64,000 bases of DNA from Halobacteriovorax marinus (GCA_002163155.1 MAAO01000006.1:558001-622000); one strand, 5' to 3'. Counted from the stretch's first letter, positions 1 through 64,000 are shown. Translations and numbers: made by a program. Notes: generated by a model not told the origin, from the letters alone.

Positions 1-1
1 T

Positions 2-592
2 TTCCAGTGGATTAAAAAGAATAAAGTCCTATTAGAGGGACTGAGCATTTCAGTTGAATACATTCCGGTCATGCTTGGAAAACTTATTCATAGCTATGAA
101 ACAAAGGGACCTGCTGAGATAGAAAGTAAGAGGAACTACCTCTTTAAAGATTGTTTGAGATATTCCAATCTGAATGGTATTGCTTTTACACCTCCCAAAT
201 CACTTCCTTTCAATTCTCTCTATTCATTAAGACTTTCCATTGCTGCAAGCGGTGAAGAAAAGTTTAAACTCATCGACGAAATCTTTGCCGCCGGCTGGGG
301 AAGAGGAGAGGAGATTGGAGAAGAGGAGAACTTGTTAGAAGTTTTAAAAAGAAGTGGAATAGATGCCAGTTTAATGGAACAAACGACTTCAAAAGAAATA
401 AGAAGGGCACTTAAAGTAAATACGAGTAAGGCGATAGAAAATGGTGTCTTTGGTCTTCCTTGTTTCATTTTTAAGGACGAACTTTTTTGGGGCAATGATT
501 CAACAAAGTACTTAGAACTTTTCATTGCTGGAAAAGATCCCCTAGATATTAATAAATATAATAATTTTATAACGAATTACCCGTTTAACTAA
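2..592 (+). CDS. DsbA-fold 2-hydroxychromene-2-carboxylate isomerase-like protein, 5' end outside window
   Basis: The open frame runs in from the left edge, well before the first ATG at 71, and the upstream residues continue the family pattern, so the gene starts outside the window. It resembles the HCCA isomerase / kappa-class glutathione transferase branch of the DsbA-like thioredoxin fold: an alpha-helical insertion with a conserved Lys-Arg then Asp-Arg-like stretch, an FPxxS-like segment, and a C-terminal GVFGLPCFIF...FWGND block that matches the cis-Pro strand and terminal helix of the family. The active-site Ser/Cys near the N-terminus is not visible. It probably acts in the cytoplasm on a glutathione-linked or aromatic substrate, which cannot be specified. 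The next gene follows after 11 nt, suggesting cotranscription. Confidence 0.8.
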   Translation, partial: FQWIKKNKVLLEGLSISVEYIPVMLGKLIHSYETKGPAEIESKRNYLFKDCLRYSNLNGIAFTPPKSLPFNSLYSLRLSIAASGEEKFKLIDEIFAAGWGRGEEIGEEENLLEVLKRSGIDASLMEQTTSKEIRRALKVNTSKAIENGVFGLPCFIFKDELFWGNDSTKYLELFIAGKDPLDINKYNNFITNYPFN

Positions 593-603
593 GAAGGAAC
601 TTT

Positions 604-1182
604 ATGAAAATTTTAATCGCACTATTAATTGCTATGACTTCACTTTCTATTGGTGCAAAGTCTGCTGAGAGAACTACTGTTATCATGGAAACGACAAAGG
701 GAACTATTGAGATTCAACTCTTTGATAAAAAAGCTCCTATCAGTGTAAAGAACTTTTTAAAGTATGTTGATTCTAAATTCTACGATGGAACAATCTTTCA
801 TAGAGTTATTGATAACTTCATGATTCAAGGTGGAGGTTTTGATACAAACTTAAAAGAAAAGAAAACGAATGCTCCAATTAAGAATGAGGCATCAAATAGA
901 ATTAGTAATACAAAAGGAACTCTTGCCATGGCGAGAACTTCTGTTGTTGATTCTGCTACCGGACAATTCTTTATAAATGTTAACGACAATAATTTTCTTG
1001 ATCACAAAGGAACTGGCTCAAGTGAGTATGGTTACGCAGTATTTGGTCAAGTCCTAAAAGGGATGAGCGTAGTTAATATGATTAAAAAAGCGCCCAAGAG
1101 AAGAAATGGATCTCACGGAGATATGCCAATTGAAAATATCATCATTACTAAGGCCTATAGAAAGAAAATTGAAAAGAAATAG
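604..1182 (+). CDS. ppiA: Secreted cyclophilin-type peptidyl-prolyl cis-trans isomerase
   Basis: This 192-residue protein has a signal peptide (about residues 1-20) followed by a complete cyclophilin domain. The catalytic motif FHRVIDNFMIQGG places the active arginine at residue 67, and the substrate-groove motif GQFFINVND follows. The position of the cyclosporin-binding Trp is Phe, as in other bacterial cyclophilins. It should assist proline isomerisation during folding of exported proteins in the periplasm. An AGAAGGAAC ribosome site precedes the ATG, and a strong hairpin terminator lies directly after the stop. The ppiA symbol is given by family and location; E. coli-type orthology is not proven. 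Confidence 0.92.
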   Translation: MKILIALLIAMTSLSIGAKSAERTTVIMETTKGTIEIQLFDKKAPISVKNFLKYVDSKFYDGTIFHRVIDNFMIQGGGFDTNLKEKKTNAPIKNEASNRISNTKGTLAMARTSVVDSATGQFFINVNDNNFLDHKGTGSSEYGYAVFGQVLKGMSVVNMIKKAPKRRNGSHGDMPIENIIITKAYRKKIEKK

Positions 1183-1190
1183 AATTTATT

Positions 1191-1219
1191 AAAAAGGACC
1201 CTAACGGGTCTTTTTTTAT
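1191..1219. terminator. Bidirectional intrinsic terminator
   Basis: GGACCC/GGGTC inverted repeat with a TAAC loop, flanked by A5 on the left and T7 on the right. It lies between the cyclophilin gene and the convergent acetyltransferase gene and can serve both. Confidence 0.88.
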
Positions 1220-1671
1220 TTTAGCCATTCATATAGATCATAGTGCTCATTACTCATTCCAATGCTTTCATACACCTTCTGGGCTGGGTAATTTGTCTTG
1301 TCCACGTAGAGTCTCAATCCGCCATTATCAGAGTCACTTTCCACCATCTCTTTTAAGTGAGAATACATCTTCTTAAAGACACCTTTCTTTCTGTACTTAG
1401 GGATGACATAGACAGAGTGGATCCAAATAATGTCTTTACAGCGCCAGTCACTCCATTCTGTCATTGTTAAGAGAGAGGCTACACATTCATTGTCTTCGCT
1501 TTGAACAACGTAGTAGCGACCTTTAGAAGGATTATCAAATACGGTACTCACGCCACGCTCTACTACTTCTTTATTTAGGCTGAGTTTCTCTGTTTCCTGG
1601 GCCATTTCCATTTGAAAATTAACGATAGAGTCTAAGTGTTCATTTTTATTTGCAGCTTTGACTTTGAGCAT
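1216..1671 (-). CDS. GNAT-family N-acetyltransferase
   Basis: This 151-residue single-domain protein has the GNAT fold pattern: an N-terminal helix pair, central strands (YYVVQ, CVASLLTM, IIWIHSVYVI), then the acetyl-CoA loop PKYRKKGVFKKMY at about residues 111-123, a variant of R/QxxGxG/A. The C-terminal NYPAQKVYESIGM segment is the usual GNAT strand 6 and helix. It transfers an acetyl group from acetyl-CoA to an amine whose identity cannot be read from sequence. It is transcribed toward ppiA and shares the terminator there. It stands alone; nothing in its neighbours hints at the substrate. Confidence 0.85.
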   Translation of the reverse strand: MLKVKAANKNEHLDSIVNFQMEMAQETEKLSLNKEVVERGVSTVFDNPSKGRYYVVQSEDNECVASLLTMTEWSDWRCKDIIWIHSVYVIPKYRKKGVFKKMYSHLKEMVESDSDNGGLRLYVDKTNYPAQKVYESIGMSNEHYDLYEWLK

Positions 1672-1777
1672 GATGAATTGTCCTTACGAGTAAGTTGTTT
1701 TAGTGAGTATACTTGAAAAAACTAGGCCCTTCAGTTAAATTACTTTAAGTTTAGCCCTAAGAGAGGAAATGAGCACC

Positions 1778-2803
1778 ATGAATAGAGAATTAAATACCTT
1801 ATGGGAAGATCATTGGAAGAGTTCTACTTTAGAGGCGGTACAAAAGCGCTATCAGTTAAAAGAAATTTTTCCTAATCTTGAGAATCCTAAATGCTTATTA
1901 AAGTATTTCATTCTGGCACATATTTATAATCTAAATACTTCTGAATTATTAAAAATTGAAATCACTCTCTTAGATTGTTTTAAAAGTGGAGAGTTTAACA
2001 AGAATGAGCTCTATATAGTTTTCTTCTTTAAAAATTTCTTCTCAGTCACATTCTTAGAAATGTTAGATGAGTCAATGAGTCCAGAACTTTTAGAGTCTTG
2101 GAACTTTGCAGAACACGGTTCAAACTTTAGTGAATTCTCTAAAAAGCACTTTGATTCTCTAAAGTTGAGTTTGCAAAAGCTTTCTGGCGTTAAACTCATA
2201 CTTTTTCTTAGAAAAGATCGTTCTTATAAGGGACGTATGGTCCTTATTGATCAGAAGGGAAAAATTATTTCAGATGCAGTAGGACCTTGGTCACTTCCCG
2301 CTCTGTGCAAAGGAAGAGAGAATAAAGCTTTCTTCATGCCTAATGGACAAACACCGACAGGTTTATATTCTATTAACTCAGTTATGCCTAAGGCGGACAA
2401 TACAGAACTCTTTGGTGAGTATAGGCGTTTGAAATTAGATTTTAAATCTAGGGAAAATATCGAAGAGATTCTTAGTGACTCTTTACTCGAGCACCCTTTT
2501 TGGAAAAGTGCAGTGATTGCTAGTGATCTGGGGCGCTCTCTTTTACGAATTCACGGTACAGGGCTTAAAAATAAAAAATTCTATAAAAAGTACCATCCCT
2601 TTGTAACAACTTCTGGTTGTGTCTCAATGAGAGAAACTTCTAAGTTTAATGATCAAAGACTTCTGCTTAATCAATTAATGAAGTCTATGCAGTTAGAGGA
2701 AACTTTTCTTAACGAAGAGGAGATTAATGGGCATTTATGTATCATTGAACTCAACGACGAAAAGCGTGAAGTTCAATTAGCAGACATTGAAAACTTAGAT
2801 TAA
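1778..2803 (+). CDS. YkuD-like L,D-transpeptidase-family protein without obvious signal peptide
   Basis: The C-terminal half (about residues 140-300) carries the YkuD signature: IHGTG with His259 and, 20 residues on, TTSGCVSM with Cys281 as probable nucleophile; the strand NGQTPTGLYSI before it also fits. The N-terminal 130 residues are helical and unrecognised. L,D-transpeptidases crosslink or edit peptidoglycan in the periplasm, yet no signal peptide or membrane segment is evident. I chose ATG 1778 over the in-frame ATG 1769 because GAGAGGA (1761-1767) is correctly spaced only from 1778. Its 3' end overlaps the convergent kinase gene by 4 nt. The function as transpeptidase is family inference; a carboxypeptidase or non-wall role is possible. 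Confidence 0.75.
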   Translation: MNRELNTLWEDHWKSSTLEAVQKRYQLKEIFPNLENPKCLLKYFILAHIYNLNTSELLKIEITLLDCFKSGEFNKNELYIVFFFKNFFSVTFLEMLDESMSPELLESWNFAEHGSNFSEFSKKHFDSLKLSLQKLSGVKLILFLRKDRSYKGRMVLIDQKGKIISDAVGPWSLPALCKGRENKAFFMPNGQTPTGLYSINSVMPKADNTELFGEYRRLKLDFKSRENIEEILSDSLLEHPFWKSAVIASDLGRSLLRIHGTGLKNKKFYKKYHPFVTTSGCVSMRETSKFNDQRLLLNQLMKSMQLEETFLNEEEINGHLCIIELNDEKREVQLADIENLD

Positions 2804-3753
2804 AAGTACTGTTGTTGATTTAAGTTTGTTTGAATTAAGAGAAGTTGATTTCTTAAATCTTGAACTTGAATTTCCCAGTAGTGATGTTCTGCAAAGTGAG
2901 GGAAGTGTAGCTTAAAGGCCGGATCATCCCATCTCTTAGAAATCCATGTACTAAAGTGGATAAATCTCAAAGTCCTAAGAATTTCTATTATTTTAATCTG
3001 CTCCATAGGAAATGGTCGCATAGAATCGTAAGCTTCTATAACAATGGCACGATCTTGTAATGAGTGTTGATCAATTCCAGGAACTGCAAGCCAGATATCT
3101 TGCACCTCTGGACCCATCAGCATGTCATCAAAATCAATTAAGTGAAAAGAAGCGCTGTCTCTGCGAATGATATTTCCTAAGTGACAGTCTCCGTGAATTC
3201 TAATAAAGGACTCTTCCTTAAATAGAGGAGTTCCGATTTCACAAATTTCTTCCACAAGAGATTTGTAACTCCCTTCAAGATGACCGGGGATCACTTTACT
3301 ATCTAGGAGATATTGTAGATTTTGTTTTCCGTAAATATCAGGAGTGAGGTGGAGGCGATGTTCGGCCTTCTTACTTGCTCCTACCATATGAAGTCTAGCT
3401 AATGTTCTTCCGAAAATTTCTAGATCTTCTATCTGCATTTCATCAGGTGCTCTTCCGCCTTTTTTAGGAAAGATACAGTAAAAGAGTCCTGAAAGCTCAT
3501 CGGTGAAGATGGTCTCTCCATCAATCACCATGGGAGCAATAACAGGAATTTCATTTTCTAAAAGTTCTATGAGGAAATCGTGCTCGTCTTGAATTTGATT
3601 CTTAGTCCAGCGTCCTGGTCTGTAGAATTTTGTAATAAGAGAGTGCTCAGATGGGTTAGATGAATCACTATAAATTTCAACTTCATAAACTCTATTTTCC
3701 ATAGAGTTCATAACAAGAGAGCGGCCAGTTGTTTTAAATCCAAGCCTATCCAC
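2800..3753 (-). CDS. srkA: SrkA/YihE-like stress response kinase (APH fold), start probably further upstream
   Basis: The protein closely follows E. coli SrkA (YihE/RdoA), a eukaryotic-like Ser/Thr kinase that counteracts stress-induced death: NSMENRVYEVE in the N-lobe, KFYRPGRWT holding the ATP lysine, the catalytic loop IHGDCHLGNI, and the metal-binding segment LIDFDDMLMGPEVQDIW. The first standard start is GTG 3753, but homology to the SrkA N-terminus (FFYELSPEKILSCV versus the E. coli HPDTIM region) continues upstream in the same frame. An in-frame ATT at 3828 has GGAG seven bases before it and would give 342 residues. Cytoplasmic. It is convergent with the YkuD-like gene. Confidence 0.88.
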   Translation of the reverse strand: MDRLGFKTTGRSLVMNSMENRVYEVEIYSDSSNPSEHSLITKFYRPGRWTKNQIQDEHDFLIELLENEIPVIAPMVIDGETIFTDELSGLFYCIFPKKGGRAPDEMQIEDLEIFGRTLARLHMVGASKKAEHRLHLTPDIYGKQNLQYLLDSKVIPGHLEGSYKSLVEEICEIGTPLFKEESFIRIHGDCHLGNIIRRDSASFHLIDFDDMLMGPEVQDIWLAVPGIDQHSLQDRAIVIEAYDSMRPFPMEQIKIIEILRTLRFIHFSTWISKRWDDPAFKLHFPHFAEHHYWEIQVQDLRNQLLLIQTNLNQQQYF

Positions 3754-3905
3754 ACAAGAGAGAATCTTCTCAGGACTAAGCTCGTAAAAAAATTGAGTTT
3801 CTTTATCACCCCATAGTTGAGTAGAAATAAGCGCGCTCCATAGTTGATGCTTAAGGTCAGTTATACACTAATTTCGGGTAATTGTCTGCTGTTATGGTCA
3901 GAGAA

Positions 3906-3924
3906 TCGGAAAAAAACTCCGATA
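3906..3924. repeat. Inverted repeat in divergent intergenic region
   Basis: ATCGGA and TCCGAT flank a 7-base A-rich loop, between the srkA-like gene and the SelO-like operon and just upstream of its -10 element. It may be an operator or a weak terminator; nothing decides. Confidence 0.4.
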
Positions 3925-3947
3925 AATAAGGATGCTACCAGCTATTT

Positions 3948-3956
3948 GATATAATT
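3948..3956 (+). promoter_or_regulatory. Extended -10 promoter of the SelO-like operon
   Basis: TGATATAAT is a perfect TATAAT with the TGn extension, 24 nt before the ATG at 3980. No good -35 is seen 17 bases upstream, as is common for extended -10 promoters. Confidence 0.5.
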
Positions 3957-3979
3957 TAGTCAACAAAAATGAGTGGATT

Positions 3980-5812
3980 ATGACAAAACTTAGAAAGACA
4001 AAAAAACAAGTAACACCCCAACAGAACTATAAGAGATTTAGTTCGGTGGATGGTCGACACCCTTTACAAAAAGCAGTTCCTGACTCAGCGGTTAATTATT
4101 CTGTACGAACTAGGAAAGGTGGTAAAGTTGCTTTCTTTAATTTTGATTTAGCTAAAGAGATGGGTCTTATTCAAAAGAATCATCCCAATGAATTAACTCC
4201 TGAGCTTGAACAAGAAATATTAAATACATTCTCTATTGTTATCATCAATGAATATGACATTGAAAATGAAATAAAGTTTCCTAAGAAGGAAATTAGAAAA
4301 CACCAGTATATGGCGACAAGATATCTCCAGTTACAGCACCCAAACAAACAGGGAAAAACCTCTGGTGATGGAAGAAGTATCTGGAATGGTAGTATTTCCC
4401 ACAGAGGTAAGAGATGGGATATCTCAAGCTCTGGAACAGGTGCCACATGTTTAAGTCCCGCTACTCATCTACATGGAAAACATTGGAAAACAGGGGATCC
4501 TACCATTTCTTATGGTTGTGGTTATTCTGAAATTGATGAAGGAATGGGGACACTATTCTTTAGTGAAATCTTTAATAGAAATCACTTAGAAACTGAAAGA
4601 GTCTTAGGGATTATCGAGTTCTCAAATGGTATCGCCATTAATATTAGAGCACAGCAAAATCTTATTAGACCTTCTCATATGTTTAACTATTTAAAACAAG
4701 GTGATTTAGAAAACCTTGATTTAATGGTTGAGTATTATATAGACAGAGAAATTGAAAATGGAAATTTTCAAGATGCACCAAAATCAAAAAAGAAGAGATT
4801 AGATTACTTCTTAGAAAAACAAACTGAAATTTTTGCCAAGATGTCTGCCAAACTTGAGGACGAATATATTTTCTGTTGGCTCGACTGGGACGGGGATAAT
4901 ATCCTCATGAATGGTGGAATCATTGATTATGGATCCATTCGTCAATTTGGTCTTTTTCATAGTGAGTACCGCTATGATGATGTAGACCGTTATTCAACCA
5001 ATATAATAGAACAAAAAAATAAGGCCAGATATACGGTTCAGACCTTTGCTCAGCTTGTTGATTATATAAAGACGGGCGAGAGGAAATCTCTTAAAGACTT
5101 CTCTAAGTCTAAAGCTGTTAAGCAATTTGATTCTTGTTTTATGGAAAGTAAATTCACAAATTTATTAGAGAAGACAGGTTTTACTGAAGAGCACATTGAG
5201 TTTTTATCTAAGAAGCATGCAAAGCTCGTTGTTGAGTATCAAAAAGTCTTTTCTTATTTTGAAAGAACAAAATCAAAAGAAGGTCTTCATGAAGTTGCCG
5301 ATGGAATTAATTGGTCAGCTATTTTCTGTATGAGAGATATTCTAAGAGAGCTTCCACAATTGTTTCTCGTGAGAGGTGAGAATTTATCTTATGATGAGTT
5401 TATTAATGTCATCAAATCATCCTACGCAACTAAAGAGGACCTTGAGCTAGGCTCTCATAGAAAGAAGATGATCAATGAATTCCAGTCTATCTATTGGAAA
5501 ATGACAAAACTAATAGCAGCTCATAAGAAAGTGGAAGTAAACAAAGTACTACTAGAGCTTACTATGCGTACGAGTGTTATCAATAAATATGACAGAGTTA
5601 CTGGGGATTCTATTTCTACTATCGTAGATAAAGTTCTCAAACATAGACCTCGCGTCAAACCTATTCAGCTTTATTCTCTCTTACAAGAGTTTTGTGACTA
5701 TCAAAATTTTGACCCGGCCAAGTGTATTAATGTTGACAGGCCTACCAAAGTACAGTCAAAATTCATGAAGAACATGTTACAAATCGTTAGAGATTATAGA
5801 GAGGGGCTGTGA
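3980..5812 (+). CDS. Divergent SelO/YdiU-like pseudokinase
   Basis: A 610-residue protein with landmarks of the SelO (YdiU) protein-AMPylating pseudokinase family: GDGRS (129-133), the glycine-rich segment SGTGAT (151-156) aligning with KGAGLT of E. coli YdiU, FFSE with Glu196, GDNILM with Asn307, and IDYG with Asp316, followed by DVDRYS matching the GRYS element. The ATP-contacting lysine of KGAG is Ser151 here, and the C-terminal Cys/Sec tail of SelO is absent. The C-terminal 250 residues are helical and unassigned. It has no signal peptide, so it is cytoplasmic. It starts a four-gene operon and overlaps the S51 peptidase start by 4 nt. Nucleotidyl transfer activity is uncertain given the lysine loss. 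Confidence 0.72.
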   Translation: MTKLRKTKKQVTPQQNYKRFSSVDGRHPLQKAVPDSAVNYSVRTRKGGKVAFFNFDLAKEMGLIQKNHPNELTPELEQEILNTFSIVIINEYDIENEIKFPKKEIRKHQYMATRYLQLQHPNKQGKTSGDGRSIWNGSISHRGKRWDISSSGTGATCLSPATHLHGKHWKTGDPTISYGCGYSEIDEGMGTLFFSEIFNRNHLETERVLGIIEFSNGIAINIRAQQNLIRPSHMFNYLKQGDLENLDLMVEYYIDREIENGNFQDAPKSKKKRLDYFLEKQTEIFAKMSAKLEDEYIFCWLDWDGDNILMNGGIIDYGSIRQFGLFHSEYRYDDVDRYSTNIIEQKNKARYTVQTFAQLVDYIKTGERKSLKDFSKSKAVKQFDSCFMESKFTNLLEKTGFTEEHIEFLSKKHAKLVVEYQKVFSYFERTKSKEGLHEVADGINWSAIFCMRDILRELPQLFLVRGENLSYDEFINVIKSSYATKEDLELGSHRKKMINEFQSIYWKMTKLIAAHKKVEVNKVLLELTMRTSVINKYDRVTGDSISTIVDKVLKHRPRVKPIQLYSLLQEFCDYQNFDPAKCINVDRPTKVQSKFMKNMLQIVRDYREGL

Positions 5813-6546
5813 AGTTAGTCTTTTACTCCGGTGGAGATTTTGAAGAAAATTATGAGTTAGATAAACTCACTCTTTCTCTGTGCGATACCAACACTCCTAA
5901 AATGACTTTTATCCCTTCGTGTTCTTATGAATCTGAATATGATTTCAAGCATTTTGTAGATCAGTTCAGTAGACATGGTGTCTCTCAATTTCTACATTTT
6001 CCCATTGATATTCCTTTTGATACAACTCTTTTAAAGGAAGCATTCAAAAGTGACGTCATTCATCTGGATGGGGGAAATACTTTTTACTTTTTAAAATATT
6101 TAAGAAGTAGTGGCATGATGCCTCTTCTCAAAGAATTTGTAGCGAAAGGTGGAATTCTTACAGGCCTTAGTGCTGGTGGGATTATAATGACTCCTCAAAT
6201 TTCTACTGCAGGTTTTCCGGAATTTGATAGAGATGACAATGATGTGAGGCTTCATAACTTAAAAGGTATGAATCTTGTACGTTTTGAATTCTTTCCTCAT
6301 TATAAAAACTCAAAGAGATATGACCGAGACTTAAGGGCCCATTCTCTTACGTTAGATCATCCTCTATATGGTCTACCTGATGGAAGTGGTATTATTATAG
6401 AGGATCACTCTGTTAAGTTTCATGGACCTTGTTATGGTTTCTTTAAGGGGAAGAAGATGATTATTAATTCAAGATTACCTCTGAAGAAGTATTCATCCTT
6501 TGAAAATGAAGTAGGGACAATAGTAAATTGTGATACTATAAATTAA
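5809..6546 (+). CDS. Peptidase S51 (dipeptidase E / cyanophycinase-like)
   Basis: 245 residues with the S51 core: LDGGNTFYF (about 86-94) and the nucleophile elbow GLSAGG with Ser121. Family members are cytoplasmic serine peptidases, either PepE-like enzymes cleaving Asp-X dipeptides or cyanophycinases. The length of about 230-250 and lack of a signal peptide favour the PepE side. Start is GTG 5809, overlapping the SelO-like stop codon by 4 nt, which implies translational coupling. A TTG-initiated glycosyltransferase follows after 28 nt. The pairing suggests a shared peptide or protein substrate, but this is inference. Confidence 0.82.
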   Translation: MKLVFYSGGDFEENYELDKLTLSLCDTNTPKMTFIPSCSYESEYDFKHFVDQFSRHGVSQFLHFPIDIPFDTTLLKEAFKSDVIHLDGGNTFYFLKYLRSSGMMPLLKEFVAKGGILTGLSAGGIIMTPQISTAGFPEFDRDDNDVRLHNLKGMNLVRFEFFPHYKNSKRYDRDLRAHSLTLDHPLYGLPDGSGIIIEDHSVKFHGPCYGFFKGKKMIINSRLPLKKYSSFENEVGTIVNCDTIN

Positions 6547-6574
6547 TAATACTTAAATTATAGGATATCCTTTT

Positions 6575-7564
6575 TTGAAAGTTCTCATAGTTACTCCCTA
6601 TAGAAATTTTCCCGGCGGAGTTGAAAAATACAACTCCCTAATCGAAGAGATCTTAGTTTCTGATGGATCCAGTGTTGAGTATTTAACCACTGATGATTAT
6701 CCCTTATCTCCAATCTTAAAATTTAAAAAGAAAGTCTTTGGTATGGCGGCGATCACTGCCAAGAGGTTTAAAAATATTGATTCCTCTAAGTATGATTTAA
6801 TTATTTGTAACGGAGAGTTCTCATTAGGAATTAAACACCCTAACGTCTTAAATATTTTCCATGGCTCTTTCTTAGGATTTAGAGATTTTTTAAAAAATGA
6901 ATTAAGTTTAAAACACTTTCTAAGTCTGACTTGGCAATCTGTTCTACAAGCTAGTGGAAGTACTAATAAGAAAGTTGTGACAGTTTCTAAATTCAACGCT
7001 ACCCAATTGGAAAAACAGGGTATCAAAGTGAAAGATATTTTATTAAATCCAGTCGATTTAGAAAAGTATACGCCAAAGGATTGCAAGCGAGCTGGAATCT
7101 TAAATGTTTCGACCTACAAATACTTTGGCAAAGGTTTTGACCTTCTAAAAAAACTCTCTTGTTTAAGAGACGATATTACCTGTGTCACTAATAAAAGACC
7201 TGATTTTAATTGTCGGTGGATTGAATCAGTAGGCGGAATGGAATTAGCTCCCATTTATAATGAACATAAAGTAGTCATAATTCCCAGTAGATATGAATCT
7301 GCTTCCCTTGTGGCCCTCGAGGCCATGGCATGTGGCGTTCCAATTGTGATGAATAGAGTAGGTTATGCTCTAGAAATTGAGAAAATTATTCCTGAATTTG
7401 TTCTCCCCATAGAGGACCTCTTGGATGCTAAGACCTATGATGAGAGAATTGAACTTATTATTTCCAATTACGATGAACTCTCAAAGAAGGCGAGAGATTA
7501 TGTCGAAGCACATCACTCGATGAAAACTTTTAAAACAAATTTCTTAAAAATCATAAAAGGATAA
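6575..7564 (+). CDS. Glycosyltransferase family 4 (GT-B fold)
   Basis: 329 residues. The N-terminus has the GT4 start (VLIVTPYRNFPGGVEKY) and the C-terminal domain the retaining-GT E-x7-E motif in RYESASLVALEAMACGVP. The middle (FHGSFLGF, NPVDLEKY) also fits. It should transfer a sugar from a nucleotide donor; acceptor unknown. Translation starts at TTG 6575, the only start that keeps the N-terminal strand. It is the third gene of the SelO-like/S51/GT4/S9 operon, with the next gene 3 nt away. It is not adjacent to polysaccharide genes, so a peptide, protein or small molecule acceptor should be considered. Confidence 0.82.
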   Translation: MKVLIVTPYRNFPGGVEKYNSLIEEILVSDGSSVEYLTTDDYPLSPILKFKKKVFGMAAITAKRFKNIDSSKYDLIICNGEFSLGIKHPNVLNIFHGSFLGFRDFLKNELSLKHFLSLTWQSVLQASGSTNKKVVTVSKFNATQLEKQGIKVKDILLNPVDLEKYTPKDCKRAGILNVSTYKYFGKGFDLLKKLSCLRDDITCVTNKRPDFNCRWIESVGGMELAPIYNEHKVVIIPSRYESASLVALEAMACGVPIVMNRVGYALEIEKIIPEFVLPIEDLLDAKTYDERIELIISNYDELSKKARDYVEAHHSMKTFKTNFLKIIKG

Positions 7565-7567
7565 AAA

Positions 7568-9391
7568 ATGAAAATTGATATTGAAAAATATTTGGACGCG
7601 TTTCCTTATACAAATTCTCATATTACAAGTGATGGTCGGATTATTTTCTTGAAAACTGTTGAGTCTAGTAAGTTTCTCTTTATGGGAAATATTAAAGATG
7701 ACTTAACAAAGAGTAGTCAGATTTGTGATATTGATTTTGCCGAGCAAAGTTATTGGTTAATAGAATTTGATGAAAGTACTAATACACTCTATTTTATTTC
7801 AGATACAGATAACCTTGAAGACTTTAATGTCTTCTCTCTAAATGTATATGGAAATCTTGTAGAGCAGCTGACTTATAATAAATACACACAAATGTACGAT
7901 ATTTGTTCTAAGAGAAAAATCTTATTCTATTCTGATCGCTTAAATCATTCTGAAACAGGTTATGACTCTAAAGCTTATATGCTTAACCTGAAAACGGGAG
8001 AGAGAAGAGAAATCTATAAGACCACTGGAGACTATAAGCTCTCTTGGTCGAGCGCCAAGGTGTCTCATGATGAAAGGTTTGTCATCGTTTCTGTCGATTA
8101 CCACTCTGAAAGAAAGAGAAATAACCTTTTAAAAATTAACCTCATAGACGGATCTTCAGAGCTTCTTTTAAAAACTGAAGATGAATGTTCTGGTGTTTAT
8201 GCTCCATACGAAGATTACTTTGAGGAAAATATTACGATTGTTAGTGATATTAGCGGAGTTGATAATTTATATAATTTGAATGTTTTTGATCTTTCGCTCA
8301 CTCAGGTGACCGATTTTACCATACCTTCTAAGAGTATAAGTCTTATTAAAAATGGAAAAGATGAGAGAACCTTTCTTGCGCTATTTAAAGACCTTCCAAA
8401 TGATCAAACTATTGCAAAAATAATAAAAGTAAACACTAAAGGCCATGATGTTATTACAGAAAAGAACTTCAGTGGGAATTATGAAGAAAAATGTGTCAAT
8501 GCTGGAATTTGGCTAATAAAGAATAATTTAGATTGTCCTTCAGTTTTTAAGAACTTCGATGAGAGACTAAATGAGTTAGGACCAGAAATACAACTCTATG
8601 TAGGAGATAAAAGCACCTTGAGTCAATGTACTTATGAATTCCTGGAATACGAATCATTTGACGGGGAAATTGTTCCGGCCTTTATCACTCTTCCAAAGGG
8701 TGAAATAAAGGGAGCGATAATTATTTCTTTCTATGGTGGAGATAACTTCTACTCAATAAGGAGTAATCTCTTTGCTGAATTAGGAATTGCTGTTCTTTCA
8801 CCGGCCGTGAGAGGAAGTCATGGATTTTCAAAAAAATGGCGAGATCATATTATTGGAGATCTAGGTGGAAAAGAAATTATTGATGTTATTTGGGGAGCAA
8901 AATACTTAGAATCTCACTATGGTCTTGCTCCTAAACAAATTGGAGTCGTAGGTGGAAGCCATGGTGGTTATGCCACTCTTAGGACATTAACTCTACCTCA
9001 TCCATACGAGGGTGTAGAGACTCGCTTCAATTTTGGGGCAGGAGTTTGCGAAGCAGGATTTGCAGACTTAGTAGACTTTTATAAAACTAGTAATATTCCA
9101 GATTGGCTCGTTCAAATGCTGGGACCATTCTGTGAAAAAAAGTACGGTGAGAGGTCTCCTCTAAACTACTTTGAAAATCTAGAGACTCCACTTCTTGTCA
9201 TTCATGGAACAAATGATAGACGTGTACACGCTTCGTCGATGGAAGGGTTTATTGAAAAATTAAAGAACTCTGAAAAAGAACATGTTCTTCTAATTAGCGA
9301 AGGGCAAGGACATCATACAAACGATAAATCTCAAGAAATAAAAGAGATTGAAACCACTTTGAATTTCCTTAAAAGTACTATTCTAAGCTAG
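7568..9391 (+). CDS. S9-family prolyl oligopeptidase / acylaminoacyl-peptidase-like serine peptidase
   Basis: 607 residues. The first 340 form repeated beta-strand units with SDT/SDR/SDI motifs typical of a beta-propeller gate. The C-terminal alpha/beta-hydrolase domain carries the nucleophile elbow GGSHGGY (Ser464), HGTNDRRV (Asp550) and a catalytic His at 582 or 583 in GQGHH. No signal peptide, so probably a cytoplasmic oligopeptidase. It is the last gene of the operon begun by the SelO-like protein, and its 3' end overlaps the convergent YbaN-like gene by 14 nt. Substrate is not defined; the propeller implies short peptides. Confidence 0.88.
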   Translation: MKIDIEKYLDAFPYTNSHITSDGRIIFLKTVESSKFLFMGNIKDDLTKSSQICDIDFAEQSYWLIEFDESTNTLYFISDTDNLEDFNVFSLNVYGNLVEQLTYNKYTQMYDICSKRKILFYSDRLNHSETGYDSKAYMLNLKTGERREIYKTTGDYKLSWSSAKVSHDERFVIVSVDYHSERKRNNLLKINLIDGSSELLLKTEDECSGVYAPYEDYFEENITIVSDISGVDNLYNLNVFDLSLTQVTDFTIPSKSISLIKNGKDERTFLALFKDLPNDQTIAKIIKVNTKGHDVITEKNFSGNYEEKCVNAGIWLIKNNLDCPSVFKNFDERLNELGPEIQLYVGDKSTLSQCTYEFLEYESFDGEIVPAFITLPKGEIKGAIIISFYGGDNFYSIRSNLFAELGIAVLSPAVRGSHGFSKKWRDHIIGDLGGKEIIDVIWGAKYLESHYGLAPKQIGVVGGSHGGYATLRTLTLPHPYEGVETRFNFGAGVCEAGFADLVDFYKTSNIPDWLVQMLGPFCEKKYGERSPLNYFENLETPLLVIHGTNDRRVHASSMEGFIEKLKNSEKEHVLLISEGQGHHTNDKSQEIKEIETTLNFLKSTILS

Positions 9392-9761
9392 GGGAACTCT
9401 TTCTAGACAAAATGAATGCAATAACAGAGATACCGGTTATGGCCATGACTACTTTTATCCAAATGGCCACAGATACGTAGACAATGCTAAAGCTAAATAG
9501 AAGTACAATCATAAGCGTGGCAAGAGCTTTTGCTCTTGGTGAAATGACCTTGTGCTCTTCCCATGCTTGAATCATTGGTCCAATCTTTGGTTGATTTAAG
9601 AGCCAGTGATGAAGTCTCGAACTTCCCTTTGAAAAAAAGAAAGCACTTAAGAGAAGTAGTGGGGTTGTAGGTAAAATAGGTAAAAAGATACCAATCACTC
9701 CCAAGAAAAGTGAGCAAAGACCTAGAACAATGAATATAAACTTATACGTTTTTCTTAACAT
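9378..9761 (-). CDS. DUF454 / YbaN-like inner membrane protein
   Basis: A 127-residue protein with the DUF454 hallmark FLPILPTTPLLLLSAFFFSKGS between an N-terminal membrane segment and two further hydrophobic helices near the C-terminus. The family sits in the inner membrane and has no established function. It begins 20 nt inside the 3' end of cmoB, so it is expressed as the last gene of cmoA-cmoB-DUF454. Linkage to tRNA modification looks like genome packing rather than function. Confidence 0.85.
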   Translation of the reverse strand: MLRKTYKFIFIVLGLCSLFLGVIGIFLPILPTTPLLLLSAFFFSKGSSRLHHWLLNQPKIGPMIQAWEEHKVISPRAKALATLMIVLLFSFSIVYVSVAIWIKVVMAITGISVIAFILSRKSSPSLE

Positions 9762-10734
9762 TTTGATCTAGTTTCTTTCTGGCTTTTAAACAAAAGCGCA
9801 TAGGTGCTGGATGGCCTTCAAAAGTCTTGGTTGGATCCGTCGGGTCCAGAAAGTTTTCAAGAGACTGATTCGGTGGTGGACACCACTTTGTTAGTCTCTG
9901 TTCATCGGTTGTCAATGGAGTTGCAGCCACAACTTCAATATCGATAAATTTTGCTTTCTTTAACCAATTTATAAAACAACTAAGAGTAGGTACAAAGAAC
10001 ACATTTCTCATCTTAGCGTAGCGGTCTTCTGGAAAAAGAGCATAACTCTCATCTCCAGGAATTCCGATTGTTTCGATGATTGCTTGTCCACCAGGTACCA
10101 GTGCTTCTCTTATGTTAATAAGCTGCTCTAGTGGGTGTCTGTGGTGATATATAATACCCATTGAGAAAATCACATCAAACATCTTCTTAAAGACATTCAG
10201 ATGTTCTACGCCAAACATCTCAAAGTGCATGTTGGGAATATTTGCGAAGTGTTGTAGGAATTTAAACTGTGTTTCACAGGGTACGACAGGATCAATTCCA
10301 AGGAGAAGTTCTGGATTTTGTTCGGCCATCTTAAAGAGAAAGTAACCGTTGTTACATCCTATATCTAAGACTTTCTTATCCGTAAGAGAATCTACATGTT
10401 CCTTTAGGCGATTCCACTTATAATCACTTCTCCACTCAGCATCAATAGTTTCACCGTAGAGCTTGAAGGGACCTTTTCTCCAAGGAATTAAGTCTTTAGC
10501 TAAATTGAGAATTGTTTCTTTCGTTTTTTCATCTATATCACTAGGGTTACCAATGATGACTTCGTCTTGGCTTAAATCAATATGTGTAGATTCAACTTTT
10601 GGCATTTTCTCAAGAATACTTTTTAATTCAAGATTAGACTTTCTATCAATCCATGTATCTCTGTCTGTCTTCAATTCATTTAAGAATTCGAAATCAATTA
10701 AGTCTTTATAGGGTAGTAAGTAGTCAATGCTCAT
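9742..10734 (-). CDS. cmoB: tRNA U34 carboxymethyltransferase CmoB
   Basis: 330 residues (E. coli CmoB is 323) with the diagnostic PWRKGPF and DAEWRSDYKW motifs, the methyltransferase SAM loop VLDIGCNNGYF, GIDPVVPCETQF, and MGIIYHHRHP. CmoB transfers the carboxymethyl group of carboxy-SAM to 5-hydroxyuridine at tRNA position 34, producing cmo5U and widening wobble decoding. It shares one base (10734) with the end of cmoA, so the pair is translationally coupled in pathway order. Cytoplasmic. Confidence is high. Confidence 0.97.
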   Translation of the reverse strand: MSIDYLLPYKDLIDFEFLNELKTDRDTWIDRKSNLELKSILEKMPKVESTHIDLSQDEVIIGNPSDIDEKTKETILNLAKDLIPWRKGPFKLYGETIDAEWRSDYKWNRLKEHVDSLTDKKVLDIGCNNGYFLFKMAEQNPELLLGIDPVVPCETQFKFLQHFANIPNMHFEMFGVEHLNVFKKMFDVIFSMGIIYHHRHPLEQLINIREALVPGGQAIIETIGIPGDESYALFPEDRYAKMRNVFFVPTLSCFINWLKKAKFIDIEVVAATPLTTDEQRLTKWCPPPNQSLENFLDPTDPTKTFEGHPAPMRFCLKARKKLDQNVKKNV

Positions 10735-11462
10735 TATTTAACACCTAGGTAACAAGCGAAGTTGTACCATCTGAAAATCATTTCAACTTTCTTAAATCCT
10801 GCTTCTTTTAAAAGGGCAATTTGTTTCTCAGGGGTAATGGGTATGAGAACATTCTCAAGAGCTTCTCGTTTTTGAGATATTTCAAGTTCTGAGTAGCCAT
10901 TTCTTCTTTTGAAATCGTAATAGAGTTCAATTAAAAGATCATTCACAGTGTGGCCAGAACACTTTATCTTTTCAGAAAGAATAAACATTCCACCTTTATC
11001 TAAGGATTTATAAACCTTCTTTAAGAGATCAAGTCTCTTATTTGGTTTAATAAATTGTAGAGTATAATTCATGATGACCATGCCCGATTTTCGGAATTTA
11101 ACATCATTAATATCCTGACAAAGTGCTTGAGCCGTTTGAATTTTTCCCTTTTTAATTTTTTGATTAAACTTTTCAAGCATGGGACCTGAATCATCAATTC
11201 CGATATAGTCGGGAGTCTTTAAATTTCTTTTTTTAAAATGTTTATCTAAAATTGATATGGTTGTCCCTGTTGAGCAACCCAGATCGTAAATCACCCCTCC
11301 ATTATAATTTCTATCAACAAGATCCAGAATGATTCTGTGAATCTCATCGTAGAAAGGGACTGATCTACTAACCATATCATCAAAAACTTCGGCCACATCG
11401 TGGTTAAATTCGAAACTCTTGATTGATTTCATTTCTTGTGCAAAAAATTTGTCTTTGTTCAT
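10734..11462 (-). CDS. cmoA: Carboxy-S-adenosyl-L-methionine synthase CmoA
   Basis: 242 residues (E. coli 247). Motifs FDDMVSRSVPFYDEIHR, YDLGCSTGTT, IGIDDSGPMLEKF and MNYTLQF are those of CmoA, which converts SAM and prephenate into carboxy-SAM for CmoB. The gene leads the cmoA-cmoB-DUF454 operon. It is divergent from the signalling gene at 11579, with 116 nt between them for both promoters. Cytoplasmic soluble enzyme. Confidence 0.96.
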   Translation of the reverse strand: MNKDKFFAQEMKSIKSFEFNHDVAEVFDDMVSRSVPFYDEIHRIILDLVDRNYNGGVIYDLGCSTGTTISILDKHFKKRNLKTPDYIGIDDSGPMLEKFNQKIKKGKIQTAQALCQDINDVKFRKSGMVIMNYTLQFIKPNKRLDLLKKVYKSLDKGGMFILSEKIKCSGHTVNDLLIELYYDFKRRNGYSELEISQKREALENVLIPITPEKQIALLKEAGFKKVEMIFRWYNFACYLGVK

Positions 11463-11578
11463 GTCAAATTTGATATCACAGGCCCTTCTATTTGTCTTTT
11501 AGGGTTAAAAAAAAACTTTGTCTAGCTGCGAAGTTAATTTTCGATTATAATTAAGATTACAGGTAGATAGGTGACTTT

Positions 11579-12265
11579 ATGAGTAAGATAAAAATTGAAA
11601 ACTATGTTGACGCGCTGCTCGAAACCTCTAGCATTGCAGCCCATGATATTTCTGGTCAAATTCATGTCATGCAGTTCTGTGTCGATGAATTGGAAACTCA
11701 TTTAAAGGACAGTGGTGTTAAGTACATCACTAAGCTACAGAGTAGCTTGGATGAATTAACGGAGCTAATTACTCTCTACCGCGTAGATATTAGAAACTCT
11801 TCTTTAAGTAAGAAAACTGATGGTGCAGCTGAGCTCGTGGAAAAAATTCTTTCATCTGTTCAAGTTCACTTCTTTAACGAATTTAAGAAAATTAACTTTG
11901 ATCTGTCAGATCTTTCTGAAAACCTAAACTTAAATATCTCAAGAGAGGAACTGCAAAGTGTGCTCTTTTCTCTTCTTACAATTTATCTAGAGGAACTTAA
12001 GAAAGGTCAGATAGAGCCGTGTACAATGCGTTTAGGCTTGAAAGTTCTTGACTCTGAATACTGTAAGTTTACACTAGAAAGTAAGTATTCAGTGGATAAG
12101 AAAATCTTTGAGAAAGTTGACGATTCCTCTTCTCCTGGAGCAAAGATCTATCGTAAGAATTTGGGTCATTTTATCATTCTAAACTCTGGTAGATATGAAG
12201 TTGATAGTGAAATAAAAGGTGAAGATTTTCTTCTCTCAATGACAATGAAAATTTTAAATGGGTAA
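11579..12265 (+). CDS. Degenerate histidine kinase / ChpT-like phosphotransfer protein
   Basis: 228 residues. The N-terminal helix contains AAHDISGQIHVMQF, an H-box-like element with His22-Asp23, followed by a second long helix as in a DHp dimerisation hairpin. The C-terminal half resembles a GHKL ATPase fold, but the expected N-box is replaced (SREELQSVLFSLLTIY, 121-136, no Asn) and no G-boxes are visible, so ATP binding is doubtful. No membrane segment or sensor domain. This pattern fits a ChpT-type histidine phosphotransferase or an inactive kinase. The response regulator starts 6 nt downstream and is its natural partner. Assignment rests on motif and context only. Confidence 0.6.
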   Translation: MSKIKIENYVDALLETSSIAAHDISGQIHVMQFCVDELETHLKDSGVKYITKLQSSLDELTELITLYRVDIRNSSLSKKTDGAAELVEKILSSVQVHFFNEFKKINFDLSDLSENLNLNISREELQSVLFSLLTIYLEELKKGQIEPCTMRLGLKVLDSEYCKFTLESKYSVDKKIFEKVDDSSSPGAKIYRKNLGHFIILNSGRYEVDSEIKGEDFLLSMTMKILNG

Positions 12266-12271
12266 CTTATA

Positions 12272-12952
12272 ATGGACACGAACAAATCAATTTGGATTCT
12301 AGAAGACGATAAAGGTTGCCAATTTGTCTACGAGCAAACTTTAGATCATAGATATAGCACTAGATATTTCGAAAGACTTGATTCCTTTGTTGAGGCCCTC
12401 GCAAATACTCCTAAGGATGAACTTCCTCAAATGATTGTTGCAGATTTAATGTTAGGGGATGGAAACTTCCTAAATTTTCTAACAAATTCAAAAGACTCTA
12501 ATATTCTTAATATTCCTTTTATCATCGTTTCTTCAATAGATGATATAGATGCACTAAGATTTTGTTTCAAAGAAGGGGCCCTAGATTATTTAACAAAGCC
12601 TTTTAAGAAAAATGAACTTCTGGTAAAAATAGAAAATGTCCTTTCAGGTAGCACTAAATCTAGACCTTCTTCAGAGCCGGGACTTAAAACGGTCTCTATT
12701 GATGGACACGAAGTTGAAAACTTAACAGTTAAGCAGAAACAGCTTCTCTCTCTATTTTTAGAATCAGATGATAGGTGTGTCACTCGTAATGATATCTTGG
12801 AAAAGGTTTGGGGAAGAACAAGTGTTCATCCAAAAACGGTAGATGTTCATCTCTATAATTTAAGAAGAAAGCTTCACTCAATTGGCTTTATGATCCGTTC
12901 TGAAGGTGGAGGCCGATGGGCCCTTTTATCAGACAGAGTCGAAAATCACTAA
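12272..12952 (+). CDS. OmpR/PhoB-type response regulator
   Basis: 226 residues. The receiver domain (1-125) has an acidic pocket EDD (11-13), phospho-acceptor Asp58 in VADLMLGDG, the switch Ser in IIVSSID and Lys109 in LTKPFKK. The C-terminal domain (about 140-223) is a winged helix with LTVKQKQLLSLF, WGRTSVHPKTVDVHLYNLRRKL and a GGGRW wing. It probably binds direct-repeat DNA sites as a dimer. It follows the degenerate phosphotransfer gene by 6 nt; a membrane sensor kinase starts 137 nt downstream. A candidate direct-repeat site of this type is seen near 62952, but a link is speculative. Confidence 0.9.
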   Translation: MDTNKSIWILEDDKGCQFVYEQTLDHRYSTRYFERLDSFVEALANTPKDELPQMIVADLMLGDGNFLNFLTNSKDSNILNIPFIIVSSIDDIDALRFCFKEGALDYLTKPFKKNELLVKIENVLSGSTKSRPSSEPGLKTVSIDGHEVENLTVKQKQLLSLFLESDDRCVTRNDILEKVWGRTSVHPKTVDVHLYNLRRKLHSIGFMIRSEGGGRWALLSDRVENH

Positions 12953-13016
12953 AGTTTTGTCCCAGAGCGTAAACATAATCTATTTCCTATATTCTATGTA
13001 GCTGAAATCTTTTTGC

Positions 13017-13030
13017 TTAAACTTAAGCTA
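13017..13030. repeat. Shared intergenic 14-mer, copy 1
   Basis: TTAAACTTAAGCTA occurs 60 nt before the sensor kinase start and exactly again at 36535-36548 before the MltD-like gene. Aligned with TTGCTT (13013-13018) and AATATT it could form part of a promoter; role unknown. Confidence 0.4.
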
Positions 13031-13089
13031 ACCTCAATATTAATAATTGTTTTGGTATTTTATCTATTTAATCTTAAGATGTTCATCTT

Positions 13090-14994
13090 ATGAGATTGCT
13101 GCTGCTATTAATAACTTTCCTATTTACCTTCGTTCCCAATTCATGGGGTTCTTCTATCTTAAAAGATGGAGAAATCGTTGTTGTCATTCACTCTTACAGT
13201 AAGGGTAGTGTGTGGACTGACTCCATCGAAAGTGGTGTACGTTCAACATTATTAAATAAGTTAGAAGTTTATCAAATTTCTTCTGAGTATATGGATAGCA
13301 AACGTTATGTGGAAAATTCTTATTTAGAGAGTTTACAAAAGACTTATATTGAAAAATTTAAAGGAAAGTCAATTAAGGCGATTATCACTTCTGACGATAA
13401 TGCTTTTCTCTTTGCTATTAAACTCAGAGCTCAATTGAAATTAAACATTCCAATTATATTTTCTGGTGTAAATGGTTACGCAAATTATAAAGATACAATT
13501 TTAAAAAGTGAAACAAATATAACGGGAGTAGTTGAGGCGCTACCCATGAAAGAAAATCTAGATCTCATTGCCAAAGTTCATCCAGAGACACGAAAAGTAT
13601 ACTTCATTAATACTATTCATTCTCCAAGTGGAAAATATGTAAAAAAAATGTTTAAGAAAGTTGTCGAGAATAATAGCTTTCCCTTTGAAGTGGTTTACTT
13701 AGAAAACTTGAAAATGTCTGAAATTTATAAGAAAGCTGAAAGTTTTGAAGAGAATTCTATTGCTCTCTTTGGAGCTTATTCTCGCGATAGTAAAGGTGAT
13801 TACTTTCATTTTACTGAGAATATGCAAAACCTTTCTAAATTCTCCAGTCAACCTGTGTACTCGTTATTTGAATTCTTTTTAAACAGTGGAACTGTTGGGG
13901 GAGTGCTGATCAGTGGTCACGATCATGGTGAAATCGCAGCTAGCAAGACTCTTGATCTATTGCGTGGACATAATATTAATAGTGTTCCCATTGAAGAAAA
14001 CCCTCCCTTTACGACTTATTACGACTTTTCAGTTTTAAAGAAATTTAACATGACTGCAGAAGATCTCCCAGAAGGCGTACAGATAATAAATAAGCCATTT
14101 GGAGTTGATGATTTTTATAAGAAATTTACAAGGCTTTTTTGGACAACTATTTCTGCTGTAATTTTCCTCATTCTTGCCATGACTCTTATGACAATTATTC
14201 TGAGGAATAAAATATCCTTTGAAAGAAAGATTATAGATTTAAATAAGACCCTTGAAGTAAGAGTTGAAAATAGAACTCAACAGCTCATAGAACAGCAAGA
14301 GAAGTTAGTAACTACGGCTAAACTAGCTTCTGTGGGTGAGATGGCAAGTTCTATTGCACATGAAATAAACAATCCCTTAGCCATTATTAAATTACTTAAT
14401 AAGAAGGTCCTAAAGACTCTAGGTGATCATAAAGAGAGGCCTTCTCTTGTAAAGATGGATGAAACTGTTGATAGAATTGCTAAAATCATTACTAGCTTGA
14501 AAGCCATTTCTCGAAAAGACGATGCAAATTTTGAATTTTTAAGTTTAGAAGAAGTTACTAATGAAGCCATTCATCTATCTGAAAGTCGTTTTAAACTTGC
14601 AGGAATTCAAATCTCACATAATCTAAGTGACACTCAAACTTTTATTAGAGGTAATAAGGTACAGATAGCATTAGTAGTCTTAAATCTTTTAAATAACGCT
14701 TACGATGCTATTGTCGATTTAGATGAAAAGTGGGTGAGACTTGAAATTGAATCAGAGGGTGATCAAGTTAAATTGATGATTAGAGACAGTGGACAAATAC
14801 TTGATCAAGACTTATTTGATAAAATCATGGATCCTTTTTTTACAACTAAGAAAGTTGGTAAGGGAACGGGTTTAGGTCTAAGTATTTCGAATAATATTAT
14901 GGCCCATCATCACGGTGATATCTCTATTGACCGAAGCAGTAATAAGACCACTTTTGTTCTAAGTTTTCCCGATTCAACAGTATCTACTCATTAA
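13090..14994 (+). CDS. Membrane sensor histidine kinase with ABC-type substrate-binding sensor domain
   Basis: 634 residues. A signal peptide (1-21) precedes a periplasmic domain of about 320 residues with IVVVIHSYSKGSVWTDSI, PIIFSGVNGY and ALFGAYSRDSKGD, resembling the ABC-type (PF04392-like) sugar/peptide-binding sensor fold. A transmembrane helix lies at about 350-371, then a coiled coil (375-408), HisKA with His424 in IAHEINNPLAI, and HATPase_c with NNAYDAI and GTGLGLSISNN. It should autophosphorylate on ligand binding. No HAMP or PAS is present, and no dedicated regulator gene follows, so the regulator at 12272 is the likeliest target. It ends with a 4-nt convergent overlap. Confidence 0.88.
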   Translation: MRLLLLLITFLFTFVPNSWGSSILKDGEIVVVIHSYSKGSVWTDSIESGVRSTLLNKLEVYQISSEYMDSKRYVENSYLESLQKTYIEKFKGKSIKAIITSDDNAFLFAIKLRAQLKLNIPIIFSGVNGYANYKDTILKSETNITGVVEALPMKENLDLIAKVHPETRKVYFINTIHSPSGKYVKKMFKKVVENNSFPFEVVYLENLKMSEIYKKAESFEENSIALFGAYSRDSKGDYFHFTENMQNLSKFSSQPVYSLFEFFLNSGTVGGVLISGHDHGEIAASKTLDLLRGHNINSVPIEENPPFTTYYDFSVLKKFNMTAEDLPEGVQIINKPFGVDDFYKKFTRLFWTTISAVIFLILAMTLMTIILRNKISFERKIIDLNKTLEVRVENRTQQLIEQQEKLVTTAKLASVGEMASSIAHEINNPLAIIKLLNKKVLKTLGDHKERPSLVKMDETVDRIAKIITSLKAISRKDDANFEFLSLEEVTNEAIHLSESRFKLAGIQISHNLSDTQTFIRGNKVQIALVVLNLLNNAYDAIVDLDEKWVRLEIESEGDQVKLMIRDSGQILDQDLFDKIMDPFFTTKKVGKGTGLGLSISNNIMAHHHGDISIDRSSNKTTFVLSFPDSTVSTH

Positions 14995-15572
14995 GATTTA
15001 ACTTTCAAGTAGAGTTTGTCTAGATACACAGTTTGCTTATCAAAGATCATACCCAACTCCTTTTTCTGGACTTTTGAACAACTCTTTTTTGCTAAGATAT
15101 GATTGGTCTTTCTTAAGCTTCTTGATATTTCAACATATTGTTCATGAGGTTTATTAGCAATGGATCTTGAATTCTCTATACTCACCTTAATTTTTTCAAT
15201 GAAGTACCCACAGGTATCTGTCTTTTTTAATTCTCTTTGATCTAAGGAGAGAGTTAATTCAAACTTTAACGACTGCACTTTTAAATAATCGACTTTGTCT
15301 TTGAGAGAGTAGCAAAAATTAGACTTTGCTAGAACCTTTCTGAACCTTGCAATATCTCTATTGGCATATTGAATCTGTTTGAGTGCCAAGACTCTTTCAC
15401 CCTTATTTTTTAATTCTGTAATTTTATCTAGCTGATGACTGACATTGAGTATGCGATTGGCAAGACTCTTATAGCTGACTAGCTGATTGACGTGACAAAT
15501 ATATTCTCCATCAACGGCAAAGCTTTTGAAGTTAAAAATAGATAGAATTAGGACTATAATAATTGTTTTCAT
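14991..15572 (-). CDS. Secreted protein of unknown function
   Basis: 193 residues with a clear signal peptide (about 1-19, cleavage near SFA-VDG). The mature part is helical, rich in Lys, Leu and Ser, and has four to five cysteines (GEYICHV, FCYSL, TCGYF, SCSKV), which could form periplasmic disulfides. No family recognised. It is convergent with the sensor kinase (4-nt overlap) and is separated from the upstream minus-strand gene by a terminator, so it probably has its own promoter within the 90-nt gap. Confidence 0.7.
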   Translation of the reverse strand: MKTIIIVLILSIFNFKSFAVDGEYICHVNQLVSYKSLANRILNVSHQLDKITELKNKGERVLALKQIQYANRDIARFRKVLAKSNFCYSLKDKVDYLKVQSLKFELTLSLDQRELKKTDTCGYFIEKIKVSIENSRSIANKPHEQYVEISRSLRKTNHILAKKSCSKVQKKELGMIFDKQTVYLDKLYLKVKS

Positions 15573-15607
15573 AGCTTTATTAAAGCAAAGAAGGGGCCAA
15601 GTCGAAC

Positions 15608-15636
15608 AAATAAAAACGGGGACTTAAGCCCCCGTT
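15608..15636 (-). terminator. Intrinsic terminator of the His-rich secreted protein gene
   Basis: On the minus strand AACGGGGGCTTAAG pairs with CCCCGTT and is followed by a T-rich tract (TTTTTATTT). It lies 28 nt after the stop codon of the gene at 15664. Confidence 0.85.
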
Positions 15637-15663
15637 CATTGATCAAATATTAGTCATTGACTA

Positions 15664-16074
15664 TTATTTAGAGAATTCAATAATGTAAGCTTCAAGAATT
15701 TCTTCATCAGAAATCTCTTTCCCTTCGTTAGCTTCTCTAGTTTCATCAACTAGTTTTTGAAGTTCAGAAGTAAGCTCAATATTTCCTTCTTCAGCAATGG
15801 CAAGAGCAAAAGTGATTTCTGACTCTAAGAAATCTCTGTTGTAATCATCATCCGCTGCATCTGAAGTTGTAAGTAAAATTAGAGAAGATGCTAGCATTCC
15901 GTCAAAGAATCCATCTCCATAATCATTGTCGTGACGGTGAGAGTGACTTACAGTTCTACAAGTCTCAATTCTTTCTCCGTATCTGTTTGTTCTTGTTCTA
16001 CAATTAGTGTTTCTGTGTGCTAACGCAGATGTTGCTGTTACTAAAATGATTGCTGATACTAATAATTTTTTCAT
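15664..16074 (-). CDS. Small secreted protein with His/Arg/Cys-rich N-terminal segment
   Basis: 136 residues. Signal peptide 1-19 (ALA-HRN). The mature start is rich in Arg and His with two Cys (NCRTRTN, ETCRTVSHSHRHD), suggestive of metal binding. A glycine-aspartate patch follows (YGDGFFDGM), then an acidic helical C-terminus. No family recognised. It begins only 18 nt after the DUF4105 gene ends and may be cotranscribed; its own terminator follows. The metal-binding idea comes from composition alone. Confidence 0.72.
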   Translation of the reverse strand: MKKLLVSAIILVTATSALAHRNTNCRTRTNRYGERIETCRTVSHSHRHDNDYGDGFFDGMLASSLILLTTSDAADDDYNRDFLESEITFALAIAEEGNIELTSELQKLVDETREANEGKEISDEEILEAYIIEFSK

Positions 16075-16092
16075 TCCTAAACTCCTGTGTGT

Positions 16093-17940
16093 TTATAAGA
16101 CGCTTCTTAAGGCCTTTTTAATTAATACTTTATTTTCATTTGATTCATTAATTTTGGTGAATTCTTCTTCAAATATTTCTTTATACTTTTCTTGTAAATC
16201 TTTTTTGACTTCTCTTAGAGCAAGCTGTGCATCCATTACATCATCAGATATGACACTTTCTAAGTCTCCGGCTTGTGGAATTCCATAACCTGAGTTTTCA
16301 GAATTAGTACCAAAGAGTATAATATTTTTAAGATCGACGATCTCTCCAAAAATACTTCTTGAACCTTCATTACTCACAAGATTTGCAGATTTCTCCTGCA
16401 TCTTTTGTAAGAGAATATTGCTTCCCACGTAGTGAGCCTGTGACTCGATGGCAAAGAGATGTAAAATTGTTTTCTTTTCTTTTGTTTTAAGAATATTTTC
16501 AATAATTGATTTTCTCTTCTCTGTTGAAAGAGTCGCATATTCAGCTATGTCTTTTACGTAACGATAAGGTTTCGAAAACTTTCTTTGTCTTTTTAAGGTC
16601 TTTTGTTTTTTTATTTTCACTTTAAAGAGATCTTTATAATGGCCTTTTATAAAATTAAAACTCTTCATTAGTTTTGACTGGAATCCCTCATAGAAGAGAC
16701 CATTTTTTCTATTTGCTACTTTATCTTTGAAATCGTAATCAAAAATCAAACCTTGTTTCTTAACAAATGACTTTATTCCAAGAGGAGTGACAATATTAGT
16801 CTTATAAAAATCATCTCTATCATAAGTCACTTGTAAAAATTTAAAGGCCTCGTCTGCACAGTTATTCGTAAAGAAGTAGTACTGTCCAGAGTATTCCCAG
16901 TAAACTCGCATGAGGTGGTTTAGAAATCTTTCTTTTTGATTTACAGTCATTTTTAGAGGAAAGCTTTCTAGATCTCTAAGTTCCGCTCTATTGTATTGTC
17001 TCTTCATAGAGTTAAGATCTGTTATAACAAGGTCACTAGGATAATCTCCAAATACACCTCTTACGGCATTTATACTGACATCTGATACTTGTGCTAGAAA
17101 ACCTATGACTACAGACTTTCCTCTTGTTCTACATTTCTTTAATTCCCAAGAAGGATCACATAGCACGAGTTTATACATGCTGTGTCCCCAGCGACTCATC
17201 ATGGCCTGACCTTCTGAAGCGAAGAGGAAATGTATTTCTCTTACGTAACTAGACTCAAGTGTTAGAGTTTTAACTACATTGGTATCGGAATAAGAAATTT
17301 CTCGTAATGAGCTACACTCGAATTCATTAAAAGGAGTGTGGTTAAATTCTTTCTGATAAGCGCTGTAAAGGTTTGGACGTCTACATTTAAAAGCAGGATC
17401 CAAGAGAAAGTACTCAAAATTAACAGCTACAAATTCCTTCTTACTAGAATATTCGTAGTAATTTAGGGAGCGTTCAGCGTATGTGTTAAAGTTCTTTGAT
17501 TTCTTTTTGTTTAGCTTCCAAAATCCTAAACTTATAAAAGAGTTATTAGCATGGATTTTATTTTTCTTATCTAATGTTTCTTCGTATGCGTGAAAGTACT
17601 CATGTAACAAAGTTGAGAGTGCTGTCTTATAAAGGTTCTTGTGTTTACAAGAAAATTGCTCTTCGTTATTTGGTGTTAGGTGAGTAAGTAATTGTTCACT
17701 GAGTGTGATTTCACCAGAGTTGTGTTTGCCGTAAATATAACCCTGCCCATCGCAGGGAGTTGTGAGTTCAACATCATTGAGTCGACTAAACTGCACACTC
17801 ACAGAACTATTGTTAAGCGCAGTTAAAACCTTCTTAGGGAGAAGGTTCTTCGCACTTTCTATAAATATTTCCTGCGTACTGGCCGCTTGAACACTTAAAG
17901 AAAGCATAAATAAAATTAGGGAAATCGCATTTCCTTTCAT
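16093..17940 (-). CDS. Exported DUF4105 protein with N-terminal HExxH zincin-like region
   Basis: 615 residues from the ATG at 17940, chosen because AGAGGAAAAT precedes it and a signal peptide (MKGNAISLILFM) begins there; an in-frame ATG at 17991 adds residues before that peptide. The N-terminal third contains HEYFH (residues 113-117) and a downstream KEFVAVNFEYFLLDP segment, the pattern of a gluzincin-type metal site. The DUF4105 (Lnb N-terminal-like) domain follows, with RWGHSMYKL (His253) and FTNNCADEAF (Cys361), the likely His/Cys pair of a papain-like fold. It is probably periplasmic or outer-membrane associated. Lnb-type proteins can be N-acyltransferases, but orthology is not established. 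Confidence 0.8.
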   Translation of the reverse strand: MKGNAISLILFMLSLSVQAASTQEIFIESAKNLLPKKVLTALNNSSVSVQFSRLNDVELTTPCDGQGYIYGKHNSGEITLSEQLLTHLTPNNEEQFSCKHKNLYKTALSTLLHEYFHAYEETLDKKNKIHANNSFISLGFWKLNKKKSKNFNTYAERSLNYYEYSSKKEFVAVNFEYFLLDPAFKCRRPNLYSAYQKEFNHTPFNEFECSSLREISYSDTNVVKTLTLESSYVREIHFLFASEGQAMMSRWGHSMYKLVLCDPSWELKKCRTRGKSVVIGFLAQVSDVSINAVRGVFGDYPSDLVITDLNSMKRQYNRAELRDLESFPLKMTVNQKERFLNHLMRVYWEYSGQYYFFTNNCADEAFKFLQVTYDRDDFYKTNIVTPLGIKSFVKKQGLIFDYDFKDKVANRKNGLFYEGFQSKLMKSFNFIKGHYKDLFKVKIKKQKTLKRQRKFSKPYRYVKDIAEYATLSTEKRKSIIENILKTKEKKTILHLFAIESQAHYVGSNILLQKMQEKSANLVSNEGSRSIFGEIVDLKNIILFGTNSENSGYGIPQAGDLESVISDDVMDAQLALREVKKDLQEKYKEIFEEEFTKINESNENKVLIKKALRSVL

Positions 17941-18022
17941 ATTTTCCTCTGTTGAATAAGGCTTTATAGCATCGCCGTGGACGCATTGCATTAACAGTGA
18001 AAAATATTTAGGGATATATTTA

Positions 18023-18043
18023 GCCCCTGCAGATTACAGGGGC
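18023..18043. terminator. GC-rich hairpin after tricorn gene
   Basis: GCCCCTG and CAGGGGC flank a 7-base loop, 8 nt beyond the tricorn stop codon. It has no clean T tract on the minus strand, so it may terminate weakly or protect the 3' end. Confidence 0.45.
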
Positions 18044-18050
18044 CATGGCA

Positions 18051-21000
18051 TTATAATTTCGGTAACTTAGGAAGCTTTAAGCTTGGCTTCTTGGAAAAGT
18101 CTGGGACGAGTGGCGGGCTTTTTTTGAGGTCTTTTAGGACCACTTCAATAGCTTTATCAAGTTGGGGATCCTTAGATTTCGCCCAGTCTTCAGGAGTAAT
18201 ATTCACTTCTATGTCGGGATCTGTTCCATAGTTTTCAACTTTGAAGCCCACGTCCTTAAACCAAAAAGAAAATTCGGGCTGACTTGTCATGGTGAAGTCA
18301 TTTAAAAGGTGTCTAGGCCATATCCCAATAACTCCTCCCCATGTTCTCTTTCCAACAAGTTTCCCAAGCCCTAGTAGTTTAAAGCAGTGTGAGAAGATGT
18401 CCCCATCACTTCCGGCGTGTTCGTTTGTTAAGCAAACCAAAGGACCATTTACAGAATGAACAGGGTAGTGGCTGTCACCAAACCATCTACTATTGTTAAA
18501 AGCTAAAACCTTTTGTTGCAGCTCTTTTAGTAGGAGTTGAGAAACGGAACCCCCTCCGTTGTATCTCACATCAACAACTAGGCCATCACACTCATGTTCA
18601 GTACTATAGCTTTTCCAAAATTCAGATAATCCCTCTAGAGACATATCTGGTATATGAATATAGCCAAGTTTTCCTCCTGACTTCTTCTTTACGTATTCGC
18701 GATTCTTATTGACCCATTGTCTATAGAGAATTCCAGTAGAGAAGGGGACAGACTTTACGGTGACATGTTCTTTCTTCTTAGATTCACTTCTTCTGATTAA
18801 AAGATCTACATTGATAGAAGCTTTGTTCTCAAGAAGAATATCCAAAGAGTTTTCATGCAGAAATGATTCTCCATCAATTCCATAAATATGATCACCAGCT
18901 TTAAGAGAGACACAGGCCTTTGTTAAGGGAGAGTCGTATCCTGGAATCCAGCTATCACCTTTGAAAATTTCTTTGATTTCAAATGACTTCGTCTTTGTGT
19001 GGAATTCAAATTTCGCTCCAAGTCTTCCTACTGGGTGACTCTCTGTCGCTACTGGAAAATCTCCTCCCATTTCATAGGCATGACTCGTTCCTAGTTCACC
19101 TTGCATTTCCCAGATGAGATCACTAAATTCTCTTCTTGTTTTTACAAGATCAAGAATAGGAAGATACTTCTTGTAGACATGTTGCCAATCAATTTGGGAC
19201 ATACTTGCTGTCCAAAAGTGTTCTCTTTGGAGAATCCATGCTTCTCTGTACATTTGTTTCCACTCAGCGATGGGATTATGACGAATTTTAATTCTCTCTA
19301 AATCAATCCAACCATCTTTCTTCTTATAGTCTTCACCATCTGTTGGTTTCGATTCTAAGGAAATAATTCTAAGTTCTTCCTCAGTTTCCGCTATAACATA
19401 CTTTCCTTTATGTTTTATAGTTGTAGGATTTACGCTCTTAAGAACTGTTTTAACTTTGCCACTTTTAAAACAATAAGAAATAAGATTGTACTTACTCTCT
19501 CCCCAACGGTGATTTTTTGGATCAGTGGGACCTACCTTTTCCTTTAAAGCGTATAGCTTACACTTATGGGAAAAGAGTTTTATAAGTCCACCTTGACCTA
19601 GGGGGAGAGCTTCAATTCTATTTTCAAGAGTTTTCCAATCGATAACTTCTTCAATATTTTTCTTATCACTTTCTTCATCGTTCTCATCATTTTCCACATC
19701 AAACTCTAGATATTTCTTCATGGGAGAAATAGTCTTTTCCGTTAATGGAAGGGCATAGGCCTTAGTCAGAAAAGGAAAACCGAATTGAAAGAGATGTTCA
19801 GAACCACATGGATTAAACTCTCTAGCACTTAAGAAAAATAAAGTGTCACCTTCATCGTTAAAACAAGGAGCAACATCAGCAAGAATATTTTTAACCGTTT
19901 TATGAGTCTTTTCAGATTTTGTGTCATAAATTTTTACAATAGACTCAGTCTTAGATTCACTCTTAAAGTAGGTGAGGTAGCGTCCATCCTTTGACCAGGA
20001 GAGATCTGCTATATGGTCAGTTTTACTTCTATCAATTCTCTTAACATCTTCAGTTTCAACATTCACAATAAAGAGTTCATTTCTATTATTTGCGACGGCA
20101 ATTAGGGAATCATCAGGATTAGATACTGTGGTAAAAACTTTTCCCCACTTTTGATGTTTGGCAATGACCTTCTCTTTGAATTGCTCAAGATCAAACCATA
20201 CGAGATGTTCTTCGTTTTCTTCATCAAGTTTAAAAGCGCATGCCGCTTCACTATCTTTGTGCCAACAAATCTTTGGTAACTTATATCTCGCTTTTTCATC
20301 ACCTAGTCTGATTGGTGCTCCAGACCATGGGGCCATGTAGTAGAGCTTTCCTCTGGCATTGATAAGGACTTCTTGTGCATCCTGGGTCATGTCAAAATCT
20401 TGTAAATAATCTGTAGCATCAACGTAGCGTTCTACACTTTGTAGGAATTGAGAATTAATATGAATATTTAATTGTTCAATATTTCTATTTTCTAAATCAA
20501 GTAAGGAAATTTTAGCTCCACTAGAAAATACAATACGTCCGTCATTATAAGAAAAACTCCTTACGTAGTAATCTTCCTCATGGGTGTGTCTTTTTAAGTT
20601 TCCGCCTTTCTTATTTACAGAATAGATATTTCCTACGCCTTCATGGTCTGAGATGAAATAAATTCTCTCATTAATTACTTTTGGACAAGCAAGATTCGTA
20701 GGAAGCTTCTTTAATATTTGTTTGAATAAAGATTTCTTGTTTTCTTTCACCCAAAGAGTTCCTGCTGTTCCGCCTCTGTATCTCTTCCAGCGTGCAGGAT
20801 CTCCAGTATTTTTTCCGATAACACAGAGTCCATTCTCGCCATTAGAAAATTCTGAGACTGGACCTAGTTTTACTAAAGACTTTAGACCTGTATGAATATT
20901 CACTTCGTAGAGTAAACGTTCTCTATTGGTGAAGTTTTCATGGCTTGAACCCACGTAGATTGTATTATTATCTTTCCAACCAATTAAGCGAGTGAATTGG

Positions 21001-21260
21001 AAGTGAGTGACTCTTCTCGCCAGGCCACCAGTACTATTCATAATATATACATCAGCAGAGCCTGTGTGATTGGAAAGGTAGGCTAAGTTTTTTCCATCCA
21101 TTGAGACCTTGGGGCTACCATTTACAGCATTTCCCGAAGTAAGACGAGTGGCAGGGGACTGCAAGTTGTTGAGATCTTGAAGCCACAGGTCATCATCACT
21201 GAAGAAGTAGAGATGATTCTTGTGGAGTTCTGGTGAACCGTAATGGCCAATTTGAGTCAT
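18051..21260 (-). CDS. Tricorn core protease homolog
   Basis: 1069 residues, the usual tricorn length. Two beta-propellers fill residues 1 to about 650 (repeated FSSDDDLW, YLSNHTGSADVY, LSWSKDGRY blades), followed by C1, PDZ (about 740-835) and C2 domains. Tricorn catalytic residues are preserved in context: GTSHAYE (Ser726-His727), HAGSDGD (Ser951-Asp952) and VENYGTDPD (Glu1009). Tricorn is a large cytoplasmic peptidase that trims peptides left by other proteases; no signal peptide is present here. The S9 peptidase at 7568 could process its products. It is monocistronic, facing the desulfurase gene across a 152-nt gap. Confidence 0.95.
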   Translation of the reverse strand: MTQIGHYGSPELHKNHLYFFSDDDLWLQDLNNLQSPATRLTSGNAVNGSPKVSMDGKNLAYLSNHTGSADVYIMNSTGGLARRVTHFQFTRLIGWKDNNTIYVGSSHENFTNRERLLYEVNIHTGLKSLVKLGPVSEFSNGENGLCVIGKNTGDPARWKRYRGGTAGTLWVKENKKSLFKQILKKLPTNLACPKVINERIYFISDHEGVGNIYSVNKKGGNLKRHTHEEDYYVRSFSYNDGRIVFSSGAKISLLDLENRNIEQLNIHINSQFLQSVERYVDATDYLQDFDMTQDAQEVLINARGKLYYMAPWSGAPIRLGDEKARYKLPKICWHKDSEAACAFKLDEENEEHLVWFDLEQFKEKVIAKHQKWGKVFTTVSNPDDSLIAVANNRNELFIVNVETEDVKRIDRSKTDHIADLSWSKDGRYLTYFKSESKTESIVKIYDTKSEKTHKTVKNILADVAPCFNDEGDTLFFLSAREFNPCGSEHLFQFGFPFLTKAYALPLTEKTISPMKKYLEFDVENDENDEESDKKNIEEVIDWKTLENRIEALPLGQGGLIKLFSHKCKLYALKEKVGPTDPKNHRWGESKYNLISYCFKSGKVKTVLKSVNPTTIKHKGKYVIAETEEELRIISLESKPTDGEDYKKKDGWIDLERIKIRHNPIAEWKQMYREAWILQREHFWTASMSQIDWQHVYKKYLPILDLVKTRREFSDLIWEMQGELGTSHAYEMGGDFPVATESHPVGRLGAKFEFHTKTKSFEIKEIFKGDSWIPGYDSPLTKACVSLKAGDHIYGIDGESFLHENSLDILLENKASINVDLLIRRSESKKKEHVTVKSVPFSTGILYRQWVNKNREYVKKKSGGKLGYIHIPDMSLEGLSEFWKSYSTEHECDGLVVDVRYNGGGSVSQLLLKELQQKVLAFNNSRWFGDSHYPVHSVNGPLVCLTNEHAGSDGDIFSHCFKLLGLGKLVGKRTWGGVIGIWPRHLLNDFTMTSQPEFSFWFKDVGFKVENYGTDPDIEVNITPEDWAKSKDPQLDKAIEVVLKDLKKSPPLVPDFSKKPSLKLPKLPKL

Positions 21261-21412
21261 GGAAAATCCTTTGATTTAAATAAATTTACTTAAAATGATA
21301 GGCCGGTATGAAATTATTGGCCACTAGGAAATTGTGTGTAAAGTCATCAACTTGTGCTTTGACAGAGGGTGTTATCTAAGGCAAGATGGCGCTTCAAAAA
21401 TGAGGTTTAAAA

Positions 21413-22540
21413 ATGATTTACTTGGATCATGCAGCATCTACTCCAGTTAAGGAGCAGGCGAGAGAAGTACTCTTGGAGAGTCTAGTTGAGGATTTTGCAA
21501 ATCCTTCTTCTGCTCATAAGCTTGGAAAGATGGCCATGAAGAAAGTTGAGAAAGCTAGGGTTAAGCTTTTAAAAATGTTAGGTGCCTCTAAGAAAGATCA
21601 GTTGCTATTTCTCTCCTCGGCCACAGAGGCCAATAATTTAGTTATTCGAGGTCTGGAGCTAGCAGCAGAGGATAGAGTTCATTATTCTCTAGGAGATCAT
21701 CCTTCCACGGTTAATCCAGTCGCATCTCTAAACTCTAGGTTAGTTGCTATTGAACTCTTAAGTGATGGCGATATAGATGAAGAAAAACTACTAGCTTCTC
21801 TTGATGAAAACTCTAAACTCATTGTCCTCTCACATGTAAACAATCAAAGTGGAAATATCTACCAGGTAGAAACTCTCGCTAAGAAAATTAAAGTACTTTT
21901 TCCAAAAATACATATTCATGTGGATGGAGTGCAAGGTTTTACGAAAGTTGCCATATCTCTTGATGGATCCATAGATACATATACGATCTCTGGGCACAAG
22001 CTAGGAGCTCCAAAGGGAATCGGTGCACTCTATTTAAAACAGGGCGTCTTAGTTGAGCCTCAACTGTTAGGTGGCGGTCATGAATTTGGACTTCGTTCAT
22101 CGACTGTGAATACTCCTCTCATTTTATCTCTTTTATGCGCTGTAGAAGTTGCTATGACTAAGAGAGTAGAAGAGCTTGTAAGATTAAAGGAATTAAACTC
22201 TTTTGTTCGCAGTGAACTGCTAGAGAGTGGATTTGATATTTCCTTTCCTTTTCCCCTTGAAAAGACCAGTCCTTATATTTTAAGTTTTATTTTTAAAGGG
22301 GTCTCAAGCGATATCATTTTAAGACACCTGGAAATGAAGCAAATCTTTGTGGCCAGTTCATCTGCTTGTTCATCTAAGGCAAAAGGCTTTAATGCTGGAT
22401 TTGCTGCCATGAATATTGATGACTCTCTTCATAAGTTCGTTCTGAGGGTTTCATTTAATGATTCAACGACTAAGAATGACCTTTGTGAATTTATCAAAGA
22501 ATTTAAAGAAACAATCACTGATATAAAAAGAATTTTATAG
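21413..22540 (+). CDS. Cysteine desulfurase (NifS/IscS-like) paired with ThiI
   Basis: 375 residues of class V aminotransferase fold. PLP lysine is Lys196 in SGHKLG, and the persulfide cysteine is Cys319 in SSSACSS. N-terminal YLDHAASTP and the FANPSSAHKLG segment are typical. It removes sulfur from cysteine and passes it on. thiI begins 8 nt after the stop, so this is probably a dedicated desulfurase for tRNA thiolation, like the NifZ-ThiI pair of Bacillus, rather than the housekeeping IscS; no iscU or iscR is nearby. Cytoplasmic. Confidence 0.93.
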   Translation: MIYLDHAASTPVKEQAREVLLESLVEDFANPSSAHKLGKMAMKKVEKARVKLLKMLGASKKDQLLFLSSATEANNLVIRGLELAAEDRVHYSLGDHPSTVNPVASLNSRLVAIELLSDGDIDEEKLLASLDENSKLIVLSHVNNQSGNIYQVETLAKKIKVLFPKIHIHVDGVQGFTKVAISLDGSIDTYTISGHKLGAPKGIGALYLKQGVLVEPQLLGGGHEFGLRSSTVNTPLILSLLCAVEVAMTKRVEELVRLKELNSFVRSELLESGFDISFPFPLEKTSPYILSFIFKGVSSDIILRHLEMKQIFVASSSACSSKAKGFNAGFAAMNIDDSLHKFVLRVSFNDSTTKNDLCEFIKEFKETITDIKRIL

Positions 22541-22548
22541 GAATAAAT

Positions 22549-23751
22549 ATGTATAAGAACTTAATTATAAATATTGATGAACTTTGGTTAAAAGGAAAGA
22601 ATAGAAAATACTATTTCAAAACTTTAAAAGACCACGTCAAGATAGTGTTAAAAGCACATGCAAAAGACGAATATATAAAATTAAGAAATGAACAGCAACG
22701 ACTAGTTGCTGAGTCTGAAGTTGGCTTTACTAAAGAAGCTATTGCTTCTCTAGTAAAGGTTCCTGGAATTTCTACCGTTCAACCGGCCATTAGTGTTGAA
22801 AAAGACAAAGAAGCCATTCTTCCGGCAATTATTAAAAAGCTAACAGAAGAAATTGGCGACAAAAAGCATGTCACTTTCAAAGTTAAATGTAAGAGGATCG
22901 ATAAGAGTTTCCCGCATAATTCAATGGATATGTGCCGTGAATACGGACACCTTCTTTTAAAAGAATTTGATCAACTAAAAGTTGATGTGAGAAAACCTGA
23001 CATCATGATTGATATTAAAGTCATGCCAGAAAATATCTTCATTTCCACTGAGAAATTAACTGCGACAGGAGGATTACCTGTTCGTACAAGTGGACGTGTT
23101 GTGACAATGATCTCTGGAGGGTTTGACTCACCTGTGGCGAGTTTTATGATGTCTAAGAGGGGATGTAGTCAGGACTTTATCTTCTTCTATGCTTATCCTT
23201 ATGTAGGGGATGAAGTAAAAGACAAGATTCTAAAAATTTGTAGCATTCTTGGAGAGTATCAACGAGGGTGTAGACTCTATGTTGTTCCTTTTGGAGAAGT
23301 TCAAAATAAAATTGCAAAAACTTGTCATGAAGAATACAGAACAATTCTTTTTAGAAAGTTCATGGTTGAGACGGCAAACCTTCTTGCTGATCGTGTGAAG
23401 GCCGATGCTATTTTAACTGGTGATGCACTGGGACAAGTGTCTAGTCAAACGATGAGAAATCTACAGGTAGTTGACAATTTTTCTAAGAGAATCATGTTGA
23501 GACCTCTTGTTGGATTTAATAAATTAGAGATTATCAGACTCTCTGAGAAAATTGGAACCCACGATGTTTCAGTCATTCCTCATGATGATGCCTGTGCTCT
23601 CTTTTCTCCCAAACACCCTGTCATAAAAGCAGATCCCAAGTATATGGATGAGTATTCTATTGAAAATAACCTCACGGATATGCTCAACCAGGCACTTGAT
23701 GATTCTGAAGTTTACTCCATCGATGTTCTCGGTGAAGTAGAAGAGCGATAA
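22549..23751 (+). CDS. thiI: tRNA 4-thiouridine synthetase ThiI, rhodanese-less form
   Basis: 400 residues: an N-terminal ferredoxin-like/THUMP region (1-165) and a PP-loop AANH domain with SGGFDSPVAS at 189-198, GDALGQVSSQT and a PHDDACALF segment (Cys349). It adenylates U8 of tRNA and exchanges it for sulfur to make s4U. The C-terminal rhodanese domain of the 482-residue E. coli protein is absent, as in Bacillus ThiI, so sulfur must come directly from a partner, most plausibly the adjacent desulfurase. A role in thiamine biosynthesis is unlikely without the rhodanese domain. A terminator follows. Confidence 0.95.
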   Translation: MYKNLIINIDELWLKGKNRKYYFKTLKDHVKIVLKAHAKDEYIKLRNEQQRLVAESEVGFTKEAIASLVKVPGISTVQPAISVEKDKEAILPAIIKKLTEEIGDKKHVTFKVKCKRIDKSFPHNSMDMCREYGHLLLKEFDQLKVDVRKPDIMIDIKVMPENIFISTEKLTATGGLPVRTSGRVVTMISGGFDSPVASFMMSKRGCSQDFIFFYAYPYVGDEVKDKILKICSILGEYQRGCRLYVVPFGEVQNKIAKTCHEEYRTILFRKFMVETANLLADRVKADAILTGDALGQVSSQTMRNLQVVDNFSKRIMLRPLVGFNKLEIIRLSEKIGTHDVSVIPHDDACALFSPKHPVIKADPKYMDEYSIENNLTDMLNQALDDSEVYSIDVLGEVEER

Positions 23752-23755
23752 AATA

Positions 23756-23783
23756 TCCGCCTAATATAGGCGGGTAATCTTTT
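23756..23783 (+). terminator. Intrinsic terminator after thiI
   Basis: CCGCCT and AGGCGG flank an AATAT loop, followed by GTAATCTTTT. It lies directly after the thiI stop. Confidence 0.8.
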
Positions 23784-23846
23784 GACATTCCCCTAACAAT
23801 AAATTTTTCTAGATGTGATATTTTTCTCTCTATGTAGTGCCGCGTT

Positions 23847-23874
23847 TTGCACTTATTATATAAAGGTGTAAAAT
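23847..23874 (+). promoter_or_regulatory. Possible promoter of ctp operon
   Basis: TTGCAC (23847-23852) and TAAAAT (23869-23874) with a 16-nt spacer, 42 nt before the ctp start. Matches are 4 of 6 and 5 of 6 to the housekeeping consensus. Confidence 0.4.
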
Positions 23875-23916
23875 TACAGGAATATACCTTTTAGTATTAT
23901 TCGAGTTGGAGAAAAA

Positions 23917-26184
23917 ATGAGAAGAAAAATAAGCCTCTTAATTGTCTTAGCATTAGCTTTTAGTTTTCAAGTTAACGCAAAAGATTCTAAGAAAGTTACG
24001 AAAGTAATGGTCAAGAAGGAAGAGACAAGAGATGTAGATCTTATTACCGCTAATACGGTACCAGATCTCAAAAGAGAAAAGCTTATTGGTAATATCATTA
24101 GAAATGCTCTTGAGACTTATCATTATAGAGATCAGAAAATAACGAAGGATCTCTCACTAAAAGCTTTTGATGAATTCTTTAAAAAGATGGACTACGGAAA
24201 GCAATTTTTCTTAAAGAGTGACATTAAACACTTGGAAAAATATCAAGATAAGATGCATGAAGAGATGATGACTGGTGACCATAAGCTAGTTAACGAATCT
24301 ATTCAAATCTTTAGAGACCGTATTGTTGAAGTCGATATGATGAGAAAAGAAATTTTCAAAAAGCACTTTAATTGGAAAAAGAAAGAATCAATTGAGCTAG
24401 ATCCTGAGAAGAGACATTTTCCAAAAAATAGCAATGAGCTTAAAGATCATTGGAGAAAAGTCTTTAAACAAGCAACTTTAAATAGATACTTGGCGCTTAA
24501 AGAAGAGCAGGATGATTTAAGAAATCCTAAGAAAGATAAAGATAAGAAGAAAAAGAAAAAGAAAAATAAGAAGAAAGAAAAAGTAGAACTTCTTTCTGAT
24601 AAACAAATTAGAAAAAAATCACACGAAGGAATTGCAAAGAAATATAAGAGCTTCTTTAGTCGTTTAATGAAAGATGACAGAATTGATTACTTAGAAAAAT
24701 TCTTCAACTCTATTGCTATTATTTATGATCCACATACTCAATACCTTCCGCCTAAGAGAAAGGAAGATTTTGATATTGATATTTCTGGAAGTTTAGAAGG
24801 TATTGGAGCTGTACTGTCAGAAGAAGACCCGTATATTAAGGTTGTAAAAATTGTTCCAGGTGGGGCAGCGTGGAGACAAAAAGGTTTAGAAGTAGATGAC
24901 CTTATTCTGTCTGTTGGACAAGAGAAAGGTGACTTTGTTGATCTCGTAGGAATGAGAGTAGATGATGCCGTTAGATATATTAGAGGTAAGAAGGGAACAA
25001 TTGTAAGACTTAAGGTAAAGAAAGCAGATGGTTCTAGAAAACAAATTAATATTGAAAGAGATGTCGTACAAATTGGAGAGTCTTTTGCGAAGTCTTCTGT
25101 ACTAGAGTTGAAAGGAATTGGCTTAAAAATTGGTTATATCCACGTTCCTAAATTCTATAGAGATTTTGAAAACTCTACAGTAAATTGTACTGCTGATGTT
25201 AGAGCTGAACTTGAAAGACTTAAATCTAAAGGTGTTGATGGAGTTATTCTAGACCTTAGAAGTAATGGTGGAGGGGCTTTAGAAGATGCTAAACAAATGT
25301 CAGGACTCTTCATTAAAGATGGTCCAATTGTACAAATTAAAAACCATGATGGAAAAATCGACATCTTACAAGATACTAATAGTACTGTGACTTTTGGTGG
25401 TCCTTTAATCGTAATGACAAATAGGTTCTCAGCTTCAGCTTCAGAAATCTTAGCTGCGGCCCTGCAAGATTATGGGAGAGCGGTTATTGTTGGTGGAGAA
25501 CACTCACATGGTAAAGGGACAGTTCAAGCGGTTCTCAATCTAAGTCATGGTCCACTACTTTCTATGTTTGGGCCTCAAATGGGAGCTTTAAAAGTAACGA
25601 TTCAAAAGTTTTATAGAATTACTGGTGGTTCGACACAATATAAAGGTGTTACTCCAGATGTTATAATCCCGGATCCATTTTCTTACACAAAGAATAGAGA
25701 GCAGGATTTAGAATACTCACTTCCTTGGGATATGGTTAAACCGCAAAAGTTTTCTCCATGGACTAAGAATAAGTATGATTTAAATGTGCTTATTAAAAGA
25801 AGTACAAAGAGAGTTTCTAAGAATAAGAGATTTGCTAAAATTCAAGAATCTGTTGATTACTTAACTAAGAGAAGAGAAGACACGAGAATTTCTTTAAACT
25901 TAAAAGAAGTGATTGCAAGAGATAAGAAAAATAAAGACATGGCTGAAAAATTAAAGCTTGATGAAGAAAATAAGAACTTAAAAGTCTCTTTCTATGAAGA
26001 CAGTGTAAGAATGCATGAAGTGATTAAAAGTGCTGATGTAAAGAAATGGAAAGAAGATTTCAAAGAAAGAAATGAAGAATGGACTAAACTTCTTAGACAA
26101 GATGTAGGTCTTGAAGAAGCACTTTTTATTATGAACGATATGGTTAGAGTTCAAAAAGGTAAAAAACTTACGGCGGTAAAATAA
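23917..26184 (+). CDS. prc: C-terminal processing serine protease (Prc/Tsp/CtpA, S41A)
   Basis: 755 residues with a signal peptide (1-21). The N-terminal helical region is interrupted by a lysine-rich linker at about 207-224. PDZ domain at about 285-375, then the S41 core: LDLRSNGGGALEDA, the catalytic serine within SASASE (505-510) and Lys533 in HGKGTVQ. The C-terminal 150 residues match the Tsp tail (DUF3340-like). It degrades or trims periplasmic proteins from the C-terminus, including lipoproteins and wall hydrolases in other species. The next gene overlaps by one base, making a three-gene operon with a 75-residue protein and an RDD protein. Confidence 0.93.
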   Translation: MRRKISLLIVLALAFSFQVNAKDSKKVTKVMVKKEETRDVDLITANTVPDLKREKLIGNIIRNALETYHYRDQKITKDLSLKAFDEFFKKMDYGKQFFLKSDIKHLEKYQDKMHEEMMTGDHKLVNESIQIFRDRIVEVDMMRKEIFKKHFNWKKKESIELDPEKRHFPKNSNELKDHWRKVFKQATLNRYLALKEEQDDLRNPKKDKDKKKKKKKNKKKEKVELLSDKQIRKKSHEGIAKKYKSFFSRLMKDDRIDYLEKFFNSIAIIYDPHTQYLPPKRKEDFDIDISGSLEGIGAVLSEEDPYIKVVKIVPGGAAWRQKGLEVDDLILSVGQEKGDFVDLVGMRVDDAVRYIRGKKGTIVRLKVKKADGSRKQINIERDVVQIGESFAKSSVLELKGIGLKIGYIHVPKFYRDFENSTVNCTADVRAELERLKSKGVDGVILDLRSNGGGALEDAKQMSGLFIKDGPIVQIKNHDGKIDILQDTNSTVTFGGPLIVMTNRFSASASEILAAALQDYGRAVIVGGEHSHGKGTVQAVLNLSHGPLLSMFGPQMGALKVTIQKFYRITGGSTQYKGVTPDVIIPDPFSYTKNREQDLEYSLPWDMVKPQKFSPWTKNKYDLNVLIKRSTKRVSKNKRFAKIQESVDYLTKRREDTRISLNLKEVIARDKKNKDMAEKLKLDEENKNLKVSFYEDSVRMHEVIKSADVKKWKEDFKERNEEWTKLLRQDVGLEEALFIMNDMVRVQKGKKLTAVK

Positions 26185-26411
26185 TGAGTATTGAAAATAC
26201 TGAACTTGATGAAATCATGGATAAGCTCGAAAATCTAGAAGATGAGCAACTTGCTGTTGTAAAACTTCGAGAGTTTAATGATGCAACAAAAGTTCTTGGC
26301 GAACTATTAATGAATTTAAATAAAGATTTAGATAATGATCAATGGAAGAAGCAGTGTGATATCGCTAAGAAATCTGTTGATCGTATCGTGAACGAAATAA
26401 AATCTTTATAA
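26184..26411 (+). CDS. Small acidic helical protein in ctp operon
   Basis: 75 residues, start codon overlapping the ctp stop by one base (TAATG), a strong coupling signal. Predicted all-helical with heptad-like Leu/Ile spacing (LDEIMDKLENLEDEQLAVV), no signal peptide, no cysteines except one. No family recognised. Its size and position suggest a cytoplasmic adaptor or structural protein; there is no further basis for function. Confidence 0.72.
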   Translation: MSIENTELDEIMDKLENLEDEQLAVVKLREFNDATKVLGELLMNLNKDLDNDQWKKQCDIAKKSVDRIVNEIKSL

Positions 26412-26427
26412 ATTTGAGGAAGCTAGA

Positions 26428-27093
26428 ATGAGTGATTCAAAAGACGATGATAATTGGGAATTTGAATTATCAGAAGAAACAGCTCCCGCTAAGAAGAAAA
26501 AGAAAAAAACAAAGAAGAAGGTGACGCCTTTACTGAATACTCAAAAAGCGGAGAAGATTCTAAATTTAGATGATTCTTCGCGAATTGAAAAAAAGTCCAG
26601 ACGTCAAATGGCCAGAGAAGTAGGTGAAGCTACCATAAAGGCAAGAGATATTGTTGAGCCCGCTGCTCACTGGAAGAGGCTCTTGGCCTCTTTAGTTGAT
26701 GGCGTTGTAATTGGAGGCATCTTTGGAGTTTCTCAGGTCATAGGTGGATTAATTCCTGAAATAGGATCCTCTATAGAGGAATTTCTTGGTCCAGAAATAA
26801 TCGGATCAATTCCGCTAAATGTGGGTGGTGTAGCAGTTGCTCTAGTTCTTCACTTTTTAATTATGGTAGTACCAGTTGCATCCACACAGAGATCAATTGG
26901 TAAGAAACTATTTAAATTAAAGATTCTTGGAACAATGAAACCAAAAGCTCCTCTTGGAGTCATTATCATTCGTGAATATATAGCTAAACCTTTGGCGATT
27001 ATTTCTGTGATTGGCTTAATGATGATTCTTTTAAATAAGAATAGAAGGGGATTACACGATTATATTTCAGGAACTATGGTTCTAGATATGTAA
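26428..27093 (+). CDS. RDD-family membrane protein
   Basis: 221 residues. The N-terminal 70 are cytoplasmic and very Lys-rich (polylysine at about 24-35). The RDD domain follows: HWKRLLASLVDGVVIGG with the conserved R and D, a hydrophobic helix at about 135-155, TQRSIGKKLFKLKI, and a last helix before RRGLHDYISGT. RDD proteins are small inner-membrane proteins of mostly unknown role; some are proposed transporters. Third gene of the ctp operon, ending inside a strong terminator hairpin. Confidence 0.85.
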   Translation: MSDSKDDDNWEFELSEETAPAKKKKKKTKKKVTPLLNTQKAEKILNLDDSSRIEKKSRRQMAREVGEATIKARDIVEPAAHWKRLLASLVDGVVIGGIFGVSQVIGGLIPEIGSSIEEFLGPEIIGSIPLNVGGVAVALVLHFLIMVVPVASTQRSIGKKLFKLKILGTMKPKAPLGVIIIREYIAKPLAIISVIGLMMILLNKNRRGLHDYISGTMVLDM

Positions 27094-27123
27094 GGCAAAA
27101 ATTCTCTTTGCCTTACTCTTTAT
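27090..27123. terminator. Terminator between RDD gene and pilT
   Basis: A perfect 10-bp stem (GTAAGGCAAA with TTTGCCTTAC, loop AATTCTC) begins inside the last codon and stop of the RDD gene and is followed by T-rich sequence. It may serve both convergent genes. Confidence 0.8.
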
Positions 27124-27127
27124 CTCT

Positions 27128-28216
27128 TTATTCAAAATCAAGCATTTGTAGAAAGTCAGATTCTGACTCCGCAGCAGCTAAGGCCTGTTCTTTAGTAATG
27201 AGTCCATCACTGTAGAGGTCCATAATATGTTGATCAAATCCTTGCGAACCTGAACCACTCTTACCTTTACCTTCTTTAATTATAGTAAGAATTCGACTTA
27301 GAGTTTCCTCTCCTCGAATACACTCTCTAATACCTGGACTAGTGACCATGATTTCTTGAGCAATCGCCACTCCTGCACCAGAACTCGCCTTTAACATTCT
27401 TTGAGAGATAGTGGCCTTTAAGTTTTCAGCAAGCCTCTTTCTAATTTCCTCTTGTTCTTCAGGTGGGAACATGGAAATAATTCTTCCAATAGTCGTCGTG
27501 GCATTCGTTGTATGAATTGTTGAGAGGACAAGGTGACCAGTTTCTGCTGCTTTTAGTGCAATTGAGATGGTCTCAGCGTCTCGCATTTCACCAATGAGTA
27601 TGATATCCGGATCTTGTCTCAGTGCCGCTCTTAGGGCAGTGGAGAAGTCCTGCGTGTCTGTACCAATTTCTCTTTGCGATATACGTGATTTCTTTGATTG
27701 ATGAATATATTCAATAGGATCTTCAATTGTAATGATGTGACAGGGTCGAATTGTATTAATGTGATCTATCATTGCAGCTAAAGTTGTCGACTTACCTGAA
27801 CCGGTGGCCCCTGTGACTAAGACTAGACCTCTATGATTTTCTGAAATTGATTTTATTACTGTTGGTAAATTTAGCTCATCAATAGTGGGGATATTTAACT
27901 TTATAATTCTCATGACAATGCCAAGCTGGCCATTGTAGCGAAAAATATTATAGCGAAGTCTCCCAAGGTTTTTAACTTCCATCCCACCGTCAAATTCAGT
28001 TAGGTCGTGTAGTTCTCCAAGTCGAGCTTGTTCTGGCACTAATATTTTAATGATGTCTTCTATATCTGACGCTGAAAATGGTTTTGACTGAACAGGGACG
28101 AGGTCATTATTAATTCTTAAACTAGGTGATTCATTGGTTCTTAAATGGACATCACTGGCGTTATGTTGAACAGCAACTTTTAATAAGCTGCCAAAATTTT
28201 CGGGGGTAAAGGTCAT
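27128..28216 (-). CDS. pilT: Type IV pilus retraction ATPase PilT/PilU
   Basis: 362 residues of the secretion-type ATPase family. Walker A GATGSGKS at 136-143, Asp box IEDPIEY, Walker B ILIGEMRDAET, and the His box HTTNA are all intact. The N-terminal domain has SDVHLRTNESP typical of PilT. It hydrolyses ATP to retract type IV pili, used for twitching and, in predators, prey entry. PilT and PilU cannot be told apart here. It starts 2 nt after the C1A protease gene ends on the same strand, so the two are likely cotranscribed. Confidence 0.93.
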   Translation of the reverse strand: MTFTPENFGSLLKVAVQHNASDVHLRTNESPSLRINNDLVPVQSKPFSASDIEDIIKILVPEQARLGELHDLTEFDGGMEVKNLGRLRYNIFRYNGQLGIVMRIIKLNIPTIDELNLPTVIKSISENHRGLVLVTGATGSGKSTTLAAMIDHINTIRPCHIITIEDPIEYIHQSKKSRISQREIGTDTQDFSTALRAALRQDPDIILIGEMRDAETISIALKAAETGHLVLSTIHTTNATTTIGRIISMFPPEEQEEIRKRLAENLKATISQRMLKASSGAGVAIAQEIMVTSPGIRECIRGEETLSRILTIIKEGKGKSGSGSQGFDQHIMDLYSDGLITKEQALAAAESESDFLQMLDFE

Positions 28217-28218
28217 TT

Positions 28219-29523
28219 TTATTGACTCCTAATTCCTGTAATAGCAATGAATGGGTTATTTACTCTATACTTTCTTAACCATTTTTCTGTAATGCATCCA
28301 TATCCACCGGTTCCCCAGCCCTCAGTCCAGCTATTGGCGACGATATAGCAGAGCGAACCTTCATGACTTCTTGTTAATTTCTTAGGCAATTTCATATAAC
28401 CTACAATTAATAGAGCGTGTCCACTTGCATGCTGGTCCATTTTACCATTAACCAGAGAATCTTGGTAGGAAATGATTCCTCTCGTTTTATAAAAATTTGG
28501 GGAGAGTTTAAAACCACCAACTATAGATTGATTATTATCTAAGGCCCTGATGAGTTCTCTATTTGAATTTAATTTGTCGTACCTCTCAATTTTTACAATA
28601 CCTCTTTGGCAAGAAGAGCTCATGGGAATTTGAGTTTCATTTCCAGGTCGCGATAGAGAAGTGTAGGGGCATGAGCTTTCAGAGGGGATGTCTGCACTGC
28701 TTGCGCTCTTGCTGTGGTCTAGAGCATAAGTTATCCAACTCCCGCGCTTAGAGCATGGGCTTTGTTGGCAATAGGGCTTTGATGACCAGTAGACATATTG
28801 TTCTGAGAGATCTATTTGTTTTCCTTTTTGCGCAAGAGCTATTTCTATTGCTCTGGTTCCTGCAAACGCACTACAAGTTGGTCTCTTACCCTGATCTCTT
28901 ATGGGAAAAGATAAAGCACTTGGAATAATATGGTAATTTGAGCTAGGGGGGAGTTGCAGATTCTTCTCCCACTTCTTGCTGCTATATTTTCCAAAAGAGC
29001 TCTCTAATTCAAAAGTTGCGGCCCTATAATGTTTTATATTAGAAAGAAATTTATCCCTGGCTTCACTCCACTTTTTGAGAGTTGCGCGCTCCTGCTTCTT
29101 CCAAGAAGTTAAAGTATTTTGCACTTGTCTTCTTCTAGACTCATTGGCATTTCTTGCAAGATCATAGATTGAAGGATTTTCTTTTGCTCTTGCCTCATTT
29201 TTAGCAGTGCTCTTTTTTTTGTTTTTTATCTGTTTGAGTCTTTCACGGTTCTTTCTCTTCATCTCTGCAATTTTCAATTGACCAGGCGAGAGCTTGGGAG
29301 CTTTCTTTTCTTCTTTTTTAGCAATTAAAGGAGATGGATTTTTTTCAGGAGTAGGTTTCACTTCTGGCCTTATCTCTGGTTTTGGAGTGGGGGTGGGAGC
29401 AAGTTTTACTTTTGATTGATGGCCAATATTTTTCCAAAGATTGCTAATAATAATATCGTCATAATTACTAGCAAGAGAGTTGGAAGATAAGATGAGAAAT
29501 AGGGGTAGGATTAGTTTTTTCAT
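28219..29523 (-). CDS. Secreted papain-like C1A cysteine protease
   Basis: 434 residues. Signal peptide 1-18, then a proline-rich (about 40-65) and lysine/arginine-rich linker to about residue 130, perhaps a propeptide. The C1A domain has the oxyanion Gln211 in RDQGKRPTC, nucleophile Cys217, His369 in SGHALLIVGY and Asn397 in VANSWTEGWG. Cysteines elsewhere suggest disulfides, in line with export. It should digest protein outside the cytoplasm. It sits immediately upstream of pilT with a 2-nt gap, an unusual pairing that may reflect shared use during surface attachment or predation. Confidence 0.92.
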   Translation of the reverse strand: MKKLILPLFLILSSNSLASNYDDIIISNLWKNIGHQSKVKLAPTPTPKPEIRPEVKPTPEKNPSPLIAKKEEKKAPKLSPGQLKIAEMKRKNRERLKQIKNKKKSTAKNEARAKENPSIYDLARNANESRRRQVQNTLTSWKKQERATLKKWSEARDKFLSNIKHYRAATFELESSFGKYSSKKWEKNLQLPPSSNYHIIPSALSFPIRDQGKRPTCSAFAGTRAIEIALAQKGKQIDLSEQYVYWSSKPYCQQSPCSKRGSWITYALDHSKSASSADIPSESSCPYTSLSRPGNETQIPMSSSCQRGIVKIERYDKLNSNRELIRALDNNQSIVGGFKLSPNFYKTRGIISYQDSLVNGKMDQHASGHALLIVGYMKLPKKLTRSHEGSLCYIVANSWTEGWGTGGYGCITEKWLRKYRVNNPFIAITGIRSQ

Positions 29524-29620
29524 AGATCTATTTTAAATAGATTTCTTTGATTTTGTAAAAAAACTTTCGCTGCCTATTAGTGATTTAGTCAAATTTAAAA
29601 AAATCAGGTACTATAAATTT

Positions 29621-30595
29621 ATGAAGAAGAATAAGGTCTTAATTATTAGATTTTCCAGTTTTGGCGATATTGTCCAGTGTATGAGTACGCTTGGTGTTAT
29701 AAAGTCTCAACTTGGTGGTGATATTCACTGGGTGGCCAGAAGCGACATGTCATCTATTCTCAGTTTAAGTCCTAATGTGGATAAAATTTGGAGTTTCGAA
29801 AAGAAGGCCGGTTTTAGTGGACTGATTCGTTTAGCTTTCACACTTAGAAAAGAGAACTTTACTCATATATATGATGCACATTCAAATTTGCGCTCACGTA
29901 TCTTGTGTTTATTCTTAAATGGTCAATATTTTGTTAGAAGAGGTAAAGATCGGCTGAAGAGGATTATGCTTTTTTCTTTTAGGAAGAACCTCTTTGATTG
30001 GCCATTCAAGGGAATGCTTAGTTATCTGGCTCCATTAAAGTCTTGGGGGTTGGAAAAGCTAGGCTCTGTTGAAATTCAGAAGTGGAATTTCGAAGCTGTT
30101 CAATTACCAATTGAGTTTAATAAAGATTCAATTGTTTTAGTCCCGGCGGCAGCTTGGGATATGAAGAGATGGCCTTTGAATCACTGGAAAGAGTTAATTA
30201 GAATAAATCCTTCATTAAACTTTTCTATTCTTGGTGGACCAAGTGATACCTTTTGCCAAGAGCTAGAAGATATTGATCCTTTGAGAGTTAAAAATCTTGC
30301 GGGGAAACTTTCTCTAATAGAGAGTTGTAAAATAATCTCTCTTTCAAGATTTGTGATTTCTGCAGATACAGGTCTTATCCATGTGGCAGATATTCTTGGA
30401 GTTAAAGGGTTATCTATTATTGGTCCCACTGCATTCGGTTTTGCGACTGGTAAACATATAAAAACCATGGAAGTTGATTTACCTTGTAGACCTTGCACAA
30501 AGGATGGAAGAGGTAAGTGTTCTCAAGAAGTATGGCAAAAGTGTCTCGTTGATATCACTCCTTTCATGATTTCTAATCAAATCCCTAAGAACTAA
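29621..30595 (+). CDS. Glycosyltransferase family 9 (heptosyltransferase-like)
   Basis: 324 residues with the GT9 N-terminus (LIIRFSSFGDIVQCMSTL), VPAAAWDMKRWP, and the donor-site motif SADTGLIHVADILGV. The C-terminal cysteine series (PCRPCTKDGRGKC...KC) is typical of ADP-heptose:LPS transferases. It probably adds heptose or a related sugar to the LPS inner core at the cytoplasmic face. Single gene, divergent from the C1A protease; its 3' end overlaps the convergent deaminase-like gene by 11 nt. Confidence 0.9.
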   Translation: MKKNKVLIIRFSSFGDIVQCMSTLGVIKSQLGGDIHWVARSDMSSILSLSPNVDKIWSFEKKAGFSGLIRLAFTLRKENFTHIYDAHSNLRSRILCLFLNGQYFVRRGKDRLKRIMLFSFRKNLFDWPFKGMLSYLAPLKSWGLEKLGSVEIQKWNFEAVQLPIEFNKDSIVLVPAAAWDMKRWPLNHWKELIRINPSLNFSILGGPSDTFCQELEDIDPLRVKNLAGKLSLIESCKIISLSRFVISADTGLIHVADILGVKGLSIIGPTAFGFATGKHIKTMEVDLPCRPCTKDGRGKCSQEVWQKCLVDITPFMISNQIPKN

Positions 30596-32231
30596 CTTTC
30601 CCTGTAACTTTTTTTCTAAGCTCCCATAGAAGATGACTAATAAAAGGTCTTCTCGTTTCTTTAGTCGAAACCATCAATAACTTAGTTATTTTTAGATTGA
30701 TAGGATCAGAAAAGAGTAGGATGAGCATTTCTTGAATGAAGTTGGTAGATAGAGTTATGTAGTTATCTGTTCCCACTCCAAGGCGGACACCTTTTTTCTC
30801 CCACCACGAAAAGGGATGATCTTTATAATCAGGAAAGCATCCCGTGAGTTTTAAGTTGGAAGATGGTAGGGCCACCAGCGAAACTTGTTTATTTATCATT
30901 CTATTTAAAACATCGTGTTGGTAGTGCTCAACTTCTCTTGCTGTATGAAATTTTGTTTTGGTGAAACTAATGATTTCATCTTCAGATAGAGGAACACCTT
31001 TTAGAACTTTTTCTTTTATAGAGTTGTCATACCATTCCATATCAACGATTTCCGCATACTCCTGCGAACCTTCACAGAGAGCTTCTCCTTTGCCATTCTT
31101 CTCTAAAACTCTTTGCAAGAGAGAGTGGTAATAGAAGTTTGGATTGATTCCTAGTGAAAGCCCATGTTCAAGAGTATCAATATGCCAAATATTCATAGCG
31201 TTATCTACAGATTGAACACCTTTTTTCAAAGTCTTCCACGTTTCACCGTGGTGAGAACGAATTTGAAAGCCATTGTACTGTAATCTTCTAAGTCCTGATT
31301 TCATTTGATCGAAGTGAACTTTTCTATAGAGTTCTTTTTCATCTCCTACGGTATCTACTTCTGAGACATAGGGTCTTAGAAATTCATACTGATCTAATAT
31401 GGAGAGAAGACTAGTGACTTGTGCTTCAAAATGGTCTTGTTTACTCGCATAGTTTTCAGAGTCATAGAAGTTATTTTCTTTTCTAAAACTAGGGGAGAGC
31501 ACAAATTTAAAGAATTTATTATCTTTTTGAAACTTCTTAAAGCCATCATAGAGGCCAAGGACAACATCTTCTTCTGTTATATTTTCCACTCCAGGAATTT
31601 TCTCTGACTCTATGGATGTAGATCTTGATAGGGTAAACTTTAGACGAATCTGTCCCACATTAAAGTTGGTGTAGAGCTCCTCTGCCATATGGTAGGCTGC
31701 GTCCTCGTGAGCTTGTCTATCTGTAAGAACGAGTTTCGCTAAATAGAGAATTTGCAGGTATCTTCCAAACTCTTCGCCATCTTTTAAACGTATTAAATCA
31801 TCAACGTCCTCAATTGAGTTGATGGGAATAGAATCTTCACCGTAAACATCTATAATTTTCTTTTCATAAATTTCTTTATTTGGTCCCTCTAATAGGACTT
31901 TAAGTCTTGGATAAATAAACTCCGCATTTAATGAACCCGTTAAATGGATATGTTCTTCGTTAAAGGGAATAGGAAAGCTTTTAAAGAAACCAAAGAGGGC
32001 CTCTGATACTGGGTGGGTTAATAGAGTGTCTATATCCACTTCATCAATTTGAAAACCAGTAAGGAGATGGCTAAATTCTAGCAGAGATTTTTCTACTAAA
32101 TTATTTTCTTTAACCTTTAAAGACTGTAGGAGTAGTTCAAGAGTATTACTTAATGAAATCCCATTTGTTTCACTTATAATTTTTACAAGTTCGACTTTTA
32201 ATTGTTCAATGAGCTGTTCTCTTTTTTTCAT
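30585..32231 (-). CDS. Adenosine deaminase-superfamily protein, large and divergent
   Basis: 548 residues, longer than a typical 340-residue adenosine deaminase. Motifs in order: EEHIHLTGS (His94, His96, metal ligands), SHHGETW (328-332), DTLEHG (His356), LPSSNLKLTG (455-464), HPFSWW (His472) and GVGTDN (Asp489). The final TDD of classical deaminases is TDN here. The N-terminal 85 residues are helical and unassigned. It probably hydrolyses an amino or related group on a nucleoside-like substrate, but the substrate is open. It follows the J-domain gene by 8 nt on the same strand. Confidence 0.75.
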   Translation of the reverse strand: MKKREQLIEQLKVELVKIISETNGISLSNTLELLLQSLKVKENNLVEKSLLEFSHLLTGFQIDEVDIDTLLTHPVSEALFGFFKSFPIPFNEEHIHLTGSLNAEFIYPRLKVLLEGPNKEIYEKKIIDVYGEDSIPINSIEDVDDLIRLKDGEEFGRYLQILYLAKLVLTDRQAHEDAAYHMAEELYTNFNVGQIRLKFTLSRSTSIESEKIPGVENITEEDVVLGLYDGFKKFQKDNKFFKFVLSPSFRKENNFYDSENYASKQDHFEAQVTSLLSILDQYEFLRPYVSEVDTVGDEKELYRKVHFDQMKSGLRRLQYNGFQIRSHHGETWKTLKKGVQSVDNAMNIWHIDTLEHGLSLGINPNFYYHSLLQRVLEKNGKGEALCEGSQEYAEIVDMEWYDNSIKEKVLKGVPLSEDEIISFTKTKFHTAREVEHYQHDVLNRMINKQVSLVALPSSNLKLTGCFPDYKDHPFSWWEKKGVRLGVGTDNYITLSTNFIQEMLILLFSDPINLKITKLLMVSTKETRRPFISHLLWELRKKVTGKVSS

Positions 32232-32239
32232 CTTTTCAC

Positions 32240-33205
32240 CTATGTTTTTAAAACATCGTAGGCCGCATTTATGAGTGCAAAATTATCGCCTAGAGTTTTA
32301 ATATTTTTTTCACTGAGTGATAGGTAAGCGAATTTATCAGGATGAAGTGTTGTTGAAAGAAATAGATATTTTTCTCTCACTTCAGCACTTGTGTATTCAT
32401 CATCTGGTAAATTCAAAATTTCCTTGGCCCAGCTCTTTGTCTTTTTTACTCTTGTCGGCACAATAGGCTGCAAGCTTTTGAAAATATGAGCATTTTTCTG
32501 CCAAAGCTCATAAATTTCCTCTGTCTTAACGTCTGGAAATTTACAATTGTTAAAAACTAAATTCTCTATATTTATTGGTTGATAGAAAGTCTCAAGTACT
32601 CGCCGTAATTCTTCTTCATTTAAGGTTTGAACTTTTTCAATATCATTATGAAATATGAGTGCCACAGACTGGAGGGAATTCATTTTTGAGAAAGTTGATA
32701 TGAATTGATTGGTCTTTGTTTGATTAAGCAAATTTGTCCAAAGTATGGAGTTCTCAAATATACGCGTCCAATTTGATATCATATCTTCTCTATCTTCTTT
32801 AAAGCTTTCCTTAAAGAAGTGATCAAGAATCAATACTAAACCACTTGTACTACTAGTATTTTCTAGAAATATTGCACTTTTCTTAGCGTAACATTGATCA
32901 TAATCACCCCATTGAATGGTCTTTAAAATCTCTAAAAGCTCTAGCTTCGCTGGATGACTAGAGTTTTCTACTTTTAATTTTAGAGAACTCTTAGACTCAT
33001 CTAAGTTGGTTTGTGGATTTTGAAAGTTCATTTGGCTTTTCTTGCTGCTAATGAGGTCATCTAGTTCGAAATTATCCTCTTGTTTGTGACCGGTCATAAA
33101 TTCAATAAATGTCGCATATAGTCCTGCACCAAGAACTTTTATGATAATAAGTAAAAATATAATGATGATTAAGTAATGTGTTAAATCTTCAAGCTTTAAA
33201 TTCAT
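32240..33205 (-). CDS. Membrane-anchored C-terminal J-domain protein
   Basis: 321 residues. One N-terminal membrane helix (about 11-27) and a long middle region without recognised domains. The last 60 residues form a J domain, with HPD at 288-290 preceded by AREKYLFLS-type helix II and followed by helix III (NFALINAAYDVL). J domains recruit and stimulate DnaK; here at the membrane. The architecture resembles DjlA only broadly. Cotranscribed with the deaminase-like gene downstream. Confidence 0.78.
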   Translation of the reverse strand: MNLKLEDLTHYLIIIIFLLIIIKVLGAGLYATFIEFMTGHKQEDNFELDDLISSKKSQMNFQNPQTNLDESKSSLKLKVENSSHPAKLELLEILKTIQWGDYDQCYAKKSAIFLENTSSTSGLVLILDHFFKESFKEDREDMISNWTRIFENSILWTNLLNQTKTNQFISTFSKMNSLQSVALIFHNDIEKVQTLNEEELRRVLETFYQPINIENLVFNNCKFPDVKTEEIYELWQKNAHIFKSLQPIVPTRVKKTKSWAKEILNLPDDEYTSAEVREKYLFLSTTLHPDKFAYLSLSEKNIKTLGDNFALINAAYDVLKT

Positions 33206-33268
33206 AGTAAAACAGTGGATAATGTTAATATTACATCTATTTTAAGATGCTAAGGAAAAGTTGTCATT

Positions 33269-34270
33269 ATGAGCGTTTGGAATATTAAAGAAATCGAATT
33301 ACCTCTAAAATTTACTTGGGCCATTTCAAGGAATTCGTCCTCGAAAAAAACCAATGTCATAATTGAATATAAGAGTAACAATGTTTTAGGTCTGGGGGAA
33401 GTTGCTTTTAATGTGCGCTACGGAGAAAGTTTAGAACTTATTCATACGCAATTTGAAAAGTTTTTGAATCTCTGTCCCAATAGTCTATCCAATCTTGGTG
33501 ACCTTGAACCTGTATTTAAAAAAATAGAGATTTGTAATTCTCTGCGTTTTGGAATTGAATCAGCATTTATTCACAACTTGGCACATATCGCTGAAATGCC
33601 CGTGACAAAAATCATTGGGGCAAACTCCTTAGCTAAAGCTAAAACATCTTTCTCTCTTCCAATTATGGAGCCAGGAGAAGTGGCCAGCTTCATTAAAGAT
33701 CACAACCTATCTCGCTTTTGCGCCTTAAAGTTAAAGCTCGGTAGTGAAGGGGATTTAGATTTTATAAAAGAAGTTCATAAGAATTATGATGGTCCTCTTA
33801 GGTTTGATGCTAATGAAGGATGGGATGACCCAGATTCACTTATGAGGTGGCTTGAAGGCCCTCTTGGCAAGATTCCTATTCAATTCATTGAACAACCTTT
33901 TAAAAGCAGTGATCATGATAAATACCTAGCTCTAAAACCCATTAGCCCTGTGGAGATCATTGCCGATGAGTCTGTGCTAGACGGAGAAGTGAATAGAGAT
34001 TTGGCCAAGCAATTTCATGGTATCAATGTCAAACTTATGAAGTCGGGAAGTTATTTCAAGGCGCTAAATCAACTCCGCTGCGCTAAGGAGTTGGGAATGA
34101 AGACTATGGTAGGTTGTATGGTAGAGACATCTCTTGGGATTAATTCTGCAATGAATATAGCTTATGGGGTGGACTATTTAGACCTTGATGGTTTTCTCAT
34201 TCTTGAAAAAGATCCTTACAATTATGTCTTCGAAGAAAATGGAACGGTTTTTCTCTCTCATCTTCATTAG
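33269..34270 (+). CDS. Enolase-superfamily dipeptide epimerase (L-Ala-D/L-Glu epimerase-like)
   Basis: 333 residues of the mandelate racemase/muconate-lactonizing fold. Catalytic lysines lie in LKLKLG (Lys154, Lys156) and NVKLMKSG (Lys255); metal ligands are Asp180 (RFDANEGW), Glu208 (IEQP) and Asp233 (ADES). The KxK and late Lys arrangement and the absence of other-class markers fit dipeptide epimerases, which act on murein-derived L-Ala-D-Glu. It could feed wall peptide recycling together with Dpp. Cytoplasmic. Its end overlaps the convergent barrel gene by 4 nt. Confidence 0.85.
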   Translation: MSVWNIKEIELPLKFTWAISRNSSSKKTNVIIEYKSNNVLGLGEVAFNVRYGESLELIHTQFEKFLNLCPNSLSNLGDLEPVFKKIEICNSLRFGIESAFIHNLAHIAEMPVTKIIGANSLAKAKTSFSLPIMEPGEVASFIKDHNLSRFCALKLKLGSEGDLDFIKEVHKNYDGPLRFDANEGWDDPDSLMRWLEGPLGKIPIQFIEQPFKSSDHDKYLALKPISPVEIIADESVLDGEVNRDLAKQFHGINVKLMKSGSYFKALNQLRCAKELGMKTMVGCMVETSLGINSAMNIAYGVDYLDLDGFLILEKDPYNYVFEENGTVFLSHLH

Positions 34271-35511
34271 AAGAAGAATTTAAAATCAATTTCGTATTGA
34301 GAATTGTTAGGAGTGTTCTTTCCAGCAATTTTCTTTTGTCCTGTGAGCGTAACCGCTAGAGGCATGACAAATTGGTGAGCTTTATAGAGATTTACTGTGT
34401 TAAATTGAGCTGAAAGTTTCACGTTATGTGACTCACTGTCAGAATTTCGAGCTAAGATTTCATTCGCTAATGTATGTTCTGATTCATACTTTGCTTTACC
34501 TTGATTTTGATATCCATAAGCCGCGGCAATAGAGTACTGCTTATTAATTTCAAAAGTAGGACCCACTGTTAATTCCAGTTTATTCCCAAGCTTCTCTTTA
34601 AAATCTGACTTGTATTTAGACAAAGGAAACTCATAACTTTCAGGAACCCTTAAATTCTTAGTACTGGCCGTTTGGTAGGTGTATCTTATTCCTAAATCTA
34701 GATCTATGGATTTGTAGAAAAGTCTTCTTCCTATTAATAACTCTGCAAAGACATCTGTCTGACCATCGCCGAAACTAATATCTTGTAAAATATCTGGATC
34801 ATCTATGCGACCGGTTGGAAGAACGAGGCCGCCTGCTATGGCAGCACCCCAATTGGATGCATCTGTTAGACGATATATGGCACCAACTTCGAGATCTCCC
34901 AGACCTTGTGCTTCCCAATTTCCAATAGGTTTGTAGTTATAGTAATTTACGATTATAGATTGCAACAATTCCTTCTTAGCGTCCGGAAGTTGCGCGGTAA
35001 TATCTTTAATAAGTCTTTGTTCACTTGTTAAATTGGTATTTTGATTTAATTGGTTCACAGTGTTTTGGTGATTGTTACCTTTTGTTCTTTCGATACTTAA
35101 CTCTACATTGGCGCTGTATACCCTCACTGAAAAGTAAGCGGTCAATCTATTAGTTAATCCCCATCCGAGACCAAAACCATTGACGGAGACTTCTCCTTTA
35201 CCTTCCGCAGAGTATTCCCCAAAGCTAAAGTCTTCGTAGGCCTGTGGGTTAATTTCCTTAAGCTGATTAAAGTATTCCTTAGTCGCATCATTTATAGTCT
35301 CTAGATTTCTGGCATTGAGATTTTCTTTAAGAGCATAAGTACTCTCACTAGAATTTGCTCCATAAGAGGAGTTGATCTCTCCTGTGAAAACATGGCGGTA
35401 ACCACCAATTCGCACACCCTTTGGTAGGGTTTCATAGATGGCTCCGGATGCCTGTAGTGAACAGAGGGCGAGGGCCATAGAGAATAGGGTTCTACTTACT
35501 TTGTGTTGCAT
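34267..35511 (-). CDS. Outer membrane beta-barrel protein
   Basis: 414 residues. Signal peptide 1-24; alternating beta-strand pattern (GVRIGGYRHVFTG, FGLGWGLTNRLTAYFSV, LGDLEVGAIYRL, AGGLVLPTGR) and a C-terminal phenylalanine (KFFF) suit the Bam machinery. The LGD...LPTGR layout resembles MetA-pathway/phenol-degradation type porins (PF13557-like). A Gln/Asn-rich loop around 145-170 is probably extracellular. Substrate unknown. Monocistronic and divergent from the following lipoprotein gene. Confidence 0.75.
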   Translation of the reverse strand: MQHKVSRTLFSMALALCSLQASGAIYETLPKGVRIGGYRHVFTGEINSSYGANSSESTYALKENLNARNLETINDATKEYFNQLKEINPQAYEDFSFGEYSAEGKGEVSVNGFGLGWGLTNRLTAYFSVRVYSANVELSIERTKGNNHQNTVNQLNQNTNLTSEQRLIKDITAQLPDAKKELLQSIIVNYYNYKPIGNWEAQGLGDLEVGAIYRLTDASNWGAAIAGGLVLPTGRIDDPDILQDISFGDGQTDVFAELLIGRRLFYKSIDLDLGIRYTYQTASTKNLRVPESYEFPLSKYKSDFKEKLGNKLELTVGPTFEINKQYSIAAAYGYQNQGKAKYESEHTLANEILARNSDSESHNVKLSAQFNTVNLYKAHQFVMPLAVTLTGQKKIAGKNTPNNSQYEIDFKFFF

Positions 35512-35626
35512 GATGTTATTTTAGAGTAAATGAGAAAAATTTAAAGGGTTTGTGAAAAAAGTACAGACATGTTAACTAGTCGAAATTATTACACTAAATA
35601 AAAAGTGGAAATTAATACAAGCGAAG

Positions 35627-35655
35627 TTGAACTTTAAAATTACCTGGGCTATAAC
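35627..35655 (+). promoter_or_regulatory. Promoter of lipoprotein gene
   Basis: TTGAAC and TATAAC separated by exactly 17 nt, 25 nt before the ATG at 35680. Four and five of six consensus matches. Confidence 0.55.
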
Positions 35656-35679
35656 GCAATACGTTAATGACGAGGAAAT

Positions 35680-36495
35680 ATGAAACAAATTGCTTTACTG
35701 ACATTCATTGCCCTTTTAATGATCTCTTGTTCTAAGGAGAAGATCACTCCTGCTTTTGGAGTTGAAACTCTAGATGAGCAACTAGAGGGACGTGCCATTG
35801 AACTCACTTACGATGTTGATGATATCAATGTGGATGCATTTGGGGGAGAGTTACGTGATGTTGGTGGAGATGTGGGAACCATACTACAGAGACTCGCCGC
35901 TAGTTTTGCTGACATTGAATTAAGGGAAGGTAATGTAGGTTACGTGGATTTAGAAACACAGACCTATGAGTTTCCAGAGTTAGATGATATTGATTTTGAA
36001 GTTATAACTGGTGTTGCTCTCACTGGTGTTCATGTTCAATTAGTAGAAGGACCTATTCCTGCTGACGCTAGTGCAGATACCAATGCTGATGCTAATGCTG
36101 AAGACTCTACAGTGACAGATGAGTCGGAAGAAACCCTTGATTTAAGTTTTGTAAAAAGTTTAGAAATATTTTTGATTGTCGATAATTTACCAACGGCCGT
36201 ACCAAATGTAATGCCTGTCTATGATGAAGATGAAACACCTAACCCTATCTATCAGGGAAAGAAATCAACACTACTCTTTAGTTACAAGAAGTCGGACGAT
36301 GCTAATAAGTTTGAAGACGATTGTGAAAAGAAGTGCTTCTCTCTAGTTATTGAGAATGGTCAAGTGAGAGATATCCTAAAGAATAATAGAACCTTCTCTG
36401 TAGATATTAGACTTAAAGTTGATGCCGTTCCTAGGTCAAACTTAAGATTGAAAAGTAAGTTTGATTTTGCTCTAAGAATCAACCCTGGATTTTAA
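35680..36495 (+). CDS. Acidic lipoprotein of unknown function
   Basis: 271 residues with a lipoprotein signal ending in LMISC (Cys17). The mature protein is strongly acidic and beta-rich (DVDDINVDAFGGELRDVGGDV region), with a low-complexity Ala-Asp-Asn run at about 127-142 (repeats of AD/ANAD) that interrupts the fold like a flexible insert. Two cysteines near 205-209 (CEKKC). No family recognised. It precedes the MltD-like gene by about 80 nt with no terminator in between, so read-through is possible. Confidence 0.68.
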   Translation: MKQIALLTFIALLMISCSKEKITPAFGVETLDEQLEGRAIELTYDVDDINVDAFGGELRDVGGDVGTILQRLAASFADIELREGNVGYVDLETQTYEFPELDDIDFEVITGVALTGVHVQLVEGPIPADASADTNADANAEDSTVTDESEETLDLSFVKSLEIFLIVDNLPTAVPNVMPVYDEDETPNPIYQGKKSTLLFSYKKSDDANKFEDDCEKKCFSLVIENGQVRDILKNNRTFSVDIRLKVDAVPRSNLRLKSKFDFALRINPGF

Positions 36496-36534
36496 TCCCA
36501 AAACTTTCCGTATATTATTTAGTCCATTTTCTGA

Positions 36535-36548
36535 TTAAACTTAAGCTA
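36535..36548. repeat. Shared intergenic 14-mer, copy 2
   Basis: TTAAACTTAAGCTA, identical to 13017-13030, here 29 nt before the MltD-like start codon. Both copies lie just upstream of envelope-related genes on the plus strand. Confidence 0.4.
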
Positions 36549-36576
36549 GTCTTAATTGAGAAAAGGGAAAAAATTT

Positions 36577-37965
36577 GTGAAGAAGCCTAGTATTTTAGTC
36601 GTATTATTATTACTTTCAAGTTGTTCCCACGTGACTTCGCTTACTAAAGCTAAGAAATCACGTCCTAAGAGTATAAGATCTCTAACCTCTAAGACCACTC
36701 ATAAAGAAATTTCTAAAAAACACCTAGACCTTTTAGCATCTGAAAAAATAGTGGCCAAAATGAGCGCCCCTGTTAGAAAAGAGGTTAGGGTTGAAAAAAG
36801 GCAGACTGCTACAGCTTCAAACTTGCCCCTTCGTTTTGAGCAGAGACACTATGACTTTTGGCTCAAGTATTTTTCTAAGAAAGAAAAAGCCAGATTTGAA
36901 AGGCACATGAGTAATGGTCTTAAATTTGAAAAAATTGTACATGAAGTATTTAAAGAACATGGCCTTCCTTCTGATTTATTCTTTGTCGGTCTTATAGAGT
37001 CTGGATTTAATACTCATATTAGGTCACACGCTTCCGCCGTTGGTCCTTGGCAGTTCATAAAAGGGACTGGAAAGAGATATGGTTTAAAGATAGATAGATA
37101 CTTAGATGAAAGAAGAAATATTTATAAATCGTCTCATGCTGCTGCCAATTATTTCAAAGATCTTTATAATATCTTTGGAAGTTGGGAGCTTGCCTTATGT
37201 GCTTATAATGCCGGTGAATACAGGATTATCAATGCCATAAGAAGAGGAAACACACGAGATTATCGTCAATTAGTGAAGAAGAAACTTATTCCTAAAGAGA
37301 CAATTTTCTATATCCCTAAGGTAGCAGCAGCGAGACACCTTTTTAAAAATAGAAGAAAATATGGATTAAAACCCAAGAAGGCTGATTCTGCATTTTACTT
37401 AAATGTAGATAAGGTTGTGGCCAAGAGTTCTTTCTCTTTAGATGACGTTGCTAAGAAGATGAGAATCAAGAGATCGGTTCTTCGTAAGCTAAATCCTGAA
37501 GTTAAAAAGTCTTGGGTAGGGGTGACAAAAAGAAAACCTATGCATTTACTTCTCCCAAAAGGTAAAGCGAAAAGGTTTGCAACTTTAAAAATTGCAAAGT
37601 CATCGAAGATATCAAGAATAGCCAAAAGTAGTTCAACTATAAGACAGAGTGTTTCTCGATCGGTAAGTTCTGTTTACAGAGTAAAGTCAGGAGACAGTCT
37701 TTATAGAATCTCTAGAAAATTTGGTCTACCTATTAAGAAAATTAAGAGAGCGAATAGATTAAAAACAAGCCGTATTAAAATCGGTCAGAAGTTAAAAATT
37801 CCAAGCATTGGTAGTAAGTATACTGTTAAAAAAGGTGATAACCTGACTCATATTGCTAGAAAATTTAAGACATCAATACAATCAATTGTAAGTGCTAATA
37901 ACATTAGAAATCACAAGATCTATAAGGGTCAAAACCTCATCATCTTAGCGAATGCTAGGCAATAA
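36577..37965 (+). CDS. mltD: MltD-like membrane-bound lytic murein transglycosylase with LysM repeats
   Basis: 462 residues from GTG 36577, chosen because AAGGGA is 8 nt upstream and the lipoprotein signal (LLSSC, Cys16) starts there; TTG 36556 would add seven residues. SLT domain at about 115-270 with Glu141 in LIESGFN, SAVGPWQF and AYNAGEYRI. Two LysM domains at the C-terminus (RVKSGDSLYRIS..., TVKKGDNLTHIA...), and a degenerate third LysM-like segment before them. It cleaves glycan strands with anhydro-MurNAc formation at the outer-membrane inner face. The GT4 gene follows after 25 nt through a hairpin. Confidence 0.9.
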   Translation: MKKPSILVVLLLLSSCSHVTSLTKAKKSRPKSIRSLTSKTTHKEISKKHLDLLASEKIVAKMSAPVRKEVRVEKRQTATASNLPLRFEQRHYDFWLKYFSKKEKARFERHMSNGLKFEKIVHEVFKEHGLPSDLFFVGLIESGFNTHIRSHASAVGPWQFIKGTGKRYGLKIDRYLDERRNIYKSSHAAANYFKDLYNIFGSWELALCAYNAGEYRIINAIRRGNTRDYRQLVKKKLIPKETIFYIPKVAAARHLFKNRRKYGLKPKKADSAFYLNVDKVVAKSSFSLDDVAKKMRIKRSVLRKLNPEVKKSWVGVTKRKPMHLLLPKGKAKRFATLKIAKSSKISRIAKSSSTIRQSVSRSVSSVYRVKSGDSLYRISRKFGLPIKKIKRANRLKTSRIKIGQKLKIPSIGSKYTVKKGDNLTHIARKFKTSIQSIVSANNIRNHKIYKGQNLIILANARQ

Positions 37966-37967
37966 GT

Positions 37968-37997
37968 TTTTCATGAGTTAGAATAAACTCATGAAAA
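37968..37997 (+). promoter_or_regulatory. Perfect hairpin containing the GT4 start codon
   Basis: TTTTCATGAGTT and AACTCATGAAAA form a 12-bp perfect stem with a 6-base loop. The ATG at 37991 of the GT4 gene lies in the right arm, and no Shine-Dalgarno is visible, so the RNA could mask initiation. Confidence 0.6.
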
Positions 37998-39127
37998 TAG
38001 GGTTTGATGCCAAAAGAGCACTTCATAATCACCGAGGTTTAGGAAATTACAGTAGAACTCTCATAAAGAGTTTGGATAAGTTTTTTCCTGAACACCAGTA
38101 CCAGCTCTATTCCCCCAAAGTAAAAGACGAAGAATTTATTAAATGGTCAGAGTCTTTAAGTCCAAGTTGTAAAACAATTTCACCACAAGATTATCTTTCC
38201 AAGAAATTTCCTTCAGTTTGGCGAAGTTTGCTGTTAAATAATGAACTTAAGAAAAATGAATTAGATGTCTACCATGGTCTTAGTCATGAACTTCCCCCAG
38301 GTATTGCTTCAGAAAATTTCTTAAAAGTTGTGACTATTCATGACCTCTTATTCTTACAGTTCCCTGAAAACTTTTCCTGGATAGATAGGCAAACTTACTT
38401 TAAGAAATTTAGCTATAGCGTTAAGTCCGCTGATATTGTTGTGGCCATTTGTGAGCAAACTAAAAGAGATATCATTGAATATTTAAAAGTTCCTGAAGAA
38501 AAAATTCATGTAGTTTATCAAAGTTGTTCAGAAAATTTCTATGAACTGATCGATGAGCAAAACTTAGATCTTGTTAAGGAAAAATACTCTTTAGAAAATC
38601 CTTTTGTATTCCATGTGGCCTCAATGGAGCCCAATAAAAATACCTTGGGAATTGTAAAGGCCTTTAAGAAAATTTCCAAAGAAATTGATGTGAACTTAGT
38701 TTTAGTTGGTAGAGGAAAAGATTATAAAGATAAAGTCATAAATTACATTAAAGAAAATGGGCTAGAAGAGAGAGTTAAAATCTTAGATAATATTCTCACA
38801 AGTGAGTTGCCTGCTCTTTATCAATTGGCTGAACTCTTTGTGTTTCCTTCATTTTATGAAGGATTTGGAATTCCCATCATTGAAGCTTTGTTTTCGCGTA
38901 CGCCAGTGATCACTTCTAAGGGGAGCTGCTTCCCTGAATCGGGAGGACCAGGTTCTAGATATATTGATCCACACAATTTAGATGAACTTGCTGATGCAAT
39001 GAAAGAGATACTATTAAGTGAGAGTCTGAAAAAACAAATGGCCCAAGAGGGCCATGAATTTGTTCAAAAATTTCATTGGAAGAATACTTCCAAGGATTTA
39101 ATGGATCTTTACTTTACTCATCTGTAA
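37991..39127 (+). CDS. Glycosyltransferase family 4
   Basis: 378 residues. The N-terminal acceptor domain begins KIGFDAKRA...GLGNYSR, a signature of the mannosyltransferase-like GT4 group, with VVTIHDLLFLQFP. The donor domain has HVASMEPNKN, and E-x7-E in FYEGFGIPIIEAL. It retains sugar configuration and uses a nucleotide sugar. The start cannot be later without losing the conserved N-terminus, so the ATG inside the hairpin is real. Its end overlaps the convergent exbD gene by 14 nt. The acceptor is unknown; LPS or a surface glycan is likely. Confidence 0.88.
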   Translation: MKIGFDAKRALHNHRGLGNYSRTLIKSLDKFFPEHQYQLYSPKVKDEEFIKWSESLSPSCKTISPQDYLSKKFPSVWRSLLLNNELKKNELDVYHGLSHELPPGIASENFLKVVTIHDLLFLQFPENFSWIDRQTYFKKFSYSVKSADIVVAICEQTKRDIIEYLKVPEEKIHVVYQSCSENFYELIDEQNLDLVKEKYSLENPFVFHVASMEPNKNTLGIVKAFKKISKEIDVNLVLVGRGKDYKDKVINYIKENGLEERVKILDNILTSELPALYQLAELFVFPSFYEGFGIPIIEALFSRTPVITSKGSCFPESGGPGSRYIDPHNLDELADAMKEILLSESLKKQMAQEGHEFVQKFHWKNTSKDLMDLYFTHL

Positions 39128-39503
39128 TTAGAGAAACATTGGTTAATTCATATTTCTTTAACTTACCAATCAACATTATCACTCGGTCATACTTAACATC
39201 TTTATCAATTCTAAGATCAATTGGAATCGTTTTCTTAGTGATCACTTTAAGTGCATCTTCAATAGTACTTAGACTCTGCTTTTTACCGTTAAGGGCAATT
39301 TCAGACTTTGAAAGTTCTATGAAAATATTCTTCTCTTTCTTTTGAATAGTTTCACCTTTTTCTGTCTTAGGAAGATTAAGTAACAGTGCTAACTCATCTT
39401 TTTTAAAGACTGTTGAAACCATAAAAAATATGAGCAGAAGAAAGACCACATCAATCATTGGTGTTAGGTCAGGAAGTGCCGTGTCTCTAGTTCTTTTTTT
39501 CAC
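39114..39503 (-). CDS. exbD: ExbD/TolR-family proton-channel protein
   Basis: 129 residues, one membrane helix (about 13-33) bearing the proton-relay Asp18 in TPMIDVVFLLL, followed by a small periplasmic domain. With ExbB it uses proton motive force to energise TonB or Tol-like partners. It follows exbB by 10 nt. No TonB, TolA or receptor gene is adjacent, so whether the pair serves TonB, Tol-Pal or a gliding-like motor is undecided. Confidence 0.9.
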   Translation of the reverse strand: MKKRTRDTALPDLTPMIDVVFLLLIFFMVSTVFKKDELALLLNLPKTEKGETIQKKEKNIFIELSKSEIALNGKKQSLSTIEDALKVITKKTIPIDLRIDKDVKYDRVIMLIGKLKKYELTNVSLITDE

Positions 39504-39513
39504 AAATGACTCC

Positions 39514-40032
39514 TTAAAGAACTTTAGAAAGTAATTCTTTTTCTAGCTTTGCTTCAAAACCGTCTAATAATCCTAAAAGGTAGTTGTGGCCAACGTAGTG
39601 AGGGATCGCAACGATCATTCCACCAACAGTTGTTATAAGTGCCATGGAAATTCCTTGAGCAAATGCAGCGGGATTATTAAGCCCAGTTTGAGACATAACT
39701 CTAAAAGCAAGAAGTACACCAATCACTGTTCCTAGTAGACCTAGCAGGGGAGAGATTGAAGCAATGATCTTTACAGTGTTAATCCCTTTTTCTAATGAAG
39801 AGATATGCACTGAGAGTTCTTGTTTTGATAATTCGATAATAGCATTAGTGTCTTTACTATCAGTTGTCGCTTTGACCTGAGTGCTTAGATGATCGGCAAC
39901 TTCACTCGTGCGTGATTTCTCTTTGGTTAAAATTACAAATTTTGAAAGCATTATTGCAAAACCAATAATATTTAAGGCCAGTAGAATGTACATTATAATT
40001 CCACCTTGTTGTATATAATCAATAACTCTCAT
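39514..40032 (-). CDS. exbB: ExbB/TolQ-family proton-channel protein
   Basis: 172 residues, the short ExbB form lacking the long N-terminal region. Membrane segments at about 13-30, 85-110 and 125-150; the family block ASISPLLGLLGTVIGVLLAF and the Pro/Gly-rich AFAQGISMALITTVGGMIVAIP are clear. AAAGGAG precedes the ATG. Forms the channel with ExbD encoded 10 nt downstream. Confidence 0.9.
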   Translation of the reverse strand: MRVIDYIQQGGIIMYILLALNIIGFAIMLSKFVILTKEKSRTSEVADHLSTQVKATTDSKDTNAIIELSKQELSVHISSLEKGINTVKIIASISPLLGLLGTVIGVLLAFRVMSQTGLNNPAAFAQGISMALITTVGGMIVAIPHYVGHNYLLGLLDGFEAKLEKELLSKVL

Positions 40033-40306
40033 TAAGTCTCCTTTAATTGAAATACATTAGTGCTATTGTCTTAAATTTAGGGATTTTTTGCAAACTTATT
40101 TACCTAAAAGGTATGATATTTGTGCAGCAAGTGAAAATTAAAAAGCATTTTTCTCAACTTTAGTATTCCCAAATAATAGATAAATCGATTTGACATAAAC
40201 CTTACAAACAACTGACCTGAGCTCTATGGCCATTGGAATCCTAGAGTCCATAATGGGTACATAAGAAAGGTCAACAAGATCTCTCTTAACTTATTTGGAG
40301 GATTAC
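40033..40306. other. Intergenic region between exbB and hpf-like gene
   Basis: About 270 nt with no gene. It holds the divergent promoters and, in the part nearest the hibernation factor, a foldable leader: TGACCT (40213-40218) pairs with AGGTCA (40268-40273), enclosing CTCTA/TAGAG. A perfect TTGACA at 40190 has no matching -10. A 12-codon ORF at about 40226 has no clear ribosome site. Confidence 0.45.
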
Positions 40307-40624
40307 ATGATAGTTGCATACCATAACGTAGATCGTTCTGAATCACTAAATTCTTTTGTAGAAGATAAAATGAATCACCTCGCAGCATTTAAAGAAAGAG
40401 TCACTAACGTAAAATGGATGATCACTAAAGAAAGAGGAGCCTATAAATCTGTTATTCAGTTTCAGGCCTACGGAAAGTTTTTTAATATAGAAGGGAAAGC
40501 AGGAAACGTTTATGCCTCAGTCCTTAAGGTGCATAGAAAAGTAAAAAATTCTTTTTCAAAGAGAATTAAATTTAAACAACGACTTCACACTAGAAAGACT
40601 CTCTCATATTTAGAAGAGTCCTAA
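40307..40624 (+). CDS. hpf: Ribosome hibernation promoting factor-like (S30AE) protein
   Basis: 105 residues from ATG 40307; an upstream in-frame TTG at 40295 would place the GGAGG ribosome site (40297-40301) inside the gene. The fold pattern beta-alpha-beta-beta-beta-alpha fits short HPF/YfiA: YHNVDRSESLNSFVEDKMNHL, VKWMITKERGAYKSVIQF, GKFFNIEGKAGNVYASV, then a basic C-terminal helix (KNSFSKRIKFKQ). Such proteins bind the 30S decoding centre and inactivate ribosomes during starvation. Sequence is divergent; the assignment is by pattern. A strong terminator follows. Confidence 0.75.
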   Translation: MIVAYHNVDRSESLNSFVEDKMNHLAAFKERVTNVKWMITKERGAYKSVIQFQAYGKFFNIEGKAGNVYASVLKVHRKVKNSFSKRIKFKQRLHTRKTLSYLEES

Positions 40625-40650
40625 ATTTCTAGGTTTTACATACTCTGCCT

Positions 40651-40691
40651 CCTGCCTTGGAATGTCTTCCTTTTCCAAGGCAGGTCTTTTT
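40651..40691 (+). terminator. Strong intrinsic terminator after hpf-like gene
   Basis: A perfect 12-bp stem (CCTGCCTTGGAA with TTCCAAGGCAGG) and T5 tail. Confidence 0.92.
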
Positions 40692-40780
40692 GTCTAAGTT
40701 TTTTACACCCCTCATAATTTTTTCACAAGCATCTCTATGAGTCTCTAAATTTGGTATGTTAACGCCAAAGAGGAGTTCTT

Positions 40781-41170
40781 ATGAGGTCATTAATACTAAT
40801 TGTATTCTTATGTATGTGTGTGAAATCATTTGGTGAAATTTATAAAACCCACGATAAAGAGAATCAATGTGATCTCTATTTTGCGCCGACTAGTATATTT
40901 GCTGATGATATTGCCCCCACTGATAGAGAAAAGGTGAGTATCACTGCTGCTTTAAACTTTGATAAATTTGAAGGTCAAATAAATTTAAAAGGATTATGGT
41001 CGCTTATTCCTCTCGTTGCGGATTTGAAAATTAAAGAAGATAAGGCAGACTATTTCATGTCTCATACCTTTCATTCAATCTGCCTCTCTAGTGACAAAGA
41101 AATTATCCATGATGAAATGGCCAGAAGCCTTTTCAATAATTGGAATGATTACGATAGGGAAGTAAAATAG
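40781..41170 (+). CDS. Small secreted protein of unknown function
   Basis: 129 residues with a signal peptide (1-18, SFG-EIY). The mature part is mixed alpha/beta with two cysteines (NQCDLYF, SICLSS) likely to pair in the periplasm. The middle reads as two beta-strands (KVSITAALNFD, GQINLKGLW). No recognised family. It stands between a terminator and the flagellin gene with 130 nt of separation from the latter. Confidence 0.65.
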   Translation: MRSLILIVFLCMCVKSFGEIYKTHDKENQCDLYFAPTSIFADDIAPTDREKVSITAALNFDKFEGQINLKGLWSLIPLVADLKIKEDKADYFMSHTFHSICLSSDKEIIHDEMARSLFNNWNDYDREVK

Positions 41171-41273
41171 TCGGAAACTATACTATTGCCAAACTAGAGG
41201 ACATTTTTGCCTTCGGAAGCTATTTCCCTTCGGCAAATTCTTTCACACCCGCAAATTAACCGATTCGGTATCT

Positions 41274-41291
41274 AAGGAGAACTTTCTCCTT
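41274..41291 (+). promoter_or_regulatory. Hairpin overlapping Shine-Dalgarno-like sequence before flagellin
   Basis: AAGGAGA and TCTCCTT pair around ACTT. The hairpin sequesters one AAGGAG and lies directly before the GGAG (41292-41295) used at the flagellin ATG. CCGATTCGG at about 41260 is vaguely like a sigma-28 -10 but lacks a matching -35. Confidence 0.45.
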
Positions 41292-41299
41292 GGAGCTTT

Positions 41300-42124
41300 A
41301 TGAGAATAAGTACGAACACAAATTCAATGCTCGCCCAAAGGAACTTCCAGAAGGTAAGTAATGAGCAAAAAACTGCCCAGAGTAAGATGGCCAGTGGTGA
41401 TCGTATTTTATCTGCAGCAGTTGATCCTGCTGGTCTCGCAATTTCTGAAACCATGAGCGCTAAGCTTCGCTCTCAGTCCCAGGCAAAAAGAAATATAAAT
41501 GATGGTGTCTCTCTCTTGCAGATTGCAGAGGGCTCTCTCAGTGACTTATCTAACCTAGGGATCAGACTTAGACAACTTGCTATCCAAGCATCAACTGACA
41601 CTGTCGATGATAATTCTAGACAATTGGTCGACAAGGAATTTAGAAGTCTGAAGGAAGAAGTTAAAAGATTAACTGCATCGAGTTCTTTTAATGGCAATCC
41701 TATTTTAAGCGGGGAGAGTCAGTACGATCTACAAGTTGGAATTAATAATGATGCCTTTCAAGATCGAGTTAATTATGACCTCTCAAAAATATTGGATGCA
41801 AAATCAAACTTTGGTCTTGATGCAATTGATTTAACAACGAAACTCTCATCTCAAAAATCTATTGATACTGTTGATAAAATGATGAGTCAGGTCGGTCTCT
41901 CAAGAGCTAAAATTGGATCTTCTCAAAATAGACTTGAGTCGATGGTTTCAAATTTAGATGTCACTCATGAAAACCTAAGCTCCGCGAAGTCTTTAATAAG
42001 AGATGCGGATATAGCTAAAGAGTCTGCCATAAGTGTTAAGTCTAAAATTCAAAAAGAAGCCACTGTAATGATGATGCAAACGGTGAACGCTAGTCCTTCG
42101 AAAGTTTTAAAATTATTAGAATAG
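41300..42124 (+). CDS. fliC: Flagellin
   Basis: 274 residues, a minimal flagellin made only of the D0/D1 helices. N-terminal RISTNTNSMLAQRNF and LASGDRI-like ASGDRILSAAVDPAGLAIS are diagnostic; the C-terminus has the DADIAKESA-like RDADIAKESA and ends in KVLKLLE. The short centre (about 130-190) lacks variable D2/D3 domains. Exported by the flagellar type III system and polymerised into the filament. Single gene; a hairpin terminator lies after it. Other flagellins may exist elsewhere. Confidence 0.95.
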   Translation: MRISTNTNSMLAQRNFQKVSNEQKTAQSKMASGDRILSAAVDPAGLAISETMSAKLRSQSQAKRNINDGVSLLQIAEGSLSDLSNLGIRLRQLAIQASTDTVDDNSRQLVDKEFRSLKEEVKRLTASSSFNGNPILSGESQYDLQVGINNDAFQDRVNYDLSKILDAKSNFGLDAIDLTTKLSSQKSIDTVDKMMSQVGLSRAKIGSSQNRLESMVSNLDVTHENLSSAKSLIRDADIAKESAISVKSKIQKEATVMMMQTVNASPSKVLKLLE

Positions 42125-42143
42125 AAATTTGAAATTTTGGACA

Positions 42144-42175
42144 AAAAAAAAGCCCTCCGAAGAGGGCCTTAAACT
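42144..42175 (-). terminator. Terminator between flagellin and transglutaminase-like gene
   Basis: GCCCTC-CGAA-GAGGGC stem. On the minus strand it is followed by T9, making it a strong terminator of the gene ending at 42177; it may also stop flagellin transcripts. Confidence 0.88.
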
Positions 42176-42176
42176 T

Positions 42177-43361
42177 TTATAGAATTGATTTTTCGTATAC
42201 TTCTTTAAGTGGAGCAAAGAATCCAGTGAATTCTGGAATTGTTTGTTTCCAAAGAAAATCTGGTCTGTTGTCACTAATCCATTCACCACCAATGATTTCG
42301 TCTTTTTCATTTAACTCAATTTTGTAGTGGTAGTACTTATTAGCGTTTGAGTTATAACTAGGAATCACTTGGCTAAAGCTGTGACCGATTTCAGTTGTGT
42401 AATTCATAGTTGTTTTAATTTCAACTTCTCTTACAGTTCCTCTAGCAGCACCTTCAGACTTTCCACTGATTTCACTGATGATTTCTGATTCATATCCGTG
42501 AATAGGTTGGTTCCATACTTCTAAGTCTCTAGTTACGTCAGCAACAAATCCTTCATCTAAAAGAGCAATCTGGTTAGTAAGAACTAAGTGAAAAGCACCT
42601 GCGTTTGTGTCTCTACACTTCATTGATTCTTTCTTTCTGTCATATTGTTCTTGAGTGATTTCATCGTTAGATAGTTGTTCATCAAGTTTACTAAAGTCAA
42701 CATTACATCTTCCACCTAAGAAGAAGCTTGTTGAAGATTTGTCATAGTGAAGGAAGTAAGTAAGAAGAGCTTTAATATCTGAAGCTCCAAATTCAATTTC
42801 CATTCCATTTTTATTTGTAACAGTCACAGCTTTTGGATTAACGAAGGCCATAGTTGCTGGCGCCCATGCGTGACATAAACCTTCCCAAGAAGGAATCTCA
42901 AAACTACTATCGTATTCTTCAGAATCTTCAATAGTCTTCATGATATTAGTTCTTTCTCTTTCATACTTAGTTAATGGAAACTCATATCTTCCAAGATATA
43001 GATCAAACTTTTCTGCAGGAGATAGGTTTGCAGTTGATTCAATATTTGAAACTTCTTTATCTTCTAGAAGAGGGTAACCGTAAGCATCAGATCCCCAAGA
43101 ACCTTCATTCCATCTATAAGTGATTCCACCCTTGTGAGTTGGCCAGTAATCTCCAGACCAAGGTCTAGTTGTTAATTGACCTTCAAGAGGTAGATCAGAA
43201 AATGTCTTCGTGTAGTTGTACTGACCGATTCTGAAGTTTCTACTGTTGCGAGTCACTTGCATTCTGTCTGGGTTATTTGAATTATTCCAAGCTTCTTTGA
43301 TAACAGACGCATTAGAATTCATTGCCATTAGAACAGTGATTGCTAAAAGAGTTGATTTCAT
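42177..43361 (-). CDS. Secreted transglutaminase-elicitor-like protein
   Basis: 394 residues with a signal peptide (1-18). The layout matches the transglutaminase elicitor family (PF16683-like, known from Phytophthora GP42 and some marine bacteria): PWSGDYWP, the nucleophile motif SWEGLCHAWAPA (Cys163), NAGAFHLVLTN (His258), then VADVTRDLEVWNQP (Asp275), giving a Cys-His-Asp triad. Such enzymes crosslink glutamine and lysine or act as cysteine hydrolases. It would act in the periplasm or outside the cell, possibly on prey or matrix proteins. Monocistronic with its own terminator. Family assignment is from motif memory without a search. Confidence 0.7.
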   Translation of the reverse strand: MKSTLLAITVLMAMNSNASVIKEAWNNSNNPDRMQVTRNSRNFRIGQYNYTKTFSDLPLEGQLTTRPWSGDYWPTHKGGITYRWNEGSWGSDAYGYPLLEDKEVSNIESTANLSPAEKFDLYLGRYEFPLTKYERERTNIMKTIEDSEEYDSSFEIPSWEGLCHAWAPATMAFVNPKAVTVTNKNGMEIEFGASDIKALLTYFLHYDKSSTSFFLGGRCNVDFSKLDEQLSNDEITQEQYDRKKESMKCRDTNAGAFHLVLTNQIALLDEGFVADVTRDLEVWNQPIHGYESEIISEISGKSEGAARGTVREVEIKTTMNYTTEIGHSFSQVIPSYNSNANKYYHYKIELNEKDEIIGGEWISDNRPDFLWKQTIPEFTGFFAPLKEVYEKSIL

Positions 43362-43540
43362 TTGTTTCCCCTAAACTTAAAATTGAAAAGAATTGTGTTT
43401 ACGAGGTGAGTTATAACAGTGCTGGCCACATTAATCTAATTAATTATTGCAGCAAAAGATCATAAGTAGAGCTTATGATGCTCTGGAGACATTAAAATTT
43501 ATTTAAGGTCTTGGAAATAGGATATTTAGTGCCTTAAATC

Positions 43541-43568
43541 TTGGCAAATTGGATAGGCTTTATATAAT
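43541..43568 (+). promoter_or_regulatory. Promoter of ggt
   Basis: TTGGCA (5 of 6) and a perfect TATAAT with a 16-nt spacer. The start of transcription would be near 43575, leaving an untranslated leader of about 170 nt. Confidence 0.65.
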
Positions 43569-43599
43569 TCTTACCGTGTATAAAGTATTAACGCAACTG

Positions 43600-43713
43600 G
43601 TCTAAAGGCAGTCGTAGACGAGGATTTCTAGCTTTTCAGGGTTATTTATTGACCTGAATTCAGCCAACTATGACGTTGAGCGTATTGGTCACCTTCTTTT
43701 CTAATCGCTAGAA
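43600..43713 (+). ncRNA. Candidate structured leader RNA upstream of ggt
   Basis: Helices visible by eye: GTCTA/TAGAC (43600-43604 with 43615-43619); closing stem TTCTAGC/GCTAGAA (43626-43632 with 43707-43713); within it TTCAGG/CCTGAA (43635-43640 with 43653-43658) and GCCAA..ACG/CGT.TTGGT (43663-43689). This is a three-way junction ending 21 nt before the ribosome site GGAG (43735-43738). It matches no riboswitch class I recognise. Confidence 0.4.
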
Positions 43714-43743
43714 TATTCCTTTAATTCAATAATTGGAGCCCTA

Positions 43744-45528
43744 GTGAAACCTATATATCTTCTCTCTTTAATTGCCCTTGTCTCTTGCTCAGGAATGTCT
43801 TCTGGTCCCTATGAAACAAAAATTCATCATGTAACTATCGCCAAGGGCCAACTCAAGAAAGACCATGAGTTAATTACTAGTGATGTGTCCATAACGACTC
43901 AAGGAGTTTTCGCCTCTCGTGCTGCTCACGCCATGTTTAAAAAAGGTGGAAATATTATTGATGCTGCCATGGCCGCTTCATTTGTTCTTGCAGTGGAGAG
44001 ACCGCAGTCTACGGGATTAGGTGGTGGAGGTTTTGCTCTCTTTCACGATGTGAAAAGAGATAAGGACTTTCCTCTGACAGTAGATTTTAGAGAGAAGGCG
44101 CCGATTAAGGCCCATGAGAAAATGTTTCTAGATGACCAAGGCAATGTGATTTCACGTATGTCTCTAGATGGAATCTTTAGCTCCGGTGTTCCTGGCATGG
44201 TGGCCGGTATGACAGAACTTCATAAGTCACATGGCTCGCTTCCTTTAAAAGTTGTCATGAGAGATGCTATTGATCTTGCAGCGAAGGGTTTCAAGGTTTA
44301 TCCAGAGTTAGCATACGCGCTCTCTAGGCGAGAAAATATCATTAAGAGATTCAAGGCCACTTGTAAAATCTTCTGTAATAAGAAGGGAGAAATCTTAAAA
44401 GAGGGTGATCTACTTGTGCAAAGAGATTTGGCGAAAACTCTTAGAACGATTGCAAGAAAAGGAAGAAGAGGTTTTTACAAAGGTTGGGTTGCTAAGGCGT
44501 TAGTAGGTGAGCATAGAAGACTGGGCGGTCTGATGACTTACAATGATCTTAATAAGTACAACGTGAAGTATAGAGATCCCATTAGAGCGAACTACCATGG
44601 TTACGAAGTATTCTCTATGAGTCCTCCGAGTTCTGGTGGAGTTCACATTGTAGAGATATTAAATATTTTAAAAAATGATGACCTTAAAACGTATGGAGTT
44701 CAACATGCAAGGACAGTTCACCTTCGAGCTTCTGCCATGCAAGCAGCTTTTTCTGACCGTGCTAATTACTTAGGAGATTCTGATTATACATATGTGCCTG
44801 TAGTTGGTTTAACTTCGCAGAAGTATGCCGATGAAGTCCGTCATTCTATTCCTGAGAACCAGGCCTTAAATGGACTATGGTCAAACTTTTCAAATGACCC
44901 TTTTAAATATGATGCTAAGAATGACAGTGAGTTAATTAAAAAATATGAGTCTCCAGAGACAACTCATTTTACTATTGCTGATGGCAAAGGAAATGTCTTT
45001 GTTTCTACGCAAACTCTTAACGGTTATCTAGGTTCAGGAATTGTAGTTCCTGGCACTGGAATACTACTCAATAATGAAATGGATGATTTCGCCACTAAGC
45101 CTGGGGCCAATAATTTGTTTGGAGCCGTTGGTGGTAAGAAGAATTTAGTTCAACCGGAAAAGAGACCACTGAGTTCAATGTCTCCGACTATTGTTCTAAA
45201 GGATGGTAAGCCGGTTCTTGCCCTAGGAACTCCTGCTGGTACTAAAATATTAACGTGTGTCGTGCAAACCATCATGAATTACTTAGATCATGATATGCCT
45301 CTGTATGAAGCTATTACAGCTACTCGAATTCATCACCAGTGGAAACCAAATATTCTCTATATAGAAGACAGTAAATTACCTAAGAATACAATTGAGCACT
45401 TAAAGAGAATGGGACATGAGCTTAGGTTTAAAAAGTTTGGTTGTCGAATACAGGCGATTGCTTTTGAGAATGGAAAATTACATGGAGTCTCTGATCCAAG
45501 AGGAAGAGGTTTAGTGAGTGGTCACTAA
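43744..45528 (+). CDS. ggt: Gamma-glutamyltransferase, lipoprotein form
   Basis: 594 residues starting at GTG with a lipoprotein signal (ALVSC, Cys15). The Ntn-hydrolase precursor has its autoprocessing nucleophile at Thr407 in SPETTHFTIAD; Arg116 in VDFREKAP binds the substrate carboxylate, and RPLSSMSPT and GTPAGTKI line the active site of the small subunit. It cleaves gamma-glutamyl bonds, chiefly of glutathione, outside the cytoplasm, releasing glutamate and dipeptide. Lipid anchoring would keep it in the periplasm. It stands alone behind a structured leader, suggesting regulated expression. Confidence 0.93.
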   Translation: MKPIYLLSLIALVSCSGMSSGPYETKIHHVTIAKGQLKKDHELITSDVSITTQGVFASRAAHAMFKKGGNIIDAAMAASFVLAVERPQSTGLGGGGFALFHDVKRDKDFPLTVDFREKAPIKAHEKMFLDDQGNVISRMSLDGIFSSGVPGMVAGMTELHKSHGSLPLKVVMRDAIDLAAKGFKVYPELAYALSRRENIIKRFKATCKIFCNKKGEILKEGDLLVQRDLAKTLRTIARKGRRGFYKGWVAKALVGEHRRLGGLMTYNDLNKYNVKYRDPIRANYHGYEVFSMSPPSSGGVHIVEILNILKNDDLKTYGVQHARTVHLRASAMQAAFSDRANYLGDSDYTYVPVVGLTSQKYADEVRHSIPENQALNGLWSNFSNDPFKYDAKNDSELIKKYESPETTHFTIADGKGNVFVSTQTLNGYLGSGIVVPGTGILLNNEMDDFATKPGANNLFGAVGGKKNLVQPEKRPLSSMSPTIVLKDGKPVLALGTPAGTKILTCVVQTIMNYLDHDMPLYEAITATRIHHQWKPNILYIEDSKLPKNTIEHLKRMGHELRFKKFGCRIQAIAFENGKLHGVSDPRGRGLVSGH

Positions 45529-45553
45529 ATTTCTTAAAACTAAAGTGACCGAT

Positions 45554-45588
45554 AAAAATAAACCTCACTAGAAGCGAGGTTTATTTTT
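45554..45588. terminator. Bidirectional terminator
   Basis: A perfect 13-bp stem (AAAAATAAACCTC with GAGGTTTATTTTT) and a 9-base loop, between convergent ggt and the 74-residue gene. Confidence 0.92.
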
Positions 45589-45613
45589 AACAGTCAATTT
45601 AGTGTTAGTTAAA

Positions 45614-45838
45614 TTACTGAAGCGTAGAAGGAATATACAACCTAAAACACTTATCTTTTGAACGACGAATCATACATGATCCTTTCTCTCTACTTTCTCT
45701 AAGGAAATCATAGAAATCTGGAACAGTATCAGCAACTTCAAGTACTGATTTTCCTTCGTGTTCACCAAAATCGATAACGACTTGGCATTCTTCAATAATT
45801 CCTGTGACAGGACTAACCGGTAAGTGATTCGACGCCAT
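45614..45838 (-). CDS. Small conserved-looking cytoplasmic protein
   Basis: 74 residues preceded by a strong AAGGAGGG ribosome site, which supports a real gene and this start. The pattern IDFGEHEGKSVLEVADTVPDFYDFL, then CMIRR..KD..FRLYI, recalls short proteins with an FGxhxGksv motif (DUF3820-like), whose function is unknown. No signal peptide. Another minus-strand frame (45670-45906) overlaps it but has a non-protein-like composition and no ribosome site. Confidence 0.72.
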   Translation of the reverse strand: MASNHLPVSPVTGIIEECQVVIDFGEHEGKSVLEVADTVPDFYDFLRESREKGSCMIRRSKDKCFRLYIPSTLQ

Positions 45839-46009
45839 GTTCCCTCCTTAGAACGAAAACGTAAATAAAAACTTCTGAGCAGAGAATAGATTCGCATTCC
45901 ATGCAAAAATTATCTCTTATCTAATGATGGAATAGTGAAAACGAATTGTAAAAGAAAAAAAATAAATAATTTCATACAGTTAGACCGTTTTACTCGGTTA
46001 CTTTTGATC

Positions 46010-47026
46010 TTATTTAAAGAAAACACTCTTGAAATAATTAACCATGAGCTTGAATTCTCCGGGGTAATCATCACTCATGAGTACTTTTGCTAGCTCTAAG
46101 GAGTCGAATAGGGATGTAGCGTCTCTGTAGGGCCTAGGTGTAATCATAGCGGCTATGACATCTGTGATAGAGATGACCATAGTTTCAAATCCACTTATCA
46201 TCTTAGCTTCTTTGTGATCGAGCTTACTAGTGTCAGGAACATGCAGGTCTTTAGTAAGTAGTGAGAAGAGATGATGATTCTCCATGATGGCAAAATGGGC
46301 CGGGGAGAGTTGGATTCTTCCCTGAAGAATTTGCGCACTAGTCTTTGGATGAGAATTCAGAAGAACTCTTTCTTCATCAGATAAAGTTCTCTGGTCGTAC
46401 TTTTCAGTAGGAATGACAGACATTCCTATGTCTTTAAAGTAACTGGTAATGAAAAGAGACTCTACTTCTTTAAAGCTATAGAGGTGACTCATTTTCAGGA
46501 TTCCTACCAGAAATAGCGAAGAGAGTAGTGGTTGAGCAAAAATAAAATGATGCTTTTGTTTTATATAGTCATGATAGAGCTTCTCGTGAATTTCAGGTCT
46601 CTCATAGAGAAATGAACAGAGATTTTTTACCGATTGGTATTGTAAACTTAAAGTTTCATCATCAGTAGGGTCGTCATAGAGATAACTCATATTCAAAGTT
46701 AATAACCCTAATTGTTTACGTCCTTTTTCAACAGCATCTCCAATCGAAAGAGAACGAGTGACTGTTCTTAAGTTATTTTGTTGAAGTGTAATTATGTCAT
46801 TGCGTCTATCTTGTTGAACAAAAACTGTGGAATGGTTCCTTGAGATGAGATCTCTTAGAACTTGTGAATTTATAAAAGAGTGTTCTCTTAAGATGAGTTT
46901 ATAGAGGCCATCTACCATTCCGAAAATATCGCAGGGAGTTTCAGTAAGAAAGAAAAGCTCTCTAATCGAAATCGGTAGAAGAGAAAAACTTAATGAATTT
47001 TGTTTTAAGGCGTCAAATGCACTCAT
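46010..47026 (-). CDS. Degenerate HD-GYP-like domain protein
   Basis: 338 residues. The C-terminal half follows an HD-GYP phosphodiesterase in outline: YFKDIGMSVIP (198-206) replaces HDIGKIGIP; LSDEERVLLNSHPKTSAQIL aligns with the helix bearing His226; NHH at 250-252 stands for HHE; ITDVIAAMITPRPYRDA (287-303) matches DVFDALTSxRPY. The HD pair is KD and GYP is missing, so cyclic-di-GMP hydrolysis is unlikely; binding or signalling is possible. The N-terminal 150 residues look like the usual DUF3391-type region only in length. Cytoplasmic, monocistronic. Confidence 0.75.
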   Translation of the reverse strand: MSAFDALKQNSLSFSLLPISIRELFFLTETPCDIFGMVDGLYKLILREHSFINSQVLRDLISRNHSTVFVQQDRRNDIITLQQNNLRTVTRSLSIGDAVEKGRKQLGLLTLNMSYLYDDPTDDETLSLQYQSVKNLCSFLYERPEIHEKLYHDYIKQKHHFIFAQPLLSSLFLVGILKMSHLYSFKEVESLFITSYFKDIGMSVIPTEKYDQRTLSDEERVLLNSHPKTSAQILQGRIQLSPAHFAIMENHHLFSLLTKDLHVPDTSKLDHKEAKMISGFETMVISITDVIAAMITPRPYRDATSLFDSLELAKVLMSDDYPGEFKLMVNYFKSVFFK

Positions 47027-47067
47027 AAACTTATTTTAGCCCCAAAAGACTTCTGTGTCGATGAATG

Positions 47068-47097
47068 AAAAAAGGGCCCACATTTACGTGGGCCCTT
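47068..47097 (-). terminator. Terminator of globin gene
   Basis: AAGGGCCCAC and GTGGGCCCTT pair around ATTTAC. On the minus strand the stem runs into a T7 tract. Confidence 0.9.
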
Positions 47098-47126
47098 GTG
47101 GAACTAGAATGATCTCGGGATTGAGA

Positions 47127-47735
47127 TCACGCAGTTAAAGGTTTTTTTAGTAATTTCTTAGATTCTTCTTCTAGAGTTTTAAGAATCATCTTCTTAATTT
47201 TTGGTCGGGCTTTATCTTTGACTAAAGCTTCCAGTTCTTCATCTAAAACTTCTGAGACCAAGCTCTCACAAAGTTTAATAGTATAGGCCCTAATATCTGT
47301 TTCGTTCACTGTGGTTTCCTCCTTTTCAAGAGCTTCACTGGCCCCTGCGATCATTAAGCTACTGATCACCCCATAAGCTTCGGTCCAAGCTTGATTGAGT
47401 TCCTTGTCCCACTCGTCATCAAAGAAATAGGCAAAGGATTTTAAAAGACTGGCTCCAACCCAGCCATAATGTTCTTCTTCAGTGCCATAGTTGTTATGTC
47501 TGGCTCCCATACCTTTTAAATATCCTTCTAATTTTGGAGACTCAAGGTTATCGACAATATGAACAAGGGAGCCGATGAGTGCTGCTTTTTGTTTCTTCAT
47601 ATCCACTTTTTCAAAGAGTGGTTTTGAGCCAGGGTAGTCTGACCATAAATTTTCATAGAAGTTATCTACGAACTCATTTGCCATCGGTTTGACCTTATCA
47701 AACGATGATCTTAGAAGTTTTACTTTTAGTCCCAT
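47127..47735 (-). CDS. Globin-domain protein with C-terminal helical extension
   Basis: 202 residues; the first 140 form a globin: helix A LLRSSFDKV, B10-region FYENLW with a Tyr, and proximal F8 His80 in MGARHNNYG followed by HYGWVGASLL, as in bacterial haemoglobins and flavohaemoglobin heads. The last 55 residues are highly charged helix (EELEALVKDKARPKIKKMILKT) without a reductase domain. It probably binds haem and reacts with oxygen or nitric oxide, or senses them. Single gene with own terminator. The role of the tail is unknown. Confidence 0.85.
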   Translation of the reverse strand: MGLKVKLLRSSFDKVKPMANEFVDNFYENLWSDYPGSKPLFEKVDMKKQKAALIGSLVHIVDNLESPKLEGYLKGMGARHNNYGTEEEHYGWVGASLLKSFAYFFDDEWDKELNQAWTEAYGVISSLMIAGASEALEKEETTVNETDIRAYTIKLCESLVSEVLDEELEALVKDKARPKIKKMILKTLEEESKKLLKKPLTA

Positions 47736-47964
47736 TATTCCTCCAAACTATTTGTTTTAGAACTTATCGAGCAAAGGATGTGGGTCATGACTCAATTTAA
47801 TCTTAAAACACGATTAGTGGGCGAATTCACGAGATTTTAGCGGCTCTATAAAACCTATTTAAAAGCCTTTATATATTCGAAATATAAGGACTTTTAGAAA
47901 ATCTTAACAATCTTCTACTTTTTATTACCAGGTTCTCTATAGTGACTTCATGGTGAGAAAAAAA

Positions 47965-48882
47965 ATGAAAGAGTTATTGTCGACGACAGATGTTCGTAGC
48001 TACTTTGAGCTGAGCTCATTAAATGCTGAAATGAATATTAGTGAGAATGGTCAACTAAAATTTCACTGGGCGAATTGGAGTAAGACTTGTCTTATTCAAA
48101 AGCAAATGATTCTTGGCAATGATGCTAAACTTTTCTCTATTGATGAGAACATTGACCTCTTAAAAAACTATCCTATTTGGTACCAGAGAAAATTAAAAAC
48201 AGTTAAATCTTCTCTCTATGATCTCTATCAATCTTATATGGATCCTAGACTTAAACTCACTTGGCAAGAGCATCAAAACGAAACGCTTGTTTCTCTTCAC
48301 CATCAATCAGGTCCCTTTGTTCCTCTCACATCTATGAGATGGATGAATAAGGAAACTTATAATTTATTTATCTTAAAAAAACTACTCACAGGATATTATC
48401 CTATGCGAGAGTTTCGCATAAGTTCAGATATTGAATTCACTGGAGAGCTAAATTCCTCTCCTTTGGATAATGCAAAAATCAAAATAACTCAATTCTCTAG
48501 CAAGGGCATGATCATCGCTGTTAATGGGCACTCTTTTGACAAAGTGAAAAATTGCCAAAATATTGAATTTAAAATAAATCTAAGAGAATTTTTAAATCTA
48601 CAAAATATTGGTAAGTTTAAATATAAGAGTGGAGCAGATGATGAGACCTTAAGCATTAAAGGGCACTCTTTTAGAGAGCATGGTAATTTATATAATGCTG
48701 CTTTTAGTAATAGTATTGAGTATTACTTCTTTATTCCTTACTCAGAAATTGAAGTCATAGGTTATGAAAAATCTGCAATTCAAATATTTGGAAATTTTGT
48801 AAAGTCGATTGAAATGAACTTTGAAGACGCAATTAATAGTACAAGTTTAGAATATGAGAAAAATAAGCGCAGGGCCGCTTGA
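47965..48882 (+). CDS. Unknown protein with weak PilZ-like region
   Basis: 305 residues from ATG 47965, preferred over ATG 47950 because GGTGAG sits 8 nt upstream. The C-terminal half has REFRISSDIEF then KIKITQFSSKGMIIAVN, reminiscent of the PilZ RxxxR...(D/N)xSxxG signature that binds cyclic di-GMP, but the spacing and sequence are loose. The N-terminal half has WYQRKLKTVKSSLYDLYQSY and many aromatic residues; no domain recognised. No signal peptide. If PilZ-like, it could work with second-messenger signalling; this is tentative. Confidence 0.6.
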   Translation: MKELLSTTDVRSYFELSSLNAEMNISENGQLKFHWANWSKTCLIQKQMILGNDAKLFSIDENIDLLKNYPIWYQRKLKTVKSSLYDLYQSYMDPRLKLTWQEHQNETLVSLHHQSGPFVPLTSMRWMNKETYNLFILKKLLTGYYPMREFRISSDIEFTGELNSSPLDNAKIKITQFSSKGMIIAVNGHSFDKVKNCQNIEFKINLREFLNLQNIGKFKYKSGADDETLSIKGHSFREHGNLYNAAFSNSIEYYFFIPYSEIEVIGYEKSAIQIFGNFVKSIEMNFEDAINSTSLEYEKNKRRAA

Positions 48883-48891
48883 AAATAGATA

Positions 48892-48914
48892 AGAGTGGTC
48901 TTTAGGACCACTCT
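48892..48914. terminator. Hairpin between convergent genes
   Basis: AGAGTGGTC and GACCACTCT form a perfect 9-bp stem with a 5-base loop, right after the stop at 48882. T tracts on both sides are weak, so termination efficiency is unclear. Confidence 0.6.
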
Positions 48915-48937
48915 ATCATTTAAGAGGTTTGAAAAAT

Positions 48938-49471
48938 TCATTTCTTAACCTGAATATCTTTAATTCCCACCACGCCGAGAATAAAAACTTTATTTGATTT
49001 TAAATGTAGCACATTGACTTTCTTACCTTTGAAGAGAATTTCCCACTGGTCACCAATTCTATTGAGCTCTAGGTCGTAAGATTTTCTCTTACCTTTTGCA
49101 CCATTATAAAGAGTATCTAGTTCAAGGTTTCCACCGTTGTGTCTTGAAAAGTTATCACTCTTTAGGTTTACCACCTCATACTTATCCATTTTCTCAATGT
49201 TAATCCCATTGTAGATTCTTTCGATGGCCAATTTCTTCCTCTCAATTCTTTTCATCTTTTTATTGAAAACATCTTTGTAGAAGTTTTTAATATCTTTATT
49301 TCCATCTATATCAATGACCATTTTAAACGTTGTGGCGTTTTCATCGTTAGTAATTGAGACAAGTGAACTTTCTGCAGCGAGTGCATTAATAGAAGTTAAG
49401 GTAAAAAGTAACAAAGCGATAACTAATGATTCCTTATTTGAAGCTAAGGACTTAATCAATTGTGATTTCAT
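48938..49471 (-). CDS. Secreted protein of unknown function
   Basis: 177 residues from ATG 49471, chosen because GGAGAG precedes it and the signal peptide (about 1-32, INALAAES) begins near it; an in-frame ATG at 49540 has no ribosome site. The mature part is basic and strand-rich (TFKMVIDIDGNKD, GDQWEILFKGKKVNVLHLK), without cysteines. Composition recalls periplasmic chaperone- or shield-like small domains, but no family is recognised. Single gene. Confidence 0.68.
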   Translation of the reverse strand: MKSQLIKSLASNKESLVIALLLFTLTSINALAAESSLVSITNDENATTFKMVIDIDGNKDIKNFYKDVFNKKMKRIERKKLAIERIYNGINIEKMDKYEVVNLKSDNFSRHNGGNLELDTLYNGAKGKRKSYDLELNRIGDQWEILFKGKKVNVLHLKSNKVFILGVVGIKDIQVKK

Positions 49472-49586
49472 TTTCTCTCTCCGGTTAAAAAACCTTTTTT
49501 TGTTTGTGAATTTGGTATTGCCATATGTATGCCAAACCAAAAAAGAGACAACTTTATAAAATTAGAGAGAAGTTAAAAGAGTATTG

Positions 49587-49610
49587 TGACCCCAGTGAAT
49601 ATTGGGGTCA
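49587..49610. repeat. Inverted repeat downstream of dpp operon
   Basis: TGACCCCA and TGGGGTCA flank an 8-base loop, about 77 nt beyond the dppF stop. It may be a dpp terminator without a tight T tract, or an operator for the gene at 49471. Confidence 0.4.
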
Positions 49611-49686
49611 GGATGACACTGGAAGAGGCCGGAGCCTTGTGACACTGCCGTGTAATTTGTTCACACACAGCTTGTCAAAGAGGTTA

Positions 49687-50622
49687 TTACACCTCTAGGC
49701 AAGCCACCATACGGCCATTTTTTTCTTCAAGTAGAGGCTCTACTTCTGAACACCTCTGAGTTGCGATTGGGCATCTCTTATGAAAAGCACAACCTGTTGG
49801 AGGGTTGAGAGGAGAGGGAAGTTCTCCGCTAATTGGAGGACCTTTATCGCCCTTAGAGTCAACACTTGGTGAACTTGCAATAAGTGCTTTTGTGTAGGGG
49901 TGAAGAGATTGATCGAAGACTTTTTCTCTCGTTCCATATTCAACAATTTTTCCAAGATACATCACAAGAATTTCATCACTAATGTGATTCACTACATGTA
50001 GGTCGTGGGAAATGAAGAGATAAGTTAAACCGAGTTCATCTTGTAATTCCATGAGTAGGTTTAAAACTTGCGCTTGTATTGAAACATCTAGTGCTGAAAC
50101 AGGTTCATCACAAATAAGAATTTTTGGATGAAGCGCTAATGCTCTAGCAATACCTAATCGTTGTCTTTGTCCACCACTGAACATATGTGGATATCTCTCG
50201 GCCATTTCTGGACGAAGACCTACTTTTGTCATGAGTTCTACTGAGCGATCAAAACATTCTTTTTTAGAGAGGTCTGTATTAATCAGTAGAGGTTCACTAA
50301 TAAGTTGCCAAGCTTTCTTTCTAGGATTTAAGGAAGAGTAAGGGTCTTGAAAAATCATTTGAATGGCACTTTTAAATTCTTTAGAATTTAGTGAATGCAT
50401 ATCACTACCTTCATAATTTATTTGTCCACCAGATCTCTCTTCAAGCGCCATAAGAGATTTAGCCAGCGTGGACTTTCCACAGCCTGATTCTCCTACGATT
50501 CCCAAAGTTTTCTGCTTCGCTACAGAAAAGCTAACGCCATCAAGGGCCTTAACCATTTTAGTTTCTTTATAAGACTTCTTTACTGGATAATGTTTTTTTA
50601 AATCTTTAACTTCTAAAATCAT
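49687..50622 (-). CDS. dppF: Dipeptide ABC transporter ATP-binding protein DppF
   Basis: 311 residues. Walker [11 protein letters not shown]-loop MIFQDPYSSLNPR, signature SGGQRQRLGIARAL, Walker B ILICDEPVSALDV, H-loop ISHDLHVV, and the oligopeptide-transporter C-terminal domain with GCAFHKRCPIA whose cysteines often bind an Fe-S cluster. It pairs with DppD to drive uptake through DppBC. Two bases separate it from dppD. Last gene of dppABCDF. Confidence 0.93.
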   Translation of the reverse strand: MILEVKDLKKHYPVKKSYKETKMVKALDGVSFSVAKQKTLGIVGESGCGKSTLAKSLMALEERSGGQINYEGSDMHSLNSKEFKSAIQMIFQDPYSSLNPRKKAWQLISEPLLINTDLSKKECFDRSVELMTKVGLRPEMAERYPHMFSGGQRQRLGIARALALHPKILICDEPVSALDVSIQAQVLNLLMELQDELGLTYLFISHDLHVVNHISDEILVMYLGKIVEYGTREKVFDQSLHPYTKALIASSPSVDSKGDKGPPISGELPSPLNPPTGCAFHKRCPIATQRCSEVEPLLEEKNGRMVACLEV

Positions 50623-50624
50623 AA

Positions 50625-51593
50625 TTAACCTATATTAATTGGATGATAACAACTAACCCCATGCTTACCGTTACTCAGGTGTGGCATTCTTTCTTTACAG
50701 TCATCTTCTACATAGAGACAGCGAGGGTTAAATTGGCAACCATGTGGTCTTGCTCTTAAGTCTGGAACCATTCCTGCAATTGAAGGCAGTGGAGTTCTAA
50801 ATCCAGCGTTACTTTTTCCTGGTAGGGAATTCAGTAGTCCTTGAGTATAAGGATGATGAGCGTGGTTTATAATTTCTTTTGAAGGGCCAGTTTCAATCAC
50901 TTCTCCAGCGTACATCACTTGGATTCTGTCAGCATTTTCAGCAACAACTCCTAAATCGTGTGTCACTAAGATCATGGCCATTTTATTTTTTTCTTGAATC
51001 GTCTTAAGTAGTTTTAAAATTTGATCCTGAATTGTCACATCAAGTGCAGTTGTAGGTTCATCGGCTATTAAGAGTTTTGGATTACAGGCAATGGCCTGGG
51101 CAATCATCACTCGCTGGCTCATTCCTCCGGAGAGTTCGTGGGCGTAGGAGAGTGATCTCTCTTTAGGAGCAGGGATTCCTACTTGATCTAAGAGATCAAT
51201 GGCAAATTCAGTTCGCTGACTCTTAGTTAGATCTTTTCTATGCAGTGCTAAGGTTTCTTCAATTTGATAACCCACTGTAAAGCAAGGATTGAGTGCAGTC
51301 ATGGGATCTTGAAAGATCATAGCAATGTCACCACCGCGCAATTTCTGCCATTCTTTTTCTTTTAATGAGAGGAGGTCTCTTCCCTCAAACTTCAGTGTCT
51401 CGGCCTCAAGGATCGCCGTATCTGGCAGTAGTCCCATAATGGCAAGGTTAGTTATGGATTTCCCACAACCTGATTCACCTACGATTCCTAGCGTTTCACC
51501 TGGGGAGATATTAAAACTTAAATCTCTTATAGCGTGAATGATACCTTTGGACGTTTTAAATTTTAGATTTAATTTATCAATTTCTAATAACAT
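50625..51593 (-). CDS. dppD: Dipeptide ABC transporter ATP-binding protein DppD
   Basis: 322 residues. Walker [22 protein letters not shown], signature [14 protein letters not shown], Walker [14 protein letters not shown] and [14 protein letters not shown], then the C-terminal HGCQFNPRC cysteine region. The signature has M instead of Q after SGG, which occurs in this subfamily. Cytoplasmic partner of DppF; the spacing to neighbours is 2 nt on each side. Confidence 0.93.
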
Positions 51594-51595
51594 AA

Positions 51596-52480
51596 TTACC
51601 TCTTAAGCCTTGGATCAAGTGCATCTCTTAGGCCATCTCCAAAGAGATTAAAACCAAGAACCACCAAGAGAATACAAAGTCCTGGAAGAGTCACCATCCA
51701 AGGAGAACTTTCAATAAAGGGACGAGCATCTGCTAGCATGATTCCCCACTCAGGAGTTGGCGCTTGAGCACCAAGACCTAGGAAACCTAGCGCCGCTGCA
51801 TTTAAAATCCCATCACTAAATCCCAATGTTCCTTGAACAATGAGAGGGGCCATACAATTTGGAAGGATTTCTGAGAACATAATTCTAAATGATCCTGCTC
51901 CAAAAGTTTTTGAGGCCATGACATATTGTTTCTTCTTTTCCGCCATAACTGAAGCTCTTACGATTCTAGTGAAACCAGGTATGGCCACTATTGCAACAGC
52001 GATGACAGCATTTGAGATACCAGGACCCATAACTGATACGACAACGATAGCTAAGAGGATAGAGGGAAAGGCCATGAGAATATCAATGAAACGCATGACG
52101 AGTCTGTCTACTTTGCCTCCGTAGTATCCAGATACAAGGCCTAGGAATGTACCAATACTGGCCGAGATAACGACTACAAAGAATCCAATTAACATGGAGA
52201 TTTGTGCACCATAAATAAGACGACTTAAGATATCTCTACCCACATCATCTGTTCCAAAGAAATACTGAGGAGCTCCACCGCTAGAAAATATCGGTGGTAC
52301 CCTAAGATTGGTTGGGTCTATATTTGTCGGATCAAAAGGGGCAATGAGGGGAGCGAATAGTGCTAGAAAACTAAAGAGTACTATTATAGCTAAACCAAAC
52401 ACGGCTCCTTTATTCTGAGAGAATTGTCCCCAGAACTCAACGAGTGGGTGTTCCATTTTTTCTTCTATTACATTTTCCAT
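51596..52480 (-). CDS. dppC: Dipeptide ABC transporter permease DppC
   Basis: 294 residues with an N-terminal cytoplasmic stretch, a helix at about 27-50, the OppC_N region and five further membrane helices. The EAA loop for ATPase contact is seen as ASKTFGAGSFRIMFSEILPN. GTDDVGRDILSRLIYGA is the family hallmark. Forms the channel with DppB, whose gene ends 6 nt upstream. Confidence 0.94.
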   Translation of the reverse strand: MENVIEEKMEHPLVEFWGQFSQNKGAVFGLAIIVLFSFLALFAPLIAPFDPTNIDPTNLRVPPIFSSGGAPQYFFGTDDVGRDILSRLIYGAQISMLIGFFVVVISASIGTFLGLVSGYYGGKVDRLVMRFIDILMAFPSILLAIVVVSVMGPGISNAVIAVAIVAIPGFTRIVRASVMAEKKKQYVMASKTFGAGSFRIMFSEILPNCMAPLIVQGTLGFSDGILNAAALGFLGLGAQAPTPEWGIMLADARPFIESSPWMVTLPGLCILLVVLGFNLFGDGLRDALDPRLKR

Positions 52481-52486
52481 GGTGAC

Positions 52487-53503
52487 CTATCTCATCTTTG
52501 GATTAACAATCGCGTATATTAAATCCACGACTAGGTTTATAAGGACGATCATTGTGGCAATAAAGAGAATTCCACCTTGAATGACATTGTAATCTCTGGC
52601 ATTGATACTCGTGACTAGCCACTTACCAATTCCAGGCCATGAGAAAATAGTTTCTGTGAGAATCGCCCCTGTAATAATTGATCCAAACATAAGACCAATC
52701 ACTGTGACGATGGGTATAAGAGCATTTCTTAAAGCGTGAACACCAATAATCTTTCTAATAGGAAGACCTTTCGCCTTAGCAGTTCTGATGTAATCTTCCC
52801 CGAGAACTTCCAGCATACTTGATCTGGTCATTCGTGCCATAACCGCTAATGGGATAGTTCCCATAGCAATTGAAGGTAGAATGAGATGACTTAGAACAGA
52901 AAGAAATGGTCCAATTCCTTCGTTTCTTAAATTCACAGGTAAGAGTGTATCTATGAGCATGAAGCCTGTGACCACTTCTACATCGAACATAATTCCAATA
53001 CGACCTGAAACAGGAGTAATTCCTAGTGTTACAGAGAAGAAGAGAATGAGAATCAGTCCCCACCAAAAAATAGGCATGGAATAACCCACAAGTGATCCAC
53101 CCATGAGAAAGTAGTCATAGAAGGAATTTCTCTTAACCGCTGCTAAGATACCCAGTGGAACACCAATGAGAATGGCAATGAATAAAGCAGTCATTCCCAG
53201 CTCTATAGTTGCAGGAAATCTAGAAAAGAATTCTTCTGTCACTGAAATATTTGAAACAATTGATCTTCCTAGATCTCCTTGAAGAGCATTCTTTACAAAA
53301 ATAAAGTATTGCTCATAGATAGGAAGGTCGAGTCCCATTTGTCTTTTCATTTCTGCGTAGACCGCTGGATCAGCACCTCTTTCACCAAGCTTTAACATGA
53401 TGGGGTCACCAGGAATAAGTCTAATGAGAACGAAGGATAAAATAGAAATCCCTACGAGAGTAGGGATTAAATCTAAAAACTTTTTTAAAATAAATTTGAG
53501 CAT
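52487..53503 (-). CDS. dppB: Dipeptide ABC transporter permease DppB
   Basis: 338 residues (E. coli 339) with six membrane helices, beginning with the signature LIRLIPGDPIMLKLG and ending YAIVNPKMR. The EAA loop is RTAKAKGLPIRKIIGVHALRNALIP. It overlaps dppA by one base, indicating tight coupling. Inner membrane. Confidence 0.95.
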   Translation of the reverse strand: MLKFILKKFLDLIPTLVGISILSFVLIRLIPGDPIMLKLGERGADPAVYAEMKRQMGLDLPIYEQYFIFVKNALQGDLGRSIVSNISVTEEFFSRFPATIELGMTALFIAILIGVPLGILAAVKRNSFYDYFLMGGSLVGYSMPIFWWGLILILFFSVTLGITPVSGRIGIMFDVEVVTGFMLIDTLLPVNLRNEGIGPFLSVLSHLILPSIAMGTIPLAVMARMTRSSMLEVLGEDYIRTAKAKGLPIRKIIGVHALRNALIPIVTVIGLMFGSIITGAILTETIFSWPGIGKWLVTSINARDYNVIQGGILFIATMIVLINLVVDLIYAIVNPKMR

Positions 53504-55098
53504 TATTTAAGTTCCACCGTTTTGAAAATATCTCCACCTAGAGGATCAATTTTATAACCAGAAACATTATTTCTCATGGCCCTGAAGATAACAGAGTGAG
53601 CAATAGGAACCCATGGAGCTTGTTTTTTGAAGATCATTTGTGCTTTCTCGTAGAGAGAAGTTCTCTCTGCTAAATCAGTCACTCTCTTCGCTTTTACAAT
53701 GAGCTCTTCAAAATCTTTATTACACCATCTAGCATAGTTTGAGCCGGCCTTTACAGCAGTACAACCTAGAAGAGTATAGAGGAAGTTATCTGGGTCTCCG
53801 TTATCTCCTGTCCAACCAAGTTGCACCATAGCGTGTTCACCAGCTGAAGATTTTTTAAGATACGTAGGCCACTCATAAGAAATAAGTTTTACTTTGATTC
53901 CAACTTTTGCAAGATCTGCTTGCATCATCTCTCCCATCTTTTTCCCATTTGGGTTGTAAGGACGAGTTACTGGAAGAGTCCAGATTTCAGTTTCAAAACC
54001 ATTAGGAAAACCAGCTTCTTTTAAAAGTGATTTTGCTTTTGCAATATTGTAATCATAATCAGTCACAGAATCATTATATGACCAAATTGTTGGAGGTAGA
54101 GGGTTCTTAGCCGCTTTTGCGTGACCTAGGTAAATAGCGTCTATGTAAGCGCTCTTGTTAAGGGCATGATTAATCGCCTGTCTCACTTTAATATTATCAA
54201 AAGGCTTCTTTTGCATATTCATGGCGAGGTAACCAACATTTAGTCCTGCACCATTAAGTAGTGTGATGTCTTTATTCGCTCTCATAGCGTCTAGATCAGC
54301 TGGAGAAGGTTCAATGATTAAATGACACTCACCAGTTTTAAGTTTTTGATATCTTACAGAAGCATCAGGAGTGATGGCAAAAGCCAGTCTATCTACTTTA
54401 GGCATACCTGCGAAGTGGTCTTTAAAAGCAGTGTACTTAATGATGTTGTCTTTTAGGTAAGATTTAAAGGCAAAGGGACCAGTTCCCACAGGAAGATTAT
54501 CAATTTTATCTTTGTTATCTTCTTTAATGAGTTTCTCTGAATATTCCTTAGAAAGAATACTCATGAAACTCATGGCCATATTGGCGAGAAAAGGAGCTTC
54601 TTGTTTGTTAAGAACAATCTTCACAGAGTGATCATTAACTTTAACAATATCTTTTATGAGGTTACCCATATCCATACCGTTGAAGTATTCGTAAGTTCCT
54701 CCTCCAACTTTATTATATGGATTTGATTTCAAACGCATTCTATCAAAAGAAAAGATCACGTCATCAGCATTCAATTCTCTAGTAGGAGTAAAGTACTTAG
54801 TTGTATGAAACTTAACACCCTTTCTTAAGTTGAAAGTGTATTCAAGTTTATCTGAAGAAATTGACCAGCTCTCAGCTAAGGCCGGAACAATTTTAGTTGA
54901 ACCATATTCAAATTCAACAAGTCTATTATAAATAGTGTGAGCAGAGGCGTTGTTAGAAGTTCCATCTGTTGTTACTTGTGGATTGAAAGCTGTAGGGCTT
55001 CCTTCTGAACAATAAATAAATGTAGTCTTCTTAGTTCCTTCTTTTACGCAACCAGTAGTTAGGGCGAAAAGGGCAAATAGAATGGCCATCTTTTTCAT
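53503..55098 (-). CDS. dppA: Dipeptide-binding lipoprotein DppA
   Basis: 531 residues with lipoprotein signal TTGC (Cys17). SBP family 5; it follows E. coli DppA closely: CSEGSPTAFNPQ, NRLVEFEYGSTKIVPALAESW, and PTRELNADDVIFSFDR. It captures dipeptides (in relatives also haem or delta-aminolevulinate) in the periplasm for DppBCDF. The E. coli protein is soluble; here it appears lipid-anchored. The operon promoter candidate lies 41 nt upstream. Neighbouring peptidases suggest a peptide-based diet. Confidence 0.94.
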   Translation of the reverse strand: MKKMAILFALFALTTGCVKEGTKKTTFIYCSEGSPTAFNPQVTTDGTSNNASAHTIYNRLVEFEYGSTKIVPALAESWSISSDKLEYTFNLRKGVKFHTTKYFTPTRELNADDVIFSFDRMRLKSNPYNKVGGGTYEYFNGMDMGNLIKDIVKVNDHSVKIVLNKQEAPFLANMAMSFMSILSKEYSEKLIKEDNKDKIDNLPVGTGPFAFKSYLKDNIIKYTAFKDHFAGMPKVDRLAFAITPDASVRYQKLKTGECHLIIEPSPADLDAMRANKDITLLNGAGLNVGYLAMNMQKKPFDNIKVRQAINHALNKSAYIDAIYLGHAKAAKNPLPPTIWSYNDSVTDYDYNIAKAKSLLKEAGFPNGFETEIWTLPVTRPYNPNGKKMGEMMQADLAKVGIKVKLISYEWPTYLKKSSAGEHAMVQLGWTGDNGDPDNFLYTLLGCTAVKAGSNYARWCNKDFEELIVKAKRVTDLAERTSLYEKAQMIFKKQAPWVPIAHSVIFRAMRNNVSGYKIDPLGGDIFKTVELK

Positions 55099-55138
55099 GG
55101 GAATAAACTCCTCTCATTAATGTTGAAATTGAGGAGTC

Positions 55139-55168
55139 ATACTATCTTTGTGGGAGTAAAATTGACAA
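55139..55168 (-). promoter_or_regulatory. Promoter of dpp operon
   Basis: On the minus strand TTGTCA (55168-55163) and TAGTAT (55144-55139) with an 18-nt spacer. Confidence 0.5.
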
Positions 55169-55193
55169 CTAAAGGCTAAGAAAAATTGCCGAT

Positions 55194-55209
55194 ACTGCCT
55201 TGCGGCAGT
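55194..55209 (-). terminator. Hairpin after endA
   Basis: ACTGCC-GCAA-GGCAGT on the minus strand; a T5 tract comes 8 nt after the stem. Placed 3 nt after the endA stop. Moderate terminator. Confidence 0.55.
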
Positions 55210-55212
55210 GGT

Positions 55213-55959
55213 CTAGAAGTCTGCGATGAAATCGACTAATTCTGGATGATCAATAAATGGGTTAGTATTTCTTTGAAATCTTGAAATGGCATTATTTCTA
55301 TCAATTTCCATTTGATCTACTGGATCTTCTTTGTGCCATTTTCTAAAGAAATTTTCTTGTCTAGAATCTATCTTCTTATTGTAACGAATAGAAAAGTACA
55401 TCATTGATCTAGCAACATTTCCTTTGTGCTCGTGTGGTGGCTCAAAACATTTTCCACGTCCACCGCCAGTACCCATTGATGACATTCCGTTTGTCCATTC
55501 AACATCTCTTACTTCACAGAAAGGATGAGACGAGCGAATTGAATTCACTTCTGAATTACAAGGGAAGAGGTGGTGAAGATCACTTATGGCCGGTTTTCTA
55601 TCGGCGCCTCTACTTTTTGGCCATGTGTGCTCAGCATTCATTTCACGGTGATTGGGAACTTTCCTTGTCTGTAAACAATGATCAGAATAAACAGAACAAA
55701 CTCTTCCATTTCTATTATCAAGAGTTTTAAACATTCTCTTCTTGGCGTCTTTGTAACTTACTGAGCTAGCTTTTTTAGCGATGGAACCAATGATCATAAT
55801 TGCTTCGCGGTCACAATTACCCATGACTCTCTTATACTTTGCACTCAATGTTTTTGTTTCATTGAACTTATCCCATAGCTTTTCGCAGTTAGGAGTAGAG
55901 GCATGAATAGATGAGAGAGTGAAGAGAGAGCAAGCGAGCGTAAGAATTAAATATTTCAA
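55213..55959 (-). CDS. endA: Secreted endonuclease I (EndA/NucM family)
   Basis: 248 residues starting at TTG 55959, where GAGGAA lies 7-8 nt upstream and the signal peptide (MKYLILTLACSLFTLSS after initiation) begins; an ATG at 56016 would bury it. The beta-beta-alpha-metal nuclease core reads NAEHTWPKSRGA, SDLHHLFPCNSEVNS and ARSMMYFSIRY. It cuts DNA, and often RNA, nonspecifically in the periplasm or outside, useful for digesting prey DNA. Cysteines match the family disulfides. Same strand as the buf operon but separate. Confidence 0.93.
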   Translation of the reverse strand: MKYLILTLACSLFTLSSIHASTPNCEKLWDKFNETKTLSAKYKRVMGNCDREAIMIIGSIAKKASSVSYKDAKKRMFKTLDNRNGRVCSVYSDHCLQTRKVPNHREMNAEHTWPKSRGADRKPAISDLHHLFPCNSEVNSIRSSHPFCEVRDVEWTNGMSSMGTGGGRGKCFEPPHEHKGNVARSMMYFSIRYNKKIDSRQENFFRKWHKEDPVDQMEIDRNNAISRFQRNTNPFIDHPELVDFIADF

Positions 55960-56066
55960 GATAATTTCCTCAGTAGTGTGCGAAGTAAATTTAGAGCTAA
56001 ATATATGGTTTTTCAAGGAAAGTTTTAATTATTCTTATAAAAACTATTAGTTTGGGCCATGTAATG

Positions 56067-56777
56067 TCATTTCAGTGACTTAATGAGTCGATTGCTGGAG
56101 AAGAAGAGGAAGAGCTGTTGAACTTCTTCAGCTGAGATCTCTGGAGTGAGTTCGATGGCCTCACCTAGGGCGCGTCCACTTAGTAAGTGACTAAAGAGAG
56201 TATATTGAGTTTTCGAGATAGGGAAGTAATTCACTCCAACAGAAGTGCGAAAGAAGAAGAAGCTGGTCTCTTCAGTATAGTCACCCTTCCATAGGGGGAC
56301 GGGGGCATCAAAGGCCTTGAGTGTATCTAGAAAATTAAAAATTGAATTTTCATTTGCATCAGCGAGCTGTTGGCTTGCGAGTCCCTCTATAAAAGGGGCA
56401 TGAAAAACCGCTCTAAAAGTTTTATCCATCTCTGCTAGGGTATGTAGGTTGGGCGCCTTAGCACTGATGAGGTGGTCTTTAATAAAGTGTGGAAAATCGT
56501 CACCATATCTCTCTAAGTCATAGGAAGAACTGCTGTGAGTTTCTTTAAAATCATTATAGAGCAGATAAAATTTCTCCGCTCCAATGTATTCATACACTTT
56601 CGCGTAATTTTCCTTTAAGGCCTCTAGCATTCTCACTTCGTAGTCTTCAGCGTAAACCTCCATGGCCTCACTAGCACTTAAGGTTCCTGCGGGCGTAAAT
56701 TTTTTTTCTAGTTCATCAATAGAAGAATTCTTATAAGCACTCGCTAAGAACATAGTTTGCAGTTCTTTGAGTTTCAT
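56067..56777 (-). CDS. bufC: Bufferin biosynthesis partner protein BufC/HvfC (DUF2063)
   Basis: 236 residues. The N-terminal 100 residues form the DUF2063 domain: ELQTMFLASAY, SASEAMEVYAEDYEVRMLEALKENYAKVYEYIGAEKF. Members act as recognition/partner subunits of the DUF692 enzyme and bind the precursor leader. It overlaps bufB by 4 nt (ATGA type), confirming an operon. Cytoplasmic. The C-terminal 110 residues are the less conserved partner domain. Confidence 0.88.
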   Translation of the reverse strand: MKLKELQTMFLASAYKNSSIDELEKKFTPAGTLSASEAMEVYAEDYEVRMLEALKENYAKVYEYIGAEKFYLLYNDFKETHSSSSYDLERYGDDFPHFIKDHLISAKAPNLHTLAEMDKTFRAVFHAPFIEGLASQQLADANENSIFNFLDTLKAFDAPVPLWKGDYTEETSFFFFRTSVGVNYFPISKTQYTLFSHLLSGRALGEAIELTPEISAEEVQQLFLFFSSNRLIKSLK

Positions 56778-57613
56778 AACTTCTCCATAATGGAGTAGGC
56801 CTTGCTCGCTTCTTCTACTAAGTCAAAAAACTTAGGAATATCTTCGTCCCACTCAATGAGAGTTTTGATTTTTCCTTTTTGCTCCAAGGTGTACTTGTAG
56901 AGTTGCCAAACATCACTATGAACTGGGCAGCTGTGGGTATCAAAGAGGTAGTCTCCCATATCAGTGAAACCTGCTAGATGAATTTCTGCGATGGCCTCTT
57001 TAGGGATATTGTCGACATAGGCTTTTGGATTAAAGTTTTGATTCTTAGAATTCACGTAGATATTATTCACATCTAGGAGAATTTTACATCCAGATTTCTT
57101 TGCGAGGAGTTTTAAAAATTCACTCTCATCAATTTCATTTTCATTAAAGTGCAAATACGCCGAGAGATTTTCAAGAGCAATTTCTCTTCCTAGAAAATCT
57201 TGAACTTCTGAAACCTTGTTGGCTAAATATTCTAGGTTCTCAAAGGTATAGGGGAAGGGCAGAAGGTTATGCAGATTATTCTTAGAGGTACCCGTCCAGC
57301 ACAAGTGATCTGAAACCATAAAGGGATCGACTTCATGAATGAGGCGTTTTAATTTTTCGAGATAGTCATAGTTTAAATTTTCTACTGTAGCGATGGAGAG
57401 TGAGACCCCGTGGAGAGAGATGGGAAAGTTCTGGCGCAAATCTTCCACAACTTTTCTGCCTCGACCTTTAGAACAGAGAATATTCTCTGTCGTCACTTCA
57501 AACCAAGCTACTGGGGAGGTGTCTTCAATGGATAAGTTCTTCACATCCTTAAAGTGCTGGGCCCGAAGGCCCACGCCAACTTCTGCACTTGAATTAATTG
57601 TCAAATGTTCCAC
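56774..57613 (-). CDS. bufB: Multinuclear iron enzyme BufB/MbnB (DUF692)
   Basis: 279 residues with the DUF692 TIM-barrel metal ligands in order: SLHGVSLSI, VSDHLCW, ALENLSAY, LLDVNNIYVN, AEIHLAGF, DTHSCPVHSDV and LIEWDEDIP. Enzymes of this family use two or three iron ions and oxygen to convert precursor cysteines to oxazolone-thioamide or thiooxazole groups. It begins 20 nt inside the end of the Cys-rich precursor gene and overlaps bufC by 4 nt. High confidence in family; the chemistry on this precursor is inferred. Confidence 0.92.
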   Translation of the reverse strand: MEHLTINSSAEVGVGLRAQHFKDVKNLSIEDTSPVAWFEVTTENILCSKGRGRKVVEDLRQNFPISLHGVSLSIATVENLNYDYLEKLKRLIHEVDPFMVSDHLCWTGTSKNNLHNLLPFPYTFENLEYLANKVSEVQDFLGREIALENLSAYLHFNENEIDESEFLKLLAKKSGCKILLDVNNIYVNSKNQNFNPKAYVDNIPKEAIAEIHLAGFTDMGDYLFDTHSCPVHSDVWQLYKYTLEQKGKIKTLIEWDEDIPKFFDLVEEASKAYSIMEKL

Positions 57614-57860
57614 CTTTATCCATACACTGTTTCTTAGTCACTTTTACCCAGCCCTTTCCTTTACAGGAATTATGGCCAGCACAACTATTTGTTTTCCCGG
57701 AACAGGCTCCAGTACCTTTGCAGGAGTTGATGCCTTGGCACTTTCCTGTCATCTCTTCCTCGCCCTTGTCTGAACTGCTGGACATGGCACTAGTGGCATT
57801 TGGAAGAATAGCACTAAGTCCTAGGAGGGCAGCCCCCACTAGCAAATCTTTCGTTCTCAT
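57594..57860 (-). CDS. bufA: Bufferin precursor peptide BufA (Cys-rich, exported)
   Basis: 88 residues from ATG 57860 (AAAGGA upstream; the longer in-frame start at 57911 has no ribosome site). Signal sequence 1-25 serves as leader. The mature peptide has six cysteines at 41, 47, 53, 60, 66 and 79 in repeats CQGINSCKGTG and CAGHNSCKGKGW, typical of BufA2-type bufferins, RiPPs that bind copper in the periplasm. Cysteines are the substrates of BufB-BufC encoded directly downstream. No DoxX-like bufD is present. It is divergent from the 51-residue gene at 58034. Confidence 0.88.
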   Translation of the reverse strand: MRTKDLLVGAALLGLSAILPNATSAMSSSSDKGEEEMTGKCQGINSCKGTGACSGKTNSCAGHNSCKGKGWVKVTKKQCMDKGGTFDN

Positions 57861-57990
57861 CACTGATCCTTTGTTACAAGATTTTAGTCCTCTTCTGATG
57901 ATAAGTGACAAATGTTAGGACTTTGTGACTATAAATGACTGTAATTTATGGTTTCCTTACCATTGTAAGGACAATTGGGAACCTGGTAGA

Positions 57991-57999
57991 TGCTATACT
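57991..57999 (+). promoter_or_regulatory. Extended -10 promoter with overlapping palindrome
   Basis: TGCTATACT is an extended -10 (TGnTATACT). CTATAC-TTAG-GTATAG (57993-58008) overlaps it and could be an operator at the start site. Confidence 0.5.
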
Positions 58000-58033
58000 T
58001 AGGTATAGTCAAACGATTCTGGAGGTTCATACT

Positions 58034-58189
58034 ATGGGAAAAAGAGGAGTTGACGGTTGTCACAAGAAGAAACTTACCACTCGCGTAAAAAAAGCAAAAA
58101 ATCACTTTAAATTATTCACTCATAAGAAGAATGTCCCATCTTGGGAGTTGCTTCTAGAGGAGTACAAGCTGCTTAAGAATCTAACTTAA
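58034..58189 (+). CDS. Small basic protein, 51 residues
   Basis: ATG 58034 has GGAGG 10 nt upstream, and there is a promoter 35 nt before it; the longer frame from 57935 has neither. The peptide is strongly basic in its first 35 residues (KKKLTTRVKKAKNHFKLFTHKK), then ends in an amphipathic acidic/leucine helix (SWELLLEEYKLLKNL). Two-part charge suggests nucleic-acid or ribosome binding, but no family is recognised. It has one Cys. Placed divergently from the bufferin precursor, with an operator-like palindrome in its promoter. Confidence 0.6.
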   Translation: MGKRGVDGCHKKKLTTRVKKAKNHFKLFTHKKNVPSWELLLEEYKLLKNLT

Positions 58190-58229
58190 GCCTTAATAAC
58201 AGTGACTTAGGTGACAAACTCGCTGTACC

Positions 58230-58235
58230 TATAAT
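58230..58235 (+). promoter_or_regulatory. Perfect -10 upstream of L,D-transpeptidase gene
   Basis: TATAAT with TTAGGT 17 nt before it (weak -35). The leader of about 95 nt contains the palindrome ACGCATTGCGT (58263-58273) and a TTGTAATT/AATTACAA hairpin (58280-58303) followed by T4. Confidence 0.45.
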
Positions 58236-58336
58236 GTTTACACTAAGCTGATCAATCTTTTGACGCATTGCGTTTTTTGTTGTAATTTCTCTTCGAATTA
58301 CAATTTTGCCTAAAACGCATTCGTTAGGAGATTAAT

Positions 58337-60127
58337 ATGAACAAGTCACTTTTAGTGCTCGCTATGACTGGAGCCTTGGCCTCAGGTTGCGGTGCCAAGA
58401 AAGAACTCTATCCAAACACAGGTTCTGAAGCTTACGAGAAAATGGTTGGGGCCATGACTTCTGTTGATGAAGTTATTGTCGATAAGAACTATTTCACAAC
58501 TGTTGCTCTCTCAGTTAGAGATGCAAGTGGTAAGAGACTAGGTCTTCTTTCACGTCACGATAAAGTCACTGTAGTTTCACTTGCTGGAATTTCTAGTCGA
58601 GAGAATTATGTTCAAGTAACTTTTAGGAAAAGAGCTTATCACCGGATAAATCAATCTGAAAAATACTACGTCTCTTTTAAATACCTTTCAGAAAGAATTG
58701 AAGACTATAAAGACTTCGACGGTAAGTACTTTGTAATTCAAAACTTGGCCACGGAAAGACTTCGTGTTTATGAAAAGAATTGTAACGAAGCTAATGTTTG
58801 TCTCAATAAGATGATTATGGAAACAGAGATGGCGGTTGGTGAAGACACTAAAGAGACAAGATCAATTGTGGGTTCTTTTAGAATCACTGATTGGTGGAAG
58901 TTCTATCAAGATCACGCTGGTCACTATCCTTCTTGGTACCGTGACAGCTACCCAGCTCCACCAAAACCAGGTTCATCATTTTTAAAGTGGTTTAAGAATA
59001 AATACATGCCGAAAATTAACGGTAAGAGAAAGGGTGATATGAGAGGGGCCTTTGGTTGGTATACAGCTTGGGTTGGGCCAAATCATCTTTCACAGTGGAC
59101 TCACGGAACAGTAGGTTGGGGACAAGATAAGGACAAACTTATTAAGGCCACAAAGAAGACTTTTACAAATCTCTTTGCAGATCCTAGAAGTTCAGGTTGT
59201 TCAAGACTTAATAACGAAGCAGTTGCTTACTTAAGAGAGATTTTACCGGTGGGAACTCCCATTGTTAAGATCTACGCTAAAGAAGCTCTCTTACAAAAAG
59301 ATAGAGCGAATTACACAGAGAAAACTAATGATTGGAGTTATATCTTAACGACTAATAACGCTTACTCAACGACGAATTTCTCTGCGGGTAAAGATGGTAT
59401 TGTCGAGCGTGAAGTTCCAATGAGTAAGTGGATTGAACAAGGTACATTTAGAATGGATTCTTATCCAACAATGTATAACTTCACTGATGGAGAGGACTTA
59501 AGTTCTAGACGAGCGAAGACAAGAACAACTGGAAACATTTATAGAGTTGACGCTAAGAAAATGAAAGGTGTCTTCTATGTAGATGCTGGTTTGATTGAAG
59601 GTTATTCTCATCCTAAATCGGAAAAGATTGCTAAGGGTGGATTTAGAAGAGAGCTGGCTCCTGCTTATATGTTGATGTCAGATAAGTTAGATAAGTCTCA
59701 GGCCGTTTATACGACTTCAGATGATAATGACGAAGATAAAGATTACGGTGACACAGTCACAACGACTAGAGTTGAAACTGAGGGACGTGCTTACTTAAAT
59801 AAAAAAGAAGATCGTGCTTATACCTCTGACATAAAGAATATATTTGTTACTGGAAAGAAAGTTGAGAGAGAAACTTCTCCAGCAGTTAGAATACAATTAT
59901 CATCAGGAGTTTTGGCTGAATTCCAATTGGTGGCGGTTGATAAAAAGGATTGGAAGCTTGTGGTTTCGAATGAAACTCTAGAGTCTGACAATTCTAAATT
60001 GCAGTCCTTCGTAAAGAGGTACTTCAAGAAGAAAACAAGCGCTAAGGTAAAAGTTAGCGTTAGGGGTAAGACTTTAAGGCTGAAGAAAACTCGCGGTAGA
60101 AATATCGAAGTGATCTTTCAACTTTAA
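58337..60127 (+). CDS. L,D-transpeptidase-like lipoprotein
   Basis: 596 residues with lipoprotein signal LASGC (Cys18). An SH3-like beta region (about 45-120) precedes a YkuD-type catalytic domain (about 130-312): THGTVG with His256, and SSGCSR with Cys288 as nucleophile, ended by LPVGTPIVKI. The C-terminal 280 residues are mixed and unassigned, with repeated polar strands. It should crosslink or modify peptidoglycan from the outer-membrane inner face. In predatory relatives, such enzymes reshape prey wall, which fits but is inference. Own promoter and terminator. Confidence 0.85.
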   Translation: MNKSLLVLAMTGALASGCGAKKELYPNTGSEAYEKMVGAMTSVDEVIVDKNYFTTVALSVRDASGKRLGLLSRHDKVTVVSLAGISSRENYVQVTFRKRAYHRINQSEKYYVSFKYLSERIEDYKDFDGKYFVIQNLATERLRVYEKNCNEANVCLNKMIMETEMAVGEDTKETRSIVGSFRITDWWKFYQDHAGHYPSWYRDSYPAPPKPGSSFLKWFKNKYMPKINGKRKGDMRGAFGWYTAWVGPNHLSQWTHGTVGWGQDKDKLIKATKKTFTNLFADPRSSGCSRLNNEAVAYLREILPVGTPIVKIYAKEALLQKDRANYTEKTNDWSYILTTNNAYSTTNFSAGKDGIVEREVPMSKWIEQGTFRMDSYPTMYNFTDGEDLSSRRAKTRTTGNIYRVDAKKMKGVFYVDAGLIEGYSHPKSEKIAKGGFRRELAPAYMLMSDKLDKSQAVYTTSDDNDEDKDYGDTVTTTRVETEGRAYLNKKEDRAYTSDIKNIFVTGKKVERETSPAVRIQLSSGVLAEFQLVAVDKKDWKLVVSNETLESDNSKLQSFVKRYFKKKTSAKVKVSVRGKTLRLKKTRGRNIEVIFQL

Positions 60128-60138
60128 AGAAAAGATTG

Positions 60139-60167
60139 GGCCTCATTAGTGAGGCCTTTTTTATTTT
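60139..60167 (+). terminator. Intrinsic terminator after L,D-transpeptidase gene
   Basis: GGCCTCA-TTAG-TGAGGCC with T6ATTTT tail. Confidence 0.92.
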
Positions 60168-60193
60168 AAGTTTACGTAAGTAAGGTAGAAGTT

Positions 60194-60781
60194 ATGAAAA
60201 AGTTTATTCTCTTAATTCTTCTTTTCATAAATTCAACTTTTGCCTTCACTGATTCAGCAGATATTCCAGAAGTCTTTCAAAGAGAATACATCTCAACTAA
60301 TGTTTTAAAACACGATTACGTACAAACCTACGGTGTCTACACTTGTGTCGCAGTCGTTATCTACGGTGAGAATGCTCAAGCAGTCATGGCCCACTTTGAT
60401 AGTGGAACTGATATCAGAAAAGGAATCAAAGAAATTCTCAGAGAGTTTAATCACTCCTTTAGAGTAGAACTCTATGGGGGACAAGCTCCTTTTAATTTAG
60501 AGAAGAAAATTGTGAGTGAACTTAAAGTTCACGGCGTAGAAGTTTCTAAAGTGGCTAGAAATGAAACTTCTGACTCTTCAAAGAATATTACGCTAGATTT
60601 AAATACGGGAGATGTCTTTGATTACGATGAGATAATTTCTTCCACTCCATATAATAAGAGATCCGCTAAGATGGACCGAATTAAATTTTCTAGAAGGCTT
60701 TCTCGCCATGAAGATTCTGTGGGAGGAGGAGACTTTTTGCAAGTTTCTGATTCAGAAGAATTTTCGATTTTCCCTTTTTAA
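60194..60781 (+). CDS. Secreted protein with CheD-like Cys/His pattern
   Basis: 195 residues with a signal peptide (1-17, FAFTD). The core GVYTCVAVVIYGENAQAVMAHFDSGTD (Cys51, His67) followed by FRVELYGGQAP and LEKKIVSELKVHGVEV resembles the CheD-like deamidase fold, where a Cys after a strand and a His on the next strand deamidate glutamine. The signal peptide would make this an exported version, unlike cytoplasmic CheD. The likeness is by pattern only. A terminator separates it from the upstream gene; another secreted protein follows after 58 nt. Confidence 0.6.
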   Translation: MKKFILLILLFINSTFAFTDSADIPEVFQREYISTNVLKHDYVQTYGVYTCVAVVIYGENAQAVMAHFDSGTDIRKGIKEILREFNHSFRVELYGGQAPFNLEKKIVSELKVHGVEVSKVARNETSDSSKNITLDLNTGDVFDYDEIISSTPYNKRSAKMDRIKFSRRLSRHEDSVGGGDFLQVSDSEEFSIFPF

Positions 60782-60839
60782 CTTACATCACATTGCTATA
60801 ACAAAAATATTGCCGTACCTTTTTAAGAAAGGAGTTTTA

Positions 60840-61337
60840 ATGAAATCTATCTTATTAGTAGCGGCGCTACTTCTTTCTTTCCAGTCTCTGGGTTATGAAA
60901 CACTGGTAAATTGTTATAAAACAGTACAGATTGACGGGCAGGACACTCCGCAGGGTCCTTTTGAAGAAATGTCTCAGACCGAAATTTATCTCACTAAGAA
61001 CCAATATTATAGAGAATTAGAAACTTATAAAGAACTCGATACGCTTATTATCTCCGTCTTCAATGGTTACCATAAACCATGGTACGGCTTTTCAAATATT
61101 GTAGTTCCTGTGACAAAGGGTCATTGGGACTATTCAGAGGGAAGAGTGCGATTTAATATGGATGAGGATATTGGCTACCAAAGTTCTAACTACGAAAGAT
61201 ATAAAGTCGATTTTCTTATCAATTTAGACTTAGAGCGAAAAGGTAAGTTCCTAATTGGAAAGTTGTACTTCTCATCTGTGAGAAGAGGTCTCTTCTACGA
61301 TATGGAAATTAAACTTGAGCAAAAAGGTTGTCTTTAA
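60840..61337 (+). CDS. Secreted protein of unknown function
   Basis: 165 residues from ATG 60840, supported by AAAGGAG just upstream and a signal peptide (1-18, SLG-YET); a longer frame from 60708 overlaps the previous gene and lacks these. The mature part is beta-rich with aromatic residues (GYHKPWYGFSNIVVPV, LIGKLYFSS) and two cysteines (VNCYK near the N-terminus and KGCL at the end), which could pair. Resembles small lipocalin-like or Salmonella YbgF-unrelated periplasmic domains in strand pattern only. No family recognised. Confidence 0.65.
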   Translation: MKSILLVAALLLSFQSLGYETLVNCYKTVQIDGQDTPQGPFEEMSQTEIYLTKNQYYRELETYKELDTLIISVFNGYHKPWYGFSNIVVPVTKGHWDYSEGRVRFNMDEDIGYQSSNYERYKVDFLINLDLERKGKFLIGKLYFSSVRRGLFYDMEIKLEQKGCL

Positions 61338-61378
61338 TTTTTCTTGAGAGAGCAGATCGTAAGTGTTAGCATTTTGGT

Positions 61379-61897
61379 ATGAAAACATTTAGAAAACTAA
61401 TTAGCTGCTTAATTATCTTCTCTCTTTCTCAGGCCTCATTCGCTGAGAGTGCCATCTCTTTAAATGACTTGGCACTACCTTCTGAAGTGAAGGACTTGAA
61501 AAAAAGTGCAGGATCCATTTACTATTCTCCAACATCTAAAGGTAAACCTCTAGTTCCCGTTCATTTCTGGGGCGAGGTTAAAAGATCAGGTCTTCACTAT
61601 ATTCCAGTTGATACTACTCTTATTAGTGGAATTTCTCTCGCTGGAGGATTAACTTCTAACGCCGATTTAGAGAGCGTAAAAGTGAGTCAAAGAGAAAAGA
61701 ATAGGGTTAACCACACTCAGTATGATTTAACTGATGGTGGAACAGAAGCGGCCTACTCTCACGTTTTAAAACCAGGGGACACGGTCTTTATTAAGAGATC
61801 TAGATTCTATGAGAATCGTTCTTACTACACCAGTTTAATTGGAGTGCTAGCAACGCTGCTTTCTTCTTTTGCCATTTTAAGCCAGCTTAAAAAATAA
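61379..61897 (+). CDS. SLBB-domain protein with C-terminal membrane anchor
   Basis: 172 residues: signal peptide 1-22, a SLBB (beta-grasp) domain at about 55-140 (VPVHFWGEVKRSGLHYIP...ISLAGGL, VLKPGDTVFIKR), and a C-terminal hydrophobic helix (about 150-168). SLBB domains occur in Wza-type polysaccharide export channels; here the Poly_export domain is missing, so this may be a stand-alone periplasmic ring or inner-membrane-tethered partner. A GT4 gene follows after 4 nt. It opens a polysaccharide locus that continues past the window. Confidence 0.82.
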   Translation: MKTFRKLISCLIIFSLSQASFAESAISLNDLALPSEVKDLKKSAGSIYYSPTSKGKPLVPVHFWGEVKRSGLHYIPVDTTLISGISLAGGLTSNADLESVKVSQREKNRVNHTQYDLTDGGTEAAYSHVLKPGDTVFIKRSRFYENRSYYTSLIGVLATLLSSFAILSQLKK

Positions 61898-61901
61898 AAT
61901 C

Positions 61902-62924
61902 ATGCAGGTCTTACAGGTTGGAAAATTTAACCCTCTCTATCACTACGGAGGGGTTGAAACCGTAGTTAAGACTTTTTCTCTCTATCATCAAAGTCGATCT
62001 CATAAGATAACGACTCTTGTCGAAGATTTTAAGAGCACAAAAGTTCACGACGCTGAACTTGGTGAATTCATTTCATTTTCTAAATTGAAAAGAACCTTTT
62101 GGTTATTTAGAAATTTTAAAACTTTTGATCTCGTCTATCTACATCTTCCCAATCTCTTCCTACTCATTCCCATTAATATCTTAAGACTCTTTTTTAAAAG
62201 ACCAAGAGTCGTTGTAATTTATCATAGTGATATTTATAAACACGGATTCATTGGTAAATTCTATCAAGCACTCACTACTTATTTAATGAAGAGTGTGGAC
62301 CATATTATTTGCTCATCACAAGAGCTCATAGAGAGCAGTTTTACTCTTCGCTTTTTTAAGCACAAGACTAGTGTTGTCGCCTTTACATGTTTTGAAAGTG
62401 TAAAAGTCAAAAGAGAAGCTTCTGGGTATATTCTCCTCTTAGCTAGAGAATCTCATTATAAGGGTATTGATTTTGCTCTTAAAAGCTTAAAGAAGTCTGC
62501 TATGAAAATAAAAGTATTGGGATCAGAGAGAAGAAATGAGGAGAACTTTGAATTTCTCGGCAAGGTGAGTGACAGTGAGAAATGGCAGCTCATTCAAGAG
62601 TGCGAGTTTGTTCTCATGAGTTCAACTTCAAGAGCGGAGAGTTATGGACTATCCATTGTTGAAGCTTTTTCTCAGGGGAAAACTGTCGTGGCCCCTTCGC
62701 TTGGTACGGGAATGAATTTTCTACTAGGAGAGAATGAAAGAGGAGTTCTCTTTGAACCTGAGTGCGAAGATTCTCTTCTCTCTGCAATTAAAAAGCTGAG
62801 TACTGATGTCTCCTATAGAGGGAAGTTACAGCAAAATGCCTTTGCTTTCTACAATAGTGAGTTAAGTAGGGAGAAATTTGAAAAATGTCTGACCAATATC
62901 CTTGGGAAAATTCTGCCTCTTTAG
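61902..62924 (+). CDS. Glycosyltransferase family 4 in polysaccharide locus
   Basis: 340 residues. N-terminal VGKFNPLYHYGGVETVVKTF and VVIYHSDIYKHGF are GT4 acceptor-domain motifs; the donor domain has the E-x7-E motif in SRAESYGLSIVEAFSQGK and FEPECEDSLLSAI. It transfers a sugar onto a lipid-linked glycan in the cytoplasm, as one step in making the polysaccharide that the neighbouring SLBB and Wzz-like proteins export. It lies 4 nt after the SLBB gene. Confidence 0.88.
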   Translation: MQVLQVGKFNPLYHYGGVETVVKTFSLYHQSRSHKITTLVEDFKSTKVHDAELGEFISFSKLKRTFWLFRNFKTFDLVYLHLPNLFLLIPINILRLFFKRPRVVVIYHSDIYKHGFIGKFYQALTTYLMKSVDHIICSSQELIESSFTLRFFKHKTSVVAFTCFESVKVKREASGYILLLARESHYKGIDFALKSLKKSAMKIKVLGSERRNEENFEFLGKVSDSEKWQLIQECEFVLMSSTSRAESYGLSIVEAFSQGKTVVAPSLGTGMNFLLGENERGVLFEPECEDSLLSAIKKLSTDVSYRGKLQQNAFAFYNSELSREKFEKCLTNILGKILPL

Positions 62925-62951
62925 AGATATTATTTAGTTTGTCTGAAGAAT

Positions 62952-62997
62952 CTTAAAGAAACCTTAAAGAAATGTCGAAAATTACTGTGAGTATAAA
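62952..62997 (+). promoter_or_regulatory. Direct-repeat activator site and -10 before BY-kinase-like gene
   Basis: CTTAAAGAAA occurs twice (62952-62961 and 62963-62972), 11 nt apart, one helical turn. The second copy overlaps the -35 position of a TATAAA -10 (62992-62997). The CTTAA-N6-CTTAA form resembles OmpR/PmrA-type regulator boxes. Confidence 0.5.
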
Positions 62998-63018
62998 TTT
63001 TTAGCTTAAAGTAAAATT

Positions 63019-63744
63019 ATGACAGCAAAGAAATTAGAAATTAAAAACACAGAAAGTCAGGGAATCTCTACAGGTGAGGGTTCTTTCTATGGTTCTGTTT
63101 TAAAATTCAATTTACAAGAGAAGAAAGAAGTTGATCAAACGAGACTTCCTCTTAGTTGTTATTTTAAAGTCAAGAATCACATTGAACTCTTAAGTTTAGG
63201 AAGAAATTTTCATAACTCATTTAAAGAAGGCAATAGAGTATTCGCTCTAACAGGCTTTGCTACAAGTGTTGATGTTGAACAAACAATACTAGGTCTTGGA
63301 GCTTATTTTAATTTTGATCACGGTATAACTTGTGACCTCATTACTCCAGAATTTAGAAATTCCGAATTCACTAAACTCGTTAAAGAAGATGTTGAAGAAA
63401 AAGTTAAGAAGTGGGACAACTGTTCACTTGATTATCACAAGACTTATTCATTAACTCAATATTCTATAACTGGCCTTGAAAATATCTTTAAGAGTGTTGA
63501 TTTAATTAGTTTTGAAAATATTCTCTGTGATCTTTTCTCAAAGGATAACCAAGCATACTTTGTGGCGCTTCCTGATTTAAAGACAATAGAGGATAACCTT
63601 GAGTTCTACTATCCAATTTTGCAACACATAGATTCAGTAGCTATATCAACTGAACTTAAGAAAACAAAAGAAAAAGTATTAAAAAAACATATGAATTACT
63701 TTGAAAAAAGTAACATCAAAATAGAAGGGATTATTTTAAAATGA
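63019..63744 (+). CDS. Degenerate BY-kinase / ParA-like protein of polysaccharide locus
   Basis: 241 residues, cytoplasmic. The fold order resembles the cytoplasmic domain of Wzc/CapB tyrosine kinases: FALTGFATSVDVEQTILGLGAYF stands where Walker A (GExxSGKST) would be, then DLITPEFRNS for the A' strand, FVALPDLKTIEDN for the Walker B strand, and SNIKIEGIILK for the terminal strand. Walker residues are absent, so ATPase or kinase activity is unlikely; no terminal Tyr cluster is present. It overlaps the Wzz-like gene by 4 nt, as CapB with CapA. Assignment rests on context and strand pattern. Confidence 0.5.
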   Translation: MTAKKLEIKNTESQGISTGEGSFYGSVLKFNLQEKKEVDQTRLPLSCYFKVKNHIELLSLGRNFHNSFKEGNRVFALTGFATSVDVEQTILGLGAYFNFDHGITCDLITPEFRNSEFTKLVKEDVEEKVKKWDNCSLDYHKTYSLTQYSITGLENIFKSVDLISFENILCDLFSKDNQAYFVALPDLKTIEDNLEFYYPILQHIDSVAISTELKKTKEKVLKKHMNYFEKSNIKIEGIILK

Positions 63745-64000
63745 TCTTAAAAGAGAAAATCGAACGATTAATTGATGAGAGTACTTTATTAAACATTCCT
63801 TTAATGTTTAAGCTCTTATTTCGTTACAAGTTTGTTGTAATGGCCACAATCGTTTTCTGTCTTTCCGTTTGTTCTTATCTCTATACAAGACAAGTTGAAA
63901 TCTATTGGAGTTCAATTCGTTTTTCAAATATGCAAGAAAAGTCTAGCTCTCCTATGGATGCCATTAGTGTAGCTCTTGGAACTGATGCCAAAGATGGTGG
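63741..64000 (+). CDS. Wzz-type chain-length / co-polymerase protein, truncated by window end
   Basis: About 86 residues are visible from ATG 63741, which overlaps the previous stop by 4 nt. After a short cytoplasmic start, LLFRYKFVVMATIVFCLSVCSYLYTRQ is the first membrane helix with the basic residues common to Wzz/Wzc/CapA proteins; a periplasmic segment EIYWSSIRFSN begins after it. Such proteins set polysaccharide chain length with a BY-kinase and export channel. The remainder lies beyond the window. Confidence 0.7.
   Translation, partial: MILKEKIERLIDESTLLNIPLMFKLLFRYKFVVMATIVFCLSVCSYLYTRQVEIYWSSIRFSNMQEKSSSPMDAISVALGTDAKDG

Follow-up and report, generated by a model that had tools for sequence, protein, structure and literature searches.

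A family of SelO-like, kinase-fold proteins distributed across the phylum Bdellovibrionota formed a sister clade to SelO with an inverted catalytic signature, a clade undescribed in the literature searched, and the genes for these proteins were commonly followed by a gene encoding a peptidase E (PepE)-like serine peptidase of family S51, with which they form a conserved and, as predicted from the gene overlaps, translationally coupled two-gene unit. The pair was located in a 64,000-nucleotide stretch of the Halobacteriovorax marinus genome (GCA_002163155.1 MAAO01000006.1:558001-622000), the whole of which is called the window here. The features at the locus were as follows.

About 3946..3955, + strand: extended -10 promoter element TTGATATAAT, ahead of the SelO-like/S51 pair (from the sequence and a congener alignment)
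3980..5812, + strand: gene 1 (core), SelO-like, lysine-less kinase-fold protein, 610 aa (hhalign, AF2, Foldseek, VIA-align, and residue table)
5809..6546, + strand: gene 2 (core), S51 (PepE-like) serine peptidase, 245 aa, GTG start (Pfam S51, 6e-28)
6575..7564, + strand: gene 3 (accessory, outside the conserved unit), GT4 glycosyltransferase, 329 aa, TTG start (Pfam Glyco_trans_1_4, 3e-11)
7568..9391, + strand: gene 4 (accessory), S9 prolyl-oligopeptidase-family protein, 607 aa (Pfam Peptidase_S9, 1e-36)

The four co-directional ORFs lay as the initial annotation had described, with an overlap of 4 nt between genes 1 and 2 followed by gaps of 28 and 3 nt, and the extended -10 element that it had placed in front of gene 1 was likewise recovered. 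This element, TTGATATAAT, was invariant in all five aligned congeneric sequences (the window and four congeners), and its flanks diverged; it was unlisted in an automatic promoter scan of the window because that scan demands a -35 match as well. A four-codon frame (ATG AGT GGA TTA, stop TGA; window 3968-3982, +) ended on the gene 1 start through an ATGA overlap and was not conserved among congeners. The divergent neighbor (window 2800-3753, -) was annotated as an APH-fold kinase (Pfam APH) and adjoined the SelO-like/S51 pair in several genera; its listed start seemed to give too short a protein relative to the congeners (342 to 346 aa).

Synteny was compared across Bdellovibrionota genomes. 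A gene for an S51 peptidase was next after gene 1 and on the same strand at 57 of the 60 loci with sequence beyond the gene 1 stop, and 47 of 64 measured junctions overlapped by exactly 4 nt. The genes flanking the pair varied between genome groups and the pair persisted; these neighbors (M15, PLD, sulfatase, FemAB-like, and desaturase genes) were too varied to be informative about a pathway. In other Bdellovibrionota families, the S51 gene was divergent from gene 1 (adjacent at loci L128 and L129 and two genes away at L126), downstream of it at L125, or in some cases unlinked. Among 369 genomes scored for strong matches, both genes were present in 116, the SelO-like gene alone in 93, and the S51 gene alone in 2 (Fisher's exact test, P = 3e-34, calculated with shared ancestry ignored). 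Bdellovibrio-type genomes carried a single gene 1 with no linked S51 ortholog, so gene 1 is able to work without gene 2. Because the two genes overlap in many species, the SelO-like protein and the S51 peptidase are suggested to act together. One genome without a SelO-like gene contained a canonical SelO gene and, about 600 nt downstream of it, an S51 gene of a different subtype (L107:1504-4232, +); the intervening sequence read as a reverse-strand gene, and this candidate for a second, independent link between SelO and S51 was judged to be probably a coincidence.

The same comparison did not uphold the four-gene system of the initial annotation, which had joined the SelO-like and S51 genes with those for the glycosyltransferase and the prolyl oligopeptidase. 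Both additional ORFs were assigned to their families (gene 3 to the Pfam Glyco_trans_1 group, 44 bits against a cutoff of 27, and gene 4 to the Pfam S9 catalytic domain, 126.9 bits against a cutoff of 22.6). A GT4 ortholog was found at the same place, after the S51 gene, in one of four congeners, and S9 occupied its place in the window genome alone, so the four-gene unit was rejected and the part of the arrangement that stood was the SelO-like/S51 pair. The unit was followed in the congeners by a FemAB-like gene on the opposite strand. Homologs of S9 with about 40% identity were found elsewhere in genomes G019 and G027; the relative in G003 was split into two overlapping ORFs (L139:491-2349, -), probably a decaying gene. 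The GT4 and S9 genes would be recent cargo on the same transcript. Of the substrates that the initial annotation had suggested for modification and hydrolysis, a peptide may apply, and a glycopeptide is less likely because the glycosyltransferase is not conserved.

The 610-aa protein encoded by gene 1 had no significant match in Pfam and a weak match to the NCBIfam YdiU model (4.5e-8, far under the model's own cutoff). Pfam PF02696 matched 8 of 47 relatives (best, 3.5e-9), among which the window protein was absent, and several genomic relatives exceeded the curated cutoff. Comparison of a profile of the gene 1 family (66 relatives) with a profile of true SelO (31 proteins) gave a probability of 98.7% and an E value of 4.3e-16 over 339 columns (hhalign). 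When the family profile was compared with the whole PDB, three SelO/YdiU sequences were the sole matches at E values up to 10, each of them individually weak (E, about 0.08). An AlphaFold2 model of the protein (pLDDT, 90.8; pTM, 0.90) gave nine significant Foldseek matches, all nine to SelO/YdiU (E, about 1e-12), and VIA-align placed the model on the SelO/YdiU protein adenylyltransferases (PF02696; PDB 6EAC, 6LNA, and 6K20) with Z scores of 26 to 27 over 433 to 461 residues, versus a Z score of 8 for the next fold. The SelO/YdiU-type fold that had been proposed for this protein was thereby confirmed over its full length, and a chance likeness was ruled out by the profile-profile match together with the fold comparison. 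Gene 1 thus encodes a homolog of SelO across the whole length, at an identity of 13 to 15% and with about 20 more residues between beta-3 and alpha-C than SelO has.

To compare active-site residues, 86 members of the gene 1 family and 31 SelO proteins were placed in one joint profile alignment, with the roles of K113, E136, R176, R183, N253, and D262 in SelO taken from published work (PMC8097203). At site 151, which aligns with the beta-3 lysine of SelO (Lys113, present in 31/31), family members contained Cys (58), Arg (17), Ser (8), or Ala, Gln, or Val (1 each). The window protein has Ser151, in agreement with the initial annotation, and lysine was found at this site in none of the 86 members. 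A congener protein 76% identical to that of the window carries Ala there, which argues that the side chain at site 151 is not catalytic. At site 191, the equivalent of the alpha-C glutamate (Glu136, 31/31 in SelO), the family had Thr (57), Ala (19), or Ser (10), and the window protein has Thr191. Glu196, which had been read as the retained salt-bridge glutamate, corresponds instead to SelO Glu141 of the SEAM motif, both in the joint alignment and in a separate one against a YdiU chain; both partners of the Lys-Glu salt bridge are thus missing. The second GDG motif differed as well: Asp125, an ATP-site residue of SelO (31/31), was replaced at site 180 by Cys (80), Ser (3), or Asn (3), and the window protein has Cys180. 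Since the equivalents of K113, E136, and Asp125 were all sought and found to be missing, the family should not be classed as canonical SelO.

Other parts of the SelO active site were invariant. GDGR, Arg132, Arg223 and Arg230 (SelO Arg176 and Arg183), and Asp306, Asn307, and Asp316 (SelO Asp252, Asn253, and Asp262) were present in 86 of 86 family members, which bears out the retention of GDGR, Asn307, and Asp316 noted earlier. Loss of the catalytic Asp of the kinase HRD motif is what makes SelO a "pseudokinase." At the position of that residue, five residues ahead of the metal-binding Asn, an Asp (D302) that the initial annotation had not mentioned was found in 85 of 86 members of the gene 1 family versus Val in 30 of 31 SelO proteins. 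Two further basic positions were conserved, namely, Lys167 (K or R in 85/86), within a segment that SelO lacks, and Lys239 (K or R in 86/86); on the basis of the alignment, either is perhaps a candidate basic substitute in a rebuilt pocket.

The gene 1 family was detected in 217 of 369 Bdellovibrionota genomes, and the observation is therefore more than a chance one. About two dozen of the genomes carrying it, mostly finished, belong to a genus taken to be Bdellovibrio. Phylogenetic analysis recovered the family as a single clade separate from SelO, in a tree that came from a short search and contained long branches. Site 151 had changed at least five times on this tree, never to Lys; Arg was typical of the Bdellovibrio-type branch, and Cys or Ser was found elsewhere. 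The family is paralogous to SelO, and many genomes hold a canonical SelO too. In the window genome, the canonical SelO (L001:1378-3237, -) was unusually diverged (230 bits, versus about 370 to 420 in congeners), with a long branch and inserts in its N-terminal half. Two exported-looking SelO-like proteins that retained the Lys grouped together on the tree. One was a divergent protein with an N-terminal signal-like segment (L140:2187-4532, +; Lys in VLKGIGQTP), whose 781-aa frame continued into a GTFDPPHITH nucleotidyltransferase-type domain identified by eye; fusion of an exported SelO to a nucleotidyltransferase would be an unusual arrangement. The other (L141:1904-3736, -; 610 aa) had an altered catalytic loop (HGSPTAGNRTT).

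A scan of genome contigs with short peptides of the window gene 1 protein recovered close relatives alone. No relative turned up in viral contigs or phages, and the plasmid matches were all canonical SelO from haloarchaea, in which Lys, Asp125, and Glu136 were present. In the literature searched, made up of non-subscription papers, Bdellovibrio was never joined with SelO, YdiU, or UPF0061 or with "peptidase S51."

The gene 2 product was assigned to Pfam S51 at 98.4 bits (cutoff, 23.9). Its model (pLDDT, 88.6) was closest in fold to the aspartyl dipeptidase peptidase E (PDB 1FY2; Z, 24.9 over 208 residues), with cyanophycinase at a Z score of about 22; Lmo0363 (3L4E) is a further S51 protein of this fold. 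The nucleophile Ser121 (GxSAG), His164, Asp140, and Asp142, which include the candidates for the Ser/His/Asp triad, were invariant in the alignment, so the peptidase is predicted to be active. Unlike peptidase E, gene 2 is coupled to a SelO-like gene, and its product lacked, in the alignments, the GETREQRI segment that follows the catalytic His in both 1fy2 and 7c9b; aspartyl specificity therefore cannot be assumed.

The explanation favored for gene 1, with a little less than even confidence, is an active Mg-nucleotide-dependent transferase with a remodeled pocket that works alongside the PepE-like peptidase. A live metal- and nucleotide-dependent transferase is favored because the Mg ligands, the phosphate arginines, GDGR, and the added Asp are strictly conserved across the phylum. 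The protein would most likely bind Mg-nucleotide via GDGR, Arg223/Arg230, Asn307, and Asp316 and would transfer part of the nucleotide to a protein or peptide. As in SelO, the group transferred would most likely be AMP/NMP, which is the first guess given the retention of the arginines that bind the gamma phosphate of flipped ATP. The triphosphate pocket may have been rebuilt with small, thiol, or Arg residues at sites 151, 191, and 180, perhaps with the basic Lys167 or Lys239, and D302 stands at the place of the HRD base. The peptidase may cut the substrate or product of gene 1, or gene 1 may regulate gene 2; action on the same target or control by gene 1 is suggested by the shared transcript and the coupled translation.

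The main rivals to such a transferase are a dead scaffold and a kinase. The combined loss of the Lys113, Glu136, and Asp125 equivalents is what a dead pseudoenzyme would also show, and an inactive SelO-fold protein, serving as a scaffold or nucleotide sensor that binds the S51 peptidase and controls it, would be consistent with translational coupling at most loci and with the finding of an S51 ortholog without gene 1 in only 2 of 118 genomes. Dead enzymes usually lose their Mg ligands, phosphate arginines, and HRD-type Asp, however, and here N307/D316, D306, both arginines, and GDGR were kept in every family member phylum-wide, and the HRD-type Asp in all but one; together with the Bdellovibrio-type genomes, in which gene 1 has no linked S51 gene to regulate, this makes a dead scaffold rather unlikely. 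A genuine phosphotransferase, with D302 as the base and ATP in the ordinary rather than the flipped orientation, is also improbable. In its favor, the catalytic loop (WLDWDGDN) reproduces the five-residue HRDxxxxN spacing from the Asp to the metal Asn, with Val at the Asp position in SelO, and WNK kinases function without the usual beta-3 lysine (PMC12599244), but the 86/86 retention of the arginines that serve the gamma-phosphate of flipped ATP favors the SelO orientation.

In the boldest alternative, gene 1 would activate a carboxylate by adenylation and attach an amino acid to a peptide or protein, from which the S51 peptidase would remove it, the two being writer and eraser. The models for this proposal are SidJ glutamylation and the cyanophycin synthetase/cyanophycinase pair: SidJ, a kinase-fold protein of Legionella, glutamylates via an acyl-adenylate and thus performs adenylyl chemistry, not phosphorylation (PMC8548325), and two members of S51, cyanophycinase and aspartyl dipeptidase, are close to gene 2 in fold. 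SidJ, unlike gene 1, retains the VAVK lysine (PMC12599244). No sequence feature ties the gene 1 protein to ligases, its match to AcsD, a siderophore synthetase (Z, 8), was at noise level, and the missing PepE GETREQRI segment means that no particular specificity can be assumed for the S51 peptidase; the writer/eraser pair is accordingly given a very low probability. Also rated as unlikely is a phylum-wide kinase-fold enzyme with moved catalytic residues (SelO Lys/Glu/Asp lost, HRD-type Asp present) that would carry out a non-SelO transfer on a peptide or protein, trimmed or reversed by the S51 peptidase. Other kinases, such as WNK and POMK, have lost or moved the beta-3 lysine and retained activity (PMC12599244); they offer a functional analogy only, as the fold of gene 1 is that of SelO.

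SelO is the case that established AMPylation by a "pseudokinase" through a flipped ATP. The gene 1 clade carries the reverse of the SelO substitutions, with the kinase Asp present and the Lys and Glu absent, and has kept the Mg and phosphate-arginine ligands phylum-wide; it therefore offers a natural experiment on which residues in the kinase fold determine how the nucleotide is oriented and what chemistry results. The coupling with S51 suggests a route to the substrate of gene 1, and the presence of gene 1 across the genus inferred to be that of the model predator Bdellovibrio would make deletion and testing feasible there.
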